The translations under genes were made by a program, and so were the position numbers. A model generated the notes under the pieces. It made no database searches. It saw only the letters and a program-made list of their open reading frames with translations, and had not been told where the DNA came from. DNA of 64,000 nt from positions 62,001 to 126,000 of the forward strand of contig NZ_VAWF01000004.1 in the NCBI RefSeq assembly GCF_005869845.1. The letters are read 5' to 3'. Origin of the DNA: Fodinibius saliphilus. Lineage in GTDB: Bacteria > Bacteroidota > Rhodothermia > Balneolales > Balneolaceae. Positions 1-64,000 of the stretch are shown piece after piece (position 1 is the first letter of the stretch; each line of letters starts with the position of its first letter).

Positions 1-155
1 TGTGCAGGCTCGTCGGTTTCTACTCCTTCAGATGACTGCTCACCAACACCTTGACTGTCACCACTCCCAAAAAATATCGATCCCAGGAGAGCACTGGCCC
101 CGGTTATCAGGCCAGATTTCAGAAACAGTTTTCTTGGAATTTTGTCGTCAAACAT
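1..155 (-). CDS. N-terminal fragment of an exported protein with Tat-like signal (partial)
   Basis: A minus-strand reading frame begins at an ATG at 153-155 and runs off the left edge of the window after 51 codons. The visible N-terminus starts MFDDKIPRKLFLKSG and continues into a hydrophobic alanine/leucine/glycine stretch, then a Ser/Glu/Gly-rich linker. The RKLFLK pattern resembles a twin-arginine (Tat) signal with one arginine replaced by lysine, as seen on many Bacteroidota oxidoreductases. The mature domain lies outside the window, so no function is assigned. Confidence 0.6.
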   Translation of the reverse strand, partial: MFDDKIPRKLFLKSGLITGASALLGSIFFGSGDSQGVGEQSSEGVETDEPA

Positions 156-326
156 AGTAAAATCATTACATATTAACCTTAGGCTATATTTAATGTATAA
201 AAATAAAATTGTTAGTTAAAGCTAAATAATAAATTTAGTTTACTGTTCATTATATCTGTTAACAATACTAATTTTCATGAACCATTCACCTCTACAAAAA
301 GGTTATCTGTAACCAAAACTTGAACT

Positions 327-803
327 ATGCATAAATACCATGCTACCATAGAATGGGAACGAAACGGAGAAACCTTCACAAAAAACAAATATTCACGCAA
401 ACACCAATGGATATTTGACGGGGGAACAACTGTCTCGGCTTCCGCTTCACCGAACATTGTACCAGAACCTTTTTCTGATCCTTCGTCGGTTGATCCTGAG
501 GAATCGTTTATTGCTTCTATTTCAAGCTGCCATATGCTCTGGTTTCTTTCAATTGCAGCTCAGGAAGGGTATATTGTCGACGCTTATTCTGATCAAGCCG
601 AAGGGTTAATGCAAAAGAATAAGAAAGGGAAATTGGCCATTACAGAGGTTATATTAAGACCTGTTGTAACATTTGATAAAAATCAACATCCAACTCCTAC
701 TACGCACGATAAACTGCATCATCGGGCACATGGTCGATGTTTTATTGCAAACTCAGTGCACACAAACATTACCATCAATGCAACTATCGATGGTTCTTCC
801 TAA
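327..803 (+). CDS. OsmC family peroxiredoxin-like protein
   Basis: This 158-residue protein matches the OsmC/Ohr fold in length and motifs. The two reactive cysteines expected in the family are visible: Cys68 in SISSCHM and Cys138 in HGRCFIANS, with the conserved Glu of PEES just before the first. OsmC proteins reduce organic and hydrogen peroxides in the cytoplasm using these thiols. There is no signal peptide. A short inverted repeat (GGTTA/TAACC) lies just upstream of the start and no strong Shine-Dalgarno is seen. The next gene follows after 57 bp in the same direction. The family is clear; the exact subfamily (OsmC, Ohr or YhfA-like) was not resolved. Confidence 0.9.
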   Translation: MHKYHATIEWERNGETFTKNKYSRKHQWIFDGGTTVSASASPNIVPEPFSDPSSVDPEESFIASISSCHMLWFLSIAAQEGYIVDAYSDQAEGLMQKNKKGKLAITEVILRPVVTFDKNQHPTPTTHDKLHHRAHGRCFIANSVHTNITINATIDGSS

Positions 804-860
804 ATATTCTGAGATCTTTAGCAGGAATTATTCATACAACTTAAACTATCAACTAATATC

Positions 861-1304
861 ATGGCAAAGAGTAAAGCTCAATCTGTTGACGAATATATCC
901 AGGAACTACCCGAATATCGCAGGGAAACGATAGAAGAAATTCGACAACTTATCCTTGATAATCTTCCTGATGGATATGTAGAAACCATTAGCTGGGGAAT
1001 GATTAACTATGAAATCCCACTGGAGAAATATCCCGACACTTATAATAACCAACCCCTCACCTATATTGGGCTTGAGGTTCAGAGAAACCATAATGCTCTT
1101 TATTTGATGTCTGCCTACCAAGACGAAGAGGTCCAAGAATGGCTAGAGGAAAAATTTGAAGAATCCAATAAGGAGATGGAAATGGGACGATCATGTATAC
1201 TCTTCCAGACAAAAAACGATCTTCCGCTTGACGCTATTGCTGAACTTATTGCCAAATATTCTCCCGATGAATTTATCGAGGCATACGAGGAAACACGAAA
1301 ATAG
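861..1304 (+). CDS. DUF1801 (YdhG-like) domain protein
   Basis: A 147-residue soluble protein recognised as DUF1801 from its overall pattern: an N-terminal VDEYIQELPEYRRETIEEIR helix, a central SWGMINYEIP segment, then strands around YIGLEVQRNHNALYLM. The family has an iron-chaperone-like (frataxin-like) fold in some descriptions, but no reaction is firmly known. It lies 57 bp after the OsmC gene in the same orientation and may be cotranscribed. A long perfect hairpin follows it. Confidence 0.8.
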   Translation: MAKSKAQSVDEYIQELPEYRRETIEEIRQLILDNLPDGYVETISWGMINYEIPLEKYPDTYNNQPLTYIGLEVQRNHNALYLMSAYQDEEVQEWLEEKFEESNKEMEMGRSCILFQTKNDLPLDAIAELIAKYSPDEFIEAYEETRK

Positions 1305-1337
1305 TAATAACTGTTAAGGATAGCACGTCTATAGGAT

Positions 1338-1369
1338 TAGTAATGCAGATTTTAGCCACTGCATTACTA
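1338..1369. other. Perfect 11-bp inverted repeat, possible terminator or operator
   Basis: The arms TAGTAATGCAG (1338-1348) and CTGCATTACTA (1359-1369) are perfectly complementary around a 10-base loop. The element sits between the DUF1801 gene and msrA. No U-tract follows on the plus strand, so a factor-independent terminator is not certain; a regulatory hairpin in the msrA leader is equally possible. Confidence 0.4.
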
Positions 1370-1416
1370 CTCTGCAAGAATGGCTATCACAGAATTCAGA
1401 AAACTATGTTATTACT

Positions 1417-2073
1417 ATGAATACTTTAAAATTGCTACTCTTAATAAGTGGAATTGGGTTATTTGCCAGCTTTAGTGCGGTAGCCCAGCAATCTAATAAT
1501 ATGGCAATGGAAGAACAGGAAAAAATCTTCGAAGAAGCGACACTGGGTGCTGGTTGCTTCTGGTGTGTAGAAGCAATATTTGAAGAAGTTAAAGGGGTAA
1601 AATCTGTTGTAGCCGGTTATGCCGGCGGTAAAATTAAGAATCCCAGTTATAAACAAGTAGCCTCAGGTGCTACAGATCATGCTGAGGTTACGCGCATTAC
1701 CTATGATCCTGCTACGGTATCATTTGAACAGCTACTTGAGGTCTTTTGGCATACTCATAACCCAACTACCAAAAATCGGCAAGGTGCTGATGTGGGCCCC
1801 CAATACCGATCAGTAATCTTTTATCATAATGACAAGCAAAAAAAGATTGCCCAAGAATCTCTTAAAAAAACCGATAGTACAGATCTCTGGAAAGACCCCA
1901 TAGTAACAGAAGTTGAACCATTAACAAACTATTCAAAAGCAGAAAACTATCATCAAAACTATTACGAAAACAATCCCAATGCGGGATACTGCACGGTAGT
2001 TATTGCGCCAAAACTGAAGAAATTCCGCAAGGATTTTTCTCATATGCTAAAAGAAAACGTAAGAGAATCATAG
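1417..2073 (+). CDS. msrA: Peptide-methionine (S)-S-oxide reductase MsrA, exported form
   Basis: This enzyme reduces methionine-S-sulfoxide in proteins back to methionine. The catalytic motif GCFWC is at residues 46-50 (Cys47 nucleophile), followed by the family-typical AGYAGG, HAEVTRITYDP and YHQNYY segments. A Cys in NAGYCTVV near residue 199 could be a resolving cysteine. The first 24 residues form a signal peptide ending SAVAQ, so this copy should act in the periplasm. At 218 residues it is normal for MsrA plus a leader. It is convergent with the histidine kinase gene downstream. The cluster OsmC-DUF1801-MsrA fits an oxidative-damage theme, which is inference. Confidence 0.93.
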   Translation: MNTLKLLLLISGIGLFASFSAVAQQSNNMAMEEQEKIFEEATLGAGCFWCVEAIFEEVKGVKSVVAGYAGGKIKNPSYKQVASGATDHAEVTRITYDPATVSFEQLLEVFWHTHNPTTKNRQGADVGPQYRSVIFYHNDKQKKIAQESLKKTDSTDLWKDPIVTEVEPLTNYSKAENYHQNYYENNPNAGYCTVVIAPKLKKFRKDFSHMLKENVRES

Positions 2074-2090
2074 TAGTTAATACGATTCGT

Positions 2091-2111
2091 GGGGAAGGGG
2101 ATCCTTGCCCC
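2091..2111. terminator. Possible bidirectional terminator hairpin
   Basis: GGGGAAGG (2091-2098) can pair with CCTTGCCCC (2103-2111) with a one-base bulge. It lies between the convergent msrA and histidine kinase genes. No clear U-tract is present, so support is weak. Confidence 0.3.
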
Positions 2112-2126
2112 TCTACTGCTTCGCAA

Positions 2127-4913
2127 TTACATGCCATAAGAAGAGCTAAGCAACGAAGAAGCAGATGAACCATTAATATCTTTTACAGAAAAAGAAAGGG
2201 TTAGATAGGTACCGTTATCGGTCCCCATCTCTCCCTCGGCCTCCAGCTGATCCATAAAGTTGTAGATCAACGTCATACCCAGGCTATCACTATTTTGGGG
2301 ATTAAAGTCATCAGGTAGTCCAATCCCGTTATCCTTAATATAAAGGTGTACACGGCCATCTTCGGCTTCTAATTTGATCTGAATATTGCCCTGCTCTCGC
2401 CTTTCAAAAGCATGTTTAAATGCGTTAGTAACAACTTCATTAATTAACAGCGCAAAAGGAACCGCCTGATTGATACTCAACATAACAGCATCAATCTCTT
2501 TATCTATAGTAATATCTTTAAGTGTATTGTTGGTTGATCGAATGGTTTCCACAAGGTCGCCAATATAAGATTGACATGAAATCTGTGAAAGGCTTTGCGA
2601 TTTGTACAGCTTTTCATGAATTAAGGCCATCGTTTGAACACGGCTCTCACTTTCCTTGAGGGTCTCCCGCACTTCTTTATCATCTGTTTCATACATCTGC
2701 AATTGAATTAACCCTGAGACAACAGCGAGATTATTTTTAACACGATGATGGATCTCCTGTAGCAGCACGTGCTTTTCTTTTAACGAATTATAGATCTCCT
2801 TTTCATATTTTTTCTGTTCAGTAATATCAATATACATACCAAAGCCGGCAATTGGCTTACCATCCACAAATACGGGGATACCTGCTACAAACACATCTAC
2901 AAGGGAGCCGTCACTTGCGCGCCGCTGTGCTTCACGATGGAAACTGGCCATTGCCTTAAAACCCTTACCAGGCATAGTAGGTGCTTCTTCAAGTTCTTCT
3001 TCCGGAACTAAGACTTTATCAATATCCCTACCCGTAATTTCCTCTTTGGAGTAGCCGAAGAGATTTTCAAAACTTTGGTTAACATCTTTAATCTTATTAT
3101 CCGGTGTTACCATAACAATAGCCGAAGGAGCTTGTAAAAACAGGTTTCTAAAAAGATTTTCATTTCTCTTTAGTTTTTTTCGAGCTTCTACCTGTTCAGT
3201 AATATTATGGCCTACTCCCAGCAAATAGTTCCTACCTTCTTGTTCGAAAAGCTTCCCTGTGATCAAATATGGTATCTCTTTACCCGACTTGGTTAAACAC
3301 GATAGCTCTACCGAAGCTTCCCCCTTTTTAAATACCTTATTCATAAAACCGACAACGGTTCTATGTTCTTTTTTGGGAAACAGACTCAATGGTGATATCT
3401 CCTCTAACTCAGAGTTGCTGTATTCTAATTCATCACTCAAATTCTGATTCCAGCTTTTGTACTCCGCATCTTCACCAATCATAAAGAAACTTCCCGGAAG
3501 TGTCTCTACAAGCGCCTCATTAAACCGTTTTTCTTCCACCAGTGCCTGCTCCGTCTCTTTCTGTTGGGTAATGTCGATACCTACCCATAAGTAGTAGTAG
3601 TTTTTGTTCAACTGTATATAATAACCACGCCAATAATATGGGATTTTCTTGCCCATTTTAGTAAGTAATGTTAACTCAAAGCCACTACCTTCATTATTAT
3701 GGATCTTCTCTTTTGCTTCCGTTAAACGGTCATGATGCTCTGTTGCAATTAGATCATAACCGCTCCTTTTGGCTAACTCTTCATCAGTATAACTCGTGAA
3801 AAAGCTGGTATTTGAGTTCCACTGTACATTTTCCAAATCTTCATCCATTAACAAGTATATACCAGGAAGGCTATTGAGGATTGCTTCGGTATAATTCTTT
3901 TGTTCAAGCAGATTAACTTCAATTTTTTTACGCTTTTTATATGCTGATATAATATCTGCTGCGGTCTGTAATAGACGAACCTCATTTTCTTCCCACAAAT
4001 CATCCTTTTCGGTATCAGCAAAACCAATGTAACCGTACCACTCTTCGCCTATGGAGATGGGTATTACAAGCACTGAATTTACATCCCGTTCCTTTAATAA
4101 AACCCCCTCTTTATGAGACAAATCATCAACACGTGCATTAATTATTTCACCATTTGATAATTTATGATACCACCAGGGAACTTCTGCATAGCTTACAAGT
4201 TCAGAAGAAGGCACTTGGGGAATTTCCGTACCATCTTCAGAGACCTCGATAAGGCGTTTTAAACAGAGTTTGTCATCAATTTCTACATTCCTAAAGATAT
4301 ATACCCTGTCAGATTGTGTTACATCACGAAGAATCTTCAAACTCTCCTCTAATGCTCCATGATTGGTATGCTCAAGTAATAAGCTTGAACATTTCGACAA
4401 GGCCTGCTCATACAGCAAACGCTGCTGCAACTCCTTTTCTGCCTGTTTTCTTTTTTTGATCTCTTCTCTGAGATCGCTGGGATACTGTTCTTTACTTTCT
4501 TGAAGGGCCAATCTAACTTTTTTACGCTCTGTAATATCAATGGAAGAACCATAAATAAAGGTTTCTTCCTCCTTTGGAGATTCTATTAACTTGAGTTCAT
4601 CCCGCAACCAAATATATGTACCATCTTTTCTTTTAAAACGGTATTCGTTGAATACCTCTTCTCCTTCCTCAAAAACTTTTTCAAAATGGCATAACACCCT
4701 TTCCCTATCCTCCGGATGTATCCGTTCTGACCAACGATCCTTTCCTTCTAAAAAATAAGAAGGTTCAAACCCCAATATAGTTTTAGAGTTTTTGCTAACC
4801 GATAGTAATGGGAAGTCGCTCTTCTTTTCACAAGTGAACAGAATGACAGAACCACTACTAAAAAATTTATCGATCGTTTCTTTAGAAAAGACCTGACTAT
4901 TATTTTCTCTCAT
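2127..4913 (-). CDS. Multi-PAS/GAF sensor histidine kinase (HisKA_2 type)
   Basis: A 928-residue soluble sensor kinase without a signal peptide or membrane segment. Domains in order: PAS (about 30-130), a short coiled coil, GAF (about 165-330), two PAS domains (about 340-455 and 465-575), a further PAS (about 585-705), then the phosphoacceptor and ATPase. The phospho-histidine box is EIHHRVKNN at 720-728, the HisKA_2 form found in LytS-like and light/redox kinases. The N box (NEVVTNAFKHAF, about 825-836) and G1 box (DNGIGLP, 861-867) are intact. No response regulator gene is adjacent, so its partner must lie elsewhere. The input signal is unknown. Confidence 0.92.
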   Translation of the reverse strand: MRENNSQVFSKETIDKFFSSGSVILFTCEKKSDFPLLSVSKNSKTILGFEPSYFLEGKDRWSERIHPEDRERVLCHFEKVFEEGEEVFNEYRFKRKDGTYIWLRDELKLIESPKEEETFIYGSSIDITERKKVRLALQESKEQYPSDLREEIKKRKQAEKELQQRLLYEQALSKCSSLLLEHTNHGALEESLKILRDVTQSDRVYIFRNVEIDDKLCLKRLIEVSEDGTEIPQVPSSELVSYAEVPWWYHKLSNGEIINARVDDLSHKEGVLLKERDVNSVLVIPISIGEEWYGYIGFADTEKDDLWEENEVRLLQTAADIISAYKKRKKIEVNLLEQKNYTEAILNSLPGIYLLMDEDLENVQWNSNTSFFTSYTDEELAKRSGYDLIATEHHDRLTEAKEKIHNNEGSGFELTLLTKMGKKIPYYWRGYYIQLNKNYYYLWVGIDITQQKETEQALVEEKRFNEALVETLPGSFFMIGEDAEYKSWNQNLSDELEYSNSELEEISPLSLFPKKEHRTVVGFMNKVFKKGEASVELSCLTKSGKEIPYLITGKLFEQEGRNYLLGVGHNITEQVEARKKLKRNENLFRNLFLQAPSAIVMVTPDNKIKDVNQSFENLFGYSKEEITGRDIDKVLVPEEELEEAPTMPGKGFKAMASFHREAQRRASDGSLVDVFVAGIPVFVDGKPIAGFGMYIDITEQKKYEKEIYNSLKEKHVLLQEIHHRVKNNLAVVSGLIQLQMYETDDKEVRETLKESESRVQTMALIHEKLYKSQSLSQISCQSYIGDLVETIRSTNNTLKDITIDKEIDAVMLSINQAVPFALLINEVVTNAFKHAFERREQGNIQIKLEAEDGRVHLYIKDNGIGLPDDFNPQNSDSLGMTLIYNFMDQLEAEGEMGTDNGTYLTLSFSVKDINGSSASSLLSSSYGM

Positions 4914-5201
4914 TTCCCCGAATGTCCAAAGCCATTTTGAATGAACTAATACACAATCAATATATTAAAAAATTCTAATACTAAGTAATAATTATATAGA
5001 TTGCGCTATCCTAGAGTACAATGACAGCATAAAAACATTTCTGCAAAGCTTCTATGAGCTATATTCAACTGTATAAGTCTGTAAAAATAGTTGTTATGCC
5101 AAGTTTTCAGCTATATTATCATAAGGTATTTGAGCAGATAATCAACTGGCGAAAACAGATATGAACACAGATCATTAATTTTCGGTTACATAACGTGAAC
5201 T
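4914..5201. other. Divergent intergenic region
   Basis: An AT-rich 288-bp region between the divergently transcribed histidine kinase and DUF2911 genes. It must carry both promoters. I see no RNA element, convincing hairpin or repeat in it. Confidence 0.5.
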
Positions 5202-5774
5202 ATGAACCACAACCAAATTATTACACTCATGAATCTACTTAAAAAAACTACGATCAAGATAAGCTTAGTACTACTATTAGGCCTAGTCTTCACTTCTGAA
5301 ACATGGGCTCAAGAGCGCAGTAACCAAGAACCCCGAACAAGCCCAAATGCAACGGTTAGTCAAACCATAGGAACTACAGATATCACTATTACTTATGGAC
5401 GACCAGCCGTTAATGATCGAGAAATATTTGGGGAGCTTGTTCCCTATGGTGAAGTATGGAGAACAGGGGCTAATGAATCTACAGCTATTGTAATTTCTAA
5501 CGATGTGACTATAAATGGCCATGAACTCGAAGCTGGAACCTATTCCCTTTATACCGTTCCAAATAAGGATAAATGGACCATTATTATTAACTCTAAGCTC
5601 TCTTGGGGAACTCAATATGACAAGGATAAAGACATTCTCCGATTCGAGGTTGAACCCAGAGAAGCTGACTCTCGAGAACGAATGATGTTTTATTTTGAAG
5701 AAGTCACAAATGAGAAGGCTACCGTAGTATTACACTGGGAAAACACCAAAGTACCATTTACTATCAAAGTATAA
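5202..5774 (+). CDS. DUF2911 domain exported protein
   Basis: A 190-residue protein with a signal peptide ending ETWAQ and one DUF2911 domain, recognised from the ITYGRPAVNDREIFGELVPYGEVWRTGANE region and the TYSLYTVPNKDKWTIIIN strand pair. DUF2911 proteins are small exported beta-sandwich proteins of Bacteroidota and relatives with no known activity. An in-frame ATG at 5229 would give a more compact signal peptide (MNLLKKTTIKIS) and is a credible alternative start. A hairpin follows the stop by about 45 bp. Confidence 0.85.
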   Translation: MNHNQIITLMNLLKKTTIKISLVLLLGLVFTSETWAQERSNQEPRTSPNATVSQTIGTTDITITYGRPAVNDREIFGELVPYGEVWRTGANESTAIVISNDVTINGHELEAGTYSLYTVPNKDKWTIIINSKLSWGTQYDKDKDILRFEVEPREADSRERMMFYFEEVTNEKATVVLHWENTKVPFTIKV

Positions 5775-5819
5775 GTTGAAGCTAGATCCAAAAGAACATC
5801 CGAAATACCAACGCAACTG

Positions 5820-5842
5820 ATGGTGGGGTATGGCCCCATCAT
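5820..5842 (+). terminator. Hairpin after DUF2911 gene that overlaps the EamA 5' end
   Basis: ATGGTGGGG (5820-5828) pairs with CCCCATCAT (5834-5842) over nine base pairs with one G-U wobble and a five-base loop. The sequence after it is T-rich but lacks a clean U-tract. It covers the place where the EamA reading frame would need to start. Confidence 0.4.
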
Positions 5843-5887
5843 AGTATTCTCGTTTTATTTACCTTTCTTTGGGGGGCTAATTTTATT

Positions 5888-6805
5888 TTGGCAGAAATAG
5901 CACTAAAAGAGATGTCCCCCATCTCTTTTAGTGTTAGTCGTTTTGCTACAGGTGGAGCTGCGATGTTCTTCGTGATGTATCTGCAGTACCGGGCTAAATC
6001 CGGCCATAAACATAGCTCTATATCTTTCCTACCCAATATTAAAAAGAAAGATTGGCCGCGCCTGTTACTTATTTCGGTTATTGGCGCCACTCTTGCACCC
6101 TGGCTGGGTATTGAAGGACTGGGCCTCACGCATGGTGCACGAGCTTCATTATGGCTGGCCTTGGGGCCTGCAGTCAGTACTGCCTGTGGCTACTTTCTCA
6201 GAACCGAACAAATGGGCACCTATGGATTTCTTGGAGTCATACTTGCCGTAATGGGTACACTCATTCTCGGATGGGATGGGTTACAACCTGAACGAGGGTA
6301 TTGGTTCGGAGATCTTATCCTCATTTTTGCCCTTATTCTTACGATCATTGAATTACATCTTATTAAACCGTTGGCCCGTGATTATGGACCTATACCGATA
6401 GTAGCTCTACGTACTGCTATCGGAGGTACGCTTTATATTTTTATTGCTTCTCCCTCCCTATTAAATGTCAGCTGGACCTCTCTCGGCCTTTGGACTTGGA
6501 TAGCTATCCTTGCCGGTGGAGGCATAGGAGTTGGACTGGGACAGTGGGTAAAAGTTCGAGCTCTAAGAAAACTTGGCCCTACCCAAGTGGTACTTTACGG
6601 AAACTTGGTCCCTATTGCCGCCCTGCTCATAGCTTGGCTCAGCATTGGAGAAAACCCCTCACTGCCAGAAATAATATCGGCACTTTTTATTATTAGTGGC
6701 GCTATTCTTATACAAGTTATTGATCGTGAACCTGATACCCCATACCAAGATGCAAAAGTAAATAGTATGTATAGCAAACCTGAAAAAGAAACCGAGAACC
6801 CGTAG
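5888..6805 (+). CDS. EamA-family (DMT superfamily) transporter, 5' end uncertain
   Basis: A membrane protein of the drug/metabolite transporter superfamily with two EamA halves and a highly hydrophobic, about ten-helix layout. The motif region GLTHGARASLWLALGPAVS and the second-half APTQVVLYG-like segment (LGPTQVVLYGNLVPI) fit the family. The coordinates use the first conventional in-frame start, TTG at 5888, but this cuts off helix 1. The same frame is open back to 5786 and encodes SILVLFTFLWGANFILAEI, a typical EamA first helix, with no ATG, GTG or TTG before it. Removing one C from the CCCC run at 5834-5837 would join this to an ATG at 5830. Substrate is unknown. The tail beyond the last helix is polar. 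Confidence 0.8.
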   Translation: MAEIALKEMSPISFSVSRFATGGAAMFFVMYLQYRAKSGHKHSSISFLPNIKKKDWPRLLLISVIGATLAPWLGIEGLGLTHGARASLWLALGPAVSTACGYFLRTEQMGTYGFLGVILAVMGTLILGWDGLQPERGYWFGDLILIFALILTIIELHLIKPLARDYGPIPIVALRTAIGGTLYIFIASPSLLNVSWTSLGLWTWIAILAGGGIGVGLGQWVKVRALRKLGPTQVVLYGNLVPIAALLIAWLSIGENPSLPEIISALFIISGAILIQVIDREPDTPYQDAKVNSMYSKPEKETENP

Positions 6806-6944
6806 ATATTTCCTTTTCAGGATGGCTTTAAAAATGGGGAATTCTGATCAAAGTCAAAGCCTGAGTGAATTCGAAACTGGAGCTTATATGCCCATAGGTA
6901 ATGAATTCTAATTCACGATAATACAGAAATTGATCAAAAGGATG

Positions 6945-6960
6945 GTTTTGCAAAGCTCTC
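6945..6960 (-). repeat. Dispersed 16-bp repeat, copy 1
   Basis: GTTTTGCAAAGCTCTC here is the reverse complement, with one mismatch, of GAGACCTTTGCAAAAC at 9795-9810. The two copies flank the TonB receptor unit and also share a CATCCT word further in. Origin unknown. Confidence 0.4.
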
Positions 6961-6997
6961 TTCAAATAAAAGAAGACAGACCTTTCGGCCTGCCTTC
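6961..6997 (-). terminator. Rho-independent terminator of the TonB receptor gene
   Basis: Read on the minus strand, an 11-bp stem (arms 6987-6997 and 6972-6982, two G-U wobbles) closes a GAAA tetraloop and is followed by TTTTATTT. It lies about 30 bp after the stop of the TonB receptor gene. Confidence 0.85.
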
Positions 6998-7027
6998 TCA
7001 CTTACACTAACCTAACACAACATCTAT

Positions 7028-9451
7028 CTAAAAGGTAAACGACAGCTGAAGCATAAAATTGCGTCCCGCTTGCGGATAATAATAATTATAATGTTGCTGA
7101 CTTCCCTGGCTAAGCAGGCCAAAAGTATAACCGTTTGACTCATACTTTTCGTCTAACAGATTATTAACCTCCAAGGTTGCGGTAATACCTTTAAACAAGG
7201 ACGCTTTGCTCCACTCATAAGCTACCCGCAAATCATTAACCAAATAAGGGTCTAAAGAACGACTTTTCGTCTGGGTATTATCCAGGTACTGTCGGCTTAC
7301 ATATTTTGTAGTTAGTTGTGCTGTAAAACCCTCTCTATTGAATTGAATAATTGAATTCCCAATAAAATCAGGGGAGAACGAAATATCTGTATCCTGATAC
7401 CCAAAGACCTTCTGGGTGTTTGTAGAATAGTCGGTCAAGTAATAGTTATACTCATCAATTTTATTGCGGCTTATTGTGGCATTTCCACTCCATTCCAGAC
7501 CATTCGTTATGTTAGCACCGGCTTGCAGCTCAATACCTGCCCTATAACTATTATCCACATTTTGTCGAATAGCTGATCCAATATCATTTATTTGACCAGT
7601 TAAAATGAGCTGATTCTTGTAATCCATGAAGTACAAGTTTGCACTAACAAAAAATCGTTCAAAACTTGCTTTATATCCGGCTTCCCAATCGTATAATGTT
7701 TCGTGCTCAGGACGACTTTCAGGAGTCGAATCCACATATTCGTCACGAGTGGGTTCCTTATTGGCCATACTGAAAGAAAAGTAGGCTCTATGGTTACCCT
7801 TATTATAAGTGAGTCCTGCTTTGGGATTGAAGAAAGTCAATTCGTCGGTTTGCTTAACATCTACAATATCATAGCTGTTACTTTGATTTTTGATACGGTC
7901 CTTACCTAAAAACTTATACGTAACACGTCGAATTTGGGCATCAGCATAGATTGTCAATGCCTCTGTAATATTATACTGCCCCTTTAGATAAGTATTAAAA
8001 TCTGTTTTAAAGCCATTATTATCGTAATAACGATTTTCGACATTGGTATTACCGAGATACTCACCCCAGATCACTTCACCGAAATGATCTCCATCATATT
8101 CATTATAGCCACCACCAAGAGTAATGGATCCCTTATCCTCGATATTATACTCCGTTGAAAAAACGGTGCCATAGAAATGATTATCTAACCATTTACGGCG
8201 AACCAGATCACTTTCCGAGACCGTATCCTGACTAAAGATAACGGGACTTATACTATAGTCACCGAGTTCTTCATCTGCCTTATACTGTTCATAATAACCC
8301 CGACCATAGGTATAGTGTAGCGAGGCATTGACATTCCAGTTCTTCGCCAAGTCATAAAAATAGTGTAGCTGGTAATGGTCTTGCTGGTAATTATCGGTTT
8401 GATCTTTATAGGGCGTACCCGGTTTTTCGGTACCAGCAGAATTGTAGGTACGTTCTCCGTTTTCCAATTTACTTTCGGAAACCCCATTCCAAGCGTGGTA
8501 TGTTTTTTCTTTACCGGAGAACACATCGGCTCGCAGCAAGCTTCGCTCACCATGCTTAGCTGCAGAAAGGTAAAACGATTTCAAATCCGATGATGCCCGA
8601 TCGATATATCCGTCTGACGTAATTTTTGAAAGACGGCCTTCGAACTGCCACCCATTTTCCATAAGACCGGAACCGAGCATTACATTAGCTTTTTTGGTAT
8701 CAAATGAGCCGATCCCGGTATTCACCTCTCCATAGGCATCCGATCGCATCTGTGAAGTCTGTACATTCACCGTAGCCCCAAAGGCCGCGGCTCCGTTCGT
8801 CGATGTCCCCACACCACGCTGGATCTGGATATTTTCAACGGATGAAGCTAAATCAGGAATATCGACCCAATATACGCCGTGTGATTCTGCATCGTTAAGC
8901 GGTATACCATTAATAGTTACATTTATACGCCCTTGATCAACACCTCGGATTCGCATCCCTGTATACCCAACCCCGGACCCGGCATCAGAAGTTGTTGTTA
9001 CTGATGGAGAGCTACTCATCATGTAGGGCATATCCTGACCCAGATTTTTCTTTTCAATATCTGTACGGCTCACATTATCAAAAGCCATGGGCGAGGCTTC
9101 ATCTACACGCAAAGCCTTTACGAACACTTCATTACTAATAACGGTATTGGGCACCAAGCTAATAGTAAGCTCACCTCCTCTTTTTGTCGTGTCGATAGTC
9201 TTGGATTTAAAGCCAACAAAAGTCACTTTTATTTTTGATGAAGCGCCCTCTTTTAATGACAGGGTAAAGGCTCCATTTTCATCAGCCGAAATACCGTTTT
9301 TAGTATCGAGCTGAATAATATTCGCCCCGGGCAGCGGTTCATTACTTTGTGCATCAATAACCATTCCGGTTATAGTTTGAGCAACAAGTGTGGTACTCAT
9401 TGCCATCAAAAAGCATAGAAATGCTGTTGCTCGTATTAGTTTGAAATACAT
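7028..9451 (-). CDS. TonB-dependent receptor, probable thiamine-compound importer
   Basis: An outer-membrane active-transport barrel of 807 residues. A signal peptide ends TTLVAQ, followed by a carboxypeptidase-regulatory-like beta-sandwich (about 5-90 of the mature protein), a plug domain (SRTDIEKKNLGQDMPYM, then RIRGVDQGRINVTINGIPL) and a large beta-barrel ending in LQLSFTF with the expected terminal Phe. I chose the ATG at 9449-9451 because it is preceded by GGAGG at five-base spacing and starts the signal peptide; an upstream TTG reading would add 21 unlikely residues. A TPP riboswitch in the leader implies repression by thiamine pyrophosphate, so the cargo is probably thiamine or a precursor. 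The cargo is inferred from regulation, not from the protein. Confidence 0.93.
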   Translation of the reverse strand: MYFKLIRATAFLCFLMAMSTTLVAQTITGMVIDAQSNEPLPGANIIQLDTKNGISADENGAFTLSLKEGASSKIKVTFVGFKSKTIDTTKRGGELTISLVPNTVISNEVFVKALRVDEASPMAFDNVSRTDIEKKNLGQDMPYMMSSSPSVTTTSDAGSGVGYTGMRIRGVDQGRINVTINGIPLNDAESHGVYWVDIPDLASSVENIQIQRGVGTSTNGAAAFGATVNVQTSQMRSDAYGEVNTGIGSFDTKKANVMLGSGLMENGWQFEGRLSKITSDGYIDRASSDLKSFYLSAAKHGERSLLRADVFSGKEKTYHAWNGVSESKLENGERTYNSAGTEKPGTPYKDQTDNYQQDHYQLHYFYDLAKNWNVNASLHYTYGRGYYEQYKADEELGDYSISPVIFSQDTVSESDLVRRKWLDNHFYGTVFSTEYNIEDKGSITLGGGYNEYDGDHFGEVIWGEYLGNTNVENRYYDNNGFKTDFNTYLKGQYNITEALTIYADAQIRRVTYKFLGKDRIKNQSNSYDIVDVKQTDELTFFNPKAGLTYNKGNHRAYFSFSMANKEPTRDEYVDSTPESRPEHETLYDWEAGYKASFERFFVSANLYFMDYKNQLILTGQINDIGSAIRQNVDNSYRAGIELQAGANITNGLEWSGNATISRNKIDEYNYYLTDYSTNTQKVFGYQDTDISFSPDFIGNSIIQFNREGFTAQLTTKYVSRQYLDNTQTKSRSLDPYLVNDLRVAYEWSKASLFKGITATLEVNNLLDEKYESNGYTFGLLSQGSQQHYNYYYPQAGRNFMLQLSFTF

Positions 9452-9496
9452 AAGTTCCTCCGTCTTATAGGATTCATAAGAGCGGGAGATGAACTT
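9452..9496 (-). promoter_or_regulatory. Putative Shine-Dalgarno-sequestering hairpin of the TonB receptor leader
   Basis: On the minus strand, AAGTTCATCTCC (plus 9485-9496) can pair with the ribosome-binding sequence GGAGGAACTT (plus 9452-9461) with a two-base bulge. Between them CTTAT/ATAAG forms a small inner stem. This is the layout expected of a translation-control expression platform downstream of a riboswitch. Confidence 0.5.
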
Positions 9497-9549
9497 GCAA
9501 GGAATGCTGATCAATCCGGCAGTTATTGTACTTTTTTCGGTAGTATCAC

Positions 9550-9637
9550 TGCCTTGGTTTCCCTACGCCGATCTTAATCGGTTCAGGTTCTCAGGGTATG
9601 GTCTCAGCCTGCTGTTGCAAGCACCCCCAACCTTTGT
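9550..9637 (-). promoter_or_regulatory. TPP (THI-box) riboswitch
   Basis: The minus strand carries the conserved aptamer words of the thiamine pyrophosphate riboswitch in order: GGGGGTGC, GGCTGAGA, ACCCTGAGAACCTGA, then GATCGGCGTAGGGA, with a GGTT/AACC closing helix. It lies about 100 bases upstream of the TonB receptor start and in the same orientation. TPP binding should lower expression of that gene. Confidence 0.93.
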
Positions 9638-9653
9638 AAAGTTAGAATGCGCC

Positions 9654-9686
9654 CAAAGATACGGGCATAAGGCGGAAGTTTCAAAA
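9654..9686 (-). promoter_or_regulatory. Bacteroidota-type promoter for the riboswitch-TonB transcript
   Basis: On the minus strand TTTG (plus 9682-9685) is followed after 20 bases by TATCTTTG (plus 9654-9661). This matches the Bacteroidota -33 TTTG / -7 TAnnTTTG consensus and its usual spacing. Transcription would start a few bases before the riboswitch aptamer. Confidence 0.6.
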
Positions 9687-9689
9687 GAT

Positions 9690-10033
9690 AAGACAAAATA
9701 AATACTGGTGCCTTTGCAATATCGTGGGGTAAAACCCCTTTAAAAGAAAAGATGCTGCAGTGTAACACTAAATGACGACCTCAAATGAATACTAGAGACC
9801 TTTGCAAAACTAAGTGTCATCCTGATAAAAAAACAAAGTGAGGCAGTAGGAGGGGAAAATACTATGGCATCTATTCTCCCTTAGAAGGGTTTGATTGTGG
9901 TTCAGCTTCAAACTCTTCATCACACCGCTCTTCATAATGACAAAGCGGGGGTCATTCAAAGTCTTCAACTATATTCTCGTCCCCGATCTAAGTTTTCAAA
10001 CAGAATGATGCATTTCCACATCTCTTAAAATAC
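9690..10033. other. Intergenic region with degenerate repeats, no gene seen
   Basis: No supported coding frame is present. It holds a GGGGTAAAACCCC mini-hairpin near 9729, a degenerate repeat unit (AATACTGGTGCCTTTGCAAT at 9701-9720 and a similar one at 9788-9809), and copy 2 of the 16-bp repeat (9795-9810) followed by GTGTCATCCTGAT. This looks like decayed repetitive DNA. I could not identify its source. Confidence 0.4.
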
Positions 10034-10064
10034 ACTGGCTCCTAGACAAAGTATAAGAGCCAGT
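10034..10064 (-). terminator. Terminator hairpin after the M14 peptidase gene
   Basis: ACTGGCTC (10034-10041) pairs perfectly with GAGCCAGT (10057-10064). On the minus strand the stem is followed by GTATTTTAAG. It lies 27 bp after the stop of the M14 peptidase gene. Confidence 0.6.
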
Positions 10065-10090
10065 AAAAATAAAACTGTTTGTGTAACAAC

Positions 10091-12628
10091 TTACTGCCCT
10101 ACCATAAATACGGCATTACCGAACAGCAGCTTCCCGTTATACCAAAAAGCACGAAACAATGGATTATCAACCATATACACAACAGAACCATTTCCCATCT
10201 CCTGCACACCAAAAGTAAGCGTGTTATGTAGCTTCTCCTCAGCTTCATACCCTATGAAACCACTCATATGGGCGTCTGCTTTAGCAACGCCTACATTCCA
10301 CCCTTTTTCAAGATATTTATAGGCATCAGCATTTAGTTTAAGAGAGAAATAGCTGTCATCATATCCAAATGCCAAAGGATGGCTATTATCCATGGTGATT
10401 TTAAAAATGGAACCACTATTAAAGTTCGATATATATTCACGCTGTTGGTCACCATATTCATTGAGAACCGTGCCAGATTCAGGGGTCTCTTTCTCATTTC
10501 CATCATCAGGCTTTCTTTCGATACTGAACCCCTCCTTACCTGCTAAGTAACCGTTTGCACCCTGTAGTGCAATAAGTTTTCCGCCGGAAGAAATCCACTC
10601 TCGGATATCATCAAATCGGCTGCTATCAATAACACCATTATAATTACCCGAGGGCATAATAAGCACCTGGTAGTTATTAAGATCTACCTCACCGAAATAA
10701 TCAGTATCTAGCAGGGTAACCGGATAATCAATCTGCTTATCAAAATAATGCCACACTTCGCCTACCATATTTGAGTAAGTTCCTTCTCCGGATAGCAAGG
10801 CAACGCGCGGTCGGTCAAGATATCGCACGGAAGAAGAGCCAAAATCTGCCCCGGACTGTACAAAACCGGTTGGCACCGCTTCCAGATGCTGATTGTGCTC
10901 GGTAGCAAGATCATTGACCAACTTATCAAAATCGGTGCCTTTAAACTTGTTATCAGAACGGGTGATTACCAGCGTACCGGCGTCATACGATTGATCTTCT
11001 ATTTTAAATTCTTTCTCTGAAAATCGAATATTGATATCATGCTTTAAGAGGTCAGCCAACAAACCTACATCCGAAAGGTCTTTCCATTCTGCCAGGTAAG
11101 CATAGGCGTTTTCATTTACAGCATTGTCAACTTTCTTTTCAGGCATTGAAGCTGCTTTCATATCCAGCTCTTCTGGTACAGCATAGCCATCTAACCCATA
11201 AGCATAGTGCTGCTCCCAGGCCGTGATATCATAGGTTACAGAATCGGCCAGCTCAGGACGCGGTTCAAATAATATACGAGCCAATACTGACTTTGGCTGA
11301 TAGGCACTTACCAAGTAATCTCCTTCCTCAATACGCTGACGACGCTTTTGTCCTGTCTTGTAGTTGTATGCCGATACCCGTTGGTCATCGGAGGCTTGTC
11401 CGTATTCCACCTTGTGCTTGTCGAGAAGCTTGAATAAAGCCCGCAACTTATCGGGATTATTATCCTTATCAATAACAAAAGTCTTGTATTCACCAGCGGG
11501 ATTACTTTGAGCTTTTTTATAATAATTAGAAAACTCACTGACTAACTTTTCCGCATTCATGGAACTAATCTCCACGGTGGATAATCCTGTTGTATGGTGA
11601 TGGGTCAGGCGATCTTTCAATGTTAAGGTATCTCCCACTGGCTTCTTTATACCAAGGCCGGAATATCCTCCGCCGGCCTGCTCATAGGTCATTCCAATAG
11701 ACCCGTTAAAAATGGGATACGTATCACCATAGCTGGGATAGAAAAGATCAAAGACTTCGCGAGTGAAATAGAGCCAGCTATTTTTATTAAAATATTTTGC
11801 GTGATTTTCACCGATGGTATACTGAAAATTCCGTTGCCATTCTGTAATAGCTTTATGAAACGGTTCGGCAGCAGGAGCAAAATAATAAGGCGAGGTATAA
11901 CTCTGCTCATGAAAATCAACATGGATATGGGGCATCCAATTCTGAAACTGTTCTATCCGCGCCCGACTTTCTTTCTGTGTTAACCACGCCCAATCACGGT
12001 TTAAATCAAAATAATAGTGGTTAGTACGTCCCCCCGGCCAAGGCTCATGATGCTCACGTGCTTCTCCAAAAGCATTAAAAGTATCCCCAACGGTTTCTTT
12101 GTACCAATGTACGTAACGATCACGACCATCGGGATTAAGCATTGGATCCATGACCACAACCGTATTCTGCAGCCACTCTTTGGTTTGTGGATTATCTGGA
12201 CGAACCAGCTCATATATCGTTTTCAGGGCTGCCTCACTGCTGGAGGTTTCATTACCATGAACATTATAACTTAACCAAACAATAGCTGTGCTCTCACCTT
12301 CAGCTTCACCATCAATAAGGCCGGTACGCTTTAAATTATTGGTTCGGATCTCATCCAGCCTTGCCATATTCGACATGCTCGATACATAAGCCAGCATCAA
12401 CTCACGCCCTTCATTGGTTTTGCCATATTTCTTGGCCTCAACCATCTCCGATTGCTCTGCCACATACCAAAAGTAATCCATCACTCTATGATGGGGCGTC
12501 CATTGGTCACCCAATTCATACCCCAAGAATTCAGCAGGAGATTGCAGTTGGGACTGGGCAACGGCAGAAGCAGAAATAAAAAGCCCAAATATTAAGAAAG
12601 AGAGAAAATAACGTTTCAAAGATCTCAT
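10091..12628 (-). CDS. M14-family zinc carboxypeptidase, exported
   Basis: An 845-residue exported metallopeptidase. A signal peptide ends SASAVAQ. The M14 domain spans about residues 40-370: the zinc-binding HGNE is at 124-127, the DPMLNPDGRDRY substrate loop follows, a third zinc ligand candidate is in HVDFHEQ (about 236-240), and the general base Glu is likely in GMTYEQAGG. The C-terminal part (about 590-845) resembles a class I glutamine-amidotransferase-like fold (LSGEGTYSNMVGEVWHYF, SSGGKLIALQGA), a combination common in Bacteroidota M14 proteins. It probably degrades external peptides. An NTF2-like lipoprotein gene lies just upstream on the same strand. Confidence 0.9.
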   Translation of the reverse strand: MRSLKRYFLSFLIFGLFISASAVAQSQLQSPAEFLGYELGDQWTPHHRVMDYFWYVAEQSEMVEAKKYGKTNEGRELMLAYVSSMSNMARLDEIRTNNLKRTGLIDGEAEGESTAIVWLSYNVHGNETSSSEAALKTIYELVRPDNPQTKEWLQNTVVVMDPMLNPDGRDRYVHWYKETVGDTFNAFGEAREHHEPWPGGRTNHYYFDLNRDWAWLTQKESRARIEQFQNWMPHIHVDFHEQSYTSPYYFAPAAEPFHKAITEWQRNFQYTIGENHAKYFNKNSWLYFTREVFDLFYPSYGDTYPIFNGSIGMTYEQAGGGYSGLGIKKPVGDTLTLKDRLTHHHTTGLSTVEISSMNAEKLVSEFSNYYKKAQSNPAGEYKTFVIDKDNNPDKLRALFKLLDKHKVEYGQASDDQRVSAYNYKTGQKRRQRIEEGDYLVSAYQPKSVLARILFEPRPELADSVTYDITAWEQHYAYGLDGYAVPEELDMKAASMPEKKVDNAVNENAYAYLAEWKDLSDVGLLADLLKHDINIRFSEKEFKIEDQSYDAGTLVITRSDNKFKGTDFDKLVNDLATEHNQHLEAVPTGFVQSGADFGSSSVRYLDRPRVALLSGEGTYSNMVGEVWHYFDKQIDYPVTLLDTDYFGEVDLNNYQVLIMPSGNYNGVIDSSRFDDIREWISSGGKLIALQGANGYLAGKEGFSIERKPDDGNEKETPESGTVLNEYGDQQREYISNFNSGSIFKITMDNSHPLAFGYDDSYFSLKLNADAYKYLEKGWNVGVAKADAHMSGFIGYEAEEKLHNTLTFGVQEMGNGSVVYMVDNPLFRAFWYNGKLLFGNAVFMVGQ

Positions 12629-12658
12629 AAATCAGTAGGATAGATTATTAACAATAAT

Positions 12659-13162
12659 TTACTTTGTAGAAGAACGATCTTCCAATGCACGTTCAACTTG
12701 TTTTATCACCGTATCGGCGATAGCATTGGGGATAGGAATCGACAAATTATAATGAGCAATCTTCCACTCACCTTCTTTTGACACCAATACTCCTGTTCCC
12801 CGGGCGGGACCTAAATTAGGGGTGTCCAATACCTCGTCAAACCAGGCGATACTCCCATCGTCCGAAAAGTAGAGATGGCGTTCAACAGCAGTAAAATCCC
12901 ATGCTTTACCTCGATCAAAATAGGGCTTTGCCCAGGGCCGAAACTCAGCAACCGTCCACCGCTCGGTGGCATCAGTACCCATAAAAATGGAACTATCGCT
13001 GGCAAAGTGATTGAAATACCTATCAAAATCGGCATCTGCTGCCGCAACATGCCAGTCGTCTAAGACAGCATTAACGGCCTCATCCGTTGAAGGAGCCATT
13101 TCCACTGTTTGTACACAGGATATACTGGCAGCAATTACCAGAAGTAATAGAATATTTTTCAT
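12659..13162 (-). CDS. NTF2-like/SnoaL-like lipoprotein
   Basis: A 167-residue lipoprotein: the leader MKNILLLLVIAASISC ends in a lipobox Cys at 16. The rest reads as one NTF2-like (SnoaL/DUF4440-like) domain, with the DDWHVAAADADFDRYFNHF helix, a HLYFSDDGSIAWFDEVLDT strand pair and a VLVSKEGEWKIAHYNLSIP end. Such domains bind small ligands or act as stand-alone enzymes; no catalytic role can be read here. It is followed after 30 bp by the M14 peptidase gene and may share its transcript. Confidence 0.8.
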   Translation of the reverse strand: MKNILLLLVIAASISCVQTVEMAPSTDEAVNAVLDDWHVAAADADFDRYFNHFASDSSIFMGTDATERWTVAEFRPWAKPYFDRGKAWDFTAVERHLYFSDDGSIAWFDEVLDTPNLGPARGTGVLVSKEGEWKIAHYNLSIPIPNAIADTVIKQVERALEDRSSTK

Positions 13163-13291
13163 AAAATAATCTTATTCATGTGAATTCTTGATAGTACTAA
13201 ATGGTTTTTAATTCCCAAAATAAGAACCATTATCTTGTAGAACTTTTACAACGAATCCAATACCTTCATTAAAAAAAACAAGAACACTTTT

Positions 13292-15052
13292 ATGCCCGTA
13301 ACAAATAATGAAGTTGCTGAACAACTGCGCGAAATATATCAATTGATGCAGTTGGCCGGCGAAAATCGTTTTCGTGCCATTGCTTTCGACCGTGCCGCAC
13401 AAACGATAGAATCTCTGAATGAAGATATCAATAATTATATTAAAAATGGCTCGCTGACTGATATCAAAGGAATTGGAGATTCTATTGCCGAAGATATCAC
13501 TTCTTATGCTGAAACCGGTGAGATTGAAGTCTTAGAAAGCTTACGGGAACGAATTCCTGCCGGTGTAATAAAATGGCTGGATATCTCCGGGCTGGGGCCC
13601 AAAAATATTGCCAAAATTCATAAAGAGCTCGGGATTTCTGAGCTGGATGAACTCAAAGAAGCTTGCCAGGATGGCCGTGTGGCTTCACTCGATGGGCTTG
13701 GAAAAAAATCAGCAGAAAAAATTATTAAATCTATAGAATGGATGCAGCAATTTGACGAACGCTGCCGCCTCGATGAGGCCTTGGATATCGCTCGACCACT
13801 TTTCAATTTTTTAAAAGATAAAGAAGGAGTTGAGTCTATTGAAGTAGCCGGCTCGCTACGGCGATCCAAAGAAACAATCGGCGACGTTGATATCATAATT
13901 GGGGCTAATGAAAAATACATTACTGCCCTTTTCGATGCTTTTGTGGAACACGACTTAGTAGTAGAGATATTGGGACGGGGAGACACGAAAAGCTCTATCC
14001 GAACTAAAGAGGGACGACAGGTTGATCTCCGTATTGTCAAGCCGGAGCAGTACCCGGCAGCACTCATGTATTTTACGGGTAGCAAAGAGCACAATGTTGT
14101 ACTGCGTCAGCGGGCGCGAGAACGTGGCCTTTCACTCAATGAGTATGGATTGTTCAAGCTCGACAACGAAGGTAATACCAATTTTGATAAACCGATTGAC
14201 TACTCTTCGGAGGAGGATATCTATCAAAAACTGGACCTTCATTTCGTGCCTCCGGAACTGCGTGAAGACCGTGGTGAAATAGATTTTTTTGAATCTAATG
14301 AAACGATTGACCTTGTCGAAGAAGAAGATATTAGAGGAGTTATCCATGCCCACAGTACCTGGAGTGATGGCAAATTCTCGATCAAGGAGATGGCCGATGC
14401 ATGTATTGAGCGCGGGTATGAATACCTTGGGCTCACCGACCACTCCCAGACAGCTGCTTATGCAGGAGGTCTATCTGTTAACGAAATAAAACAACAATGG
14501 AATAAGATCGACGAACTTAATAACCAATTTGAAGCTGATGGCGTTAATTTCCGGATCTTTAAAGGTATAGAATCTGATATTCTAAGTGACGGCAGTCTCG
14601 ATTATGAGGATGAACTACTTGCCCGGTTCGATTTTGTTATTGCCAGTGTGCATAATGGGTTGGGGATGTCGCGCGAAAAAATGATGAATCGTTTCAAAAG
14701 TGCTATTACCAATCCCTATACCCGTATTGTGGGGCATCCTACCGGTCGTCTGCTGCTCCAACGCGATGGCAGCGACCTGGACATGAACGAACTTATTGAA
14801 CTGGCAGTTGAACACAACACCGCTATAGAAATTAACGCCAGTCCATACCGGCTGGATCTTGATTGGCGCCACGGAAATAAGGCTAAAAGTGAAGGTCTGC
14901 TATCTTCTATCAACCCAGATGCCCACAGTATAAAAGGTATCGATGATATTCATTACGGCGTGCGTATTGCCCGAAAAGGCAAATTTGAAAAAGAGCGAAT
15001 TCTCAATACAAAGAGTACCAAAGAGCTTGAAAAATGGTTTCAAACTAATTAA
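13292..15052 (+). CDS. polX: Bacterial family X DNA polymerase/3'-5' exonuclease (PolX)
   Basis: A 586-residue repair polymerase. Helix-hairpin-helix elements occupy about residues 1-150 (IKGIGDSIAEDI and DGLGKKSAEKI). The polymerase palm has GSLRRSKETIGDVDI with metal-binding Asp198 and Asp200 and a third Asp in RQVDLRIV (about 245). The C-terminal PHP phosphoesterase domain starts near 348 with HAHSTWSDG (His352, His354) and LTDHSQ (Asp383, His384) and carries the 3'-5' exonuclease. Length and order are normal for bacterial PolX, which fills short gaps in base excision repair. It stands alone, divergent from the NTF2-like gene. Confidence 0.95.
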   Translation: MPVTNNEVAEQLREIYQLMQLAGENRFRAIAFDRAAQTIESLNEDINNYIKNGSLTDIKGIGDSIAEDITSYAETGEIEVLESLRERIPAGVIKWLDISGLGPKNIAKIHKELGISELDELKEACQDGRVASLDGLGKKSAEKIIKSIEWMQQFDERCRLDEALDIARPLFNFLKDKEGVESIEVAGSLRRSKETIGDVDIIIGANEKYITALFDAFVEHDLVVEILGRGDTKSSIRTKEGRQVDLRIVKPEQYPAALMYFTGSKEHNVVLRQRARERGLSLNEYGLFKLDNEGNTNFDKPIDYSSEEDIYQKLDLHFVPPELREDRGEIDFFESNETIDLVEEEDIRGVIHAHSTWSDGKFSIKEMADACIERGYEYLGLTDHSQTAAYAGGLSVNEIKQQWNKIDELNNQFEADGVNFRIFKGIESDILSDGSLDYEDELLARFDFVIASVHNGLGMSREKMMNRFKSAITNPYTRIVGHPTGRLLLQRDGSDLDMNELIELAVEHNTAIEINASPYRLDLDWRHGNKAKSEGLLSSINPDAHSIKGIDDIHYGVRIARKGKFEKERILNTKSTKELEKWFQTN

Positions 15053-15117
15053 TGCTATATAATATTTCACAAGAGATAGAGTTAAATAGTAAAGGACGAT
15101 AACTAAATTATGTAGCC

Positions 15118-15576
15118 ATGGATAAGATGAAACTATTAGTCGGTACGATTGTTGTACTTCTTGTGGCCAGCTTTGGAATACCCCAGAAGAGCCAAGCTCA
15201 AGAATCAAAAATGATTACATTAGCAGGCTATAAAATGAAGCCCAGTGTCCCCACCAGTGGCTCGGGCACTGCTACCGTTAAGCTTAAGGGAGATACGCTT
15301 TCCGTTCATGGTGACTTTGAAAATCTAACCAATCGTTTTTCTGGTGCTTACATCATGGTTGATATACGAGGGGAAGGCGGGAATCAACTGTTCAGGCTCA
15401 AAGCCGATCTTAACGACGAGCAGACAGGGGGAATGTTTAAAGAGAAGAAAAACCGCTTTGGCCTGTCGCCAGCCGAAAAAATGCTTCTCAAAAAAGGAAA
15501 ACTATATATCACTATTAACACTTTCGAGCACCAAAACGGTGAGATTGGAAGTGATATTCCTAAAATGGGGAATTAG
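15118..15576 (+). CDS. CHRD-domain exported protein
   Basis: A 152-residue protein with a signal peptide ending SQAQ and a CHRD-like beta domain: GSGTATVKLKGDTLSVHGDF, a FSGAYIMVDIRGEGG strand and the closing HQNGEIGSDIP. CHRD domains, first noted in chordin, are frequent in exported bacterial proteins, with no established activity. It heads a run of four exported repeat proteins on the plus strand, separated by about 70-180 bp. Confidence 0.75.
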   Translation: MDKMKLLVGTIVVLLVASFGIPQKSQAQESKMITLAGYKMKPSVPTSGSGTATVKLKGDTLSVHGDFENLTNRFSGAYIMVDIRGEGGNQLFRLKADLNDEQTGGMFKEKKNRFGLSPAEKMLLKKGKLYITINTFEHQNGEIGSDIPKMGN

Positions 15577-15751
15577 TTTGGCAAAGTATGAATATGGGAT
15601 CGAAAGTTCTTACTGATCTACTCACCAAGAAATACATAATTGATATTTTTACACTTTATAAATTCTTGTGTATTGCTAATCCACCGTTATTTTAATAATT
15701 AATAGAATCATTAATTGACGCGACCTTTTCTCATCAAATTCTAAAAAAATT

Positions 15752-18166
15752 ATGAAACGCTTAGTTATAACATTATTAGCATTTATCTGTATTAGTCCGT
15801 TCTTCACTGCCGAGGCTCAAACAACCTCCTCTGGCCATGCTGAATCCATGTTGGGTTTTGGACGAGCTGTAGATGTTGCCAATGGATCCGTATTTATTGG
15901 CGAACCGGCAAATGCCCATCAACCCGGGATTGTGTATATTTATAGCCGCTCCAATTCCGACTGGTCAGAACAGGTTCAACTCAAAGCCTCTGATGGATTC
16001 ATCGGCGATAACTTTGGCGCAACTATAGCTGCTTCCGATAATCGAATTTTGATTGGGGCTCCTGAACAAAATGATGAACGTGGCGCTGCTTATGTATTTG
16101 AGAAAGGAAATGGCAGTAACTGGAAAGAGGTTGCTCGCATTGCACTCTCTGACACAACGGCCGGCGGTGGATTTGGTAACAGTATCGCCCTGCAAAATAA
16201 CCACGCCTTTATTGGTGCCCCCGGCGAAAATGAAGATATGGGTGCTGTCTATGTATTCCAGAAAACAGGAGAAGGGGCATGGACACAGCAAGCACACATC
16301 ACCAATCCTGATACTTCTAAAGGCGTTAGCTTCGGATCGGCGTTGTCAGTAGATGGGACGCGACTGCTAATTGGAGCTCCCAAAAAACAAGGCGGAGCTG
16401 TTTATGTATATAAAAGCAATGAATCTGGATCATGGGAAAAGGAATCTACGCTTACAACTGACCGCTTGGATAAGCGAGCTGCCTTTGGAGCAACCCTAGG
16501 CCTAAAAGGGAACCAAGCTTTTTTCGGAGCTCCACGCCAGGCAGGTGGTTCAGGTGCAGTTTATGTTTTCCGACGCGATAATGACTCCCAAGAATGGAAT
16601 ACTGACGGCAAGCTTGTGGCATACGACAGCGGTACTCGCTACCAGTTCGGATCTTCCCTTACTTTTGATGGACCAAATCTATTGGTTGGGGCTCCCGGTG
16701 CAGATAACCGGAAGGGTGCCCTTTACCAGTTTAAGCCCGCATCAGAAAACAATACGGAGTGGAGCAGCGTTTCTAAGATTGAAGGACCTGATCGTAACCA
16801 AGGTGATCAGTTTGCGGGCACCATTGCCGTTGACGGTGATGTCGCAGTTACTGGCTTAATTGGTGCTGATTACGGTGCCGGAAAAGCCGGAATACTCGAA
16901 CGTACTGAAACAGGAGCATGGGTTGCACAAGCTACTGTACTCAGTAACACCAGTTCCATTCTTGACCCCGTCACAGGCGGTAAAGTAAAATGTGCCGATG
17001 GAAAAGCCTCCATTTTTGGATGTAACAACGTAGACCTTCTCGCCTTTCTTCCGATTAGTGAAATGGGCGGAGACCGAGGCGTTCGCCTCAACGATATCTG
17101 GGGCTGGACTGATTCCAAAACCGGGAAAGAATATGCTATTGTTGGTCGTATGGATGGAACATCATTTGTAGATATCAGCGACCCATCCAACCCGGTTTAT
17201 GTCGGCAATTTGCCAAAACCGGAAAAATCTAATGCAAGCATTTGGCGCGATATTAAAGTGTATGACGATCATGCTTACGTAGTTGCGGATAATGCCGGGA
17301 TGCATGGTATGCAAGTAGTTGACTTGACAGATCTTCGTGATTTTGAAGGTACTCCCCTCGCATTGAAAGAAGCTGCCCACTACGATGAGATTCACAGTGC
17401 ACACAATGTGGTAATTAACAAAGACACAGGCTTTGCATACGTTGTTGGTAGCAGCGGCGGCGGCAAAACATGTGGTGGCGGCCTTCATATGGTAGATATC
17501 AATGACCCAACCAATCCAACATTCAAAGGATGCTTCGCTGATCCTTCAACAGGAAGAAGCGGAACCGGGTATTCCCATGATGCACAATGTGTAACCTATC
17601 ATGGCCCCGACAAAGAGTATAAAGGTCATGAAATTTGCCTTGGCGCCAATGAAACTGCCATTAGCATCGCAGATGTTACGGATAAAGATAATCCCAAAGC
17701 ACTTTCAACCGCTTCGTACCCTGATTATGCTTACGTACACCAGGGATGGCTCACAGAAGACCACCGGTACTTCTTCCAAAATGATGAGCTTGATGAACTT
17801 ACCGGCAATGTAGATCGTACTCGTACACTTATTTGGGATGTAACGGATTTGGATGATCCGCAGTTCGTTCGTGAATACCTATTTGATAATGGTTCTTCTG
17901 ATCACAACTTGTATATCAAAGACGGTATGATGTACCAGTCTAACTACGTAAGCGGCCTACAGGTTGTTGATATCAGCGATCCGGAAAACCCTGTAAAAAC
18001 CGGCTTCTTCGATACAGAACCCTTCGGTGAAGATACTGCTGGCTTTGCTGGCACCTGGAGCAACTACCCTTATTTCGAAAGTGGTGTTGTTATTATGAGC
18101 AGTAGCCAAGAAGGACTTTTCATCTTAGATCCAAGTCCTTCTCAGACAACATCCACGTCTCGTTAA
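15752..18166 (+). CDS. Choice-of-anchor-B family protein with N-terminal FG-GAP beta-propeller
   Basis: An 804-residue exported protein. After a signal peptide ending AEAQ come about seven FG-GAP-like blades (repeated VFIGEP / ILIGAP / LLVGAP with AVYVF partners, about 30-390), which suggest a complete beta-propeller. From about 410 the sequence is the choice-of-anchor-B/LVIVD type: GVRLNDIWGWTD, FVDISDPSNPVYVGNL, GMQVVDLTDL, HNVVINKDTGFAYVVGSS, GYSHDAQCVTYHGPD and QVVDISDPENPVKTGFF. The C-terminus stops at SQTTSTSR with no type IX sorting domain, membrane anchor or lipid anchor. It probably acts outside the cell, perhaps in binding. A GC-rich hairpin follows. Confidence 0.85.
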   Translation: MKRLVITLLAFICISPFFTAEAQTTSSGHAESMLGFGRAVDVANGSVFIGEPANAHQPGIVYIYSRSNSDWSEQVQLKASDGFIGDNFGATIAASDNRILIGAPEQNDERGAAYVFEKGNGSNWKEVARIALSDTTAGGGFGNSIALQNNHAFIGAPGENEDMGAVYVFQKTGEGAWTQQAHITNPDTSKGVSFGSALSVDGTRLLIGAPKKQGGAVYVYKSNESGSWEKESTLTTDRLDKRAAFGATLGLKGNQAFFGAPRQAGGSGAVYVFRRDNDSQEWNTDGKLVAYDSGTRYQFGSSLTFDGPNLLVGAPGADNRKGALYQFKPASENNTEWSSVSKIEGPDRNQGDQFAGTIAVDGDVAVTGLIGADYGAGKAGILERTETGAWVAQATVLSNTSSILDPVTGGKVKCADGKASIFGCNNVDLLAFLPISEMGGDRGVRLNDIWGWTDSKTGKEYAIVGRMDGTSFVDISDPSNPVYVGNLPKPEKSNASIWRDIKVYDDHAYVVADNAGMHGMQVVDLTDLRDFEGTPLALKEAAHYDEIHSAHNVVINKDTGFAYVVGSSGGGKTCGGGLHMVDINDPTNPTFKGCFADPSTGRSGTGYSHDAQCVTYHGPDKEYKGHEICLGANETAISIADVTDKDNPKALSTASYPDYAYVHQGWLTEDHRYFFQNDELDELTGNVDRTRTLIWDVTDLDDPQFVREYLFDNGSSDHNLYIKDGMMYQSNYVSGLQVVDISDPENPVKTGFFDTEPFGEDTAGFAGTWSNYPYFESGVVIMSSSQEGLFILDPSPSQTTSTSR

Positions 18167-18175
18167 ATAATGTTT

Positions 18176-18203
18176 GGGATGGTGCTACTTACGGCCCCAT
18201 CCC
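18176..18203 (+). terminator. Hairpin after the choice-of-anchor-B gene
   Basis: GGGATGG (18176-18182) pairs with CCATCCC (18197-18203), about 10 bp after the stop codon. The following TATATAAT is AT-rich but not a true U-tract. Confidence 0.45.
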
Positions 18204-18238
18204 TATATAATCCTATTACAAATAACTGAATAAGATTG

Positions 18239-19360
18239 ATGTTTATGCGATGCCTAATGATCGCTTCATTACGTAATATTCTGCTTGGACTTTTGGCTAT
18301 CTGTTGGTCAACATCACTTCTAGTGGCTCAGAATACTCATTCTGAGGGTGAACCGGGCCAACCACTAGCCCAACAGATATATGTCTGTAACCAGGGACAG
18401 GCAACACTCAGTGTTATTGATGTGAAGTCCAATAAGGTTGTCGATAAAATTGATCTCCAGAAGCTTGGCTTTTCGGCAAACGCAAAACCGCACCATACCA
18501 TAGCCGAACCGGATGGGTCCCATTGGTATGTGACCCTGATTGGTGAAAATCGTGTTCTTAAATTTAATCGGGACAATAAACTGGTTGGGCAAACCGAGAT
18601 AGAAGTTCCCGGCCTTCTCAGTTTACACCCGCGGCGAGACCTACTACTTGTCGGTCGATCGATGAGTGCCGTCAATCCTCCACAGAGTATTGGCCTTATT
18701 CGTCGTTCTGATATGTCGCTCATAAAAGAGGTCCCGACTTTCTTTAGGCGCCCTCACGCCATTGCCAGCTCTCCCAAGAATAACTGGGTTTATGTAGCAA
18801 GCCTGGCTGAAAATCAGATTTTTTCATATAACCTCGAAACTGATCAAACGAATCTGACAACCCTTGATGGACAGCAGACACATGTATTCGTTGATTTTAC
18901 CATCTCTCCCGACGGTAATACAATGGTGGCAACGGGACAAATGACTGGACAAGCACTTATTTTTGACCTGAGTGATCCAACCTCACCAACTCTAGAAGAT
19001 ACTGTTGAAGCTGGTGCTCAACCCTGGCACCCGGTTTTTTCACCTGATGGCCAGTTTGTCTATTTTGGCAATAAAGAAGATCATACTGTTACAGCAGTGG
19101 ATATGGAGGCACGCAGAGTAGCCACAATTATTGAAGGTAATGGTATTGCACAGCCGCATGGAAGCGCACTTTCTGCAGATGGACATTACCTGTATATCTC
19201 AAATAACAATCGAAAAGGGACATACCAGCCAAGCCACTCCTCCTCTACTTCTGATCTGCCCGGAACTATTACTGTAATCAATACCAAAACTTACGAAATT
19301 GAAAAGGTAATCGAAGTGGGAACCTACGCAACGGGTATTGGCACAAACGCACGGCACTAG
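18239..19360 (+). CDS. YncE-like (YVTN-type) beta-propeller protein, exported
   Basis: About 374 residues with a signal peptide ending SLLVAQ. The body is a seven-blade YVTN/YncE-type propeller: IYVCNQGQATLSVIDVKSN, ENRVLKFNRD, NWVYVASLAENQIFSYNLE, FTISPDGNTMVATGQ, VFSPDGQFVYFGNKEDHTV and YLYISNNNRKGTY, ending with TVINTKTYEIEKVIEVG. I chose the ATG at 18239 over the TTG three bases earlier; later in-frame ATGs at 18245 and 18257 are possible. Propellers of this type are exported binding scaffolds in varied pathways; the partner is unknown. It lies between two other exported repeat proteins. Confidence 0.85.
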   Translation: MFMRCLMIASLRNILLGLLAICWSTSLLVAQNTHSEGEPGQPLAQQIYVCNQGQATLSVIDVKSNKVVDKIDLQKLGFSANAKPHHTIAEPDGSHWYVTLIGENRVLKFNRDNKLVGQTEIEVPGLLSLHPRRDLLLVGRSMSAVNPPQSIGLIRRSDMSLIKEVPTFFRRPHAIASSPKNNWVYVASLAENQIFSYNLETDQTNLTTLDGQQTHVFVDFTISPDGNTMVATGQMTGQALIFDLSDPTSPTLEDTVEAGAQPWHPVFSPDGQFVYFGNKEDHTVTAVDMEARRVATIIEGNGIAQPHGSALSADGHYLYISNNNRKGTYQPSHSSSTSDLPGTITVINTKTYEIEKVIEVGTYATGIGTNARH

Positions 19361-19430
19361 TACGGAGTAGACACCAGACATTAGTCTCTCGGCTTATTTC
19401 CCGCAATAGTTTCTAATTTATTCCAAGAAA

Positions 19431-21272
19431 ATGCCATATCGAACGTTCAGCGATCTACTTCTCTTCTCCATCATACTTATTTTAATATCCGGCTGTAGCG
19501 GCACTCGTTCCACAAGCCAACAAAATGGAGGTCCCGGTCAGACAGTTACAGCGTTTCATCGGGTTGTAACTCCCTTCCCCGTTTATGACAGTAATGGGGA
19601 GCTAGTCGACCAACCATTTCTGGGCGGCTTTAATAACCCACGCCCCCAGTTTGTTGATATTGATGGGGATAATGATCCCGACCTATTTGTCCAGGAAAGC
19701 TCGAATAAACTTATGTATTTCGAAAATTCCTCTTCTAAATCATCATTCCCCCTTAGTTGGCAAACTGACAAATTCCGCAATCTTGATATCGGGGAATGGT
19801 TTCGTTTTGCCGATATGGATCAAGATGGAGATATGGACCTGCTTGCCGAACAACCTTACAGCTACATCCGGTATTATCGCAATGATGGATCAACAGAACA
19901 ACCCGACTTTACCCTTGCAGCTGACACACTCAAAAATGCAAATGGGAAGCCCCTTTTCTCCGATCGTCAAAATATTCCTAATATAACGGATATTGATTGT
20001 GACGGATATCTTGATCTCTTTATCGGTCGGCTGGATGGCACTGTTATGCGCTATGAATCAATCGGTCTAGACAATAAAGGTATCCCCCAATTTGAGCTTG
20101 TCAGCAAACGTTTTGAAGGCATCGAGATTGTCAAACAGATCGGTACTATGCATGGAGCAAATACACTTACCTTCATCGATATCGATGGGGACAACGATCA
20201 GGATCTCTTTTGGGGAGATTTCTTTGAACCGAGCCTGCTTCTTGTAGAAAATACGGGCTCGTGTAATAATCCTGTACTGCAGGGAGAGCCGCAACCCTTT
20301 CCTTCCTCAAATCCCGTACAATCAAGCGGCTACAATGCCCCTACCTTTACCGATTGGGGACAAGATGGAGACCTTGATCTATTTATCGGTGTTTTGGGCG
20401 GTGCTTATAATGCGAACCAAACCTTATCGGATAATTTCCACTTTTATGAGCAAAAAGATAACAACTCATTTAAACGACAATCCAAGCGCTTTTTGAACAC
20501 TATCGATATCGGGAATGAAAGCATGCCTGCCATAGGTGATATCGACGGGGATGGGGATGACGACTTGCTTCTTGCCAATAAAATTGACCCGGGGAACCGT
20601 AACACCTCAGTTGTTTATCAGTTTGAAAATAAAAAAGAAGATGGAAAAACATCTTTATACCAACAAGAAACATTAACACTCCCAAATGCTTATCACTACG
20701 CGCCTGCTCTTGGTGACCTCAACGGTGATGGGCGAGATGATCTTTTGCTCGGCACCTGGAAAGGGCGTATCGCTTATTATCAAAACACAATGGAAGGATT
20801 TCAATTAGTAGAGGAATCGTTGGTAGAGCTAGAGCGCGGAAGTAACAGTGCTCCAGTACTGAGCGACCTCGATGGGGATGGAGATTTAGATCTGTTGGCA
20901 GGAAACTCGGGCGGCGGTGTTTATTATTATGAAAACAAGGGCACCCCAACTGAGCCAGCATTTGTACTTAAGAAAGGAGCATTTGCTAATGTTGAAACTA
21001 AGCATCGCAGTACCCCGGAACTGCATGATATTGACGGTGACGGCGATTTAGATCTCTTTTTGGGAAGCAAAATTGAAGGACTACTCTTTTACCGGAATAC
21101 GGGATCGAGCCAGCAACCAATCTTTACTGCAGAAGACCTGCCCCTACCTCTTGAAGCCCCCCGTCTCGCAGCCCCACGTTTCGGTGACCTGGACGGAGAC
21201 GGTAATACTGATTTCTGGTCTGGTGGAAATGGGGGTGGTCTGATCTATTATCAAAGAACCAATCATAAATAA
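19431..21272 (+). CDS. VCBS/FG-GAP repeat lipoprotein
   Basis: A 613-residue lipoprotein whose leader ends LILISGC, with lipid-accepting Cys22. It carries about ten calcium-binding-type repeats of the form DxDGDGDxDLxxG, for example DIDGDNDPDLFV, DMDQDGDMDLL, DIDGDGDDDLLLA, DLNGDGRDDLLLG and DLDGDGNTDFWSG, each followed by a YYxN strand. The pattern indicates an extended or propeller-like FG-GAP/VCBS fold with bound calcium at the cell surface. It is the last of four exported repeat proteins in this stretch. No enzyme domain is visible. Confidence 0.88.
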   Translation: MPYRTFSDLLLFSIILILISGCSGTRSTSQQNGGPGQTVTAFHRVVTPFPVYDSNGELVDQPFLGGFNNPRPQFVDIDGDNDPDLFVQESSNKLMYFENSSSKSSFPLSWQTDKFRNLDIGEWFRFADMDQDGDMDLLAEQPYSYIRYYRNDGSTEQPDFTLAADTLKNANGKPLFSDRQNIPNITDIDCDGYLDLFIGRLDGTVMRYESIGLDNKGIPQFELVSKRFEGIEIVKQIGTMHGANTLTFIDIDGDNDQDLFWGDFFEPSLLLVENTGSCNNPVLQGEPQPFPSSNPVQSSGYNAPTFTDWGQDGDLDLFIGVLGGAYNANQTLSDNFHFYEQKDNNSFKRQSKRFLNTIDIGNESMPAIGDIDGDGDDDLLLANKIDPGNRNTSVVYQFENKKEDGKTSLYQQETLTLPNAYHYAPALGDLNGDGRDDLLLGTWKGRIAYYQNTMEGFQLVEESLVELERGSNSAPVLSDLDGDGDLDLLAGNSGGGVYYYENKGTPTEPAFVLKKGAFANVETKHRSTPELHDIDGDGDLDLFLGSKIEGLLFYRNTGSSQQPIFTAEDLPLPLEAPRLAAPRFGDLDGDGNTDFWSGGNGGGLIYYQRTNHK

Positions 21273-21466
21273 CACGCTTTAATAAACAGAACGTACGTCT
21301 ACCGGCGTCAAATAGTTCGACTGAAAATTCTTCCTAAGGGAGTAATGTTCAAAATATTTGGTCCCGAGATAATTCGACATCCCAAAATGGAATGATTGAT
21401 TTTGTAAATCAGGTTATACATCCTACTTTCAGAAAAATAAAAATTTAACGCTGATAACTTATCGCT

Positions 21467-22222
21467 ATGAAAATTGTAATGTCTCCGGCTAAGTCACTGG
21501 ATTATGATTCTGAACTCCCTACTGATAAAGCTACACAACCACGCTTTTTAGACGAAGCAGAAATATTAAATAATAAACTGGCCCAGATGTCAAAAGATGA
21601 GCTCAAAGAGCTTATGGATATCAGCCAGAACCTAGCCGACCTGAACTACGAGCGCTATCAAAAGTTTTCTACACCTTTTACCAAAGAGAATGCGCGTCCC
21701 TGTATCTACGCCTTTAACGGTTCTGCTTTCAAAGAGCTCGATGCTCATAGCATAGAGAACATCGATACCATGCAAAACAGCTTGCGTATCCTTTCCGGGA
21801 TGTACGGTACTCTGCGCCCCCTCGACTTAATGCAACCTTATCGTTTAGAGATGGGCACCAAGATGCAGGTAAACGGTCACGACCGTCTTTATGATTTCTG
21901 GGACGATAGTCTAACCGAAGCGTTAAATGATGAGCTTGAAGATGATGAACTGTTTGTGAATCTGGCCAGTAAAGAGTACTTCAAGGCCCTGCAACCAGAC
22001 GATATAAAAGTGGATGTAATCACCCCCAAATTCAAAGATTTTAAAAACGGAACTTTGAAGACTATTGGTTTCTATTCCAAGAAAAACCGGGGAACAATGG
22101 CTCGTTACCTCATCAAAAATGACGTAAGCACCTACGATGGCCTGCTAGGTTTTAACGGCAATGATTATAGTTACAGCGAAGAACATACCGAAGACAAAAC
22201 CGAACCTGTCTTTATTCGATAA
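21467..22222 (+). CDS. yaaA: Peroxide stress protein YaaA
   Basis: A 251-residue cytoplasmic protein of the YaaA (DUF328/UPF0246) family. The family start MKIVMSPAKSLDY and the internal NGSAFKELDA, LRILSGMYGTLRPLDLMQPYRLEMG and FWDDSLTEALN blocks are intact. YaaA limits damage by hydrogen peroxide, in Escherichia coli by lowering free iron, and the family can bind DNA. The length is standard. A strong terminator follows the stop codon and isolates the gene from the CRISPR array beyond. Confidence 0.95.
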   Translation: MKIVMSPAKSLDYDSELPTDKATQPRFLDEAEILNNKLAQMSKDELKELMDISQNLADLNYERYQKFSTPFTKENARPCIYAFNGSAFKELDAHSIENIDTMQNSLRILSGMYGTLRPLDLMQPYRLEMGTKMQVNGHDRLYDFWDDSLTEALNDELEDDELFVNLASKEYFKALQPDDIKVDVITPKFKDFKNGTLKTIGFYSKKNRGTMARYLIKNDVSTYDGLLGFNGNDYSYSEEHTEDKTEPVFIR

Positions 22223-22229
22223 TAGATCA

Positions 22230-22269
22230 AGTACGGACGTATTGCGATACGTCCGTACTACCATTTTTT
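22230..22269 (+). terminator. Rho-independent terminator of yaaA
   Basis: AGTACGGACGTAT (22230-22242) and ATACGTCCGTACT (22247-22259) form a perfect 13-bp stem around TGCG, followed by ACCATTTTTT. This is the strongest plus-strand terminator in the window and lies 8 bp after the yaaA stop. Confidence 0.9.
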
Positions 22270-22338
22270 CCAAAAGTCATAGGTTTAAGGCTGGGAAGTT
22301 ATAGGTTGTATGTATCATCGTCCGTTGATCGTCAAATT

Positions 22339-22563
22339 ATTTCAATTCCTATAAGGTGCTATTAAAAGGGGTATCTTCAGATTGATGATGGCGTTGTAGT
22401 TGGATTTCAATTCCTATAAGGTGCTATTAAAAGAAGGCTAAAGATGCAACACGGGATGGGAATGCTGGATTTCAATTCCTATAAGGTGCTATTAAAAGTT
22501 TTCTGGCTTTTTTTGATACATAGTATTTAATAGATTTCAATTCCTATAAGGTGCTATTAAAAG
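22339..22563 (-). CRISPR. CRISPR array 1, 4 repeats and 3 spacers
   Basis: Four identical 30-bp repeats start at 22339, 22404, 22469 and 22534, with three 35-bp spacers. On the plus strand each repeat begins ATTTCAATTCCTATAAGG and ends GCTATTAAAAG. The reverse complement ends ATTGAAAT, the 3' end expected of type I-A/I-B repeats that gives the crRNA 5' handle, so the array is read on the minus strand from the cas2 side. The position just downstream of cas2 and its leader is typical. The repeats differ from array 2 at one base (A instead of C in the CCTnTAAGG core). Confidence 0.97.
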
Positions 22564-22777
22564 CCGTGGTAGAACCACGGTTTATAGTGCCTATATTGTG
22601 ACTTTGAATCCTAAAAATCAATATTTTATCGTCTACTCTTATTTTTGCAAATACCCTATACCCATGACGACCCATTATTTTACCGCCTGAATGATGTAAA
22701 CAGGGATTTCAATCTCATTAGGGCATTCACCAAAAATATTTAGTTGTATAAGAGATAGGCCGACGACAAAAAGCCAA
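22564..22777 (-). promoter_or_regulatory. Leader of CRISPR array 1
   Basis: The AT-rich region between cas2 and array 1 serves as leader on the minus strand. Its array-proximal end is a perfect hairpin CCGTGG-TTCTA-CCACGG (22564-22580) directly touching the first repeat. Farther out lies GTCGTCGGCCT (plus 22757-22767), which is also present in the leader of array 2. The cas2 stop is at 22778. Confidence 0.6.
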
Positions 22778-23041
22778 TCAAATAAAGTTATCTGTGCTGT
22801 GCTTTTCAATCCCCAGTACTTCTCGATTTCTCCAGCGCTTGCTGCCCACCCGGTAAATAATAATCGAATCTTCGTCTTCATCCATTAAATCCCGGGCCCG
22901 GTCTTTCAATTCTGCAAGCTGGGCATCGGTCAGCTCCCCTTCAAAAACTGAGTTTTGAACATGATTCAAATACTCTCGCATAATTTTTAGCATTTTCTGC
23001 ACCCTATCTACATTTACGTCATAAACAAGTATATAATACAT
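22778..23041 (-). CDS. cas2: CRISPR-associated endonuclease Cas2
   Basis: An 87-residue Cas2 of the ferredoxin-like fold, starting MYYILVYDVNVDRVQKMLKI, with the conserved Asp8 of the VYDV strand and the YLNHVQNSVFEGELTDAQ segment. Cas2 dimers bridge two Cas1 dimers in the integrase that adds new spacers. It follows cas1 after 36 bp and precedes the leader of array 1, so the adaptation module and an array are adjacent. Confidence 0.97.
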   Translation of the reverse strand: MYYILVYDVNVDRVQKMLKIMREYLNHVQNSVFEGELTDAQLAELKDRARDLMDEDEDSIIIYRVGSKRWRNREVLGIEKHSTDNFI

Positions 23042-23077
23042 GGATATAATTTATTGAATTTCATGGTTACTCCTATC

Positions 23078-24172
23078 CTACCACCAGGCTTTGAACGGTT
23101 CGTATGGCTCGGCGCCGGTCAGGTGTTTGACTAATTTGTAGCACTCCATCCGAATAAGTCGGCGGTATGAGACTTTCCGGTCTAGCTTGCGGTGCATGAT
23201 AGTAGTCTGTAATTTTTCTTCGAAGGTTTTTACAAACGTTTTTCGTCCCTTTTCGGACAGGTGACAAAAGTTAAGAGATTCATCAAAATCGGTGTGCTGT
23301 ATGCGGCGCTGATTAAGACAGGTAAAAATAACGCGATCGGCTAGCAGCGGTTTAAAGATTTCGGCCAAATCAAGGGCCAGTGAATAACGGCGGTCGCCGG
23401 GTTCATGAAGGTACGAAACGAGCGGTGAGAGTTGTGTCCGATAAATTTCAGTCAGGCAGGTGGTATACACCATCGAATTGCCAAACGATATTAAGGCATT
23501 TACGGCATTATCCGGCGGCTGTCGCACGCGTTTTTCAAAATCATATTTATCACCCAGTATCGTTGGAAATGCCTGGTAATATGCCTGCCGAATATTTCCT
23601 TCCATCCCCATAAGCTCACTGATATCTTTAGCCAACGGTACTTTTTCGAGTATCTCTTCAACCTTTTCTATCGACTCACTTACATTACCGGCCCGGCCAT
23701 CATAATATTTAAGATTACGTAACATATTGTAGGCAGCTCCCTGTACCAGCTGCAGAGCTATACGCATTCGCTTTTTATGCTTTTTGTAGTGATCAACCTG
23801 GTCGACTAACAAAAATCCGCTCAACAAATATTCCCGCGGGTAGTAACTGCCATTGTAATGACCGTAGTAATTAAAAAGATGCGCAGGAATATTATTTTTG
23901 GTCAAGAATTGAAGCATCCGGGCATTAAAATTAATCTCACTGAATATCATCAGCGAATCCACATCATCAACGGGAATAACCCGTTTGTTGGGCGAATCAA
24001 ACTCCTTTTTAAATTCTCCGGCTTTGGTGATCAACTCCCACTCTGTCGGAGCCTCCTTCGTCTGTCCGGCTTCTTCCATCAGTTCTTCCTCTTCATCATA
24101 CGGCAAAAAGAAGATTGTATTCTGCTTGCGCATCAACTTGCCGGATGAAAAAATGTAATAGGGTCTTTTCAT
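23078..24172 (-). CDS. cas1: CRISPR-associated integrase Cas1 (with acidic N-terminal insertion)
   Basis: A 364-residue Cas1, the catalytic subunit of spacer integration. The three metal ligands are visible: Glu191 in GMEGNIRQ, His256 in YLHEPGD and Glu271 in LAEIFKP. The N-terminal beta domain starts MKRPYYIFSSGKLMRKQNTI but is then interrupted by about 38 extra residues (about 25-62), rich in Glu (PYDEEEELMEEAGQ), before the usual IPVDDVDSLMIF strand. Most Cas1 of this group are about 330 residues, so this insertion accounts for the extra length. The start lies 8 bp after the inverted repeat that bounds the four-helix-bundle cassette. It is followed by cas2. Confidence 0.97.
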   Translation of the reverse strand: MKRPYYIFSSGKLMRKQNTIFFLPYDEEEELMEEAGQTKEAPTEWELITKAGEFKKEFDSPNKRVIPVDDVDSLMIFSEINFNARMLQFLTKNNIPAHLFNYYGHYNGSYYPREYLLSGFLLVDQVDHYKKHKKRMRIALQLVQGAAYNMLRNLKYYDGRAGNVSESIEKVEEILEKVPLAKDISELMGMEGNIRQAYYQAFPTILGDKYDFEKRVRQPPDNAVNALISFGNSMVYTTCLTEIYRTQLSPLVSYLHEPGDRRYSLALDLAEIFKPLLADRVIFTCLNQRRIQHTDFDESLNFCHLSEKGRKTFVKTFEEKLQTTIMHRKLDRKVSYRRLIRMECYKLVKHLTGAEPYEPFKAWW

Positions 24173-24179
24173 TGATTAT

Positions 24180-24688
24180 GGAATTGATGAATTGTTGAAT
24201 TATTAATTTGATGATTTGATAAATTATTGATTTAATTCTTGAGGCGTTTTCCAACTGTTTTTCGAAATGCTGCCATTATAGCGAGTATTTCTTTTGCTTC
24301 GCTAACAAGAGTCTCAATTTGATTCTTTCTTTTTAATCCAGATTCCATTACAAGCTTAAGCCAAAATAGAACTTCATCCGCCTCTTCAACGACAATACAT
24401 AACTTTGCATAAAAAGCACGATCTGAACGTGCCCGACAAGCTGCCCTATAGTTTGCTCCTACGGATGTGCCACATCGCAACAGTTGGTGCCCAATAACTT
24501 TCGCCTCTTCCGTTTTGGGTAATGTTTTATTTAGCTTTATGATAGCTAAAGCTAACTTTTTAGTTCTTTCCTTAAGCCTGTCAACGCTATCAAAATCAAT
24601 AGTTTTATTCATTTTGCGCCCTCTTCATTTTCCGTTTTAGGCATTACTTACATTCAATAACTCGATGATTCAACAATTCAATAATTCC
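24180..24688. mobile_element. Putative four-helix-bundle cassette bounded by 25-bp inverted repeats
   Basis: The gene at 24232-24612 lies between two imperfect inverted repeats, 24180-24204 and 24664-24688, that match at 21 of 25 positions and share the core TGAATTGTTGAAT. The right repeat begins within the cas4 stop codon and the left ends 7 bp before the cas1 start, so the cassette occupies exactly the cas4-cas1 junction. No transposase is encoded in it. The mobile nature is inferred from this boundary. Confidence 0.5.
24232..24612 (-). CDS. Four-helix-bundle protein (S23/IVP-like)
   Basis: A 126-residue, almost all-helical protein of the family typified by 23S rRNA intervening-sequence proteins: LKERTKKLALAIIKLNKTLP, GHQLLRCGTSVGANYRAACRA with the hallmark Ser-x-Gly-x-Asn-x-x-Ala, then AKLCIVVEEADEVLFWLKLV. 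Members occur as 23S rRNA intervening-sequence proteins, as Avd in diversity-generating retroelements, and as orphan genes in Bacteroidota. No reverse transcriptase is nearby. It interrupts the cas operon between cas4 and cas1 with the same orientation and is bounded by inverted repeats. No function in CRISPR immunity is known to me, and cargo status is more likely. Confidence 0.88.
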   Translation of the reverse strand: MNKTIDFDSVDRLKERTKKLALAIIKLNKTLPKTEEAKVIGHQLLRCGTSVGANYRAACRARSDRAFYAKLCIVVEEADEVLFWLKLVMESGLKRKNQIETLVSEAKEILAIMAAFRKTVGKRLKN

Positions 24689-25248
24689 TAGCTGTAGCAC
24701 AATTCATTGTACGAGCAGTATTTACAGATATCCCATTCTACGGTTTTCGGTGGTTTTTCCCGGTTTTTAATCTTCCGAATATTGGGGATGATCTTCTGCT
24801 CAAGGGTCTTCCGGTCCGTATCAGATAAAATTACCGTTTTTGTTTTCCGCATTTTCGGATAGTTCAGCTCCCCTATATATCCCCTTTTGCTGGGTTGATC
24901 GGTGAATTCCTCGCCAGAAGATTCGTCTGCCATATCCAACCCCTTCTGCTCCAGATACCACATATAATATTTGAGCTGCCATTCGTGGGCCTGCTCCATA
25001 CTGCTGGATTTTTTGACCTCGTGGATCACCTTTTTATCGTGATCGATCCAGTCTACTTTGATAACGCCATCTACACTCACCTCTTTCTTTTTGCGCTTGT
25101 AGCTGGTCTTGTGGATATGCCGCCCCATTCGCACGGCATCACTGTCGTGCTCGCACTGTATGTTATGCGTAAAGAACCACAGCTTGCGGGCACAAATAAA
25201 GTAGTAAGCTATTTCGGTGCCGGTGATTGGTTTCTCTTCGGTATCCAT
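24688..25248 (-). CDS. cas4: CRISPR-associated exonuclease Cas4
   Basis: A 186-residue RecB-like nuclease with an iron-sulfur cluster. One cluster cysteine is in FICARKLW (Cys19) and three are at the C-terminus in CKYCSYNELC. Nuclease residues are in VDWID, HEVKKSS and the QhxxY-type HEWQLKYYMWYLE. Cas4 trims prespacers and selects the PAM end before Cas1-Cas2 integration. It starts 12 bp from a REP palindrome on one side, and its stop codon touches the inverted repeat of the four-helix cassette on the other, so it sits between the two inserted elements. Confidence 0.95.
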   Translation of the reverse strand: MDTEEKPITGTEIAYYFICARKLWFFTHNIQCEHDSDAVRMGRHIHKTSYKRKKKEVSVDGVIKVDWIDHDKKVIHEVKKSSSMEQAHEWQLKYYMWYLEQKGLDMADESSGEEFTDQPSKRGYIGELNYPKMRKTKTVILSDTDRKTLEQKIIPNIRKIKNREKPPKTVEWDICKYCSYNELCYS

Positions 25249-25260
25249 AATTTTGTATAG

Positions 25261-25293
25261 AATCCTCGAAGGTTTCTAAAACCTTCGAGGATT
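25261..25293. repeat. REP-like palindrome, flank 1 of the RAYT gene
   Basis: A perfect palindrome with 15-bp arms (AATCCTCGAAGGTTT and its complement) around CTA, 33 bp in all, lying between the cas4 start and the transposase stop. The same 33-bp design occurs within and on the other side of the transposase gene. Confidence 0.75.
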
Positions 25294-25305
25294 TAAGAGT
25301 TTTAA

Positions 25306-25944
25306 TTATTCTTCAAATAATGATACCATATTCCCCGGATCTAAATTCTGATGTATCTGTTCAAAAGCTTCTTGCCCTCCGAACCATGCTATCCCTTCTG
25401 CCTTGTTTATATTGGTACTCCTGTCCACCACATACGCATGCCAACTGCTATGCGGCCAATCATTAATATCTTCTACAAAACCGTGATGTACCGGGTTATT
25501 ATGGATATAAATTATTAAACGGCTAAAATACTGATCAGAGGATACTTTTTTACGGCGAAAGTTGGGAATAAAGAGACTGCCTTTGCGATCGTATTTTTTG
25601 TTATAAGCTTTGGTATAAGCGTTAAAAAGATTGCTAAATTGTTGGGGTATTACTTTTTTCAAACCCCCAAGGTTTCTGAAACCTTGGAGGTTTAAATGAT
25701 CATCCTTTTTATCTCGTAAAAACTCGAATACCTCTTTTTCTTCTCTCACTCTTACCATCAGATGCAGGTGGTTGGGCATCAGGCAATAAGCAAACGTTTC
25801 GATCACTGGATGAACATGATAGGCATACTTCTCAAGAAAGTAGCGGTAGTTCTCCTCTTCCCGGAATAGGTTTTCATCGCCATTCGCATGCGTCCAAATA
25901 TGATACATTTGGCCCGCTTCGAATGGAATCTTCTTCTTTGCCAT
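25306..25944 (-). CDS. REP-associated tyrosine transposase (RAYT, Y1 family)
   Basis: A 212-residue HUH/Y1 transposase of the RAYT type. The HUH pair is in MPNHLHLMV (His59, His61) and the likely nucleophile is Tyr146 in IIYIHNNPV. RAYTs are single-copy domesticated relatives of IS200/IS605 transposases that act on palindromic REP sequences. I start at the ATG at 25942-25944 (MAKKKIPFEAG); a TTG reading at 25977 would begin inside the flanking palindrome. REP-like palindromes flank the gene on both sides, and a third lies in frame within it and encodes residues 84-95. It splits the interference genes (through cas7) from the adaptation genes (cas4-cas1-cas2). Confidence 0.92.
   Translation of the reverse strand: MAKKKIPFEAGQMYHIWTHANGDENLFREEENYRYFLEKYAYHVHPVIETFAYCLMPNHLHLMVRVREEKEVFEFLRDKKDDHLNLQGFRNLGGLKKVIPQQFSNLFNAYTKAYNKKYDRKGSLFIPNFRRKKVSSDQYFSRLIIYIHNNPVHHGFVEDINDWPHSSWHAYVVDRSTNINKAEGIAWFGGQEAFEQIHQNLDPGNMVSLFEE
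25661..25693. repeat. REP-like palindrome inside the RAYT coding sequence
   Basis: A 33-bp palindrome with 16-bp arms and one mismatch around a single T; its core is CCAAGGTTTCTGAAACCTTGG. It lies wholly within the RAYT reading frame, and 33 bp equals 11 codons, so the frame is kept. It encodes LNLQGFRNLGGL, a segment placed between the HUH motif and the QQFSNLFNAYTK helix. Confidence 0.75.
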
Positions 25945-25967
25945 TTGTACTCTCTTTTTGGGTGTTA

Positions 25968-26000
25968 AATCCTCCAAAGTTTACAAATCCCTGGAGGATG
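25968..26000. repeat. REP-like palindrome, flank 2 of the RAYT gene
   Basis: A 33-bp imperfect palindrome beginning AATCCTCC and ending GGAGGAT, similar along its length to the palindrome at 25261-25293. It lies just upstream of the RAYT start codon. Confidence 0.65.
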
Positions 26001-26062
26001 ATAACCTATCAACTGGCCCCAACCGAGGTTTGGTTTTCGTAATCGAAGGATTGAAAAATTGC

Positions 26063-27085
26063 TCAGTTCGATAAAAATGAAACAGCCTCCTCTACCGATT
26101 CAACAGTATGATATTCTGCGCTACTATCACCATTCATTTTGTTAATATTTTTAACCAATCCTTCTAAAGTCTCTAAATAATCACCCTTTATTGGACTAGC
26201 ACTTGGGGCTGGACTTCTATTTGTAGAAGTCGTGATTGCTCCTTCAAACCCCATAATATGAGGAAATTGCTGACTACTGTTTGCCCCCGGTTGATTCATT
26301 AAAGTATAACTCAAAGCATCAACAACGGCTTTTTTTCTTTTCGCCTGTTCTTCTTCATCAATCTCATATTTGTCTGCCGCATCATTAAAACCAAGTCCAG
26401 CTAAATCTACATTAATAACTATCGCAAAATCGGCACTTGTAGCAGGCCTTGTGAAGATATTTTGGCCTTCTCCAGCAGTAGATTCCCTCGATTTAATGCC
26501 TGTTCTTTTTGAAACATATTTTGCATGAAAATAATGTCCGGTTGCATTCTTTCGTGGAATCCCCGTCATAAAACCGGTTTGTACTCTGCTTGTTCGAGCT
26601 ACAGCCACCCTAGCACTAAAAACTTCCTTATCATCCTCATCATGGGGTGCAACCTCTGTAATCAATAGTCCATGTGCATCAGTTACAGCACATTCAGAAG
26701 CCACTAATCCATAAAGAGATTGCTCTAAGAAATCTTTATCTACATCGCTTTTTTTCTCCCACTCTTTAGCCTCCGGAATTTTGTCAATAACCCATTCGTG
26801 CTTTGCCAATTCTGCTTTAAGTCGATTGGGGTTAGGATTTTTTCGAGCATTATTTTCACTTAATGATAAATCTCTATCCTGAGCAATCGCACACAGATGC
26901 TTTACGTGCCAATACTTTAACATATCACCGGAAATAACCGGAACAGTATATAGTTCTCCATCATCTACAATTGTCGCTGTTCTTGGTTGTGTAGCATTTC
27001 CCTCTGTACCCTCATTGTTCAGACTCGCTAAATTAATACTAAGGCGCCCAACCAATGTTAAGTTTTTTACATTTTGAATATCCAT
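26063..27085 (-). CDS. cas7: Type I Cas7, DevR-family CRISPR autoregulator
   Basis: A 340-residue RAMP protein that forms the crRNA-binding backbone of the Cascade complex. It is recognised as the DevR/Csa2/Cst2-type Cas7 from the start NLTLVGRLSINLASLNNEGTEGN, the VPVISGDMLKYWH loop and the central RTSRVQTGFMTG segment. Members of this family occur in I-A, I-B and the Myxan variant. It follows cas8 after 34 bp, and the RAYT insertion starts about 60 bp after its stop. Exact subtype assignment needs profile searches. Confidence 0.9.
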   Translation of the reverse strand: MDIQNVKNLTLVGRLSINLASLNNEGTEGNATQPRTATIVDDGELYTVPVISGDMLKYWHVKHLCAIAQDRDLSLSENNARKNPNPNRLKAELAKHEWVIDKIPEAKEWEKKSDVDKDFLEQSLYGLVASECAVTDAHGLLITEVAPHDEDDKEVFSARVAVARTSRVQTGFMTGIPRKNATGHYFHAKYVSKRTGIKSRESTAGEGQNIFTRPATSADFAIVINVDLAGLGFNDAADKYEIDEEEQAKRKKAVVDALSYTLMNQPGANSSQQFPHIMGFEGAITTSTNRSPAPSASPIKGDYLETLEGLVKNINKMNGDSSAEYHTVESVEEAVSFLSN

Positions 27086-27119
27086 AACTTCCTCTTGTTA
27101 GTTTATAAATTGAATTAAT

Positions 27120-28745
27120 TTAGGCTTCTTTATTTTCTTCTTTACTTGTTTGGGAACTCAATGAAAACGCCAATAACAATTGAGCAATTAACCTTGGAGA
27201 AAAACGAGTATCTTCTGCCAATTCGATTAGCCTTTCTAAAGAACCTTCGTAAGGCAGCGACATGTATTGCATTCCATCCTCTGAACTCTGGGCTGAAGCC
27301 AATTTATTAGAACCCCGCTCTATAGCTATCTCCGTGATGGCCTCAACAAAATCGTCAGAACTCTGTATTTCGCGCAACTTTCTGATTACCTGATAATTCG
27401 GAGGATCCTTCTTTCCATTTCCGCTATATACTTTCTGGATGGTATCCTGTCTCAGAAGTTGAACAAATCGCTGAATATCTTCCGATTTAAATTCCTCTAA
27501 CAACTCTTGGTATTTTGTTGAATGTGCCATGATTTCCTCAAAGAATGTTTGATTAAGTAGATTAATGTAGTTCCCCCCTAAGCCAACAGCGTCTAAATAC
27601 TGCAAGTAGCCTTCTGCCGCCGATTGTGGATTAGATGCTTCAAACCCATTCATTATTGTACTAACTGCTTTTCGATCGATGGATGGATTGCTTCCGAGTC
27701 GCGGTGTTTTCGCATGTCTCCAATTAAACAATAGCTTTTGTAATCGTTCTACTGATTCGATACTATATTTATGGGATGGAACCATTAGTTTCCATGTTCC
27801 CGCTGGCGACGCACTATTGCCCAGCTCTACAAATTTGCTCCCTGTAACCCCCTTTAGTTGCTGAGTCTCTCCAACTTTTGCTACAAAGTCAGCTGAATGT
27901 TCAAGTAATAATTTTACGAACCGCAGATAATTGTTATAGGAAAAGAAAAATCCTTCACCATAACTGTATCGTTTTCGATTTTCCTTAGCTATTGTTCGTA
28001 TTACTTCTACCCTCATCCCTAATGGTATGGGCACAGCAAAGCCTGTGGGATTCTCACCTAAAGCAGCAAAACACAAGCCAGCCGCTGCTAAACAAGTTAA
28101 ACGACTTAATGGTCGACTAACTGTCTTCGACATTGATCCAGTACCAAGACTATAACTATTTTTTGAATTTGCACCCCTAGAAGACTGAGGAGACACTATA
28201 CTATTGAAAGTAACTGACCCTTCTTCAAAATCATCTTTTAGTAACTCGATCCCTCTCTCCCGACAAGCATTAATACATAAATTGAACCACTCTGGGCTTC
28301 CAAGCTTATTGATTACTCCATAGAGCCGCCTGTCAGGTTTCATTATCTCTCGATGTTTACCATCTATTTCAACTTGAATAGTAGGTTTTTCAGAGGTATC
28401 AACCACTACACCTTTGTGCTCAATTTTGGTCTCTTTATCCCAGCCTTTCGCTATTTTTGTCACTCCGTCTTCCAAACTACTTTTCCAAGATGCCGCCAGA
28501 CTGTATTTCAGCCACTGTAAATCGGGAGTAGAACGTAACTCTTTGACATAATGGATTTGGTATCCTTGCTGAGTCCACTTGATGATGGGGGTATTTGGTG
28601 TATCGTAATAGGAGTCGGCCAAGGCTGCAAAACCTATTGCCGCTAAGGTATCATAATATCCGTCGTCAACTACAGGTAAATCGGCTATTTCCCATTCCAA
28701 GTCTTCCTTTTCCTGCGTTTCATACGTTTTTTCAAAAGGACTCAT
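27120..28745 (-). CDS. cas8: Probable Cas8 large subunit
   Basis: A 541-residue protein in the Cascade gene order where the large subunit belongs, between cas5 (2-bp gap) and cas7 (34-bp gap). It starts MSPFEKTYETQEKEDLEWEI and has a YYDTLAAIGFAALADSYYDTP segment near the N-terminus. No CXXC zinc motifs of the Cst1/Cas8a1 kind are visible, and I cannot place it in a named Cas8 family by eye. In other systems the large subunit recognises the PAM and recruits Cas3. The assignment rests on position, size and the lack of other candidates. Confidence 0.78.
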   Translation of the reverse strand: MSPFEKTYETQEKEDLEWEIADLPVVDDGYYDTLAAIGFAALADSYYDTPNTPIIKWTQQGYQIHYVKELRSTPDLQWLKYSLAASWKSSLEDGVTKIAKGWDKETKIEHKGVVVDTSEKPTIQVEIDGKHREIMKPDRRLYGVINKLGSPEWFNLCINACRERGIELLKDDFEEGSVTFNSIVSPQSSRGANSKNSYSLGTGSMSKTVSRPLSRLTCLAAAGLCFAALGENPTGFAVPIPLGMRVEVIRTIAKENRKRYSYGEGFFFSYNNYLRFVKLLLEHSADFVAKVGETQQLKGVTGSKFVELGNSASPAGTWKLMVPSHKYSIESVERLQKLLFNWRHAKTPRLGSNPSIDRKAVSTIMNGFEASNPQSAAEGYLQYLDAVGLGGNYINLLNQTFFEEIMAHSTKYQELLEEFKSEDIQRFVQLLRQDTIQKVYSGNGKKDPPNYQVIRKLREIQSSDDFVEAITEIAIERGSNKLASAQSSEDGMQYMSLPYEGSLERLIELAEDTRFSPRLIAQLLLAFSLSSQTSKEENKEA

Positions 28746-28747
28746 AG

Positions 28748-29380
28748 TTACTCTCCAAATTTGTAATGAACGTGATCACCACTAGCACCAAGCATGGTCA
28801 AGGCAACTCCCATTTCAACATCTTCCCGCGGCTTCCAATTGCTCCCCTCAAAATTGGATACCTTTTCCCAAGTCGCATTATCTTTAAAATCACTTCCCGA
28901 AAAGGTAACAGTGGCCTCAGGTAGATCGGCCTCTTCGTCTAGGTTTTCTAACACAAAAAAACTTCCTTGTTTGCCATAAGAATATACCCCAGTAAGCAAT
29001 GGCTGAATTATCTCCTTCATCTCTGATTCGAAGTATAAATCCACACCACCATCGAAATACAAAAACTCTCTAAATACTACTGTTGAATTGAAATAATCCG
29101 GTGTATAATCATCAGGTATACTATCAGATCTTGGAGGTTCCCAATGTTTAACCAAGTGAGTATTCACGACACCTTCGCCCCAGGGATGTGGAATGATTCT
29201 GGCTTTCCGTAATTTTTTTGCCAATTCGTACGGATCTTTCCCTTTCCTAATTCCACTTATTATTAAAGCTACCTTTGCCGCGTATGGCGTGGGACAAAAA
29301 TAAGTCTGTGCCATTTTAGTAGTAGCTTGCTCACGCCTGAAGCTAAAACAGGTTGTGGCTCTATATCGGGCTCTAATCAT
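28748..29380 (-). CDS. cas5: CRISPR-associated protein Cas5
   Basis: A 210-residue RAMP protein, placed between cas3 and cas8. The first strand MIRARYRATTCFSFRREQATT and the CPTPYAAKVALIISG helix fit the Cas5 N-terminal domain, in which a first beta strand leads to a PTP-type turn. Cas5 caps the 5' handle of the crRNA in Cascade. Its ATG overlaps the cas3 stop by four bases (ATGA), showing translational coupling, and cas8 begins 2 bp after its stop. The subtype label is not resolved. Confidence 0.85.
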   Translation of the reverse strand: MIRARYRATTCFSFRREQATTKMAQTYFCPTPYAAKVALIISGIRKGKDPYELAKKLRKARIIPHPWGEGVVNTHLVKHWEPPRSDSIPDDYTPDYFNSTVVFREFLYFDGGVDLYFESEMKEIIQPLLTGVYSYGKQGSFFVLENLDEEADLPEATVTFSGSDFKDNATWEKVSNFEGSNWKPREDVEMGVALTMLGASGDHVHYKFGE

Positions 29381-31656
29381 TCTACAATATTCCCCATTGA
29401 TTTATTTGTTGATGTTTTCTGCTCTTCTCTTTTAATACTCACTAACTCTGTAGCATTTTGATCTGCCTTTCTCAAGATATAGCAAAACATAAAATATAAA
29501 CTTAAATCATCCTCTGGCCTTAGTTGTAAAGCCTGATTCCTAAAATTTTTATAGACATTTTCTGTTTCGGACTTTTTCAACCTGATGGGATCAAGTATTG
29601 AACTATTCCATTCATCTTCTATCCAATCATTGCGTACCGCCATGCCATCTAAATACTCTAAAAAACCTATTTCGTAAGGTTGAATATCTTTTTTATTTAG
29701 GTTATCACTGTACCCATGATGGTCGGCAATGGCCCAAAAAACTGGCTTGGTGAGTTTTGGACTTTTAGGGTCTTCACCAAACCTTTTTAACAAATAATCC
29801 AGAACCATCCATGCGCCAATCCAAGCATGTTTGGGAGGCTTTCTTATTCTATCAAATTCTCCATCTTTCTTTGTATGTGCCATTGGGTCGCTATCTGATG
29901 CAACCTGATGTGCCTGTTGCCATTTCAGAGTTAGCTTTCCCAAATCATGCGCCCATATCAAAAACCGAGCGATAAAATCAGCATTTTGTTTGGTCCCAAT
30001 CCACGGATGATCAGCAAGATGATCTATCATCCAGGAAGCAGTAGAAAGTTTTAGATATAATCGATTTACATGCTCTTCATAGGTTTCATTATCATAGTCA
30101 TATCTTGTAACAGTATCCCTGTTCTTATCCAAGAATTTTTCAGCTCCTCCCAATTGATCAAAAGTAAATCCCAACTCTTTTCGGTAGCCCACAAACTCGG
30201 GATCAAATAATATGAAATCTGCTTTTTCAATATGATCGGTAGGAACTACCTCTCCGAGCTCTGAATTATAAACTCCATATTTTGACGGTTTCTCAAGAGC
30301 TGCTTTGTAGAAAAAGCCTTCTTTGTAATAAAACTTTGACCTCGAAACACTTATAAAATGATATGTCTGACTAAGATCTGTACCGATAGCCACGTTTTTG
30401 TTATCAATAGACCGAATCATATCCCGATAAGCAGAATAATCTCGCTGAGATCTGAGCTTATCTACTTCTCTTACATTCCTCTGTTTAAATTTCTCCACCT
30501 GTTCTTTATCAAAAGACTCGGATAAATTGATGATCTCTTGTTCGGTATTTTCATCCAACAGCTCCTTGCCTTCAAGATATTGTTCAAGGTCTTCAATCAA
30601 TTCTTCCTGGCTCCGATACGGACCGGCATTTTCAATAGCATGCCAAATAATTTTGCTCTCCTCTCCTTCGTAACGAGCACTACGTCCGGCCCGCTGTATG
30701 AATGACGAGGGCGGACACAAATCTGTATGCATTACATCACAAGTAATATCAATGCCCGCCTCTACTACCTGAGTTGCTACAAGGATTCCACTTTCATTGG
30801 TATCCTCACTGAAAATATTCTGGACTCTTTCTTCAATCTCCTTGCGATCCTGGGCAAGCAGTTCGGAATGGAGCAAATAAACAGGCAGATCTACCTGTTT
30901 CCTAAGCACCTGTGCTGTTTCTTTGGCAGAATTAATATCATTTTTGATAATGATAGTGCGTTGACCTAATTCAATACTTTCAACATTCTCAAACCCATTC
31001 CCTTCAACCAGTTCTTTTCTATTAAGAAATGGGCGACCTGCCTCAATTACTTCAACACCATATTCTTTACCTATATCAGTTGTAGCCAAAAATTCTTCCA
31101 AGAATTCAAGCATAAAGTCGCTAAGAGTAGCAGTAAGAACCACGCAGTTTTTCTTAGCCTGCTGCAGAGCAAACAAAGCCGTTGTCCAACTTCTCTCCGG
31201 TTCAAAAAGATGAAATTCATCAAAAATAAGGTGGCTATTGTCAACAACTGCAGGCAAAATGTTACCTTGCCTAAGCGACACACCAATCGGTATTCCCAAA
31301 AAGGAACTTAGTGTTTGATCCAGCGTTGTATATACCAATCCATAGGGATCTACAGGATCGTTTCCGGGATCTAAAAATGGGTGATTTCTTTCTTGCCCAT
31401 GATGAGCGACACACGTATGTAGATTAAAATCATTCGTAGCCTCAGTTAATGAATCAACTAATACACGAAGCGGTAGAGAATAAATATGATGTCCATTTCC
31501 TAAAGCAGCATTCACAGCAAAGGTCTTACCCCAACCTGTAGGAGCTTTCAATATGACATGCTTTCCTGATCGAAAGGCATTAAAGACTTTGTCTTGTTTT
31601 GCCCGCCCAGAAGGGAAGCCAGCTTTATTTAGTGCTTTCTCAAATGTTTGATGCAT
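29377..31656 (-). CDS. cas3: Cas3 helicase-nuclease with C-terminal HD domain
   Basis: A 759-residue Cas3. The SF2 helicase comes first: Walker A APTGWGKT (38-45), DEFH as motif II (146-149), TAT in VLTATLSD (175-177) and QRAGRSARY for motif VI. The HD nuclease follows at the C-terminus, with AHDLGKL, KHAWIGAWMV and IADHHG. Most Cas3 have HD at the N-terminus; the helicase-HD order is described for I-G (formerly I-U) systems and a few others. Cas3 unwinds and degrades target DNA after Cascade binding. It starts 10 bp after the cas6 stop and overlaps cas5 by four bases. Confidence 0.95.
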   Translation of the reverse strand: MHQTFEKALNKAGFPSGRAKQDKVFNAFRSGKHVILKAPTGWGKTFAVNAALGNGHHIYSLPLRVLVDSLTEATNDFNLHTCVAHHGQERNHPFLDPGNDPVDPYGLVYTTLDQTLSSFLGIPIGVSLRQGNILPAVVDNSHLIFDEFHLFEPERSWTTALFALQQAKKNCVVLTATLSDFMLEFLEEFLATTDIGKEYGVEVIEAGRPFLNRKELVEGNGFENVESIELGQRTIIIKNDINSAKETAQVLRKQVDLPVYLLHSELLAQDRKEIEERVQNIFSEDTNESGILVATQVVEAGIDITCDVMHTDLCPPSSFIQRAGRSARYEGEESKIIWHAIENAGPYRSQEELIEDLEQYLEGKELLDENTEQEIINLSESFDKEQVEKFKQRNVREVDKLRSQRDYSAYRDMIRSIDNKNVAIGTDLSQTYHFISVSRSKFYYKEGFFYKAALEKPSKYGVYNSELGEVVPTDHIEKADFILFDPEFVGYRKELGFTFDQLGGAEKFLDKNRDTVTRYDYDNETYEEHVNRLYLKLSTASWMIDHLADHPWIGTKQNADFIARFLIWAHDLGKLTLKWQQAHQVASDSDPMAHTKKDGEFDRIRKPPKHAWIGAWMVLDYLLKRFGEDPKSPKLTKPVFWAIADHHGYSDNLNKKDIQPYEIGFLEYLDGMAVRNDWIEDEWNSSILDPIRLKKSETENVYKNFRNQALQLRPEDDLSLYFMFCYILRKADQNATELVSIKREEQKTSTNKSMGNIVE

Positions 31657-31666
31657 AAGTATTCTC

Positions 31667-32341
31667 TCACTTTAAACATCCAAATCCACTACCCGTCATC
31701 TCACCTATTCCCACATTCCAAGCAAATTGCACCGCTTTGGGCGTACCAGCCACGATAACCGGGCAAATACTTGTTTTGAGCCTAATATCATCTTTAATTC
31801 GGATCAGCTTTGTATGAGCATTATTATAACTTCTATCAAATCCAACGATTACTTCAGAATCACCATTAGAAAAGCCAGCTTCTTTTAATTTACTTCGCAG
31901 TGTCCGTGTTAAGCTGGCGTCTGCTTTCTCATCTTCGAACGTCAAATGCTTTCGGCTCTTATCATCCCTGTTTATTCTTGTAAGCACAGGACTATCAACT
32001 TCAAATCGGAACACGGACCCGAAATTAGGTGTAACCTTAACTGACTTTTTATAAACTTTCATCCCTCGAATTACAGAACTATCATCTTTGATCCCATCTC
32101 TCAAAGCTTGAATAATATCTTCATTCCAGCATTTTATATACCAATCTGCACCTTTTGAAAAAGTGATATGGTCTTTGTCAACCTGTTTAAAATCCCCCCT
32201 CAACCACGAAAAAGAATACAGCGATATTTTATCATGCAGGTTATTTTGGCCCAGCCACTTATGAAGAACCCCGGTAAGCTGGTGCTGATAGTTGAATGGG
32301 ACAGGGTCGGTATTAGGAGTGAGCTTCAGATGTAGTCTCAT
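31667..32341 (-). CDS. cas6: CRISPR RNA endonuclease Cas6
   Basis: A 224-residue Cas6 that cuts the array transcript within repeats. Recognised from the tandem ferredoxin-like layout, the YQHQLTGVLHKWLG helix carrying a candidate catalytic His, and the C-terminal glycine-rich loop GIGEMTGSGFGCLK. It is the first gene of the cas operon on the minus strand and is followed by cas3 after 10 bp. Because both arrays carry nearly the same repeat, one Cas6 should process both. Confidence 0.93.
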   Translation of the reverse strand: MRLHLKLTPNTDPVPFNYQHQLTGVLHKWLGQNNLHDKISLYSFSWLRGDFKQVDKDHITFSKGADWYIKCWNEDIIQALRDGIKDDSSVIRGMKVYKKSVKVTPNFGSVFRFEVDSPVLTRINRDDKSRKHLTFEDEKADASLTRTLRSKLKEAGFSNGDSEVIVGFDRSYNNAHTKLIRIKDDIRLKTSICPVIVAGTPKAVQFAWNVGIGEMTGSGFGCLK

Positions 32342-32581
32342 AACATTCTTGATGCCTCTGTTGATTTGAATCTATCCTGTAAAGCTAATGCTTATTTTTA
32401 GCAATTAATGTATTCTATCTTTCTATTACAAATCGTAAGCTTGGATGTATTAACTTCAATTTTAAGATAACGGTCCCACTGACACCATACTGTCACCCCA
32501 TTTTCAAACTCACTTTTTATTATCTAACTGAGTTAAAATATTTATAAAGAAGGGGATCGGTTGATTAGTTATTGGTATCTT
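32342..32581 (-). promoter_or_regulatory. Region upstream of the cas operon
   Basis: An AT-rich 240-bp gap between cas6 and the distal end of array 2, which must contain the cas operon promoter. A loose Bacteroidota-like pattern (TTG, then TACGATTTG about 19 bases later on the minus strand, near 32430) is present, but it is not an exact match. No gene seen. Confidence 0.3.
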
Positions 32582-33647
32582 GATTTTAGTCCCCTAAGAT
32601 GCTAGTAAAAGGGTTCTTATCTTGTACGGACTTTAATTCCTAGAAGGTGCTATTAAAAGCGGTACCATCACCATTATCGGTGAATGACAAAAAGCCATTT
32701 CAATTCCTCTAAGGTGCTATTAAAAGTAGGCGTGTATCCGTTTGACCAATCACACTTTGACGAATTTCAATTCCTCTAAGGTGCTATTAAAAGGAGATTG
32801 AAGAGTCTTCTGGCAAGTTAATAGCTAAATTTCAATTCCTCTAAGGTGCTATTAAAAGAAAAAGCTATCACCAACCTACTAGAACGTATACAAGAATTTC
32901 AATTCCTCTAAGGTGCTATTAAAAGCCCACCACTAAGAAGTAGGGTAATACCTTTCTGAAATTTCAATTCCTCTAAGGTGCTATTAAAAGAGCTTAGGAC
33001 ATAACGGAAATGACCCCGATATCTTATTTCAATTCCTCTAAGGTGCTATTAAAAGTATTTTCAATCGCTTCCTGGGCATCAGGAGTAAACTCATTTCAAT
33101 TCCTCTAAGGTGCTATTAAAAGGTACTTGCCAGCCGTAGGAATACCCTGTACATATTGATTTCAATTCCTCTAAGGTGCTATTAAAAGCTGGCTAAGCGA
33201 TTCCCGGAGAAAGCCGAAGAGCTATTTCAATTCCTCTAAGGTGCTATTAAAAGTGACTTGACAGGCTTCTTTACATCGTTTGAATACACATTTCAATTCC
33301 TCTAAGGTGCTATTAAAAGGAGCGCAGGGTGACTCTACGAATCAAGAAACACGAATTTCAATTCCTCTAAGGTGCTATTAAAAGTATTTTCTTTGTGAGG
33401 CAAAACAAGTTAATGGCAAAATTTCAATTCCTCTAAGGTGCTATTAAAAGCGTTGTATTTGCTGGACAAGTTGCCAGCTATACGGAATTTCAATTCCTCT
33501 AAGGTGCTATTAAAAGATATTCGCTTGCTTCATCTGTCTTTCCCATTACTGATTTCAATTCCTCTAAGGTGCTATTAAAAGGTATTCTTGTTGTATATTA
33601 TGAAAAGCCTGATAATAATTTCAATTCCTCTAAGGTGCTATTAAAAG
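32582..33647 (-). CRISPR. CRISPR array 2, 17 repeats and 16 spacers
   Basis: Fifteen identical 30-bp repeats run from 32697 to 33647, with spacers of 35-37 bp. On the plus strand they begin ATTTCAATTCCTCTAAGG and end GCTATTAAAAG. Two degenerate repeats precede them at 32582-32611 and 32630-32659, separated by only 18 bp. Repeat decay at the left end and the ATTGAAAT end on the minus strand both place the leader on the right, so the array is transcribed on the minus strand towards cas6. The newest spacers are therefore near 33600. It is read convergently with nothing and co-directional with the cas operon. Confidence 0.97.
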
Positions 33648-33895
33648 CCGTGGCAAAATGGGCCACTGCAGTTCATATATTCCTATTTTATGCCCATAAA
33701 AGCAATAAAAAATCGTCGGCATGGAGTACTGTAATGTTCCAGGGAGGCCGACGACTACTAAAATTGGGCTTTAAAACAGTTCAACGCCCACTTTATTTTA
33801 AAAAAGAGCAGGATCTATGTTAGTTCTGTATATAAAGAAGGGGCGACGATTTCTTTCAGCAATATTCCACTCTTGAATACAGCAATGCCATTTCT
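33648..33895 (-). promoter_or_regulatory. Leader of CRISPR array 2
   Basis: The minus-strand leader abuts the first repeat with GTGG-CCCATTTTG-CCAC (33650-33666), analogous to the hairpin at the same place in leader 1. An 8-bp inverted repeat, TCGTCGGC / GCCGACGA (about 33711-33754), encloses the middle of the leader, and its outer arm lies in GTCGTCGGCCT (33745-33755), shared with leader 1. A short open frame across the last repeats and this leader is not considered a gene. Confidence 0.55.
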
Positions 33896-33935
33896 AAAAG
33901 AAAAGCCCCGAATGTAAACAATCCTCAGTCGGGGC
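33896..33935 (-). terminator. Rho-independent terminator of metF
   Basis: On the minus strand GCCCCGA (plus 33929-33935) pairs with TCGGGGC (plus 33905-33911), and the stem is followed by TTTTCTTTT. It lies 18 bp beyond the metF stop. Confidence 0.85.
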
Positions 33936-33953
33936 GTTAAGATCTCCTATAAT

Positions 33954-34922
33954 TTACCGCTTTACCACATCGTGTCCCAAGGGTAACTGATCCACAGCAT
34001 CCAGTGCTGGAGTAGGATCACCCATGATGTAGAAATGGATACCGGGCACGCCCTTTTCAAGCAGTTCGGTGCACTGTTGTGCAGCCCACTCAACACCAAT
34101 CTCTCGTGCATTTTCGGGGTCTGCCTGCACTTCGTCAGACAACGCTTCAGGGATATTCAAATGAAAAAATTTGGGCAAAAAGTTAAGATGTCGCTCCCGG
34201 GTGAGTACTTTTAAACCGGGAACAATAGGACATTTGATTCCTGCGCTCCGACATTTATCTACAAACCGGAAGTAGGCCTCATTGTCAAAGAACATCTGGG
34301 TAACAATATAGTCACCGCCCGCATCGACTTTCTTCTTGAGCATCTCTATGTCAAAATCGAGATTGGGTGCTTCAAAATGCTTCTCCGGATAGCCTGCCAC
34401 ACCCACACAGAAGTTCGTTTCGTGCGCATTAACGATATCTTCAAGGTATTTCCCCCGATTCATATCCTTGATCTGGTTGACCAAATCAATAGCATATTTA
34501 TTAAAGGTCCCATTTTTAAGACGGGGTGTAGCATTCTCTTGGGCATCTCCTCGAATAGCCAGCACGTTATCGATTCCCAGGAAGTTTAGCTCTATTAACG
34601 CATCTTCCGTTTCCTCTCTGGTAAAACCTTCGCAAATAAGGTGCGGTACTGGATCAACATCATATTTATGCTTTATAGCAGCACAAAGGCCGATTGTACC
34701 CGGACGCTTGCGCTTGATATGCCGCTTAATAGTACCATCACCAAGCTCCTCGTAGTACGACTCTGCTGCGTGATAGGTCACATCAATAAAGGGCGGATTA
34801 TATTTCATCACTTTGTCAAGCGATTCAAAGACCTTTTTCACCGATCCCCCTCTTTTAGGTGGAATGATTTCAAAAGAAATCAAAGGTTCATCCGCTCGAT
34901 CGTAATGTTCTATAACTTTCAT
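33954..34922 (-). CDS. metF: Methylenetetrahydrofolate reductase
   Basis: A 322-residue MetF of the bacterial TIM-barrel type. It reduces 5,10-methylenetetrahydrofolate to 5-methyltetrahydrofolate with FAD and NAD(P)H. Recognised from SFEIIPPKRGG at the start, DVTYHAA, VLAIRGDAQ, FCVGVAGYPEKHFEAP and GGDYIVTQMFFDN. The length is slightly above the 290-300 of E. coli MetF. It is divergent from metH, which uses its product; the 178 bp between them could hold a shared regulatory site, but I see no riboswitch there. A strong terminator separates it from the CRISPR leader. Confidence 0.96.
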   Translation of the reverse strand: MKVIEHYDRADEPLISFEIIPPKRGGSVKKVFESLDKVMKYNPPFIDVTYHAAESYYEELGDGTIKRHIKRKRPGTIGLCAAIKHKYDVDPVPHLICEGFTREETEDALIELNFLGIDNVLAIRGDAQENATPRLKNGTFNKYAIDLVNQIKDMNRGKYLEDIVNAHETNFCVGVAGYPEKHFEAPNLDFDIEMLKKKVDAGGDYIVTQMFFDNEAYFRFVDKCRSAGIKCPIVPGLKVLTRERHLNFLPKFFHLNIPEALSDEVQADPENAREIGVEWAAQQCTELLEKGVPGIHFYIMGDPTPALDAVDQLPLGHDVVKR

Positions 34923-35100
34923 TTACTGTAGTATTATTTGTAACTTGGGGTCCAAAAATTTTTCTGCTAGCTACGCAATTCTAGTAATATATCCTCTAGA
35001 ATGGTAAAACAGTGTTAAGGTAATCACTTCGTAGCTTAGTTGAAAAGTTTTTGTGCAACCAAAAGTACCTTATAACCTATTACCTGAGCATTACAAAAAC

Positions 35101-38100
35101 ATGAAATTTGATCACATTAAAGATCTGTTACAAGATCGTATTTTAATTCTGGATGGTGCCATGGGCACGATGATCCAGAATCACAACCTTTCCGAAAACG
35201 ATTATCGAGGCGAACGATTTAAGGATTTTGAGGACGCTGAACTAAAAGGCAATAACGACCTTTTAAGCCTAACCCAACCTGAGATCATTAAAGATATCCA
35301 CAGTCAATTCCTGGCTGCCGGCTCTGATATCATTGAAACCAATACCTTTAACAGCACTTCCATTTCACAGGCCGACTATAACATGGAAGACCTGGCCTAT
35401 GAACTTAATGTAGCGGCAGCACAAAATGCTCGCGAAGTTGCTGATAAATTTACGGAGCAAAACCCGAGCAAGCCCCGTTTTGTGGCCGGTGCCATTGGAC
35501 CTACCAATAAAACCCTTTCTCTTTCACCTGATGTGGAAGATCCCGGCTACCGTGACATCACCTTTGATCAGCTTAAAGAGGCCTATACCGAACAGATCCA
35601 TGGCTTAGTTGACGGTGGGGCAGATATTCTGCTGGTCGAAACGATATTCGATACACTTAATGCCAAGGCTGCTATTTATGCCATCCATAAATACAACGAA
35701 GAAACGGGCAAAGAGTTGCCGGTAATGATCTCCGGTACTATTGTAGATCAAAGCGGACGTACCCTGTCGGGACAAACGACCGAAGCATTCTGGATTTCGG
35801 TATCACATACAAAAAACCTAATCAGTGTTGGCTTAAACTGCTCGTTGGGATCTAAGCAGATGCGACCCTATATCGAAGAGCTCGCCAATGTCGCTACCTG
35901 CCATACCAGTCTCTATCCCAATGCCGGCTTGCCCGATGAGATGGGCGAATACAATGAGAGCCCGGAATTTATGGCCGATCAGCTGCGCGACTATGCTGAA
36001 TCGAATTTTGTAAACTTGGTTGGCGGTTGCTGTGGTACAACGCCCGAACATATTGAAGCAATTGCCGAAGCGGCAAAAGAATGTTCTCCGCGCGAGATCC
36101 CGGACCAAGAACCCTATCTGCGACTCAGCGGACTGGAGCCGCTGGTTGTTCGTCCCGATACTAACTTTGTGAATATCGGAGAACGTACCAATGTAATGGG
36201 ATCACGCAAATTTAAGCGCCTTATTAAAAATGAGGAACATGAAGAAGCACTCTCTGTTGCACGCCAACAGGTAGAAAACGGGGCCCAGATCATCGACATC
36301 AACATGGATGAAGGTATGCTGGAATCTGAGGAAGTAATGGTAGATTTCTTGCAGCTTCTGGCCGCAGAACCTGATATTTCTCGCGTACCGGTTATGATTG
36401 ACTCTTCAAAATGGTCGGTACTGAAAGCAGGGCTTAAAACCACGCAGGGCAAATGTGTGGTAAACTCTATCAGTCTTAAAGAAGGTGAAGAAGAGTTTAA
36501 AGAGCATGCCCGTGAAATCCTTAACTTTGGCGGTGCTGTAGTGGTCATGGGGTTTGATGAAAAAGGTCAGGCCGACAACTTTGAGCGTCGTATTGAGATT
36601 GCCGAACGTGCTTATAAAATCCTTACCGAGGAAGTTGGCTTTGCTCCCCAAGATATTATTATGGATCCTAATATCTTAACAGTAGCAACGGGTATTGAAG
36701 AGCACAGAAACTACGCCGTTGATTTTATTAACGCTACGAAGTGGATCAAACAGAACCTGCCACTGGCTAAAGTAAGTGGCGGACTGAGTAACATTTCGTT
36801 CTCTTTCCGTGGCAATAACAGGGTGCGTGAGGCGATGCACTCGGCGTTCTTATATCACGCAATACAGGCCGGCCTCGATATGGCTATTGTCAATGCCGGA
36901 CAGCTGGAAGTATACGAGGAAATTCCTGATAAGCTGAAAGAGCTTGTTGAAGATGTACTGCTCAACCGTCGCGATAACGCCACAGAACGATTGGTAAATT
37001 ATGCCGAAGAGATTAAAGATGAAGGCCCTAAAAAGGAGAAAAAGACGGCTGAATGGCGCGAAAACTCTGTTGAAGAACGAATCAAACATGCCCTCGTCAA
37101 AGGTATTGTCGATCATATTGTTGAGGACGTAGAAGAAGCACGTCAACAGTTTGAGCATCCTATTGAAGTTATTGAAGGACCGATGATGAACGGTATGGAT
37201 GTGGTGGGTGATCTATTTGGTTCTGGCAAGATGTTTTTACCCCAGGTGGTTAAAAGTGCTCGCGTGATGAAGAAGGGGGTTGCCCACCTGATCCCCTACA
37301 TCGAAAAGGAGAAAGAGAAAAACCAGAACAGTGAACCTAAGGCAAAGGTACTGCTGGCTACTGTTAAGGGGGATGTCCATGATATTGGAAAAAATATAGT
37401 GTCGGTGGTATTGCGCTGTAACAATTTTGATGTTGTAGACCTGGGTGTGATGGTTCCGGCGGATAAAATCCTGGAAGAAGCACGTAAAGAGAATGTTGAT
37501 ATCATTGGGCTCAGTGGCCTGATTACTCCTTCTCTGGATGAGATGGTGCACGTGGCTAAAGAGTTGGATCGCGAAGAGTTCGAACAACCACTTATGATCG
37601 GCGGGGCAACGACTTCTCGCATGCATACAGCAGTAAAAATTGAACCCAATTACGACCAACCTGTTGTTCACGTACTTGACGCTTCACGAAGTGTTTCTGT
37701 TACCGGTAACCTAATATCTAAAACGCTGCGTGACGATTTCGTTAGCCAGACAAAGGATGAATATGTGAAGTTACGAGAGCGCCACGAAGGGCGGTCAAAT
37801 CGAAAAACTTACCTCCCAATAGATCAAGCACGTGAAAATGCCACAGAGATCGACTGGAAAAACTCAGAAATCATAAAACCCAACAAGTTGGGTACAAAGA
37901 TCTTTGATAACTATCCACTTGATGAAATTCGTAACTACATCGACTGGGGACCTTTCTTTATCGCCTGGCAAATGAAAGGACGTTTCCCGGAAGTGCTCGA
38001 AGATGAAAAGTATGGAGAGGAAGCTCAGAAACTTTATAAAGATGCCAATAAACTTCTGGACAAAATTGTAGATCAAAAACTGCTCAAAGCTAAAGCAGTA

Positions 38101-38793
38101 ATGGGATTATTTCCTGCCAATGCCGTGGGCGATGATGTAGAACTCTATACCGATGACAGCCGCGAAGAGGTACTGACTACCTTCCATATGCTCCGACAGC
38201 AGGCTCAAAAACGCAGAGGCCAACCCAACAAGGCACTTTCCGATTTTGTGGCTCCCAAATCATCTGGTATTAATGACTATATGGGTGGCTTTGCTGTAAC
38301 ATGCGGGCTCGGCGCTAAAGAGCTGGTTAAACAGTTTGAGGATGACCACGATGACTATAATGCCATTCTTACCAAGGCTCTGGCCGACCGACTGGCAGAA
38401 GCTTTTACCGAGCTTATCCACGAAAAGGTGCGGACCAGCATTTGGGGCTATGCTCCTGATGAAGACCTAACCAACAAGGAACTTATCAAAGAACAGTATG
38501 ATGGTATTCGTCCGGCTGCGGGATATCCGGCCCAACCGGATCATACCGAGAAACGCATTCTGTTTGACCTGTTGGATGTACCTGAAACTACAGGTATATC
38601 CCTAACCGAATCATGTGCTATGCATCCTGCTGCCTCGGTGAGTGGGTTGTATTTTGCTCATCCTGACTCAGATTACTTTAATGTAGGTAACCTGGAAAAA
38701 GATCAGATTAAAGATTATGCTAATCGAAAGGGCATGAGTGTAGAAAAAATTGAACGCTGGCTGGGTCCTAACCTAAGCTATGACCCGGAATGA
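35101..38793 (+). CDS. metH: Cobalamin-dependent methionine synthase
   Basis: A 1230-residue MetH with all four modules in the usual order: homocysteine-binding barrel (zinc cysteines in GLNCSLG and [11 protein letters not shown]), pterin-binding barrel ([14 protein letters not shown]), B12-binding module with [10 protein letters not shown] and GLSGLITPS, and the activation domain (about 900 onward) ending SYDPE. It moves the methyl group from 5-methyltetrahydrofolate, the MetF product, to homocysteine. I chose the ATG at 35101 ([20 protein letters not shown]) because homology begins there; a GTG at 35053 would add 16 residues with no match to the family pattern. No cobalamin riboswitch is visible upstream. 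Confidence 0.97.
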
Positions 38794-38800
38794 GATTAAC

Positions 38801-38832
38801 AGCCTTTCCAAGCTTTAAAACTTGGAAAGGCT
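38801..38832. terminator. Bidirectional terminator between metH and the collagen-like gene
   Basis: AGCCTTTCCAAG (38801-38812) and CTTGGAAAGGCT (38821-38832) form a perfect 12-bp stem between convergent genes. Its inner CCAAG-TTT-AAAA-CTTGG resembles the core of the REP-like palindromes at the RAYT gene, so it may be a REP-derived terminator. Confidence 0.65.
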
Positions 38833-38839
38833 AATATTC

Positions 38840-39358
38840 CTAGTAATCCTGCAACTGTAAGTGTTTTACATTGCTAGAACCTATAGCATTCACGACCTCT
38901 TCCATATTCGACATATCTACTTTGTTTGACTGAATATAGTCGGCAGGTAAAATGGCTATTCTAAATATTTGATTCCTGGTGAACTCATCTCCAACAGTAC
39001 TTAAATCAACATCTCCGGTTAAAAAAAGCTTGGCATCAGTAAATGTATGATCGAAGGCATATTGCATTTCTCCATTATCGAAGAAAACAGAAACGGGAAG
39101 GGGCTGCCAGACATCATTACCTGTTTCCTGATCAACCTCCCATAACAGATAGACCATAACGATATCACTTTCCAAAACGGTAATATCATCAGGGAAAGTG
39201 GAAAAAACAGTATAATTGTTGGATTCGGTAAAACTGGTTTCTATCTCATATATCTTACCTGACGGTCCGGGAGGTCCTTCAGGGCCAACAGGACCCTCCT
39301 CTCCCCCACAAGAGATTACAAATAACAATAACACAGTAACAGTAATTTTTCTCATCAT
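38840..39358 (-). CDS. Lipoprotein with short collagen-like GPx repeat
   Basis: A 172-residue lipoprotein. The leader MMRKITVTVLLLFVISC ends at Cys17 and is followed directly by GPVGPEGPPGPSG, four to five collagen-like Gly-Pro-x triplets. The remaining about 135 residues are mostly beta-strand with no motif I recognise. Short collagen-like stems after a lipobox are common in this group and may hold trimers at the outer membrane. It is convergent with metH and separated from it by a strong hairpin. Confidence 0.72.
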   Translation of the reverse strand: MMRKITVTVLLLFVISCGGEEGPVGPEGPPGPSGKIYEIETSFTESNNYTVFSTFPDDITVLESDIVMVYLLWEVDQETGNDVWQPLPVSVFFDNGEMQYAFDHTFTDAKLFLTGDVDLSTVGDEFTRNQIFRIAILPADYIQSNKVDMSNMEEVVNAIGSSNVKHLQLQDY

Positions 39359-39530
39359 AGTGGGCCTAAAAGTTAAGGGTTTAAGTTTATTATTTACTAT
39401 AAGTTAATATTTAGGCACACCAAAACATTCACATAAACATGTGAGGGACCTATTTTATTTTCTTAAGAAAAAAATAAAATACAACCTAATTTTTAGACCT
39501 TTTGTAAAAGGCAATATTGAGAATATATAG

Positions 39531-40133
39531 CTATTCCAGCTTCTTTTTTAACGACTCGAATTCCTCAATAATTGGGTCAATCTCCCGGCATTCCCTCCTA
39601 TATCTGCGCCAAATCTCAGCTACAGTAAAACCGGCCAGAGCCACACTTATCCCAAAATGAATAATCAATCGCCACTGAAGCTGAAGATCACTTATTACGT
39701 CCATATAGATAAAATTAATCGCAACTATCAGTAACAGGATATAAACGGGGATAATGACAAGCATTAAAAACCTGCGATATTTCAGCTTGCTGATGGCCAG
39801 TTGAAGGTACTGGGCACTTTCCTGACGCAACTGCTTCCATCTTTTTCCTGTATTTCGATACCAGGCAAAACCTCCGGCAATAACCATCTCAGCTGTTATA
39901 ATTAGAAGGCCGCTCCATACCCACCATGAGTGTTTTCCCATCAATAAAAACATGCCCCACAAAAAGGCTATCGTTAAGAAAAACAAAACAGTAAGCACGA
40001 TATTCTCCTTCTTTGTTTTTTGCTGTATCTGTTCAAATTGGCTAAGCATTTTTTTAAATGATTCACTATCAACTTCAAACGAATCTGGTTTATCCATCGA
40101 TTGCCAATCAGATTTTAGTTCATCCAAGTTCAT
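39531..40133 (-). CDS. Membrane protein of sigma-factor operon, possible anti-sigma factor
   Basis: A 200-residue protein with a cytoplasmic N-terminal stretch (MNLDELKSDWQSMDKPDS), four predicted membrane helices (around 47-67, 70-93, 120-142 and 150-172) and a charged coiled C-terminal tail. It starts 4 bp after the ECF sigma gene. That position is typical of anti-sigma factors. It has no zinc-binding HxxxCxxC motif, so this role is inferred from context only. I do not recognise a named family. Confidence 0.6.
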   Translation of the reverse strand: MNLDELKSDWQSMDKPDSFEVDSESFKKMLSQFEQIQQKTKKENIVLTVLFFLTIAFLWGMFLLMGKHSWWVWSGLLIITAEMVIAGGFAWYRNTGKRWKQLRQESAQYLQLAISKLKYRRFLMLVIIPVYILLLIVAINFIYMDVISDLQLQWRLIIHFGISVALAGFTVAEIWRRYRRECREIDPIIEEFESLKKKLE

Positions 40134-40137
40134 CGGG

Positions 40138-40644
40138 TTACCTCATTAATTGGTCTAATTCTTTTTTAATACGATTTATCTTTACTCCCACATAGTTTTC
40201 CGATATCCCCACTACTTTTCCAATATCACTATAACTGAGCCCCTCCAGGTACAGCGTAATAATGATACGATTTTGCTTATCAAGCTGATGAATGCAATCA
40301 TTAAGTTTTTGGAGCCGAGGCAAAAGATCAGGAGAAAAACTGCTGTGGTTATCATCTTCAATATCCGTAAAATCAGCTTCCAACCGGAACCGTTTATTGA
40401 GGCGCTTTTCACTCTTTGTAAAGGTGATAGCTGTATTGACAGTAATACGATAGACCCACGTAGTTATCTGGGCTTCGCCGCGAAACGACTCAAGGTTATT
40501 CCATATATTCAACATCACCTGTTGGAACAGATCTTTAACCTTATTCTCATCCTGCAAATATCCCGTACAAATGCGATAGACTTTATTGCTATGATGCTGA
40601 TAAAGCTGTTCAAACCGATCTTTCTTTGGTTCCTTATTCTTCAT
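40138..40644 (-). CDS. ECF-type RNA polymerase sigma factor
   Basis: A sigma-70 family protein of about 168 residues from the start chosen here. Region 2 reads YQHHSNKVYRICTGYLQDENKVKDLFQQVMLNIW and AQITTWVYRITVNTAI; region 4 reads IHQLDKQNRIIITLYLEGLSYSDIGKVVGISENYVGVKINR, a helix-turn-helix for the -35 element. I prefer the ATG at 40644 (MKNKEPKKDRFEQLYQ), which overlaps the hydrolase stop by 11 bases; an upstream start at 40686 would add 14 residues of uncertain value. It is followed by a membrane protein that may be its anti-sigma factor. Confidence 0.9.
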   Translation of the reverse strand: MKNKEPKKDRFEQLYQHHSNKVYRICTGYLQDENKVKDLFQQVMLNIWNNLESFRGEAQITTWVYRITVNTAITFTKSEKRLNKRFRLEADFTDIEDDNHSSFSPDLLPRLQKLNDCIHQLDKQNRIIITLYLEGLSYSDIGKVVGISENYVGVKINRIKKELDQLMR

Positions 40645-41578
40645 CCAGAAATTGCTCAAGTGTTTGATGAAACCATTCCGGATCATCCATCATTATAAAA
40701 TGCCGGGCCTTTTCTGCCACCTCAATAGTTTTATCAGAAAGGCTTTTATACTGCTCTTCTGCCATCTGTTGCACCTGATCTTTTGTATATAAGGGTGTTC
40801 CATTCATTGATATATTCCCTGCAATCATAATATACGTAGGTATTTCAATGGTGCTAATATCATCCCGAAGGTCAGTCTGCATTAAATCACCCATCGCATG
40901 TACAATGGTAGCCCGATCTGAACGCATGGACCACTGCAGAGCTTTCTTGAGATCTTTCTCGGCTGTTATCATTGTTGATAAGGTATGTTTCTGCTGTTGC
41001 CGAAACTGGCTGAAGTCCATTGCAGTCATCTGTTGAATCATCATCTGCCGAGGGAACTGTACGGTCTCTTCTGTCACTTTTGGCTGGCGCAAGGCTGCTA
41101 AAAAGGGATAAGAGTCTACTACCACCGCTTTTTCAACAAGACTCTCATTCTCGGCTGTTATCCACAGAGATAAAAATCCTCCCAGGCTATGTCCCATGAC
41201 AATACCCCGGCCACTGCGATCGATATATTCTATTAATTTATCTCTAATTGTTTTCAGATAAGGCTTTTTATCTATCGGCTCGTTTCCGGCAAAACCGGCT
41301 AACGTAAAAACATGACATTCATAGCGGTTTTTTAGCTGCTCAACAGTTCCCTGCCAAACCTCCCCGCTACTTGCCAAACCGGGAATCAGATAAAGAGGAG
41401 GACCCGAACCATAAATATCAACAGTAAAGGCCGGTTCTCGATGAGTATTTTTGGGATCTTCCGATTGTGCCTCTACCCAAAACGGAAATGCAATGAACCA
41501 TAGTAATAGGAGTATATTAAGTTGACGAATCTTTCTCTTTGAAAAGAATGAAATCATAGTAGATGTAGTAATCTGCAT
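40634..41578 (-). CDS. Alpha/beta hydrolase, exported
   Basis: A 314-residue alpha/beta hydrolase with an N-terminal signal peptide (hydrophobic core LNILLLLWFIAFPFW, cleavage after VEAQ). The oxyanion-hole region is PLYLIPGLASSGEVW, the nucleophile elbow is GHSLGG (Ser about 129), and a likely catalytic His is in KARHFIMMDDP. Substrate unknown. An ATG seven codons in (41557) is an alternative start. Its 3' end overlaps the ECF sigma factor gene, so the two are translationally linked, an unusual pairing that suggests joint expression. Confidence 0.87.
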   Translation of the reverse strand: MQITTSTMISFFSKRKIRQLNILLLLWFIAFPFWVEAQSEDPKNTHREPAFTVDIYGSGPPLYLIPGLASSGEVWQGTVEQLKNRYECHVFTLAGFAGNEPIDKKPYLKTIRDKLIEYIDRSGRGIVMGHSLGGFLSLWITAENESLVEKAVVVDSYPFLAALRQPKVTEETVQFPRQMMIQQMTAMDFSQFRQQQKHTLSTMITAEKDLKKALQWSMRSDRATIVHAMGDLMQTDLRDDISTIEIPTYIMIAGNISMNGTPLYTKDQVQQMAEEQYKSLSDKTIEVAEKARHFIMMDDPEWFHQTLEQFLDEE

Positions 41579-41672
41579 ACGTACAGAAGTTTAATTAATG
41601 TTATACCTTCTACTATGTTAGACTCCCAAAAACTAAATTATTACAGTTTTTTTTAAAGTATTTACCGGTATT

Positions 41673-42920
41673 CTAGCGCTCTTTTTTCACGGCATTATAA
41701 ACAGCCTGCCGCAGCGGACCTAAATCAAAATAATAGCCATTTTCCTGACGCCCTACATTTTGCCTGTTCGTTAATAAAATAATAGAAAGGGAATCGCGCG
41801 GTACCGCCACAATACTTGTTCCCGTAAAGCCGGTGTGACCAAACGTCCCAGCCGGACTTCCTTCCGCCGAAATAAACTCTGAATCCATCGCCCACCCTAA
41901 TCCATTTCCAAACCTATCCTCAGTTAAAAAGGTATCCACAACCGAAGGTGAGATAATTTGCTCTCCACCGTATACACCATCATGCAATAAAAGATCGATA
42001 AGTACCTGCAGGTTATCTACCGAAGAAAATAGCCCCGCATGGCCGGCCACTCCCTTATTGGCATACCAGGCATTACCGTCATTCACTTCTCCTTGCAAAG
42101 TATACTGTCGCCAACCATCCCACAGTTCCGGCTCCACCGCTACTCGGTAGCCAAAATTGTTGTCATACACCATCTGTTTTTCAAAGGGGTTTCCGTGCGA
42201 GGTAGCTGCAATAACAGGTTCCAATTCTTTTTCAAGGGGATTAAAGACCGTATGTGAGAGGTCCAGCGGCCCGTAAATCTCCTGTTGCAGGTAGTTGTTC
42301 ATCGGCATCCCCGTAACCTTTTCGATAATATCTCCCAACACCATGAAACCCAAGTCGCTATAGTGGCGCTCCTCTCCTACCTTCCACTTTAGAGAGAGAT
42401 CTGCAATATATTGGCGACACTGTTGAGGATTTGAAGCATAATAATAGGTCGGTTTCCACTGGGCCAACCCCGAACTGTGGGTTAACAAGTGGCGAACTGT
42501 TATCTTCGATTTTTCTCCTTGATCAAATTCCGGTAAATAGTTAAACACGGGATTATCCAGAGCTATTTGCCCTTCATCTACCAGTTTCATAATCCCAAGG
42601 GTGGTGGCACAAACCTTGGTGAGCGAAGCCAAATCAAATAGGTGATCTGTGGTCATCTTTTGGGGATACTCGAGCTGCTTCAGATTATAGTCATACTTCT
42701 TGGAATAGCCATAAGCCGCCCGATGTAATATTGAATCTCCTTTCTTTACCTGTATCACTGCCCCTGGAATATGATCAGCTGCTATCTCTTTCTCAATGAG
42801 ACTATCAATAGCAGGAATTTGCCCTGTTATAGGTTGTTCAACTTCATTCTCATGAGAACAACTAATGAGGCCAAACAACAAGAGACCAATGATATATATT
42901 TTGTTGTTGATCATCTTCAT
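41673..42920 (-). CDS. Serine hydrolase of the class C beta-lactamase/CubicO type, lipoprotein
   Basis: A 415-residue lipoprotein (leader ending GLLLFGLISC). The beta-lactamase-related fold is shown by SLTK in DLASLTKVCATT (SxxK), the Tyr motif RHYSDLGFMVLG (YSD in place of YxN) and HTGFTG near the C-terminus (HTG for KTG). Such enzymes act as D-amino-acid or peptidoglycan peptidases or esterases. The gene lies downstream of a sodium:solute symporter on the same strand, near anmK and an HGSNAT-like gene, which suggests cell-wall fragment metabolism. Antibiotic resistance is not implied. Confidence 0.9.
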   Translation of the reverse strand: MKMINNKIYIIGLLLFGLISCSHENEVEQPITGQIPAIDSLIEKEIAADHIPGAVIQVKKGDSILHRAAYGYSKKYDYNLKQLEYPQKMTTDHLFDLASLTKVCATTLGIMKLVDEGQIALDNPVFNYLPEFDQGEKSKITVRHLLTHSSGLAQWKPTYYYASNPQQCRQYIADLSLKWKVGEERHYSDLGFMVLGDIIEKVTGMPMNNYLQQEIYGPLDLSHTVFNPLEKELEPVIAATSHGNPFEKQMVYDNNFGYRVAVEPELWDGWRQYTLQGEVNDGNAWYANKGVAGHAGLFSSVDNLQVLIDLLLHDGVYGGEQIISPSVVDTFLTEDRFGNGLGWAMDSEFISAEGSPAGTFGHTGFTGTSIVAVPRDSLSIILLTNRQNVGRQENGYYFDLGPLRQAVYNAVKKER

Positions 42921-43149
42921 TGTGGTTCAGTAAAATATTTTTTACCAGTTTTAATTTTCTGGCATATGAATTTAAGTGAAGTATATCAGTCTATGGTTGA
43001 TAATTTCATACCAATTTAAATTTTTAGAGTCAGCAAAATCTCAACGGACCATTGAAATCATCATCGACTGATGTTCAAAAACAATTTTTAATTCATAGCC
43101 AGCGATTTTTGGGGTTTGTTTTTTTCATCGTTGAAAAAATGAACTACTA

Positions 43150-43163
43150 ACCTTTACAAAGGT
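43150..43163 (-). terminator. Weak hairpin after the symporter gene
   Basis: ACCTTT (43150-43155) and AAAGGT (43158-43163) form a short perfect stem, followed on the minus strand about 10 bases later by ATTTTTTC. It may end the symporter transcript, but the stem is short. Confidence 0.3.
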
Positions 43164-43178
43164 AAAATAACATTGAGA

Positions 43179-44720
43179 TTAAACTCTTTCTCTACGAATT
43201 AAATTTGAGATATTCCCTACGACTATCACGATCACACTGCCTGCCACCGTATACAACGGCCAGGCGATAGATAAAGGTTCTCCCGGCAAGATATTTTGAA
43301 TGGGGCCTTCTACCATAAACAGCAGTGATACCAATCCTACAAAAAACCCTATCATTGCATCTGTTTTATCCGGTGCTGAAAATAACCTACCTAACAAAAA
43401 AGCACCCAATAGTCCGCCATAGGTATATGAGGCTATGCCGAGTCCCAACTCAACAACTGCTGGCCGTTCCCCTTCCTGTAGCTGCAAGTAAGCAAAAAAG
43501 AAGGCTGAACCTGTTAAGATAAAAGCCCAAACCATTGTGATAATTCGTGAAATCCTAAGGTCTTCTTCAGGGGTATTGTCCTGACCGAAGTAGGGTTTGT
43601 ACAGATCCAAAGTCGTAGACGAAGCCAACGAGTTAAGAGAAGAGCTGAGGCTACTCATAGCTGCTGCAAAGAGAGAAGCGATAATGAGCCCCGAAAGTCC
43701 TACAGGAAGCTGTTCAACGATAAATTTGGCAAATATCTCATCAGTAGTGGCAAGCCCGAGCTGCTGTGCGGTTTGTGCATCATAGAAACTGTATAATAGT
43801 AAACCGATAAAAAGAAAGAGCCCAAACTGCAGGGCTACCACTACTCCACTCCATACCAGAGCACGCTGACTGTCTTTTACATCCCGGGTAGTAAGCAGAC
43901 GCTGCACAATAAGCTGGTCGGTGCCGTGCGAGGCAATGGAGAAAATTGCCCCCCCAATAAGAGCAGTAAAAAAGGTGTAGGGCTGTGCAATAAAATCAGT
44001 AAACGGCTGACCAAAACCGAAGTCCAGAATCTGTGTTTTTCCAGCATCAGCAGCAATGGCAACGGCTCCTGCTATTCCTTCGGGCAGCTCTCCATACATT
44101 ACACCGATGGCCAGAACCGCACCGCCGATATATACCCCCATCTGCATAACATCCATCCAAACAACTGCTTTAATTCCACCTATAAGAGTGTAGATCAGGG
44201 TGATGACAGAAATGGCCGTTATCGACAGAAGGTAAAGCTCGATATCGCCCCAACCGGTAAAGGCCCCGCCCAGCCGAAGAATGATCGCAAGCGGTATTGC
44301 TGTTGCAAAAAGACGAACTCCATCTGCCAACAAACGGGTTACCATAAAAGTAGTACTTGCCGCATTTCGCATGGAGGAACCAAAACGATTGGCTAAAAAC
44401 TGATAGGCAGTAGTTTGCTTACCCTCAAAATAGGCCGGCAGTAATAATACACTAACCAGAAAGCGACCTACGATATAACCTAACGTTATCTGTAGAAATG
44501 TAAGGTTTCCCCCATAGGCTACAGCTGGAATACTGATAAATGTTAAGGTACTGGTTTCTGTTGCTACTACCGAGAACATCACGGCCCACCATGGTAACCC
44601 TTTGCCTCCCATGAAATAGTCTGAGGTAGAAGACTGTCGCCCAGCAGCGTATATCCCTAATGCGGCAACGCCAATGAGATAAACAACAATAACTACATAA
44701 TCTATAATTGAAAAACCCAA
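43179..44720 (-). CDS. Sodium:solute symporter (SSS family)
   Basis: A 513-residue inner-membrane transporter with about 13 predicted helices. The SSS pattern is visible in YFMGGKGLPWWAVMFSVVATETS, QTTAYQFLANRFG, the GGIKAVVWMDVMQ segment and AAAMSSLSSSLNSLASS. The start is TTG, confirmed by AAGGAGG six bases upstream on the minus strand. It probably imports a sugar, amino sugar or similar compound with sodium. Neighbours include anmK divergently upstream and a serine hydrolase downstream, so an anhydro-muropeptide or sugar cargo is a reasonable inference. Confidence 0.92.
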   Translation of the reverse strand: MGFSIIDYVVIVVYLIGVAALGIYAAGRQSSTSDYFMGGKGLPWWAVMFSVVATETSTLTFISIPAVAYGGNLTFLQITLGYIVGRFLVSVLLLPAYFEGKQTTAYQFLANRFGSSMRNAASTTFMVTRLLADGVRLFATAIPLAIILRLGGAFTGWGDIELYLLSITAISVITLIYTLIGGIKAVVWMDVMQMGVYIGGAVLAIGVMYGELPEGIAGAVAIAADAGKTQILDFGFGQPFTDFIAQPYTFFTALIGGAIFSIASHGTDQLIVQRLLTTRDVKDSQRALVWSGVVVALQFGLFLFIGLLLYSFYDAQTAQQLGLATTDEIFAKFIVEQLPVGLSGLIIASLFAAAMSSLSSSLNSLASSTTLDLYKPYFGQDNTPEEDLRISRIITMVWAFILTGSAFFFAYLQLQEGERPAVVELGLGIASYTYGGLLGAFLLGRLFSAPDKTDAMIGFFVGLVSLLFMVEGPIQNILPGEPLSIAWPLYTVAGSVIVIVVGNISNLIRRERV

Positions 44721-44887
44721 CTACGACCTCCTTATCAGATTCATTTAGTATTATATTTGAAGAGAGACCATTATAGTAATTTATTTCTAGCATTACAGAA
44801 GTTCTATATATTGGCAGTTGTCTAATTTTTTGAGAACATTTTAGAAGCTGTATTACTTCATTTGGTTTTTAAATACTTTAACACAGG

Positions 44888-46087
44888 ATGAATTCTTCGA
44901 TCATACAACTAAAAGAGATCGCACAAAAATCTACTAAAACTATTATCGGCCTAATGTCGGGCACCTCTCTTGATGGTCTCGACATTGCACTCTGTGAGGT
45001 TCAAGGGGCAGGCCAAAGCACGGAAGTTACACTCAAAAAATTTATTACCAAACTATACACAGCTCAAAACAAAAAGCGACTTAACGCAATCTCTTCCATA
45101 AATGAGACCTCGATGGAAGAGGTGTGTCTGCTTCACTCCTGGTTAGGGAATTACCATGGCAAACTGGTTAATGAAGCACTGCGCGAATGGGATATTGCCC
45201 CTTCGGATATAGACTGTATTGCCAGTCATGGACAAACGATTTACCATTTGCCCAAAATCCAGCATCGTCAGGAGGGTATGCCTAACAGTACTCTGCAAAT
45301 TGGAGATTCTGATCATATCGCACGAACTACCGGTATCCTAACCATCGGTGATTTCCGGCAAAAACATACAGCTGCCGGAGGGGAGGGAGCACCTATGGTC
45401 TCTTTTGTGGATAGGCTGCTCTATACTCATCATACTGAAAATCGTGTTCTACTAAATATTGGAGGCATTGCTAACTTTACCTACTTACCGGCCAGAAATA
45501 ACAATCAATCTGAGACCATTACCACTGATACCGGGCCAGGTAATACACTGATTGATATGGCAACTCAACAATATTTTGCTAAAGAATATGACAAGGATGG
45601 GGCTATTGCTAAGAGGGGAACAGTAAACCGCAAAGCTCTTAATGCACTCAAAGCCGATCCCTATTTTAAAAAACCACTTCCCAAAACAACGGGTCCCGAG
45701 CTATTCAATTTAACTTGGGTAGATCGCCTTCTTTATAAAGCGGGGGTGGCAGATATCGATCCCGAGAACCTGGTAGCAACATTGAGTCGCTTGACCGCCG
45801 AAACCATTACTGACTCTATCAAGAAGGTATTGGATGAACAACAACCTGCTATCTACATAAGCGGAGGGGGGATTCACAATCCTGTAGTTTACAACTGGAT
45901 AACAGAACTTCTTCCAAGTTGCAGTACCAGCAGCTTTGAAAATATTGGATTTAATCCTGATGCTAAAGAAGCTGTTATCTTCGCGATATTGGCGAATGAG
46001 ACCTTATCCGGGAAGGGATTTTCATTAGATGCCAACAATCCCGATAGTCCTACAATAAACTTTGGTAAGATATCTTTTCCCACCTGA
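44888..46087 (+). CDS. anmK: Anhydro-N-acetylmuramic acid kinase
   Basis: A 399-residue AnmK, which phosphorylates and opens 1,6-anhydro-MurNAc to MurNAc-6-phosphate in peptidoglycan recycling. The family signature GLMSGTSLDGLDIALCEV near residue 22, the catalytic-base region IGDFRQKHTAAGGEGAP, TDTGPGNTLID and the ISGGGIHNP ATP-binding segment are all present. The size is normal. It is divergent from the SSS symporter and convergent, with a 2-bp gap, with the HGSNAT-like gene. A MurQ gene is not seen in this window. Confidence 0.95.
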   Translation: MNSSIIQLKEIAQKSTKTIIGLMSGTSLDGLDIALCEVQGAGQSTEVTLKKFITKLYTAQNKKRLNAISSINETSMEEVCLLHSWLGNYHGKLVNEALREWDIAPSDIDCIASHGQTIYHLPKIQHRQEGMPNSTLQIGDSDHIARTTGILTIGDFRQKHTAAGGEGAPMVSFVDRLLYTHHTENRVLLNIGGIANFTYLPARNNNQSETITTDTGPGNTLIDMATQQYFAKEYDKDGAIAKRGTVNRKALNALKADPYFKKPLPKTTGPELFNLTWVDRLLYKAGVADIDPENLVATLSRLTAETITDSIKKVLDEQQPAIYISGGGIHNPVVYNWITELLPSCSTSSFENIGFNPDAKEAVIFAILANETLSGKGFSLDANNPDSPTINFGKISFPT

Positions 46088-46089
46088 TA

Positions 46090-47226
46090 TCAGATCTTAA
46101 TAAAAATCTCTCGCTTATAGAATAGCCACATTATCCACAGCCAGAAAAGGATATAGCTTACTGCAAAGATAAGCGACGCATTAATCGGGCTCGCAATAGG
46201 TAGCAACAAACCCTCATAAATCACACCTTTAATACTGCTCGTACCCTCTGAGGTAGTTACGGGGATAAGGTAAAACAACTTGGCCATTAAAGAGGAGAGC
46301 ACAAATACTGCTAAAGCATTAAGACCATAAATCTTAAATGGTTCTGCCCATTTCTTGTATCCTTTCATATCTATAAGCCAATAACAAATTGCTAAAAAGT
46401 GCAGAGCAAAGCCTCCGGTAAAGAGTACATAGCTGCTGGTCCAAAGTCCTTTGTTAATAGGAAACCAGACATCAACAATCAGGCCTAGTACTAAGCCCAA
46501 GTTCCCATACAGGAACATACGTATCACTTTTTCTTGGTCTGTTTGGCCGGATCGCAATAGTTTCCCAGTTAATAAACCGATCAGCACGGTTGCAATAGCA
46601 GGAATAGTGCTAAGCAATCCTTCTGGTTCCCAGCCGGGTTTCCATAAATGTCCACCTAACAAAAGCTGATCAATATAAGTCGCCAAATTCCCTTCTTTTG
46701 TCAGTACGCCAACACCCTGACCCGGTACGGGTACCGTCATCATTAAAATCCAATACCCCACAAGAATACCAACCATCCACAGTACCAAGGATTTTACCTT
46801 TCGGAACTCTAAAAAAATAATGGAAGCAAATAAATAACAAAGTGCAATTCTTTGCAGCACCCCCATAATTCGCATTGAGGAGAAATCGTATAATTGCAGC
46901 GGATCAAAACGGATAAGCGGAAATACGGCCATGAACAGCCCAATCCCGAAAAGTATAACAGAGCGTTTAATCACCTTTTTATATAACACTGATTTGGGAA
47001 TCTCGCGCTCAAACATTTTACCAAAAGAGTACGTCATTGCGACTCCTACGATAAATAAGAAGAAAGGAAAAATAAGATCGGTTGGTGTCCAGCCGTGCCA
47101 TTGGGCATGCAACAATGGCGCATACACATGCGACCAATTACCCGGATTATTAACCAAAATCATTCCAGCAATAGTAATGCCTCTGAAAACATCTAACGAT
47201 ACCAAACGCTCTCGACGTTGAACCAT
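46090..47226 (-). CDS. HGSNAT-like membrane acyltransferase (DUF5009)
   Basis: A 378-residue polytopic membrane protein of about ten helices, related to heparan-alpha-glucosaminide N-acetyltransferase (DUF5009). It opens with RLVSLDVFRGITIAGMILVNNPGNW, followed by WHGWTPTDLIFPFFLFIVGV with the conserved His region, and MRIMGVLQRIALCYL. Relatives transfer acetyl groups onto amino sugars across a membrane; the bacterial substrate is not established. Its place next to anmK supports a link to amino-sugar or cell-wall metabolism. It ends 2 bp from the anmK stop. Confidence 0.9.
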   Translation of the reverse strand: MVQRRERLVSLDVFRGITIAGMILVNNPGNWSHVYAPLLHAQWHGWTPTDLIFPFFLFIVGVAMTYSFGKMFEREIPKSVLYKKVIKRSVILFGIGLFMAVFPLIRFDPLQLYDFSSMRIMGVLQRIALCYLFASIIFLEFRKVKSLVLWMVGILVGYWILMMTVPVPGQGVGVLTKEGNLATYIDQLLLGGHLWKPGWEPEGLLSTIPAIATVLIGLLTGKLLRSGQTDQEKVIRMFLYGNLGLVLGLIVDVWFPINKGLWTSSYVLFTGGFALHFLAICYWLIDMKGYKKWAEPFKIYGLNALAVFVLSSLMAKLFYLIPVTTSEGTSSIKGVIYEGLLLPIASPINASLIFAVSYILFWLWIMWLFYKREIFIKI

Positions 47227-47376
47227 AATCTCACAACCAACTCAGCTAAAAAATAAATAGGGATATACAATGCGTAAACCCTTAGTTAATTGAAATGACT
47301 GACAGTTTCAACGCCCTAACATTAATTTTTACTTACTCTCTATGCAATACCTGTTGCAAATAGTTTGCAGATCTCT

Positions 47377-47973
47377 CTACGAAGGGTGCTTTTTCAACCA
47401 ATTGTAAAATTTTTGGATCGCCTTTCCCCGATGACTAATTTTATTCTTTTCATCGGCACCCAGTTCAGCAAAAGTAAGTTCATAACCTTCAGGTTTAAAA
47501 ACAGGATCATAACCAAAGCCCTGCTCACCCCGCTCCTCTTTTAATATTTCGCCCCTGCAAATCCCCTCAAAGGCATATTGGCCTTTATCAGTAACAAAAG
47601 CAGCAACCGTTCGAAATTGTGCTTTACGATCTTGCGTAGGTACCTCCGATAATTCATCTAGCAGTTTATCGTTATTGTCTTGATAGGTAACGGATTCCCC
47701 GGCGTAGCGGGCCGAATACACTCCGGGTGCCCCATTAAGTGCATCTACTTCCAGACCGGTATCATCAGAAAGAGTCGGTAACCCTGTTTCATGATGCACA
47801 TATTCAGCTTTTTTAAGAGCATTACCTTCAAGCGTTGGTCTATCCTCTACAACCTCTTCTAATTCAGGAAAGTCATAGGTTGATTTGAGCGTAACCCCTA
47901 ACGGCTTTAATGTTGCTCGTAATTCTTTAATCTTATCTTTATTCCCGGATGCTAAAACAATTGTCTCAAACAT
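47377..47973 (-). CDS. rdgB: RdgB/HAM1 non-canonical purine NTP pyrophosphatase
   Basis: A 198-residue house-cleaning enzyme that hydrolyses dITP, ITP and XTP to monophosphates. Family blocks are ETIVLASGNKDKIKELRATL, TLEGNALKKAEYV, LPTLSDDTGLEVDALNG, PGVYSARYAG, GFGYDPVFKPEGY and the closing KNKISHRGKAIQKF. I chose the ATG at 47971-47973 because homology starts with MFETIVLASGN; an upstream start would reach back into the adenosine kinase gene. It follows that gene after 8 bp, a purine-themed operon. Confidence 0.95.
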   Translation of the reverse strand: MFETIVLASGNKDKIKELRATLKPLGVTLKSTYDFPELEEVVEDRPTLEGNALKKAEYVHHETGLPTLSDDTGLEVDALNGAPGVYSARYAGESVTYQDNNDKLLDELSEVPTQDRKAQFRTVAAFVTDKGQYAFEGICRGEILKEERGEQGFGYDPVFKPEGYELTFAELGADEKNKISHRGKAIQKFYNWLKKHPS

Positions 47974-47981
47974 ATATGCAG

Positions 47982-48986
47982 TTAATCGCTGGCTTTGGAT
48001 TTCTTCAATATCTCTTGTACTTCGTGCCATTTTAGTCGCGGACCAAATTGTGATACGATTTTAGAGCCTGCCAAACTGGCCAACTTTCCAGCACCGGCAT
48101 ATCCTAAACCATTGGTAATGCCGTATAGAAAAGCACCTGCATACATATCGCCGGCACCATTAGAATCCACTGCTTTCACTTGGTAAGGTTCAATATCAAT
48201 AAAAGTATCACCATCGTAGATCATTGCCCCATTTTTCCCTTGGGTAATGACAAAACGATTAGCCTCTTTTTTGAGAGCTTCTCGCGCCTCCATAATATCA
48301 TTTTTCCCGGTATATATCCTTGCTTCCTCTTCATTACAGAATAGCAGATCTACCGAAGCCCCCACTACTTCCTCAAAACGCTCCTTAAAAGCTTCTACTA
48401 TAGAAGGATCAGAAAGAGTAAGTGCTGTTTTTACATCATTCTCTTGTGCAATTCGTTTTGTCTCTTTCATCGCCTCAAATCCACCATCAGCTGCTACCAG
48501 GTACCCTTCGATATAGACAAATTCCGAGTCTTTTATTGCGAGTTCATCAATTTCTTTAGGTGATAACTCAGAAGTTATCCCTAAATAGGTATTCATCGTG
48601 CGTTCCGCATCATCGGTAACCATTACCAAGCATTTGCCGGTGATTCCGTTTTCGCGTTCCTGGCGGTCAAAATTGGTGTTAATTCCGGCCTCTTTCATGT
48701 CTTCGAGATACAAATCTCCGAATTTATCATCCGCTACCTTGCATGAATAGAATGCTTTGCCTCCAAATTGGCTAACCGCAAAAATAGTATTTGCAGCTGA
48801 TCCTCCGGGCTTCTCAATTGTTTCTTCTCTGTTGATATCGTCAATCAGACTAAATTGGGTATCTTCATCTACAAGAGTCATAACCCCTTTGGTAACCTCA
48901 TGCTTACTTAGAAATGAATCTGAAACTTCAAACTCCATATCTACAAGGGCGTTACCAATACCGTAAACGTTATACTTCTTTTTCAT
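47982..48986 (-). CDS. PfkB-family carbohydrate kinase, probable adenosine kinase
   Basis: A 334-residue ribokinase-fold enzyme. The PfkB signatures are present: the N-terminal KPGGSAANTIFAVSQFGG and the C-terminal VDSNGAGDMYAGAFLYG with the catalytic Asp and anion hole. The start KYNVYGIGNALVDMEFEV is typical of the adenosine-kinase-like group of Bacteroidota. It is operonic with rdgB (8-bp gap), which supports a nucleoside substrate. Other sugars cannot be excluded from sequence alone. Confidence 0.88.
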   Translation of the reverse strand: MKKKYNVYGIGNALVDMEFEVSDSFLSKHEVTKGVMTLVDEDTQFSLIDDINREETIEKPGGSAANTIFAVSQFGGKAFYSCKVADDKFGDLYLEDMKEAGINTNFDRQERENGITGKCLVMVTDDAERTMNTYLGITSELSPKEIDELAIKDSEFVYIEGYLVAADGGFEAMKETKRIAQENDVKTALTLSDPSIVEAFKERFEEVVGASVDLLFCNEEEARIYTGKNDIMEAREALKKEANRFVITQGKNGAMIYDGDTFIDIEPYQVKAVDSNGAGDMYAGAFLYGITNGLGYAGAGKLASLAGSKIVSQFGPRLKWHEVQEILKKSKASD

Positions 48987-49076
48987 AGGAATGATAAAAG
49001 GGTCTATAATTAAGAATATTAAAGTGCAGAAAATACGAACTCTGAAGGGCTGAATAAAGTAAAAAGGTAGTTGAAT

Positions 49077-49109
49077 AAAAAAGGCACCTGCCTACAAAAA
49101 GCAGGTGCC
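49077..49109 (-). terminator. Terminator of subtilase gene 1
   Basis: On the minus strand GGCACCTGC (plus 49101-49109) pairs with GCAGGTGCC (plus 49083-49091) over nine perfect pairs, followed by TTTTTT. Nearly the same hairpin ends subtilase gene 2. Confidence 0.9.
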
Positions 49110-49142
49110 CATTAAAACTATGCAGAAACTAAATCAAATAAC

Positions 49143-50357
49143 TTAGTTATGTGCAATAGGATCAGGATCTCCATCAGGATCATTAATAGCTGTTCCATCA
49201 CTATTAGGACTGCCGTTTGTTACAAGTAGAAGACCTGCAACGTGAGGACTTGCCATAGAAGTACCGCTGATAGTATCGGTACCGCCATCCATCCATAGTG
49301 AAAGAATATCAACACCGGGAGCAGCATACTCAATTGGTGGATTACCGTAGTTAGAGAATGAAGCAAAAGTATCCGTATCATCAATAGCCGATACGGTCCA
49401 CACGTTATTGTATTCTACACGAGCAGGAGAATAATTATTTGCATCATCACTGTCGTTACCTGCTGCAATTGCAAAGTAAATGCCTTGGTCTGCGGCATTG
49501 CGAACAGCATCATCAACAGACTGAGAAGCCCCACCGCCGAGACTCATATTTGCGACGTCACCGGCAGAAGCATTGGCTGCTACATAATCGATACCATTAA
49601 TAATTCCTGAATACGAACCACTGCCTCGGCTATCAAGCACTTTTACACCTACTACCGTAGCTCCGGCTGCAACGCCAACTACATCGATATCGTTATCAAT
49701 AGCTGCAATAGTACCGGCAACATGCGTACCGTGACCATTTCCGTCATCAGCACTCTTTGAATCTTTACCGGAAGTAATAAAAGTTACACTTCTGGATTGA
49801 TCAACATTTAAGTCGGGATGATCCAGATCAACTCCGGTATCGATCACCCAAGCAGTACCAGAACTAGCAGTAGCGCCACCTATTCGGGTAATTCCCCATG
49901 GTGTAGTTTGAGAAGTTGAACCACCATCACCGTCTTTACACGAAGGCCATGGCGAGCATGATCCCGGGGGGGCCAAAGCTACCATACGATCTTTTTCGAT
50001 ATATGCTACACGATCATCGTTACGAAGATCTGATAACTGCTTATCACTCAAATTAGCAGCAAAACCCTGAATAGCGACATTATATTTATTTGATACAGCT
50101 TTTTCTTCGATGCTGTAGCTGGTAAGCATTTCAGACCTGACAGCTTTTACTCTATCAGAACCAATTGCTTTTCCTTTTGAATCTTTTTCATCAAACACCA
50201 CAATATATCGATTCCCGATATCCTGGGGTGTTTTGGAAAGATCCTGTGTTTCTTGTTGATTTTCGTTGTTAAGATTATTGGTCGGCTGATCGCAGGCTGC
50301 AAAGCCAAAAACGATTAACACAACCACTAAGGTTAACTTAGAAAATATATTTCTCAT
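49143..50357 (-). CDS. S8-family subtilisin-like serine protease, lipoprotein (paralogue 1)
   Basis: A 404-residue preproprotein. The lipobox FGFAAC gives Cys22; an I9-type propeptide follows (NRYIVVFDEKDSKG, about 49-127, ending YIEKDRMVAL). The peptidase has the full triad: Asp173 in VIDTGVD, His209 in GNGHGTHVAG and Ser367 in GTSMASPHVAG, with the oxyanion Asn301 in AAGND. A Cys-containing linker (PPGSCSPWPSCKDGDGG) precedes the catalytic domain. The C-terminus is short and acidic (DPDGDPDPIAHN). It probably sits on the outer membrane. A close paralogue lies upstream on the same strand, and each gene has its own terminator. Confidence 0.95.
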   Translation of the reverse strand: MRNIFSKLTLVVVLIVFGFAACDQPTNNLNNENQQETQDLSKTPQDIGNRYIVVFDEKDSKGKAIGSDRVKAVRSEMLTSYSIEEKAVSNKYNVAIQGFAANLSDKQLSDLRNDDRVAYIEKDRMVALAPPGSCSPWPSCKDGDGGSTSQTTPWGITRIGGATASSGTAWVIDTGVDLDHPDLNVDQSRSVTFITSGKDSKSADDGNGHGTHVAGTIAAIDNDIDVVGVAAGATVVGVKVLDSRGSGSYSGIINGIDYVAANASAGDVANMSLGGGASQSVDDAVRNAADQGIYFAIAAGNDSDDANNYSPARVEYNNVWTVSAIDDTDTFASFSNYGNPPIEYAAPGVDILSLWMDGGTDTISGTSMASPHVAGLLLVTNGSPNSDGTAINDPDGDPDPIAHN

Positions 50358-50648
50358 AGTTATCCATCTTTTATTTGAAAATTATATTCGCCGAAGCGAA
50401 CATTGAAAGACAGAAATTTATAGCTCGAAATGCCCTAAAGAATTTTGGAAGAAAGCATTTGTAAAATTTCTGTTACAATTGTTAAGAGGGGTTAATAACC
50501 AAAAATGATTCGAATTTTCCAAGATAAATGGACAATTAATTATTAATCATTAAACCAATATTGATACATAACCTAACTAGGTTAGGGTATATGCCTTTTT
50601 CCTTTCGCTGTTTTTCTTTTTTAGATCAAAAATGTAGCCCAATAAAAA
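50358..50648. other. Intergenic region between the two subtilase genes
   Basis: About 290 bp of AT-rich leader and promoter DNA for paralogue 1, with no gene. It contains the word TAACAATTGT (near 50470 on the minus strand), also found upstream of paralogue 2, and a UUCG-loop hairpin near the start codon. Confidence 0.4.
50387..50400 (-). other. UUCG tetraloop hairpin in the 5' leader of subtilase gene 1
   Basis: On the minus strand TTCGC-TTCG-GCGAA forms a five-pair stem with a C(UUCG)G loop, a very stable RNA hairpin, about 30 bases before the start codon and followed by TATAATTTTC. It may stabilise the mRNA or act as an attenuator. Confidence 0.4.
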
Positions 50649-50672
50649 GCACCTGCCCAAATGGACAGGTGC
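50641..50672 (-). terminator. Terminator of subtilase gene 2
   Basis: On the minus strand GCACCTG (plus 50666-50672) pairs with CAGGTGC (plus 50649-50655), followed by TTTTTATT. The stem sequence matches that of subtilase gene 1. Confidence 0.85.
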
Positions 50673-50701
50673 CCGAGTAAAGTTTCTTACTTTATTTCTA
50701 T

Positions 50702-51943
50702 CTATTGATGAATAATTGGGTCGGGATTACCGTCAGGATCGCCATTGGCAGTACCATTACTGCTGGGATTTCCACCGGTAACGAGCAATACTCCTGCAGC
50801 ATGGGGACTTGCCATGGAAGTACCGTCAATGGTATTTGTACCATTATTTTTCCATAGAGATTTAACACTCACACCCGGAGCTGCATACTCAATAGGCGGA
50901 TTACCGTAATTGGAGAACGACGCAAAATTATCGTTAGAATCGATAGCTGAGATCGTCCACACGTTATTGTATTCCACCCGTGCAGGAGAATAATTATTTG
51001 CATCATCGCTGTCGTTACCTGCAGCAATAGCAAAATAAATACCCTGATCTGCAGCATTTTGTACAGCATTATCAACAGATTGGGAAGTGCCACCACCAAG
51101 ACTCATGTTAGCAACATCACCGGGAGAAGCATTTGCTGCCACATAATCTATCCCGTCTATAATACCCGAGTAGGTTCCACTTCCATTACTACCGAGTACT
51201 TTTACACCTACTATGGTAGCACCGGCAGCTACACCAACAACATCGATATTATTGTCTTTTGCTGCAATAGTTCCTGCAACGTGTGTTCCATGTCCATTAC
51301 CATCATCTGCGGAAGGTTCACCAGAAACAAATGATGTGCTCAAGTTAGTATTAACATTAAGATCATCATGGTCCAGATCTACACCTGTATCAATAACCCA
51401 AGCGGTGCCTGAGCTGGCAGTAGCTCCACCTACGCGGTCAATACCCCACGGTGTCTCTTGCGAACCGCCGTCATCGTCATGGCAACCGATGCCATAATAG
51501 TAGCAGTACCACCAAGGATAATGATCATTTATTTTAGGAGGGGAAAGTATAACTATCCGATCTTGCTCTACATAGTCTACGTCTTTATCATTACGTAGCT
51601 TGGCAAGTTGGTTATCAGAAAGCTCGGCCGCGAATCCTCCAATTGCATTGGTAAATCTATGTTTAAGAGCATCACTGCCAATTTTGTACTTTGAGACCAT
51701 CGAGCTTATTTTTTGTGACCGCAGCTTCGCCTTTGATTTGCTCTTGTCAGAGTCCTTATCAAAGACTACGATGTACTGGCCATCAATAGGCTGGCCCTGT
51801 TTATCCATTATTTTCTGGATCTCTTCTTTTTTGGTTAGTTCTTCCTTTTGATTGTTAGTTGGATTATCACAAGCTGTCATTACGAGAAGAGCAACAACAG
51901 TAAATGCGATTAACTTATTTGTTATTTTAGATTTAGATAACAT
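50702..51943 (-). CDS. S8-family subtilisin-like serine protease, lipoprotein (paralogue 2)
   Basis: A 413-residue paralogue of the neighbouring subtilase with the same layout. The lipobox VMTAC gives Cys25, the I9-type propeptide covers about 55-133 (GQYIVVFDKDSD to YVEQDRIVIL), and the triad is Asp185, His218 and Ser376. From Trp166 on the two proteins are very similar, with long identical stretches such as IYFAIAAGNDSDDANNYSP, while propeptide and linker differ; here the linker is aromatic (HYPWWYCYYYGIGCH). A recent tandem duplication with divergence of the propeptide is the simplest reading. Targets are unknown. Confidence 0.95.
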   Translation of the reverse strand: MLSKSKITNKLIAFTVVALLVMTACDNPTNNQKEELTKKEEIQKIMDKQGQPIDGQYIVVFDKDSDKSKSKAKLRSQKISSMVSKYKIGSDALKHRFTNAIGGFAAELSDNQLAKLRNDKDVDYVEQDRIVILSPPKINDHYPWWYCYYYGIGCHDDDGGSQETPWGIDRVGGATASSGTAWVIDTGVDLDHDDLNVNTNLSTSFVSGEPSADDGNGHGTHVAGTIAAKDNNIDVVGVAAGATIVGVKVLGSNGSGTYSGIIDGIDYVAANASPGDVANMSLGGGTSQSVDNAVQNAADQGIYFAIAAGNDSDDANNYSPARVEYNNVWTISAIDSNDNFASFSNYGNPPIEYAAPGVSVKSLWKNNGTNTIDGTSMASPHAAGVLLVTGGNPSSNGTANGDPDGNPDPIIHQ

Positions 51944-52325
51944 AAATAGTCTATCCTTTTCTATTAAAATTTATCCACTGTTTGTGGTGTACTAATCGTG
52001 GTAAAAAATCCTGAATAGTTGTTTTTATTACGCTCACCAATACTATTGGCTTATTTTTTAAGGATCTTTCACCATTTTCATTTACAAGAGTTAACAATTG
52101 TTAGATTGTTACAGGTTTTTTTCTAAAAATATTTATAGCCCAAGAAACGGCATCAGGACCTATATACAGGATTTACGCAATTAAATAATTCACATAAAAC
52201 AAAAATACCACCCTCATTTTAGTAATGGGTATGTTATATTTAGATGAATTTTGTTCGATTATGGAATCCTGTTGTGGGAAATATAGAACAGCACATTAAT
52301 ACCTAAAGCTATTGTTAGTAGCCCA
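51944..52325. other. Divergent intergenic region between subtilase 2 and the Nudix gene
   Basis: A 382-bp AT-rich region with no supported gene. It holds the AACAATTGTT palindrome near 52095, echoing the TAACAATTGT word upstream of subtilase 1, and should contain both promoters. Confidence 0.4.
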
Positions 52326-52955
52326 ATGGAGGAGCTTGTTAATTTTTTAAAAAATCGATTACAAAAGGAGCTGCCCGGAAGAGAGGCTCAGCTCAAGATG
52401 GCACCAAAACCTATTTCAAGTGGTAGTATTAGAAAAATGGAGGCTCCCAACCATGCCAATGACAGCAGTGTATTAATTTTGTTATTCCCCAATGAAGAGG
52501 GAGAAGCAGAATTAACCCTTACCCTGCGAAGTCATGATATTGACCATGGGGGACAAATAAGTTTTCCGGGAGGGAGAGCTGAAGCGGGAGAAAGCCCTGC
52601 CCAAACAGCACTACGTGAAGCCGAAGAAGAAATTGGTATTAATGCTGATTCTGTTACCATCATAGGACAACTCAGTGATCTGTATATTAACAATTCAAAT
52701 AACCTTGTCACCCCAGTTGTTGGTATTTCAAAACAAAAACCCACATTTGACATTAACCCCTCAGAAGTTGAAGAAGTATTTGCTGTTGAACTAAATTCCC
52801 TTTTGCATAAGAAAAACCTAAGTGTTGAAAACTGGGAGCTGGGCAAACATAGCTATAAAGTTCCCTATTGGAATATTCACCAAGTGCCCCTGTGGGGAGC
52901 TACAGCAATGATGTTACATGAACTGCTCGATCTCTACCGGGCATATTGTGAATAA
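52326..52955 (+). CDS. Nudix hydrolase of the CoA-pyrophosphatase type
   Basis: A 209-residue Nudix protein. The Nudix box is GGRAEAGESPAQTALREAEEEIGI, in agreement with GX5EX7REUXEEXGU, and it is preceded by the LTLRSHDIDHGGQISFPGG segment typical of the NudL/CoA diphosphatase group. Members cleave CoA and derivatives to 4'-phosphopantetheine and ADP. Divergent from the subtilase genes and followed after 51 bp by a membrane protein gene. The CoA substrate is by family resemblance. Confidence 0.9.
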   Translation: MEELVNFLKNRLQKELPGREAQLKMAPKPISSGSIRKMEAPNHANDSSVLILLFPNEEGEAELTLTLRSHDIDHGGQISFPGGRAEAGESPAQTALREAEEEIGINADSVTIIGQLSDLYINNSNNLVTPVVGISKQKPTFDINPSEVEEVFAVELNSLLHKKNLSVENWELGKHSYKVPYWNIHQVPLWGATAMMLHELLDLYRAYCE

Positions 52956-53006
52956 TAAAACCAATTAAACTAAAAATGCTATTAAATTATAAGCATTAAT
53001 TTACAG

Positions 53007-53678
53007 ATGGAGTGGATAATAGCAGGTTTAACATTCGGTTTTCTTGGCAGTTTCCACTGTGTAGGCATGTGTGGCCCCATTGCCCTGGCTCTACCTCTCA
53101 AAAGGAATGAGCGTATTTATTACATAGCCTCCAGAATGATCTACAATATCGGTCGGATCATCACCTACAGTCTGCTTGGCTTTCTGGTTGGTTTTTTCAG
53201 CAGTATGATTGCTATAGGCGTCTACCAACAAGGGCTTTCTATTGGTATGGGTGCTCTAATGTTGCTAGCTCTCGGATGGAGTAAATTGCGAATACTTCTA
53301 CAACGGATGGAAAAAATGCCAACTAAGTTTATCGATAAAATAAGTCGACATTTCAAACAGCTGTTCAATAATGGAAGAATATGGTCCCTCTTCCTTATTG
53401 GCTTATTAAATGGTTTACTACCCTGTGGGTTTGTGTATATGGGATTGGCAACGGCCCTCACCTTTGGCAGCATCCAAAGCAGTACCCTCTTTATGGCAGG
53501 CTTTGGGCTAGGTACGGTACCGGCCATGTTGGGTATTAGCTTGGCCGGCGGATTGGTACCCCCGGCCTTCCGAAAAAAATTACGACAACTCTCTCCCTAT
53601 TTTATTGCGCTGGTTGGCATTATTCTAATATTGCGTGGGCTAGGGTTAGGAATTCCTTTTATTAGCCCAATTCTCTAA
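53007..53678 (+). CDS. TauE/SafE-like (UreH-domain) membrane protein
   Basis: A 223-residue membrane protein with about six helices. The hallmark GSFHCVGMCGPIALALPL lies at the N-terminus and the second half has LNGLLPCGFVYMGLATAL. This is the UreH/SafE-like subgroup often found with cytochrome oxidase assembly genes and thought to handle metals such as copper; no oxidase genes are near here. It ends 6 bp from the convergent glycosylasparaginase gene. Confidence 0.88.
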   Translation: MEWIIAGLTFGFLGSFHCVGMCGPIALALPLKRNERIYYIASRMIYNIGRIITYSLLGFLVGFFSSMIAIGVYQQGLSIGMGALMLLALGWSKLRILLQRMEKMPTKFIDKISRHFKQLFNNGRIWSLFLIGLLNGLLPCGFVYMGLATALTFGSIQSSTLFMAGFGLGTVPAMLGISLAGGLVPPAFRKKLRQLSPYFIALVGIILILRGLGLGIPFISPIL

Positions 53679-53684
53679 GAAACG

Positions 53685-54650
53685 CTAGACCAAGTATTTG
53701 GAGTCAATAAGCTGGTTATCAGTATCATCATGCACCGCATAATTAAACCCTTGCTGAATGCTGTATCCACCAACCTGTCCCTGCTTACTAATGGCAATAA
53801 AACCAACCTGCGTATTTTCAAGAGTATCTTTATTTGCTACTATTCGTTCTACCGCATTTTTACAAGCTTGTTCAGGACTATCCCCGCGCCGCATATTTTC
53901 AACCACAAGATGACTACCGCACACTCTAATAATTTCTTCTCCTACTCCAGTACCGGATGCGGCTCCCACTTCATTATCAACGTATAGCCCACTTCCAATA
54001 AGGGGCGAATCTCCAATACGCCCATGCATTTTCCACGCCATTCCGCTTGTGGTACAAGCTCCCGACAGGTTCCCCTCACTGTCTAGTGCCAGCATGCCAA
54101 TGGTGTCGTGGTTTTCAATATTTACTTTAGGTTCATAATTCGCATTTTTTTTCCACTGCTCCCACTCTTTTCGAGACTTTTCTGTGAGTAAATCTTTCTT
54201 CTTAAACCCTTGATCCAAAGCAAAATCAACAGCACCTTGCCCGACCAGCATCACATGGGGAGAATTCTCTTTCACTTTACGAGCCACAGATATGGGGTGC
54301 ATTATATGTTGTATCGCTCCCACCGACCCACACTCTTGCTGCTCATCCATAATGCAGGCATCAAGAGTTACAAAACCATCACGGTCCGGCCGTCCGCCAT
54401 ACCCTACGGTTCGCACCTCAGAGTCAGCTTCGGTTACCCGCACCCCGGTTTCTACAGCATCTAAAGCTGAACCTCCTTCATTGAGCACTTTCCAGGCTGC
54501 ATTATTGGCTTTCACTCCATGTCTCCACGTTGAAATGACTATCGGCTTCTTTATTTTTCCAGAAAATGAATGGGATGAAGACGCCCAGTCTTGAAAAGGG
54601 AACAAGCCACCGAGAGCCGAAATTTTCAAAAAGTTTTTTCTACTAATCAT
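53685..54650 (-). CDS. N4-(beta-N-acetylglucosaminyl)-L-asparaginase-type Ntn hydrolase
   Basis: A 321-residue Ntn hydrolase of the glycosylasparaginase/isoaspartyl peptidase family. The autocleavage site and nucleophile are in ENHDTIGMLALD (Thr after HD); WRHGVKANNAAW, GGSALDAVETGV and GDSPLIGSGLYVDNEVGAAS give the substrate pocket. The N-terminus MISRKNFLKISALGG is a Tat-like signal, so the enzyme is probably periplasmic, where it would remove glycans from asparagine. Last gene of a three-gene minus-strand operon (M20 peptidase, DAO, this), 23 bp after the DAO gene. Confidence 0.92.
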   Translation of the reverse strand: MISRKNFLKISALGGLFPFQDWASSSHSFSGKIKKPIVISTWRHGVKANNAAWKVLNEGGSALDAVETGVRVTEADSEVRTVGYGGRPDRDGFVTLDACIMDEQQECGSVGAIQHIMHPISVARKVKENSPHVMLVGQGAVDFALDQGFKKKDLLTEKSRKEWEQWKKNANYEPKVNIENHDTIGMLALDSEGNLSGACTTSGMAWKMHGRIGDSPLIGSGLYVDNEVGAASGTGVGEEIIRVCGSHLVVENMRRGDSPEQACKNAVERIVANKDTLENTQVGFIAISKQGQVGGYSIQQGFNYAVHDDTDNQLIDSKYLV

Positions 54651-54673
54651 GATCGTACTTAATTAAATAAATA

Positions 54674-55771
54674 TTATAACATTTCTACTGCTTGTTCTGC
54701 CACATCCATCCCAATAGCAATGCCCATGCCACTGAGGCCCGCTGCCACAAATCGCCGATTATCAACCTGTCTAACGATAGGGGACTTATTAGAACTAAAA
54801 CCCATAATCCCGGACCACTCGGACGCAATCTCCCAATTTTGGGGTAATTGTAAAACCTCATCCACGAACTGTATCAACTGCTTTTTAATTTTGGGATTTA
54901 CTCCAAACTGCTCCGTTTCTTCCTGTTCTTTATCAATATTTCGAGCCCCTCCAATAAGCAGTCTTTGACCGACATTACGAAAATAGACATAGCCTCGATC
55001 ATGATGAAAAATTCCTTTCCAAGGCAACTCTTTTTGTTCATTAGTTACGAGCACATAACCACGCCCCGGGGCAACATCCAAATCCGAAATCAACTTACGT
55101 ATAAAACCATTTGCAGCGTGCAATACCTGACCGGCTTTCAACGTCGGCCCCTTAGTAATATAGACTTTGCCATCTGCAGTTGTTTTTTCAACCGTGCTAT
55201 TCCACTTAATAGTTATGCCTGCGGCATTTACTTTCTGCACCAGCGCCTGTATCATCTTACCGGGATGCAATGACCCTTCCAATCTGTTCTGAATAACAGA
55301 ATAACCTTCCATTTTGGTAGGGGTATACACTTGGCTCTCCCCAATTAGTTCTTCCATCCAGCTATTAAAGCGCTCTACTTCTGATGACACCCTATTGAAT
55401 GTATCACCAGAAGTAAAGAATTCATAGCCGCCACAGTGCCGGTATCCTATTGCCTCTTCCCCGATCACCTCCTTGAGACGTTCAAGCCCTCGATATCGCC
55501 GAACAATGCGCTCTTTTACAATATCTTGTGATTCTTTCTTAATATCTGCCAAGTGTTCACCGATAGATCCCACACAAGCAAAACCAGCATTTCGGGTACT
55601 GGCTCCACTGGGCAAGAATCCCCGTTCCAGCACTACTACCCTGGCACTGGGATGGGCTCTTTTATAAAATAACGCAGACGACAACCCCACAATACCTGCT
55701 CCAATAATAATAATGTCAAAGGATTGTAATAAGGAATCCTCCTCCCAAAAAGAAAAATTGTAGCTCATCAT
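54674..55771 (-). CDS. FAD-dependent oxidoreductase (DAO family)
   Basis: A 365-residue flavoenzyme. The FAD-binding Rossmann motif is DIIIIGAGIVGLSSALFY (GxGxxG near 24), followed by SGASTRNAGFACVGS, typical of amino-acid oxidases of the DAO group, and a C-terminal VAAGLSGMGIAIGMDVAEQ dinucleotide segment. Such enzymes oxidise amines or D-amino acids; the substrate is not evident. It lies between the M20 peptidase (57 bp) and glycosylasparaginase (23 bp) genes on the same strand. Confidence 0.92.
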   Translation of the reverse strand: MMSYNFSFWEEDSLLQSFDIIIIGAGIVGLSSALFYKRAHPSARVVVLERGFLPSGASTRNAGFACVGSIGEHLADIKKESQDIVKERIVRRYRGLERLKEVIGEEAIGYRHCGGYEFFTSGDTFNRVSSEVERFNSWMEELIGESQVYTPTKMEGYSVIQNRLEGSLHPGKMIQALVQKVNAAGITIKWNSTVEKTTADGKVYITKGPTLKAGQVLHAANGFIRKLISDLDVAPGRGYVLVTNEQKELPWKGIFHHDRGYVYFRNVGQRLLIGGARNIDKEQEETEQFGVNPKIKKQLIQFVDEVLQLPQNWEIASEWSGIMGFSSNKSPIVRQVDNRRFVAAGLSGMGIAIGMDVAEQAVEML

Positions 55772-55828
55772 TTACCTCATTTTTCAAAATCCAGACGCCA
55801 ATCAATTATGCACGATATAAACAGCAGG

Positions 55829-57019
55829 CTAAGATAACGGTTTAAATACAAGTGAAGCCATCAGTGCAGCCCCGGTGATAAAACAATCTTCATCAATATT
55901 ATACTGTGGATGGTGCCAGGAATAGGTTGATCCTGTTTCTTCTCTACCACTTCCTAAAAAGAAAAATGCCCCGGGGAATTCTTGTTGATAAAATGCAAAG
56001 TCCTCACCTGCCATTATAGGTTCTTCCAGCAGCTTTACATTTCCATTTCCCAACAGTTCAGTTGCGGCATCTTTAACATTTTCTGCTGCCCATTCGGTAT
56101 TAATAACGGCAGGATATCCATAGTCAAAATCAAAGGTATAGGCGCCGCCAGTAGCTTCAGCAACCCCTTTAGCAGTTGCTTCAATCCGATCCCGAATCAT
56201 ATCTGCGATTTCTTTACCAAAGGTACGAACAGTACCCAACATATCAACCTTCGCAGGAATAACATTGTGAGCAGAACCCCCATCTATTTTCCCAACTGTT
56301 ACCACTGCCGGCTCTGTGGGGTTTACATTACGACTGACAATTGTTTGAATCTGATTCACAAACTGCGATGCCATTACAATGGGATCAATTGCTTCGTGAG
56401 GAGAAGCGGCATGCCCACCTTTGCCTATAAGTTCAACACGAAATTCATCAGGGCGTGCCATTAATGCTCCTTTTCGGAGTGCAATCTGGCCTGGCTCCAA
56501 ATCGGGATATGAATGCAATCCATATATAACGTCTACACCTTTTTTCTGCAAGTAACCAGTTTCGCAAAGCAACCGGCCGCCACCAGGCAACTTCTCCTCT
56601 CCAGGCTGAAATATAAACAAAACAGTTCCTTCAATCTGATCTCTTATCTCCGAGAGCAACCGGGCCGTTCCCAGCATGTTGGCAGTATGGGCGTCGTGCC
56701 CACAACAATGGGCGACTCCCGAATTTTCAGAAATAAAGGGCTCTTTATGCTTACCTTCCTCTGTTATCGGTAACGCATCTATATCTGCACGTAAAGCGAC
56801 AACTTTATCAGCCTCTATACCTCCTTCAAGAACTCCAACACAACCTGTTTGCAATGGCCGATCAACGTTAATACCAAGTTCCTCCAGTTCTTCTACGATA
56901 AAGGAAGTTGTTTTATGCTCTTGATAACTTAATTCCGGTTTACGATGCAAGTGGCGTCGCATAGCTATAATATCATCAAGATACGTTTTGGCCCGTTGCT
57001 TTAGCTTACTAAATTCCAT
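55829..57019 (-). CDS. M20-family amidohydrolase/peptidase
   Basis: A 396-residue metalloenzyme of the M20D type (hippurate hydrolase/N-acyl-amino-acid amidohydrolase). It opens MRRHLHRKPELSYQEHKT; metal ligands are in CCGHDAHTANMLG and FQPGEE, then a dimerisation domain (ELIGKGGHAASPHEAIDPI) and the C-terminal EEPIMAGEDFAFY and SWHHPQYNIDE. It cleaves acyl or peptide bonds of small amino-acid conjugates. Cytoplasmic, with no signal peptide. First gene of the operon with DAO and glycosylasparaginase. Confidence 0.93.
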   Translation of the reverse strand: MEFSKLKQRAKTYLDDIIAMRRHLHRKPELSYQEHKTTSFIVEELEELGINVDRPLQTGCVGVLEGGIEADKVVALRADIDALPITEEGKHKEPFISENSGVAHCCGHDAHTANMLGTARLLSEIRDQIEGTVLFIFQPGEEKLPGGGRLLCETGYLQKKGVDVIYGLHSYPDLEPGQIALRKGALMARPDEFRVELIGKGGHAASPHEAIDPIVMASQFVNQIQTIVSRNVNPTEPAVVTVGKIDGGSAHNVIPAKVDMLGTVRTFGKEIADMIRDRIEATAKGVAEATGGAYTFDFDYGYPAVINTEWAAENVKDAATELLGNGNVKLLEEPIMAGEDFAFYQQEFPGAFFFLGSGREETGSTYSWHHPQYNIDEDCFITGAALMASLVFKPLS

Positions 57020-57175
57020 AACTAAATATTATTTTTTCCTGCTTTATAATAAGGGTTGTGAATTATACAAATTATATTACAAGTCTATAGACCTATTTAT
57101 GTAACATCTTATAAATAAATTCGTAAAGAGACATTGTATACTTTAGGTAGGTAATAAATCAATGAAAACCAGATC

Positions 57176-58465
57176 ATGAACAGAAGAAAAATAACGTGGG
57201 AAATAGTATTAGCCGGCTTAGCATTTATAATCATCGGTATTTACCTGGCTGATAAAAACAATACTTCTGAGGCTCCAAAAAACGGAGGAGTTAGAGAGGC
57301 TAACCCAACTGCCTTACCAAAGACATCGCAGCCCACAGACCTACCCAGTTCAATTATTATTGACCTGAAAGACCTTAAAAATCTTGACAAACTAAAAGAA
57401 CTTAAGAAGTTAAAGGACCTTGAACATCTGGAAATTGATCTCAACAACATTAATGATATAATTGACAAGAAACTAAAGGAAAGTGATATAGAAGCAAGTC
57501 TCAAAAAGCTTGAGCATGAACTTAAACAAGTGGAAGAAGCCAACTTCGACATCAAACTTCAGGATAAAAAAGTTTATATCAACAAAGATTATAATATTGA
57601 GGATTCTAAGTGGACAGAAGTGAAACCAGGTGTCTATGCTTTTGAAAAAACGTTCTCAGCATCTCAACTTAAATCACTGAATCTTAACCTGGCTTTTGGA
57701 AACATCAATATTATTGGCACCCAAAAATCTACAGGGAAAATAACCCTACAGGCAACTGGCACCCTAGAAGACCCTGCGGTTCTATCCAAGCAATTCGTAA
57801 TCAAGAAACAGCTGGATAGCCCAAATGCCTTTTTTAAAATAGCCCCTACTGAGAGTTCAAATTTACCTGATAAAATTAATTTGGAGACTACGCTCTCTTT
57901 ACCCTCAACAGCCCATATAGATGCGCAAACGGCCGGGGGGCACGTCAATGCAAGTAGCCTCAGCGGCAATTATCTCTTCAAGACAAAGGGGGGGCATATT
58001 GAACTCAATACTATTGATGGAAATATTGAAGCTAAAACACAAGGGGGACATATAACAGGCAATCAACTTTCAGGCACTATGCGTCTTACTACGGGTGGAG
58101 GTCATATTAAAACAACCGACGTAGAGGGATCATTAAAAGCCGAAACCGGCGGCGGACATATAGAAATAACCCAACTAAAGGGTATGGCAAATGCTAAAAC
58201 CTCAGGCGGAAACATCACTGCAACAGTTATGAAGGCCAACGGACCTATCAAATTACAAAGTTCAGCAGGAAATATTTCACTTTTGTTACCTGAAAATATC
58301 AAAGCAAACCTCGATATTTCAGGATCTGCCATAGAAATGGCAGACCTGTTCAACTTCAACGGTACTAAAAATAAAGGTAGCATTTCCGGTACAATTAATG
58401 GAGGTGGTACTGATGTGGTTGCAAGTTGCGGATTTGGGAATGTGAATATTAATGTTAATAAATAA
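57176..58465 (+). CDS. DUF4097-type beta-repeat protein with membrane anchor
   Basis: A 429-residue protein with one N-terminal membrane helix (IVLAGLAFIIIGIYLA), then a Leu/Lys/Glu/Asp-rich helical region (about 60-125) likely to form a coiled coil, then a parallel beta-repeat domain. The repeats carry GGHI or GGNI about every 18-20 residues (KTKGGHIELNTIDG, KTQGGHITGNQLSG, TTGGGHIKTTDVEG, ETGGGHIEITQLKG, KTSGGNITATVMKA), giving a beta-solenoid. DUF4097 proteins often lie beside sigma or anti-sigma genes; here the next gene is mnmD, overlapping by one base (TAATG). Function unknown. Confidence 0.82.
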   Translation: MNRRKITWEIVLAGLAFIIIGIYLADKNNTSEAPKNGGVREANPTALPKTSQPTDLPSSIIIDLKDLKNLDKLKELKKLKDLEHLEIDLNNINDIIDKKLKESDIEASLKKLEHELKQVEEANFDIKLQDKKVYINKDYNIEDSKWTEVKPGVYAFEKTFSASQLKSLNLNLAFGNINIIGTQKSTGKITLQATGTLEDPAVLSKQFVIKKQLDSPNAFFKIAPTESSNLPDKINLETTLSLPSTAHIDAQTAGGHVNASSLSGNYLFKTKGGHIELNTIDGNIEAKTQGGHITGNQLSGTMRLTTGGGHIKTTDVEGSLKAETGGGHIEITQLKGMANAKTSGGNITATVMKANGPIKLQSSAGNISLLLPENIKANLDISGSAIEMADLFNFNGTKNKGSISGTINGGGTDVVASCGFGNVNINVNK

Positions 58466-59247
58466 TGTTTGATGATACCCCTGAGGGAGACAATAAACTT
58501 GTTGTTACCCGTGACGGTTCTCACACCGTTTATTCTTCTCAATTTGACCAACACTATCATAACCCTAATGGAGCAATAGCTGAAAGTCGGTATGTTTTCT
58601 TTCACCAGACGGGTCTTATAGATGCGTTAGATAACGATGCAGAGATCACTATCTTTGAAATTGGATTTGGTACCGGCCTCAACCTGATGCTATTGCTGGA
58701 CTATTACTTAACCAAAGATTCCTCCAGTCTAATCAACTATTATTCTGTAGAAGGATTTCCCCTTGATCTCCAAACGGCCCGTAATCTTAATTATCATCAA
58801 CATCTGAACCATCCTCCCATAAGAAAGGAACTACTTAATATCTTTGGCAACCTTGATAAAGGAATAAACCAGTTTACTCCCCTCGACAATATTACTGTTC
58901 ACCTTTTCAATGGGATGTTTTCTGAATTTCCCGAGAGCAATATTGGCGCTAACTATATATTTCACGATGCTTTTTCTCCCGATACCAATCCCGCGCTTTG
59001 GACCGGAAAAGTATTTAAAAAAACTCGCAATATAAGTGCCAGCAACGTCATATTATCTACCTACTGTGCAGCTTCAAAAGTGCAGGGCGCTATGGCATGG
59101 GCAGGCTGGAAACTTGCCAAAACTCAAGGGGCGCTGGGTAAAAGAGAAATGATTATCGGGGCACTGAATTCAGACCAGCTGCAAAACCTAAATCGAATCG
59201 ATGAAGAACGATATGCGCGCCGCTACGCAGAAGGAGACTTCGACTAA
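58465..59247 (+). CDS. mnmD: tRNA 5-methylaminomethyl-2-thiouridine methyltransferase (MnmD)
   Basis: A 260-residue stand-alone MnmD domain, the methyltransferase that completes the mnm5 group on wobble U34 of some tRNAs (in E. coli it is fused to the MnmC oxidase). Key blocks are LVVTRDGSHTVYSSQFDQHYHNPNGAIAESRYVF, IFEIGFGTGLN (SAM site), NYIFHDAFSPDTNPALW and STYCAASKVQGAMAWAGW. Single-domain MnmD is usual in Bacteroidota. Its ATG overlaps the stop of the DUF4097 gene, so the two are probably translated together. Confidence 0.92.
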   Translation: MFDDTPEGDNKLVVTRDGSHTVYSSQFDQHYHNPNGAIAESRYVFFHQTGLIDALDNDAEITIFEIGFGTGLNLMLLLDYYLTKDSSSLINYYSVEGFPLDLQTARNLNYHQHLNHPPIRKELLNIFGNLDKGINQFTPLDNITVHLFNGMFSEFPESNIGANYIFHDAFSPDTNPALWTGKVFKKTRNISASNVILSTYCAASKVQGAMAWAGWKLAKTQGALGKREMIIGALNSDQLQNLNRIDEERYARRYAEGDFD

Positions 59248-59387
59248 CCCACATTTCAGCCTGGCTTTTTGGGAATAAACAGATAAGTATCCCATTTCAC
59301 TTCCTACCAACGCAGATAATCAGCCTCATTAATAGTGTTCCATGGCATTCAGCATTATGCTTAGTCTGGAGTCCAATCACTGAAAAG

Positions 59388-61376
59388 CTAATTACTGCTT
59401 CCCTCCTTCTGCTGAAACCGATGTAACAACCGACCCAGAAACTTGTTTGCATATATCTTGTTGATATGAGACATGTCTGCTAAAATCACCAGCCGTTCTT
59501 TACTACGAGAAAAAGCAACATTCAGTAACCGTGGAACAGCCAACCCATTCTTTTCTTCATCAAAAGGGCGAACAGAATAATGGCGTCGTCGGCCATACTG
59601 CTGCTCACCGCTCATCACTGTATCAAAAATTATAACATCCTTTTCCCGCCCCTGAAACGTATGTATTGTTCCTACCTCAACAACCCCCAGATCATTTTCG
59701 TACAGAGCGTGTCGAATATCATAGACCGTACTCCGAAATGGCACAATAATACCCACCTCTTCAACCGGCACCTGGTTCTTTATTACCAGACGTTTTACCA
59801 TCTTTATGAGAATATGATTGTGCACCTCATTCATCGGTTGAAATCCTTTACCCTCATCTTTTTGCGTAAGCCTGGGACCATATTTCTGACTATCGATAAC
59901 ATTGACCGTTGTGTTGCTGCTCTTTTGGGGGGTAATAATTGGATCAGGATCCTCATCCGGCTGGGCTGTCTTCAAACGCCCTTCATAAAAGACCGTACTT
60001 AATACTTCAGCTAAATCTTCATTAAGGCGGTATTGCGTATCATAAAAGGTAGTAAGCGGACGGTTTTTATCATGCCAGTCAAATAGATCTTCCGTGGTCT
60101 CGGCATCCGAAGCAAAAGTAAAAATATCTTCTTCCAAGAAATTTCGGGCCTGTTTATCATCTGTCAGCGCAATAGGCGGTAACTGCATAGGGTCACCAAC
60201 CACCACAATATGATTCTTCGCCTTCGCAGCCAATACCATCAAGTAGGGTAAGTTGGCCATCGAAGCCTCATCAATAACCACCGCATCAAAATGTTGCCCA
60301 TCAAACAGGTCGGAAGTACAGACCTTAGCCAGTGTCGTTGCCACCAGCTGCTTTTTTTTGAGCTCAAAGCGTTCATTTACGGTAATCAATCTCTCTATTT
60401 TCTCCTCCAGTGCTATCTCACCCCCATGCTTATCCACACGCTCTCCCAGCCTGTTGATCTCCTCATCAAGCTCTTGGGGTACCTCCTCACCATGCTCCAT
60501 CAGGTTGTCGATCTCCTTCTGCAGCTTCTGGTACTTCCCTAATAAGTTATCCAGGGTTGCAGCCTTCTCTTGCTGTTGTTGTTTCTTCTTTTCGATATGC
60601 TGATCAAACAGCACTGATTCTAATCGCTCGCTATCCAGCGCCATCTCCCCAAATCGGGTTACCTTCTTCTCCAGATGATCTTTTTCTGCGGATGTCAACG
60701 CTTTTAAAGCACTTAACAGGCCTACATCCACAGCCCGATTGGTATTCGCTGCAAAAAGCACTCGCTTCCCCTTTATAAGATAATTTGCAATCATAAAGCC
60801 CAATGTCGAGGTCTTACCCGTGCCCGGGGGGCCCCATACATAGAGCACTTCATTTTGCAGTGATTTGATAAGTGACTCATGTTGCGAATCATTTCGACGG
60901 CTGTCATCCAATACGCGAGTACTTTCGTCATCAGTATGATGCTCATCAGCATCGGGATAAAACAAACTGCCTACTCGTTCGCGTTCTTCTTTCTTATCGT
61001 CACCGAGTAAGCGCTCCAGTTCGCTACGTAGCTTGCGAAGTACAAAATCATTTTCCCACTCCACACTCACCTTGGGTACGGTGGCTCCATAATTATGAGG
61101 AAAATGCAACACCACTTTTTTGTCTCCCACCTCTACCGGGTAGAGTTCAAGCTCGTCATCATGATCTTCCAGCTCTCCCTGTATCACCTCAGCAAAACGA
61201 AGTGACTTATTACGAGATTCAAATTCATAATAAAACGTATTGGGCGGATGGTCTTCTAGGCGCCTGCCGTCGAAAAGTACATCTTGAGCCGGTCGCTCCC
61301 GAACGGTCTCGATCTCGGCATTAATTGCCTCAAGTGCCTGCTCAATCAGGCCCGATATTTTTTGTTTGCTGCTCAT
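59388..61376 (-). CDS. SF1 (Upf1/Dna2-like) helicase with AAA domain
   Basis: A 662-residue helicase. Walker A is WGPPGTGKTS (about 181-190), Walker B/motif II is VVIDEAS, motif III VVGDPMQLPPI, and the C-terminal half has GTIHTFQGREKDVIIFD and NVAFSRSKERLVIL, all of SF1 Upf1-like type. A Glu/Lys/Gln-rich segment between motifs I and II (about 255-335) is a likely coiled-coil stalk. The N-terminal 170 residues have beta-strands that may bind nucleic acid. Role in RNA or DNA metabolism is not defined. It follows the GntR gene after 56 bp. Confidence 0.9.
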   Translation of the reverse strand: MSSKQKISGLIEQALEAINAEIETVRERPAQDVLFDGRRLEDHPPNTFYYEFESRNKSLRFAEVIQGELEDHDDELELYPVEVGDKKVVLHFPHNYGATVPKVSVEWENDFVLRKLRSELERLLGDDKKEERERVGSLFYPDADEHHTDDESTRVLDDSRRNDSQHESLIKSLQNEVLYVWGPPGTGKTSTLGFMIANYLIKGKRVLFAANTNRAVDVGLLSALKALTSAEKDHLEKKVTRFGEMALDSERLESVLFDQHIEKKKQQQQEKAATLDNLLGKYQKLQKEIDNLMEHGEEVPQELDEEINRLGERVDKHGGEIALEEKIERLITVNERFELKKKQLVATTLAKVCTSDLFDGQHFDAVVIDEASMANLPYLMVLAAKAKNHIVVVGDPMQLPPIALTDDKQARNFLEEDIFTFASDAETTEDLFDWHDKNRPLTTFYDTQYRLNEDLAEVLSTVFYEGRLKTAQPDEDPDPIITPQKSSNTTVNVIDSQKYGPRLTQKDEGKGFQPMNEVHNHILIKMVKRLVIKNQVPVEEVGIIVPFRSTVYDIRHALYENDLGVVEVGTIHTFQGREKDVIIFDTVMSGEQQYGRRRHYSVRPFDEEKNGLAVPRLLNVAFSRSKERLVILADMSHINKIYANKFLGRLLHRFQQKEGSSN

Positions 61377-61432
61377 CTGAAATTCTAAGTAATTAAGATA
61401 TTCACAAATTTTGGCACAACACGCAGTTATTC

Positions 61433-62326
61433 CTATTGATCCCAGAGTTCTGATCGAATGGTCTTCGCGCTTTGCTCAGAAATCCGGTATTCGAGCTGGA
61501 TACGACGTCGTTCGGGAATTTTTTTCTCCACAAGTTTAGCACTTTGTGAGGTATACAATATTAAATCTGTTTCTCTAACAAAAAGAGGGAGCGACTCCCC
61601 ATAAGTAGCGCCTGCTACAAATGAACCGCTAAAATTAATACTGACCTTAAGCTCATCAATAATTTGGGGGATGGTCTGGTCTTCAGCTGTTACGAGTCCG
61701 ATAGTATCAATAGCTGCACGATCTACCAATGACAATAAAGTGTCCGGATCAATGCTATAAACAATAGGCAGTAACCGTCCTTTTTCAGAAAAGTCACGGA
61801 ATTTATTTAACAACTGAATTGGTACAAATAGCGCATCATACTTAACCGTTTCATTATATTGATTAGACTTAAGGATCCGACTTCGAACCCCAACTTCATC
61901 TTTAATGGCATCGGCGACCATACGTCCTAACTCTTCCGTCACCCCTATACTGGCACAACTTTCAATACGGTCGGGCCAATCCATAAAACTTAGCTGTTCT
62001 TGAAACAACTCATCAATTTCTGTCTCATCGAGTCCGTAACCGATCAGTTCCTCCAGCAGTTTACGCATCTTTTCAGCCCCTACTTCCAAACGATCAGCCT
62101 TATCAAGGTTCGTATTCTGGCGTTCTACGATAAAGCCCTTCCCACGTTCTCCGCGTATGAGACCTTCATCAGCTAAAATATGATATGCTTTCCGTACGGT
62201 ATGGAAACTAGATTCAAGCTGCTGCCCCAATTGACGGGTAGAGGGCAACATTTCACCCACGCGAAATTGCTTGGTAGCAATCATTAAGCGAATACGGTCA
62301 GCAATATATTTGGCAGAAGTTTTCAA
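61433..62326 (-). CDS. GntR-family transcriptional regulator
   Basis: A 297-residue regulator. The winged helix-turn-helix covers about 1-75: IADRIRLMIATKQFRVGEMLPSTRQLGQQLESSFHTVRKAYHILADEGLIRGERGKGFIV. The C-terminal about 200 residues are alpha/beta and might be a ligand-binding domain of periplasmic-binding type (VKYDALFVPIQLLNKF, IDTIGLVTAEDQTIPQI); this part was not assigned to a known effector class. A perfect 14-bp palindrome 48 bp upstream of the start is a candidate operator for self-control. It may be cotranscribed with the helicase gene. Confidence 0.88.
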   Translation of the reverse strand: MKTSAKYIADRIRLMIATKQFRVGEMLPSTRQLGQQLESSFHTVRKAYHILADEGLIRGERGKGFIVERQNTNLDKADRLEVGAEKMRKLLEELIGYGLDETEIDELFQEQLSFMDWPDRIESCASIGVTEELGRMVADAIKDEVGVRSRILKSNQYNETVKYDALFVPIQLLNKFRDFSEKGRLLPIVYSIDPDTLLSLVDRAAIDTIGLVTAEDQTIPQIIDELKVSINFSGSFVAGATYGESLPLFVRETDLILYTSQSAKLVEKKIPERRRIQLEYRISEQSAKTIRSELWDQ

Positions 62327-62635
62327 AAATAGACATACTCTTTTTAAAGTTTACAGCACTAAAGATAGGTGTTAGAATGATCATTCTCACAGTTCGTTTT
62401 AATCTTTAAGATCTTTCTACATCTAGAATTATACCTTTTTGACACTACCAGAAGAACCGTTAACAAAAATAGCTCTAAACTTGGTCAACCCTGTCGTTTT
62501 TAAAGTATATTCAACTAAGTTGAACAGACTCCTATCCTTTTAAAAACATAGTTGCTTTTCCAGCCATATTACTTCAAATTGTTAGCGACCTTCATTAAGA
62601 TGGTTCATATTCATTAGGGCAAAAAAGGGGTAAAT
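62327..62635. other. Divergent intergenic region, GntR and CHASE2 cyclase
   Basis: A 309-bp gap with no ORF. It contains the AGAATGATCATTCT palindrome, promoter-like TATCTTTA on the minus strand just downstream of it, and an SD-like AAAAGGGG before the inferred ATT start of the cyclase gene. Confidence 0.5.
62374..62387. promoter_or_regulatory. Candidate GntR operator palindrome
   Basis: AGAATGATCATTCT is a perfect 14-bp palindrome, extended to 18 bp by GT/AC outside one mismatch. On the minus strand it lies just upstream of TATCTTTA, a near match to the Bacteroidota -7 box, so a protein bound here would block the GntR promoter. Autorepression is inferred. Confidence 0.5.
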
Positions 62636-64000
62636 ATTCGCAACTTATCAAAAAAAACACACCTGGCGATATTAGCTGCCGGTTTTTTTCTGATTGGCTT
62701 GCTGGGATTTTCAACAGGTATTTTTGATGCACTTGACCGTTTAATATTAGACTCTAAGTTCCGATACCTCCAGCAAGAAGATCCGAACAAAAAGATTGTA
62801 CTTGTTAGCATAGATGAAAAAAGCCTCTCCTATTTTAATAAAAATGGGATGTATTGGCCTTGGCCCCGAGAGTTTTATCAAATAACAACAGACTACCTGT
62901 CGCAATCGGGAGCCGAACTCATTATATATGATATTCTTTTTGATACCCCGGATTTTGATCGCCGTAATATCTCTGGCACGCGAAGCGATAAACGGTTTAT
63001 ACAATCGCTTGAGAATGCCCAAAACAGTATTCTTGCATTTAAATCAACAGCAGCTCAAGATTCTATTGGTGCAGCCGTCAATCAGTATGCTGCGCTTAAA
63101 CACTATCAAATAAATGATAAGGGCCCATATCAACAACCGCACCTGCTTACATCTAGGCCGATACAAAAGCTAGCCCAGTCGACCAAGCGTATGGGCAATA
63201 CTGTTATGTCTGCCGATGAGGACGGGTTGATCCGAACAGTACACCTTTTTGATAGCTTAGCTCATAAAGGATATGTACCTACTTTATCAATGGCAGCTTA
63301 TCTAGAATTACTTGATGGCAAACCTAAATTGGAATGGAAAAAACAGGGACTGCAAGTTGGAGATAAAGTTGTCCCACTTCAAGAAAACGGAGACTATCTT
63401 ATCAACTGGTATAGTAAAGGAGGCGTACAGGAGGGTACCTTTCCTTATTACTCATTTCATGCTATTGTTCAGAGTGCCATCCAGAAAATGAGAGATTCTA
63501 CTGCAACCGTCCCACTCCCGCCATCTGTATTTCAAGATAAAATTGTGATTATAGGAGCCTCTGCAGCTGGACTTGGAGATATTAAAAGCACACCTATGAG
63601 TTCCCTGGAAGCCTTCCCCGGCATGGAAATTCAGGCCACTATCCTAAACAACCTTATAGGAGAGAATTTTATAACCCAGCCTCCTTCCTGGCTGAACGGT
63701 GTTATTCTGTTACTGCTATGTGTTGGAATACCAATTTTAATTGCATACAGCCGTCCAACAAAGGGGGCCTCAATAACAATCGGAATATTAATACTGATTT
63801 TATTATCCGGACTGGCACTTTTTAGCTTCAGCAGAATCTGGATTCCTACCGGTATGTTTTTTGTAATGGGGGTGATTACTTATAGTGGCTCTGCAGCATA
63901 CAAATATTTTGCCGAAGAAAAACAAAAGAAAAAGATAAGATCTGCTTTTGGTCAATACGTACAACCTGAGTTTGTAAAACAGCTTATTGCCCAACCCAAG
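62636..64000 (+). CDS. CHASE2-domain adenylate/guanylate cyclase (partial, ATT start)
   Basis: An open frame runs from 62618 to the right edge of the window. It encodes a membrane helix (LAILAAGFFLIGLLGF), a CHASE2 sensory domain (KFRYLQQEDPNKKIVLVSIDEKSL, GMYWPWPREFY, ELIIYDILFDTPDFDRRN, and the closing KIVIIGASAAGLGDIKSTPM and FPGMEIQATIL), three more helices, then FGQYVQPEFVKQLIAQP, the usual entry into a class III nucleotide cyclase. The catalytic domain lies beyond the window. No ATG, GTG or TTG precedes the first helix. ATT at 62636 sits five bases after AAAAGGGG and yields a normal start, (M)RNLSKKTHL. Confidence 0.82.
   Translation, partial: MRNLSKKTHLAILAAGFFLIGLLGFSTGIFDALDRLILDSKFRYLQQEDPNKKIVLVSIDEKSLSYFNKNGMYWPWPREFYQITTDYLSQSGAELIIYDILFDTPDFDRRNISGTRSDKRFIQSLENAQNSILAFKSTAAQDSIGAAVNQYAALKHYQINDKGPYQQPHLLTSRPIQKLAQSTKRMGNTVMSADEDGLIRTVHLFDSLAHKGYVPTLSMAAYLELLDGKPKLEWKKQGLQVGDKVVPLQENGDYLINWYSKGGVQEGTFPYYSFHAIVQSAIQKMRDSTATVPLPPSVFQDKIVIIGASAAGLGDIKSTPMSSLEAFPGMEIQATILNNLIGENFITQPPSWLNGVILLLLCVGIPILIAYSRPTKGASITIGILILILLSGLALFSFSRIWIPTGMFFVMGVITYSGSAAYKYFAEEKQKKKIRSAFGQYVQPEFVKQLIAQPK

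Follow-up and report, generated by a model that had tools for sequence, protein, structure and literature searches.

The 64-kb window, that is, the whole stretch of Fodinibius saliphilus DNA analysed here, contains a TonB-dependent receptor gene preceded by a TPP riboswitch aptamer. This arrangement raises the question of which compound the receptor takes up, how its synthesis is controlled and which permease serves as its partner at the inner membrane. We consider it very probable that the locus is a single-gene unit, in which a promoter and a TPP-aptamer leader precede the gene of a receptor for a thiamine-type compound, and that its partner is a second, TPP-led locus. The first-pass annotation had described a textbook TPP aptamer. 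All motifs quoted in it are present on the minus strand, and the covariance-model search that it had proposed returned a full-length RF00059 match (model positions 1–105, E 5.9e-10) above the cut-off (Table 1), which is the only Rfam match above its gathering score in the window. The RNA encoded at 9638–9543 (-) is therefore predicted to be a TPP riboswitch, which would bind TPP and change the expression of the gene behind it. The promoter that had been claimed upstream of the aptamer was also found, with 20 nt between its two boxes; its label follows the Bacteroidota consensus. The span of 7028–9686 originally assigned to the unit has the stop codon as one exact boundary and the -33 box of this promoter as the other. 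A strict version of the promoter pattern fits the leaders of 10 of 12 Fodinibius receptors, but only 15 of the 80 leaders in the census described below.

Table 1. Features of the receptor locus, in positions of the window
Feature	Position	Strand	Basis or remark
EamA-family (DMT) transporter gene, convergent	5888..6805	(+)	PF00892; outside riboswitch control
Terminator-like hairpin behind the receptor gene	6970..6999	(-)	stem of 13 pairs followed by T-rich sequence
TonB-dependent receptor gene, 807 aa	7028..9451	(-)	Pfam PF13715, PF07715; AlphaFold and PDB matches
Sequestor hairpin AAGUUCAUCUCCCGCUCUUAU / AUAAGACGGAGGAACUU	9452..9496	(-)	leader MFE structure, -55.5 kcal/mol
Shine-Dalgarno (SD) GGAGG	9457..9461	(-)	5 nt upstream of ATG
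Platform strand UUGCAAGUUCAUCUCCC	9484..9500	(-)	two alternative partners: 9628-9615, or the SD strand (from AAGUUC on)
TPP riboswitch aptamer (THI element)	9543..9638	(-)	score of 62.8 bits with RF00059 (gathering score 54.3)
Aptamer strand GGGGGUGCUUGCAA, predicted anti-sequestor partner	9615..9628	(-)	fold with SD forced open
Bacteroidota-type promoter	9654..9686	(-)	TTTTG 9686-9682, 20 nt, TATCTTTG 9661-9654; read from sequence

The receptor reading frame is best started at the ATG at 9451, which lies 5 nt behind the GGAGG and 91 nt downstream of the 3′ end of the aptamer, and it ends with the stop codon at 7028. The protein consists of an N-terminal carboxypeptidase-regulatory-like domain (PF13715), a plug (PF07715) and a barrel; in the Pfam search the plug model was matched and the barrel model was not. 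Its AlphaFold model has a pTM of 0.77, and the best PDB matches are TonB-dependent transporters (FoxA, FecA, PqqU and YncD, with TM-scores by target length up to 0.77). On the upstream side lies an M14 peptidase gene on the same strand, with some 450 nt between its end and the aptamer. As for the terminator predicted downstream, a 13-pair hairpin with a T-rich stretch does lie just past the stop codon, but such sites are no commoner in the region than expected by chance (3 against a mean of 2.8 in shuffles). That a TPP element controls this one TonB receptor gene is supported by the covariance model, the plug domain and the structural matches, and above all by conservation.

This conservation was assessed in a census of 80 receptor relatives from named genomes, with 43–69% identity. 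The search used R1, a TPP model derived from aptamers of Fodinibius, at E ≤ 0.05, and a match was required to lie upstream on the receptor strand. Such a match was found for 79 of the 80 relatives. The contig of the remaining one begins 48 nt before the receptor gene, too near for an upstream aptamer, so that all 79 testable loci carry the element. Seventy-two of the matches exceed 47 bits, and seven reach only 25–39 bits (L097, L101, L075, L070, L081, L077 and L107). The matches of R1 and of two further models, R2 and R3, on the loci from which they were built are positive by construction; for R1 the 80 named loci are independent. Among 39 aligned receptors (that of the window and 38 of the 80), 110 residues are invariant. 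The link between TPP aptamer and receptor is old.

The aptamer itself is unremarkable and resembles other members of RF00059, whereas the platform behind it differs in being a lineage-specific hairpin that is predicted to hide the SD. In the folds of the window leader, this hairpin competes with a helix that takes the aptamer's own 5′ strand. All 12 Fodinibius genomes have the platform word UUGCAAGUUCAUCUCCC in their leaders. Ahead of the SD, 55 of 70 census leaders contain CCTCC, whereas in 20 shuffles the count averaged 8.95 and never exceeded 15. In the window leader CTCCC stands in its place, and CTCC, CCTCC or CCTTC is found in 68 of the 70. By a simple count, an SD helix of at least 8 pairs can be formed in 56 of the 70 leaders with 25 different inner stems, which implies compensatory variation. 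Eleven of the 14 leaders without such a helix belong to Fodinibius, including that of the window; their stem is mismatched, yet 4–5 of the 5 SD nucleotides are paired in the MFE fold. Across all MFE folds, at least 4 of the 5 SD nucleotides are paired in 57/70 leaders, compared with 41–49/70 with shuffled linkers, an excess only moderately above chance. If the SD is constrained to stay open, the strand previously paired with it forms pairs with the aptamer (at least 3 nt) in a minority of the leaders (29/70); in the window all 5 of 5 nucleotides do so. The unconstrained fold of a 199-nt stretch corresponds to neither clean state, and its stability is above that of shuffles (z -2.62).

From these folds, the window platform looks translational and SD-sequestering. 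We propose that transcription would start at the promoter at 9686–9654 and yield a leader with the TPP aptamer. At low TPP levels, the aptamer 5′ strand GGGGGUGCUUGCAA would pair with the downstream strand UUGCAAGUUCAUCUCCC, leaving the SD free for translation of the receptor. When TPP is plentiful, the aptamer would close and the released strand would fold onto the SD (AAGUUCAUCUCC...GGAGGAACUU), switching translation off.

The receptor, powered by TonB, would carry a thiamine-type compound through the outer membrane, be it thiamine itself or the pyrimidine half. It had been stated that no thiamine synthesis gene or inner-membrane thiamine transporter is adjacent and that the partner permease lies elsewhere. 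A transporter gene does adjoin the receptor gene, since the convergent neighbour encodes an EamA-family membrane transporter, but this is not annotated for thiamine, and the placing of the partner permease at another locus is upheld. A search for PnuT (PF04973), which had been suggested, gave no match over the cut-off in the 12 Fodinibius genomes and one weak match under it (G010), and PnuT is rejected as the partner in this genus. In the family PnuT is present in 37 of 89 genomes, and it is encoded in 12 of the 80 receptor loci (flanks of at most 4 kb), once (L048) in the order TPP–pnuT–AAA_28 protein–TPP–receptor. The search for other THI-box genes, also suggested, was successful: a second TPP-led locus in the same genome contains thiL, thiD, tenA, ykoE, ykoD, ykoC, thiO, thiG and thiE, and its ECF-type YkoEDC set is the candidate partner permease. 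YkoE (PF09819), the double ABC ATPase, CbiQ, TenA and ThiD were matched by models; thiO, thiG and thiE were named by eye, and the AIRS protein is presumably ThiL. YkoEDC of Bacillus is an HMP/thiamine ECF transporter. The set found here resembles it in combining the same three components in a TPP-led run with tenA and thiD, but differs in its Gram-negative host. YkoE is present in 5 of 12 Fodinibius genomes and in 5 of 89 Balneolaceae, all of them Fodinibius; it therefore cannot be the general partner. TPK was found in all 12 genomes of the genus. ThiC was found in none of the 89 family genomes, nor in the 66 with at least 90% completeness, while 13 of 14 controls were positive, and imported pyrimidine or thiamine should therefore be needed. 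Because no ThiC for pyrimidine synthesis was found, the TPP-led locus is proposed to move the imported pyrimidine over the inner membrane and to make TPP from it. The family searches covered 89 genomes for PnuT, ThiC and YkoE and 92 for RF00059 and R2.

Transport of a thiamine compound is a prediction, and thiamine, HMP or a degraded pyrimidine are the candidate substrates. It is possible, though doubtful, that the receptor imports mainly HMP or degraded-thiamine pyrimidines, the substrates of TenA, and not intact thiamine. The missing ThiC would fit such a preference, as would the joint presence of tenA, thiD and ykoEDC, together with the gene read as thiG, in one run. However, the presence of TPK in all 12 Fodinibius genomes points to the use of intact thiamine as well, PnuT stands beside the receptor in 12 of the 80 relatives' loci, and PMC5613172 rules out that the two transporters of B. 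thetaiotaomicron import a critical precursor. That the receptor serves another substrate, such as haem, cobalamin or a siderophore, with the TPP leader being incidental, is very improbable. Weak matches to NCBIfam models of haemoglobin/transferrin, B12 and siderophore receptors were obtained, but all are far under their cut-offs, and the TPP-model match is kept in every testable relative.

Of the inner-membrane candidates, the convergent EamA transporter is an unlikely one. Its gene also adjoins the receptor gene in L035, L036 and L045, and 7 of the 12 Fodinibius genomes contain neither YkoE nor an above-cut-off PnuT, but it carries no TPP aptamer, lies on the opposite strand and shares its genome with YkoEDC. 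It is likewise improbable that the riboswitch acts through transcription termination and not translation. Many bacteria do use TPP riboswitches in this way, but among the terminator-like sites listed by the scan none falls on the minus strand between the aptamer and the ATG, for which reason a terminator mechanism is disfavoured, and the SD hairpin recurs among the leaders of the receptor's relatives.

The preferred reading, a TPP-controlled receptor for a thiamine-type compound, makes the unit one of the OMthi type of Bacteroides, to which it is likened by the TonB-dependent fold and the TPP riboswitch. OMthi of B. thetaiotaomicron (BT2390) is likewise encoded behind a TPP riboswitch and is regarded as carrying thiamine over the outer membrane (PMC5613172). 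B. thetaiotaomicron makes its own thiamine and possesses PnuT, whereas the window genome has neither a ThiC match nor an above-cut-off PnuT; conversely, the window genome has YkoEDC, which PMC5613172 reports to be absent from all gut-associated Bacteroidetes. OMthi and PnuT occur together in 91 of 114 gut genomes (PMC5613172), so that PnuT in the same genome is usual for an OMthi-type receptor and not strictly defining. Two findings in B. thetaiotaomicron speak against the preferred reading: deletion of OMthi alone was without effect on growth, and the OMthi transcript did not respond to thiamine (PMC5613172). By analogy, the unresponsive transcript would fit translational control, without proving it.

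The remaining two TPP matches of the genome have no gene close downstream, and both belong to an RNA group, here called class D, that was seen only in Balneolaceae; L184, from another family, was lost from the class D census by the pattern script. Class D RNAs consist of a pseudoknotted 5′ domain, a TPP-like domain and usually a terminator. The 5′ domain of about 112 nt also stands by itself, in short RNAs with a U-run at their end. Because R2 also matches ordinary TPP aptamers, class D was defined by its signature, by lacking a reference gene and by the 5′ domain, and not by R2 alone. The census combined the pattern script with 7 aptamers added by hand and counted copies once if their aptamers were identical in sequence (12 loci); 2 of the 31 copies (L150 and L170) are without the full 5′ domain, and L177, an orphan-looking match without the signature, was excluded. 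For R3 the independent matches are the TPP-free copies, and 14 of 27 R3 matches outside class D were used, L280 being clipped and unreadable.

No reference thi or receptor gene lies within 500 nt of class D (30 copies). The first same-strand ORF of 60 aa is absent within 700 nt or more than 300 nt off in 18 of 31 copies, and the 13 nearer ORFs show no mutual match at E 1e-3. Class D is rejected as a known Rfam family: in ten loci searched at E ≤ 1, the only matches besides RF00059 were three to two microRNA families and one snoRNA, all well below their cut-offs (E 0.49–0.69), and 14 loci of TPP-free 5′-domain copies gave nothing at E ≤ 0.5. The view that the orphan matches are relics of lost genes is disfavoured, because class D shows a distinct signature, covaries strongly and keeps a constant 5′ domain across genera. 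Riboswitch-containing sRNAs of the EutX or Rli55 type carry a metabolite aptamer within a separate RNA that has no gene in cis. The orphan RNAs are proposed to resemble these in that respect, and differ in ligand, in effector domain and in the position of the aptamer-like part at the 3′ end. Tentatively, the two RNAs of this genome might be stand-alone molecules of about 250–350 nt that read TPP or a relative and act in trans, with TPP switching the 5′ effector domain. The motif GAGAGAG occurs in 10 of 31 copies by a simple pattern; that it might be a seed for pairing to the receptor leader's anti-SD is only an idea. Class D copies often lie beside genes that resemble stress genes by eye. A literature search found no paper on Balneolaceae riboswitches and none on orphan or variant TPP elements, subscription papers being outside its coverage.

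The receptor unit is ordinary and of a known kind, whereas the orphan RNA group with its sensor-like fold is, as far as the literature search reached, undescribed. If the proposal for the latter is true, a metabolite-aptamer-like fold without a cis gene, fused to a structured domain, would represent a riboswitch turned stand-alone regulator. The riboswitch–receptor pair is now extended to the Balneolaceae, a family in which ThiC was not found. Since ThiC was not found and the expected PnuT is missing in the genus, these halophiles should depend on external vitamin B1 or its pyrimidine.

The earlier observation in the window was real, read correctly and ordinary in kind: the locus is a TPP riboswitch-controlled receptor of the OMthi type. 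The aptamer claimed in the first-pass annotation was confirmed by RF00059, the sole Rfam family above its gathering score within the 64 kb. The upstream promoter was also recovered; its sequence follows the Bacteroidota-type promoter consensus, and a strict pattern for it was matched by 10 of 12 Fodinibius leaders and by 15 of the 80 receptor leaders of the census described below. The assignment of the gene product as a TonB-dependent receptor is upheld by its plug domain and by its AlphaFold model (39 sequences, pLDDT 79.7, pTM 0.77), whose matches in the PDB are TonB-dependent transporters, FoxA, FecA and PqqU (a PQQ receptor) among them. By sequence alone, just two short N-terminal-domain chains were matched in the PDB. 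A terminator-like hairpin is present where a terminator had been proposed. An EamA transporter gene is convergent with the receptor gene, and it also adjoins the receptor in three further loci (L035, L036 and L045).

Features of the receptor unit in the window, and RNAs found outside it (C1 and L prefixes denote places outside the window; L, fetched loci)
Feature	Position	Strand	Remarks
TPP aptamer (RF00059)	9638-9543	-	62.8 bits; gathering score 54.3
Promoter TTTTG-N20-TATCTTTG	3′ end 15 nt before aptamer	-	read from sequence
Receptor gene	ATG 9451 to stop 7028	-	CarbopepD_reg_2 and TonB plug domain
Terminator-like hairpin	6999-6970	-	3′ of receptor gene
EamA transporter gene	5888-6805	+
Own-genome orphan TPP match 1	C1:1036444-1036543	+	62.7 bits
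Own-genome orphan TPP match 2	C1:174255-174351	-	60.5 bits
Own-genome orphan RNA	L006:6310-6600
Own-genome orphan RNA	L007:9256-9500
5′ domain without TPP part	L262, L264, L275-L279, L281-L283, L288		U-run end

The receptor is of the same kind as OMthi (BT2390), the THI-linked outer-membrane receptor of Bacteroides thetaiotaomicron, as described in PMC5613172. In that study, the joint loss of OMthi and PnuT impairs growth, which the loss of either one does not; the OMthi mRNA is unresponsive to thiamine; and the authors consider that import of a critical precursor has been ruled out.

The leader of the receptor gene appears to be under translational control, as is suggested by the pairing of the Shine-Dalgarno (SD) sequence, the CCTCC preceding it and the inner stems, which vary yet still pair; the fold statistics are modest. 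The SD sequence lies 7-14 nt before an open ATG in 70 of the 78 receptor leaders read. In the minimum free energy structure of the window leader (-55.5 kcal/mol) it is held in a hairpin with AAGUUCAUCUCCC; when it is forced open (-50.9), this strand pairs with the aptamer sequence GGGGGUGCUUGCAA. Since the same strand is used in both, the two states are predicted to be mutually exclusive. At least four of the five SD bases are paired in 57 of the 70 leaders, compared with 41-49 with shuffled linkers, and CCTCC occurs 5′ of the SD in 55 of the 70, compared with a mean of 8.95 in shuffles. Among the genera, 25 kinds of inner stem were found in the 56 leaders passing a simple count. The receptor leader of L022 (Fodinibius genome G003) carries about 150 extra nucleotides between the anti-SD and SD strands.

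The window covers C4:62001-126000 of a 3.6-Mb genome. Fodinibius/Aliifodinibius provides the receptor's nearest named relatives (69%, 68% and 69% identity), which places the organism in the Balneolaceae, close to Fodinibius. A TPP model was derived from 22 Fodinibius aptamers and matched 5′ of the receptor in 79 of the best 80 of at least 592 relatives from a scan of GTDB genomes; 72 of these matches score above 47 bits and seven score 25-39 bits. The exception is L040, whose contig begins 48 nt ahead of the receptor gene. PnuT is present in 12 of the 80 loci, and in L048 the gene order is TPP, pnuT, AAA_28 protein, TPP, receptor. Three matches to the model were seen in the receptor or pnuT region of L048, and two in that of L086.

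RF00059 was found in all 12 genomes of the genus (37 places) and in 85 of the 92 genomes of the family. The places were fetched, identical aptamers were merged, and the resulting 140 stretches were classed by downstream gene: receptor type 1 (60, including L182 and L183 from other families), receptor type 2 (20), a methyltransferase gene (14), thiL (6), thiD (1) and no reference gene within 500 nt (39). The last class comprises 30 class D stretches, one false pattern match (L140_2272), the unassigned L177, L181 and L185 from other families, and five stretches (L118, L123, L126, L131 and L187) with a ThiE-like stretch about 900-1,100 nt beyond the aptamer. In three Fodinibius genomes (L009, L015 and L017) the leader is the same and the signal peptide similar, and the receptor that they precede is only about 31% identical to the window receptor over the part compared. 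In genome G075 (L165), both receptor types lie inside 9 kb with one aptamer each. The methyltransferase genes (e.g. L013, L027, L028, L029; L250-L253) encode SAM methyltransferases; in the four loci read further, AIR-synthase-like, ThiE-like and Trm112-like proteins follow, the last two named by eye.

Outside the window, a new RNA group with a TPP-like domain and without a cis gene, class D, was identified, as seen only in Balneolaceae. It comprises 31 copies in 23 of the 92 family genomes, 11 of the 23 being Fodinibius. Both orphan TPP matches of the own genome have terminators behind them; on the same strand, the nearest 60-aa ORF is about 400 nt away from match 1, and a script found none within 700 nt behind match 2. 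A rough script placed a terminator-like site within 140 nt in 26 of the 31 copies. In the aptamer part, P1 is long and covarying, and P4 has U-A where ordinary TPP aptamers have C-G. Pairing in this structure reaches 85.7% over 27 sequences, with double changes at 23 of 29 pairs (0 of 500 shuffles as high). CTGAGA is retained in 30 of the 31 copies and the 3′ core C-G-A/T-AAGG in 24; in the own-genome copy L004 the core reads GGCACAAGG, and it is clearly gone from L149, L152, L166 and L169. Because of this loss, TPP binding is not to be expected of all copies.

Upstream of the TPP-like part, 29 of the 31 copies carry a 5′ domain, which is built from P1 (GAGCACA/UGUGCUC), a hairpin capped by a UACG-type loop and a third stem, whose loop pairs with bases 3′ of P1 to form a pseudoknot. 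It is 90.1% paired over 29 sequences with double changes at 21 of 23 pairs (0 of 500 shuffles as high), the structure being derived from the same alignment as these figures. The domain has no Rfam match, and its model matched none of 100 other TPP loci. The model matched 26 of 395 genomes of the phylum, all of them among the 46 Balneolaceae sampled. Its 45 places include 18 of class D and 27 others; 14 of the latter were fetched and 13 were readable. In 11 of the 13, a U-run directly follows the pseudoknot tail, and Rfam matched none of these loci; thus the 5′ domain also occurs on its own. Several of these copies are preceded by sequence like GTGGATAAC..TTGACA..TATGCTAAT. The window itself lacks an RNA of this kind: there, the class D model found solely the known aptamer and the 5′-domain model gave one match at E 0.18.

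What is new about the receptor unit is its setting, in which YkoEDC is found instead, and ThiC and PnuT were not found. The proposed genome search for PnuT or other THI-box genes succeeded for the latter: one of the four TPP matches of the own genome leads a same-strand run of genes read as thiL, thiD, tenA, ykoE, ykoD, ykoC, thiO, thiG, thiE (Pfam on six genes: AIRS, Phos_pyr_kin, TENA, ABC_cobalt, ABC_tran twice and CbiQ; the others named by eye). PnuT was above the cut-off in none of the 12 Fodinibius genomes, the own genome included, and in 37 of the 89 family genomes. YkoE occurs in five of the 89, all Fodinibius and the own genome among them. Thus 52 of the 89 are without PnuT above the cut-off; in genomes with neither PnuT nor YkoE, the EamA transporter adjoining the receptor is one candidate for the inner-membrane thiamine or HMP step. 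TPK is present in all 12 genomes of the genus. ThiC was found in none of the 12 genus or 89 family genomes, in a search that was positive for 13 of 14 control genomes, and the receptor should therefore supply a cell that is incapable of making the pyrimidine half of thiamine.
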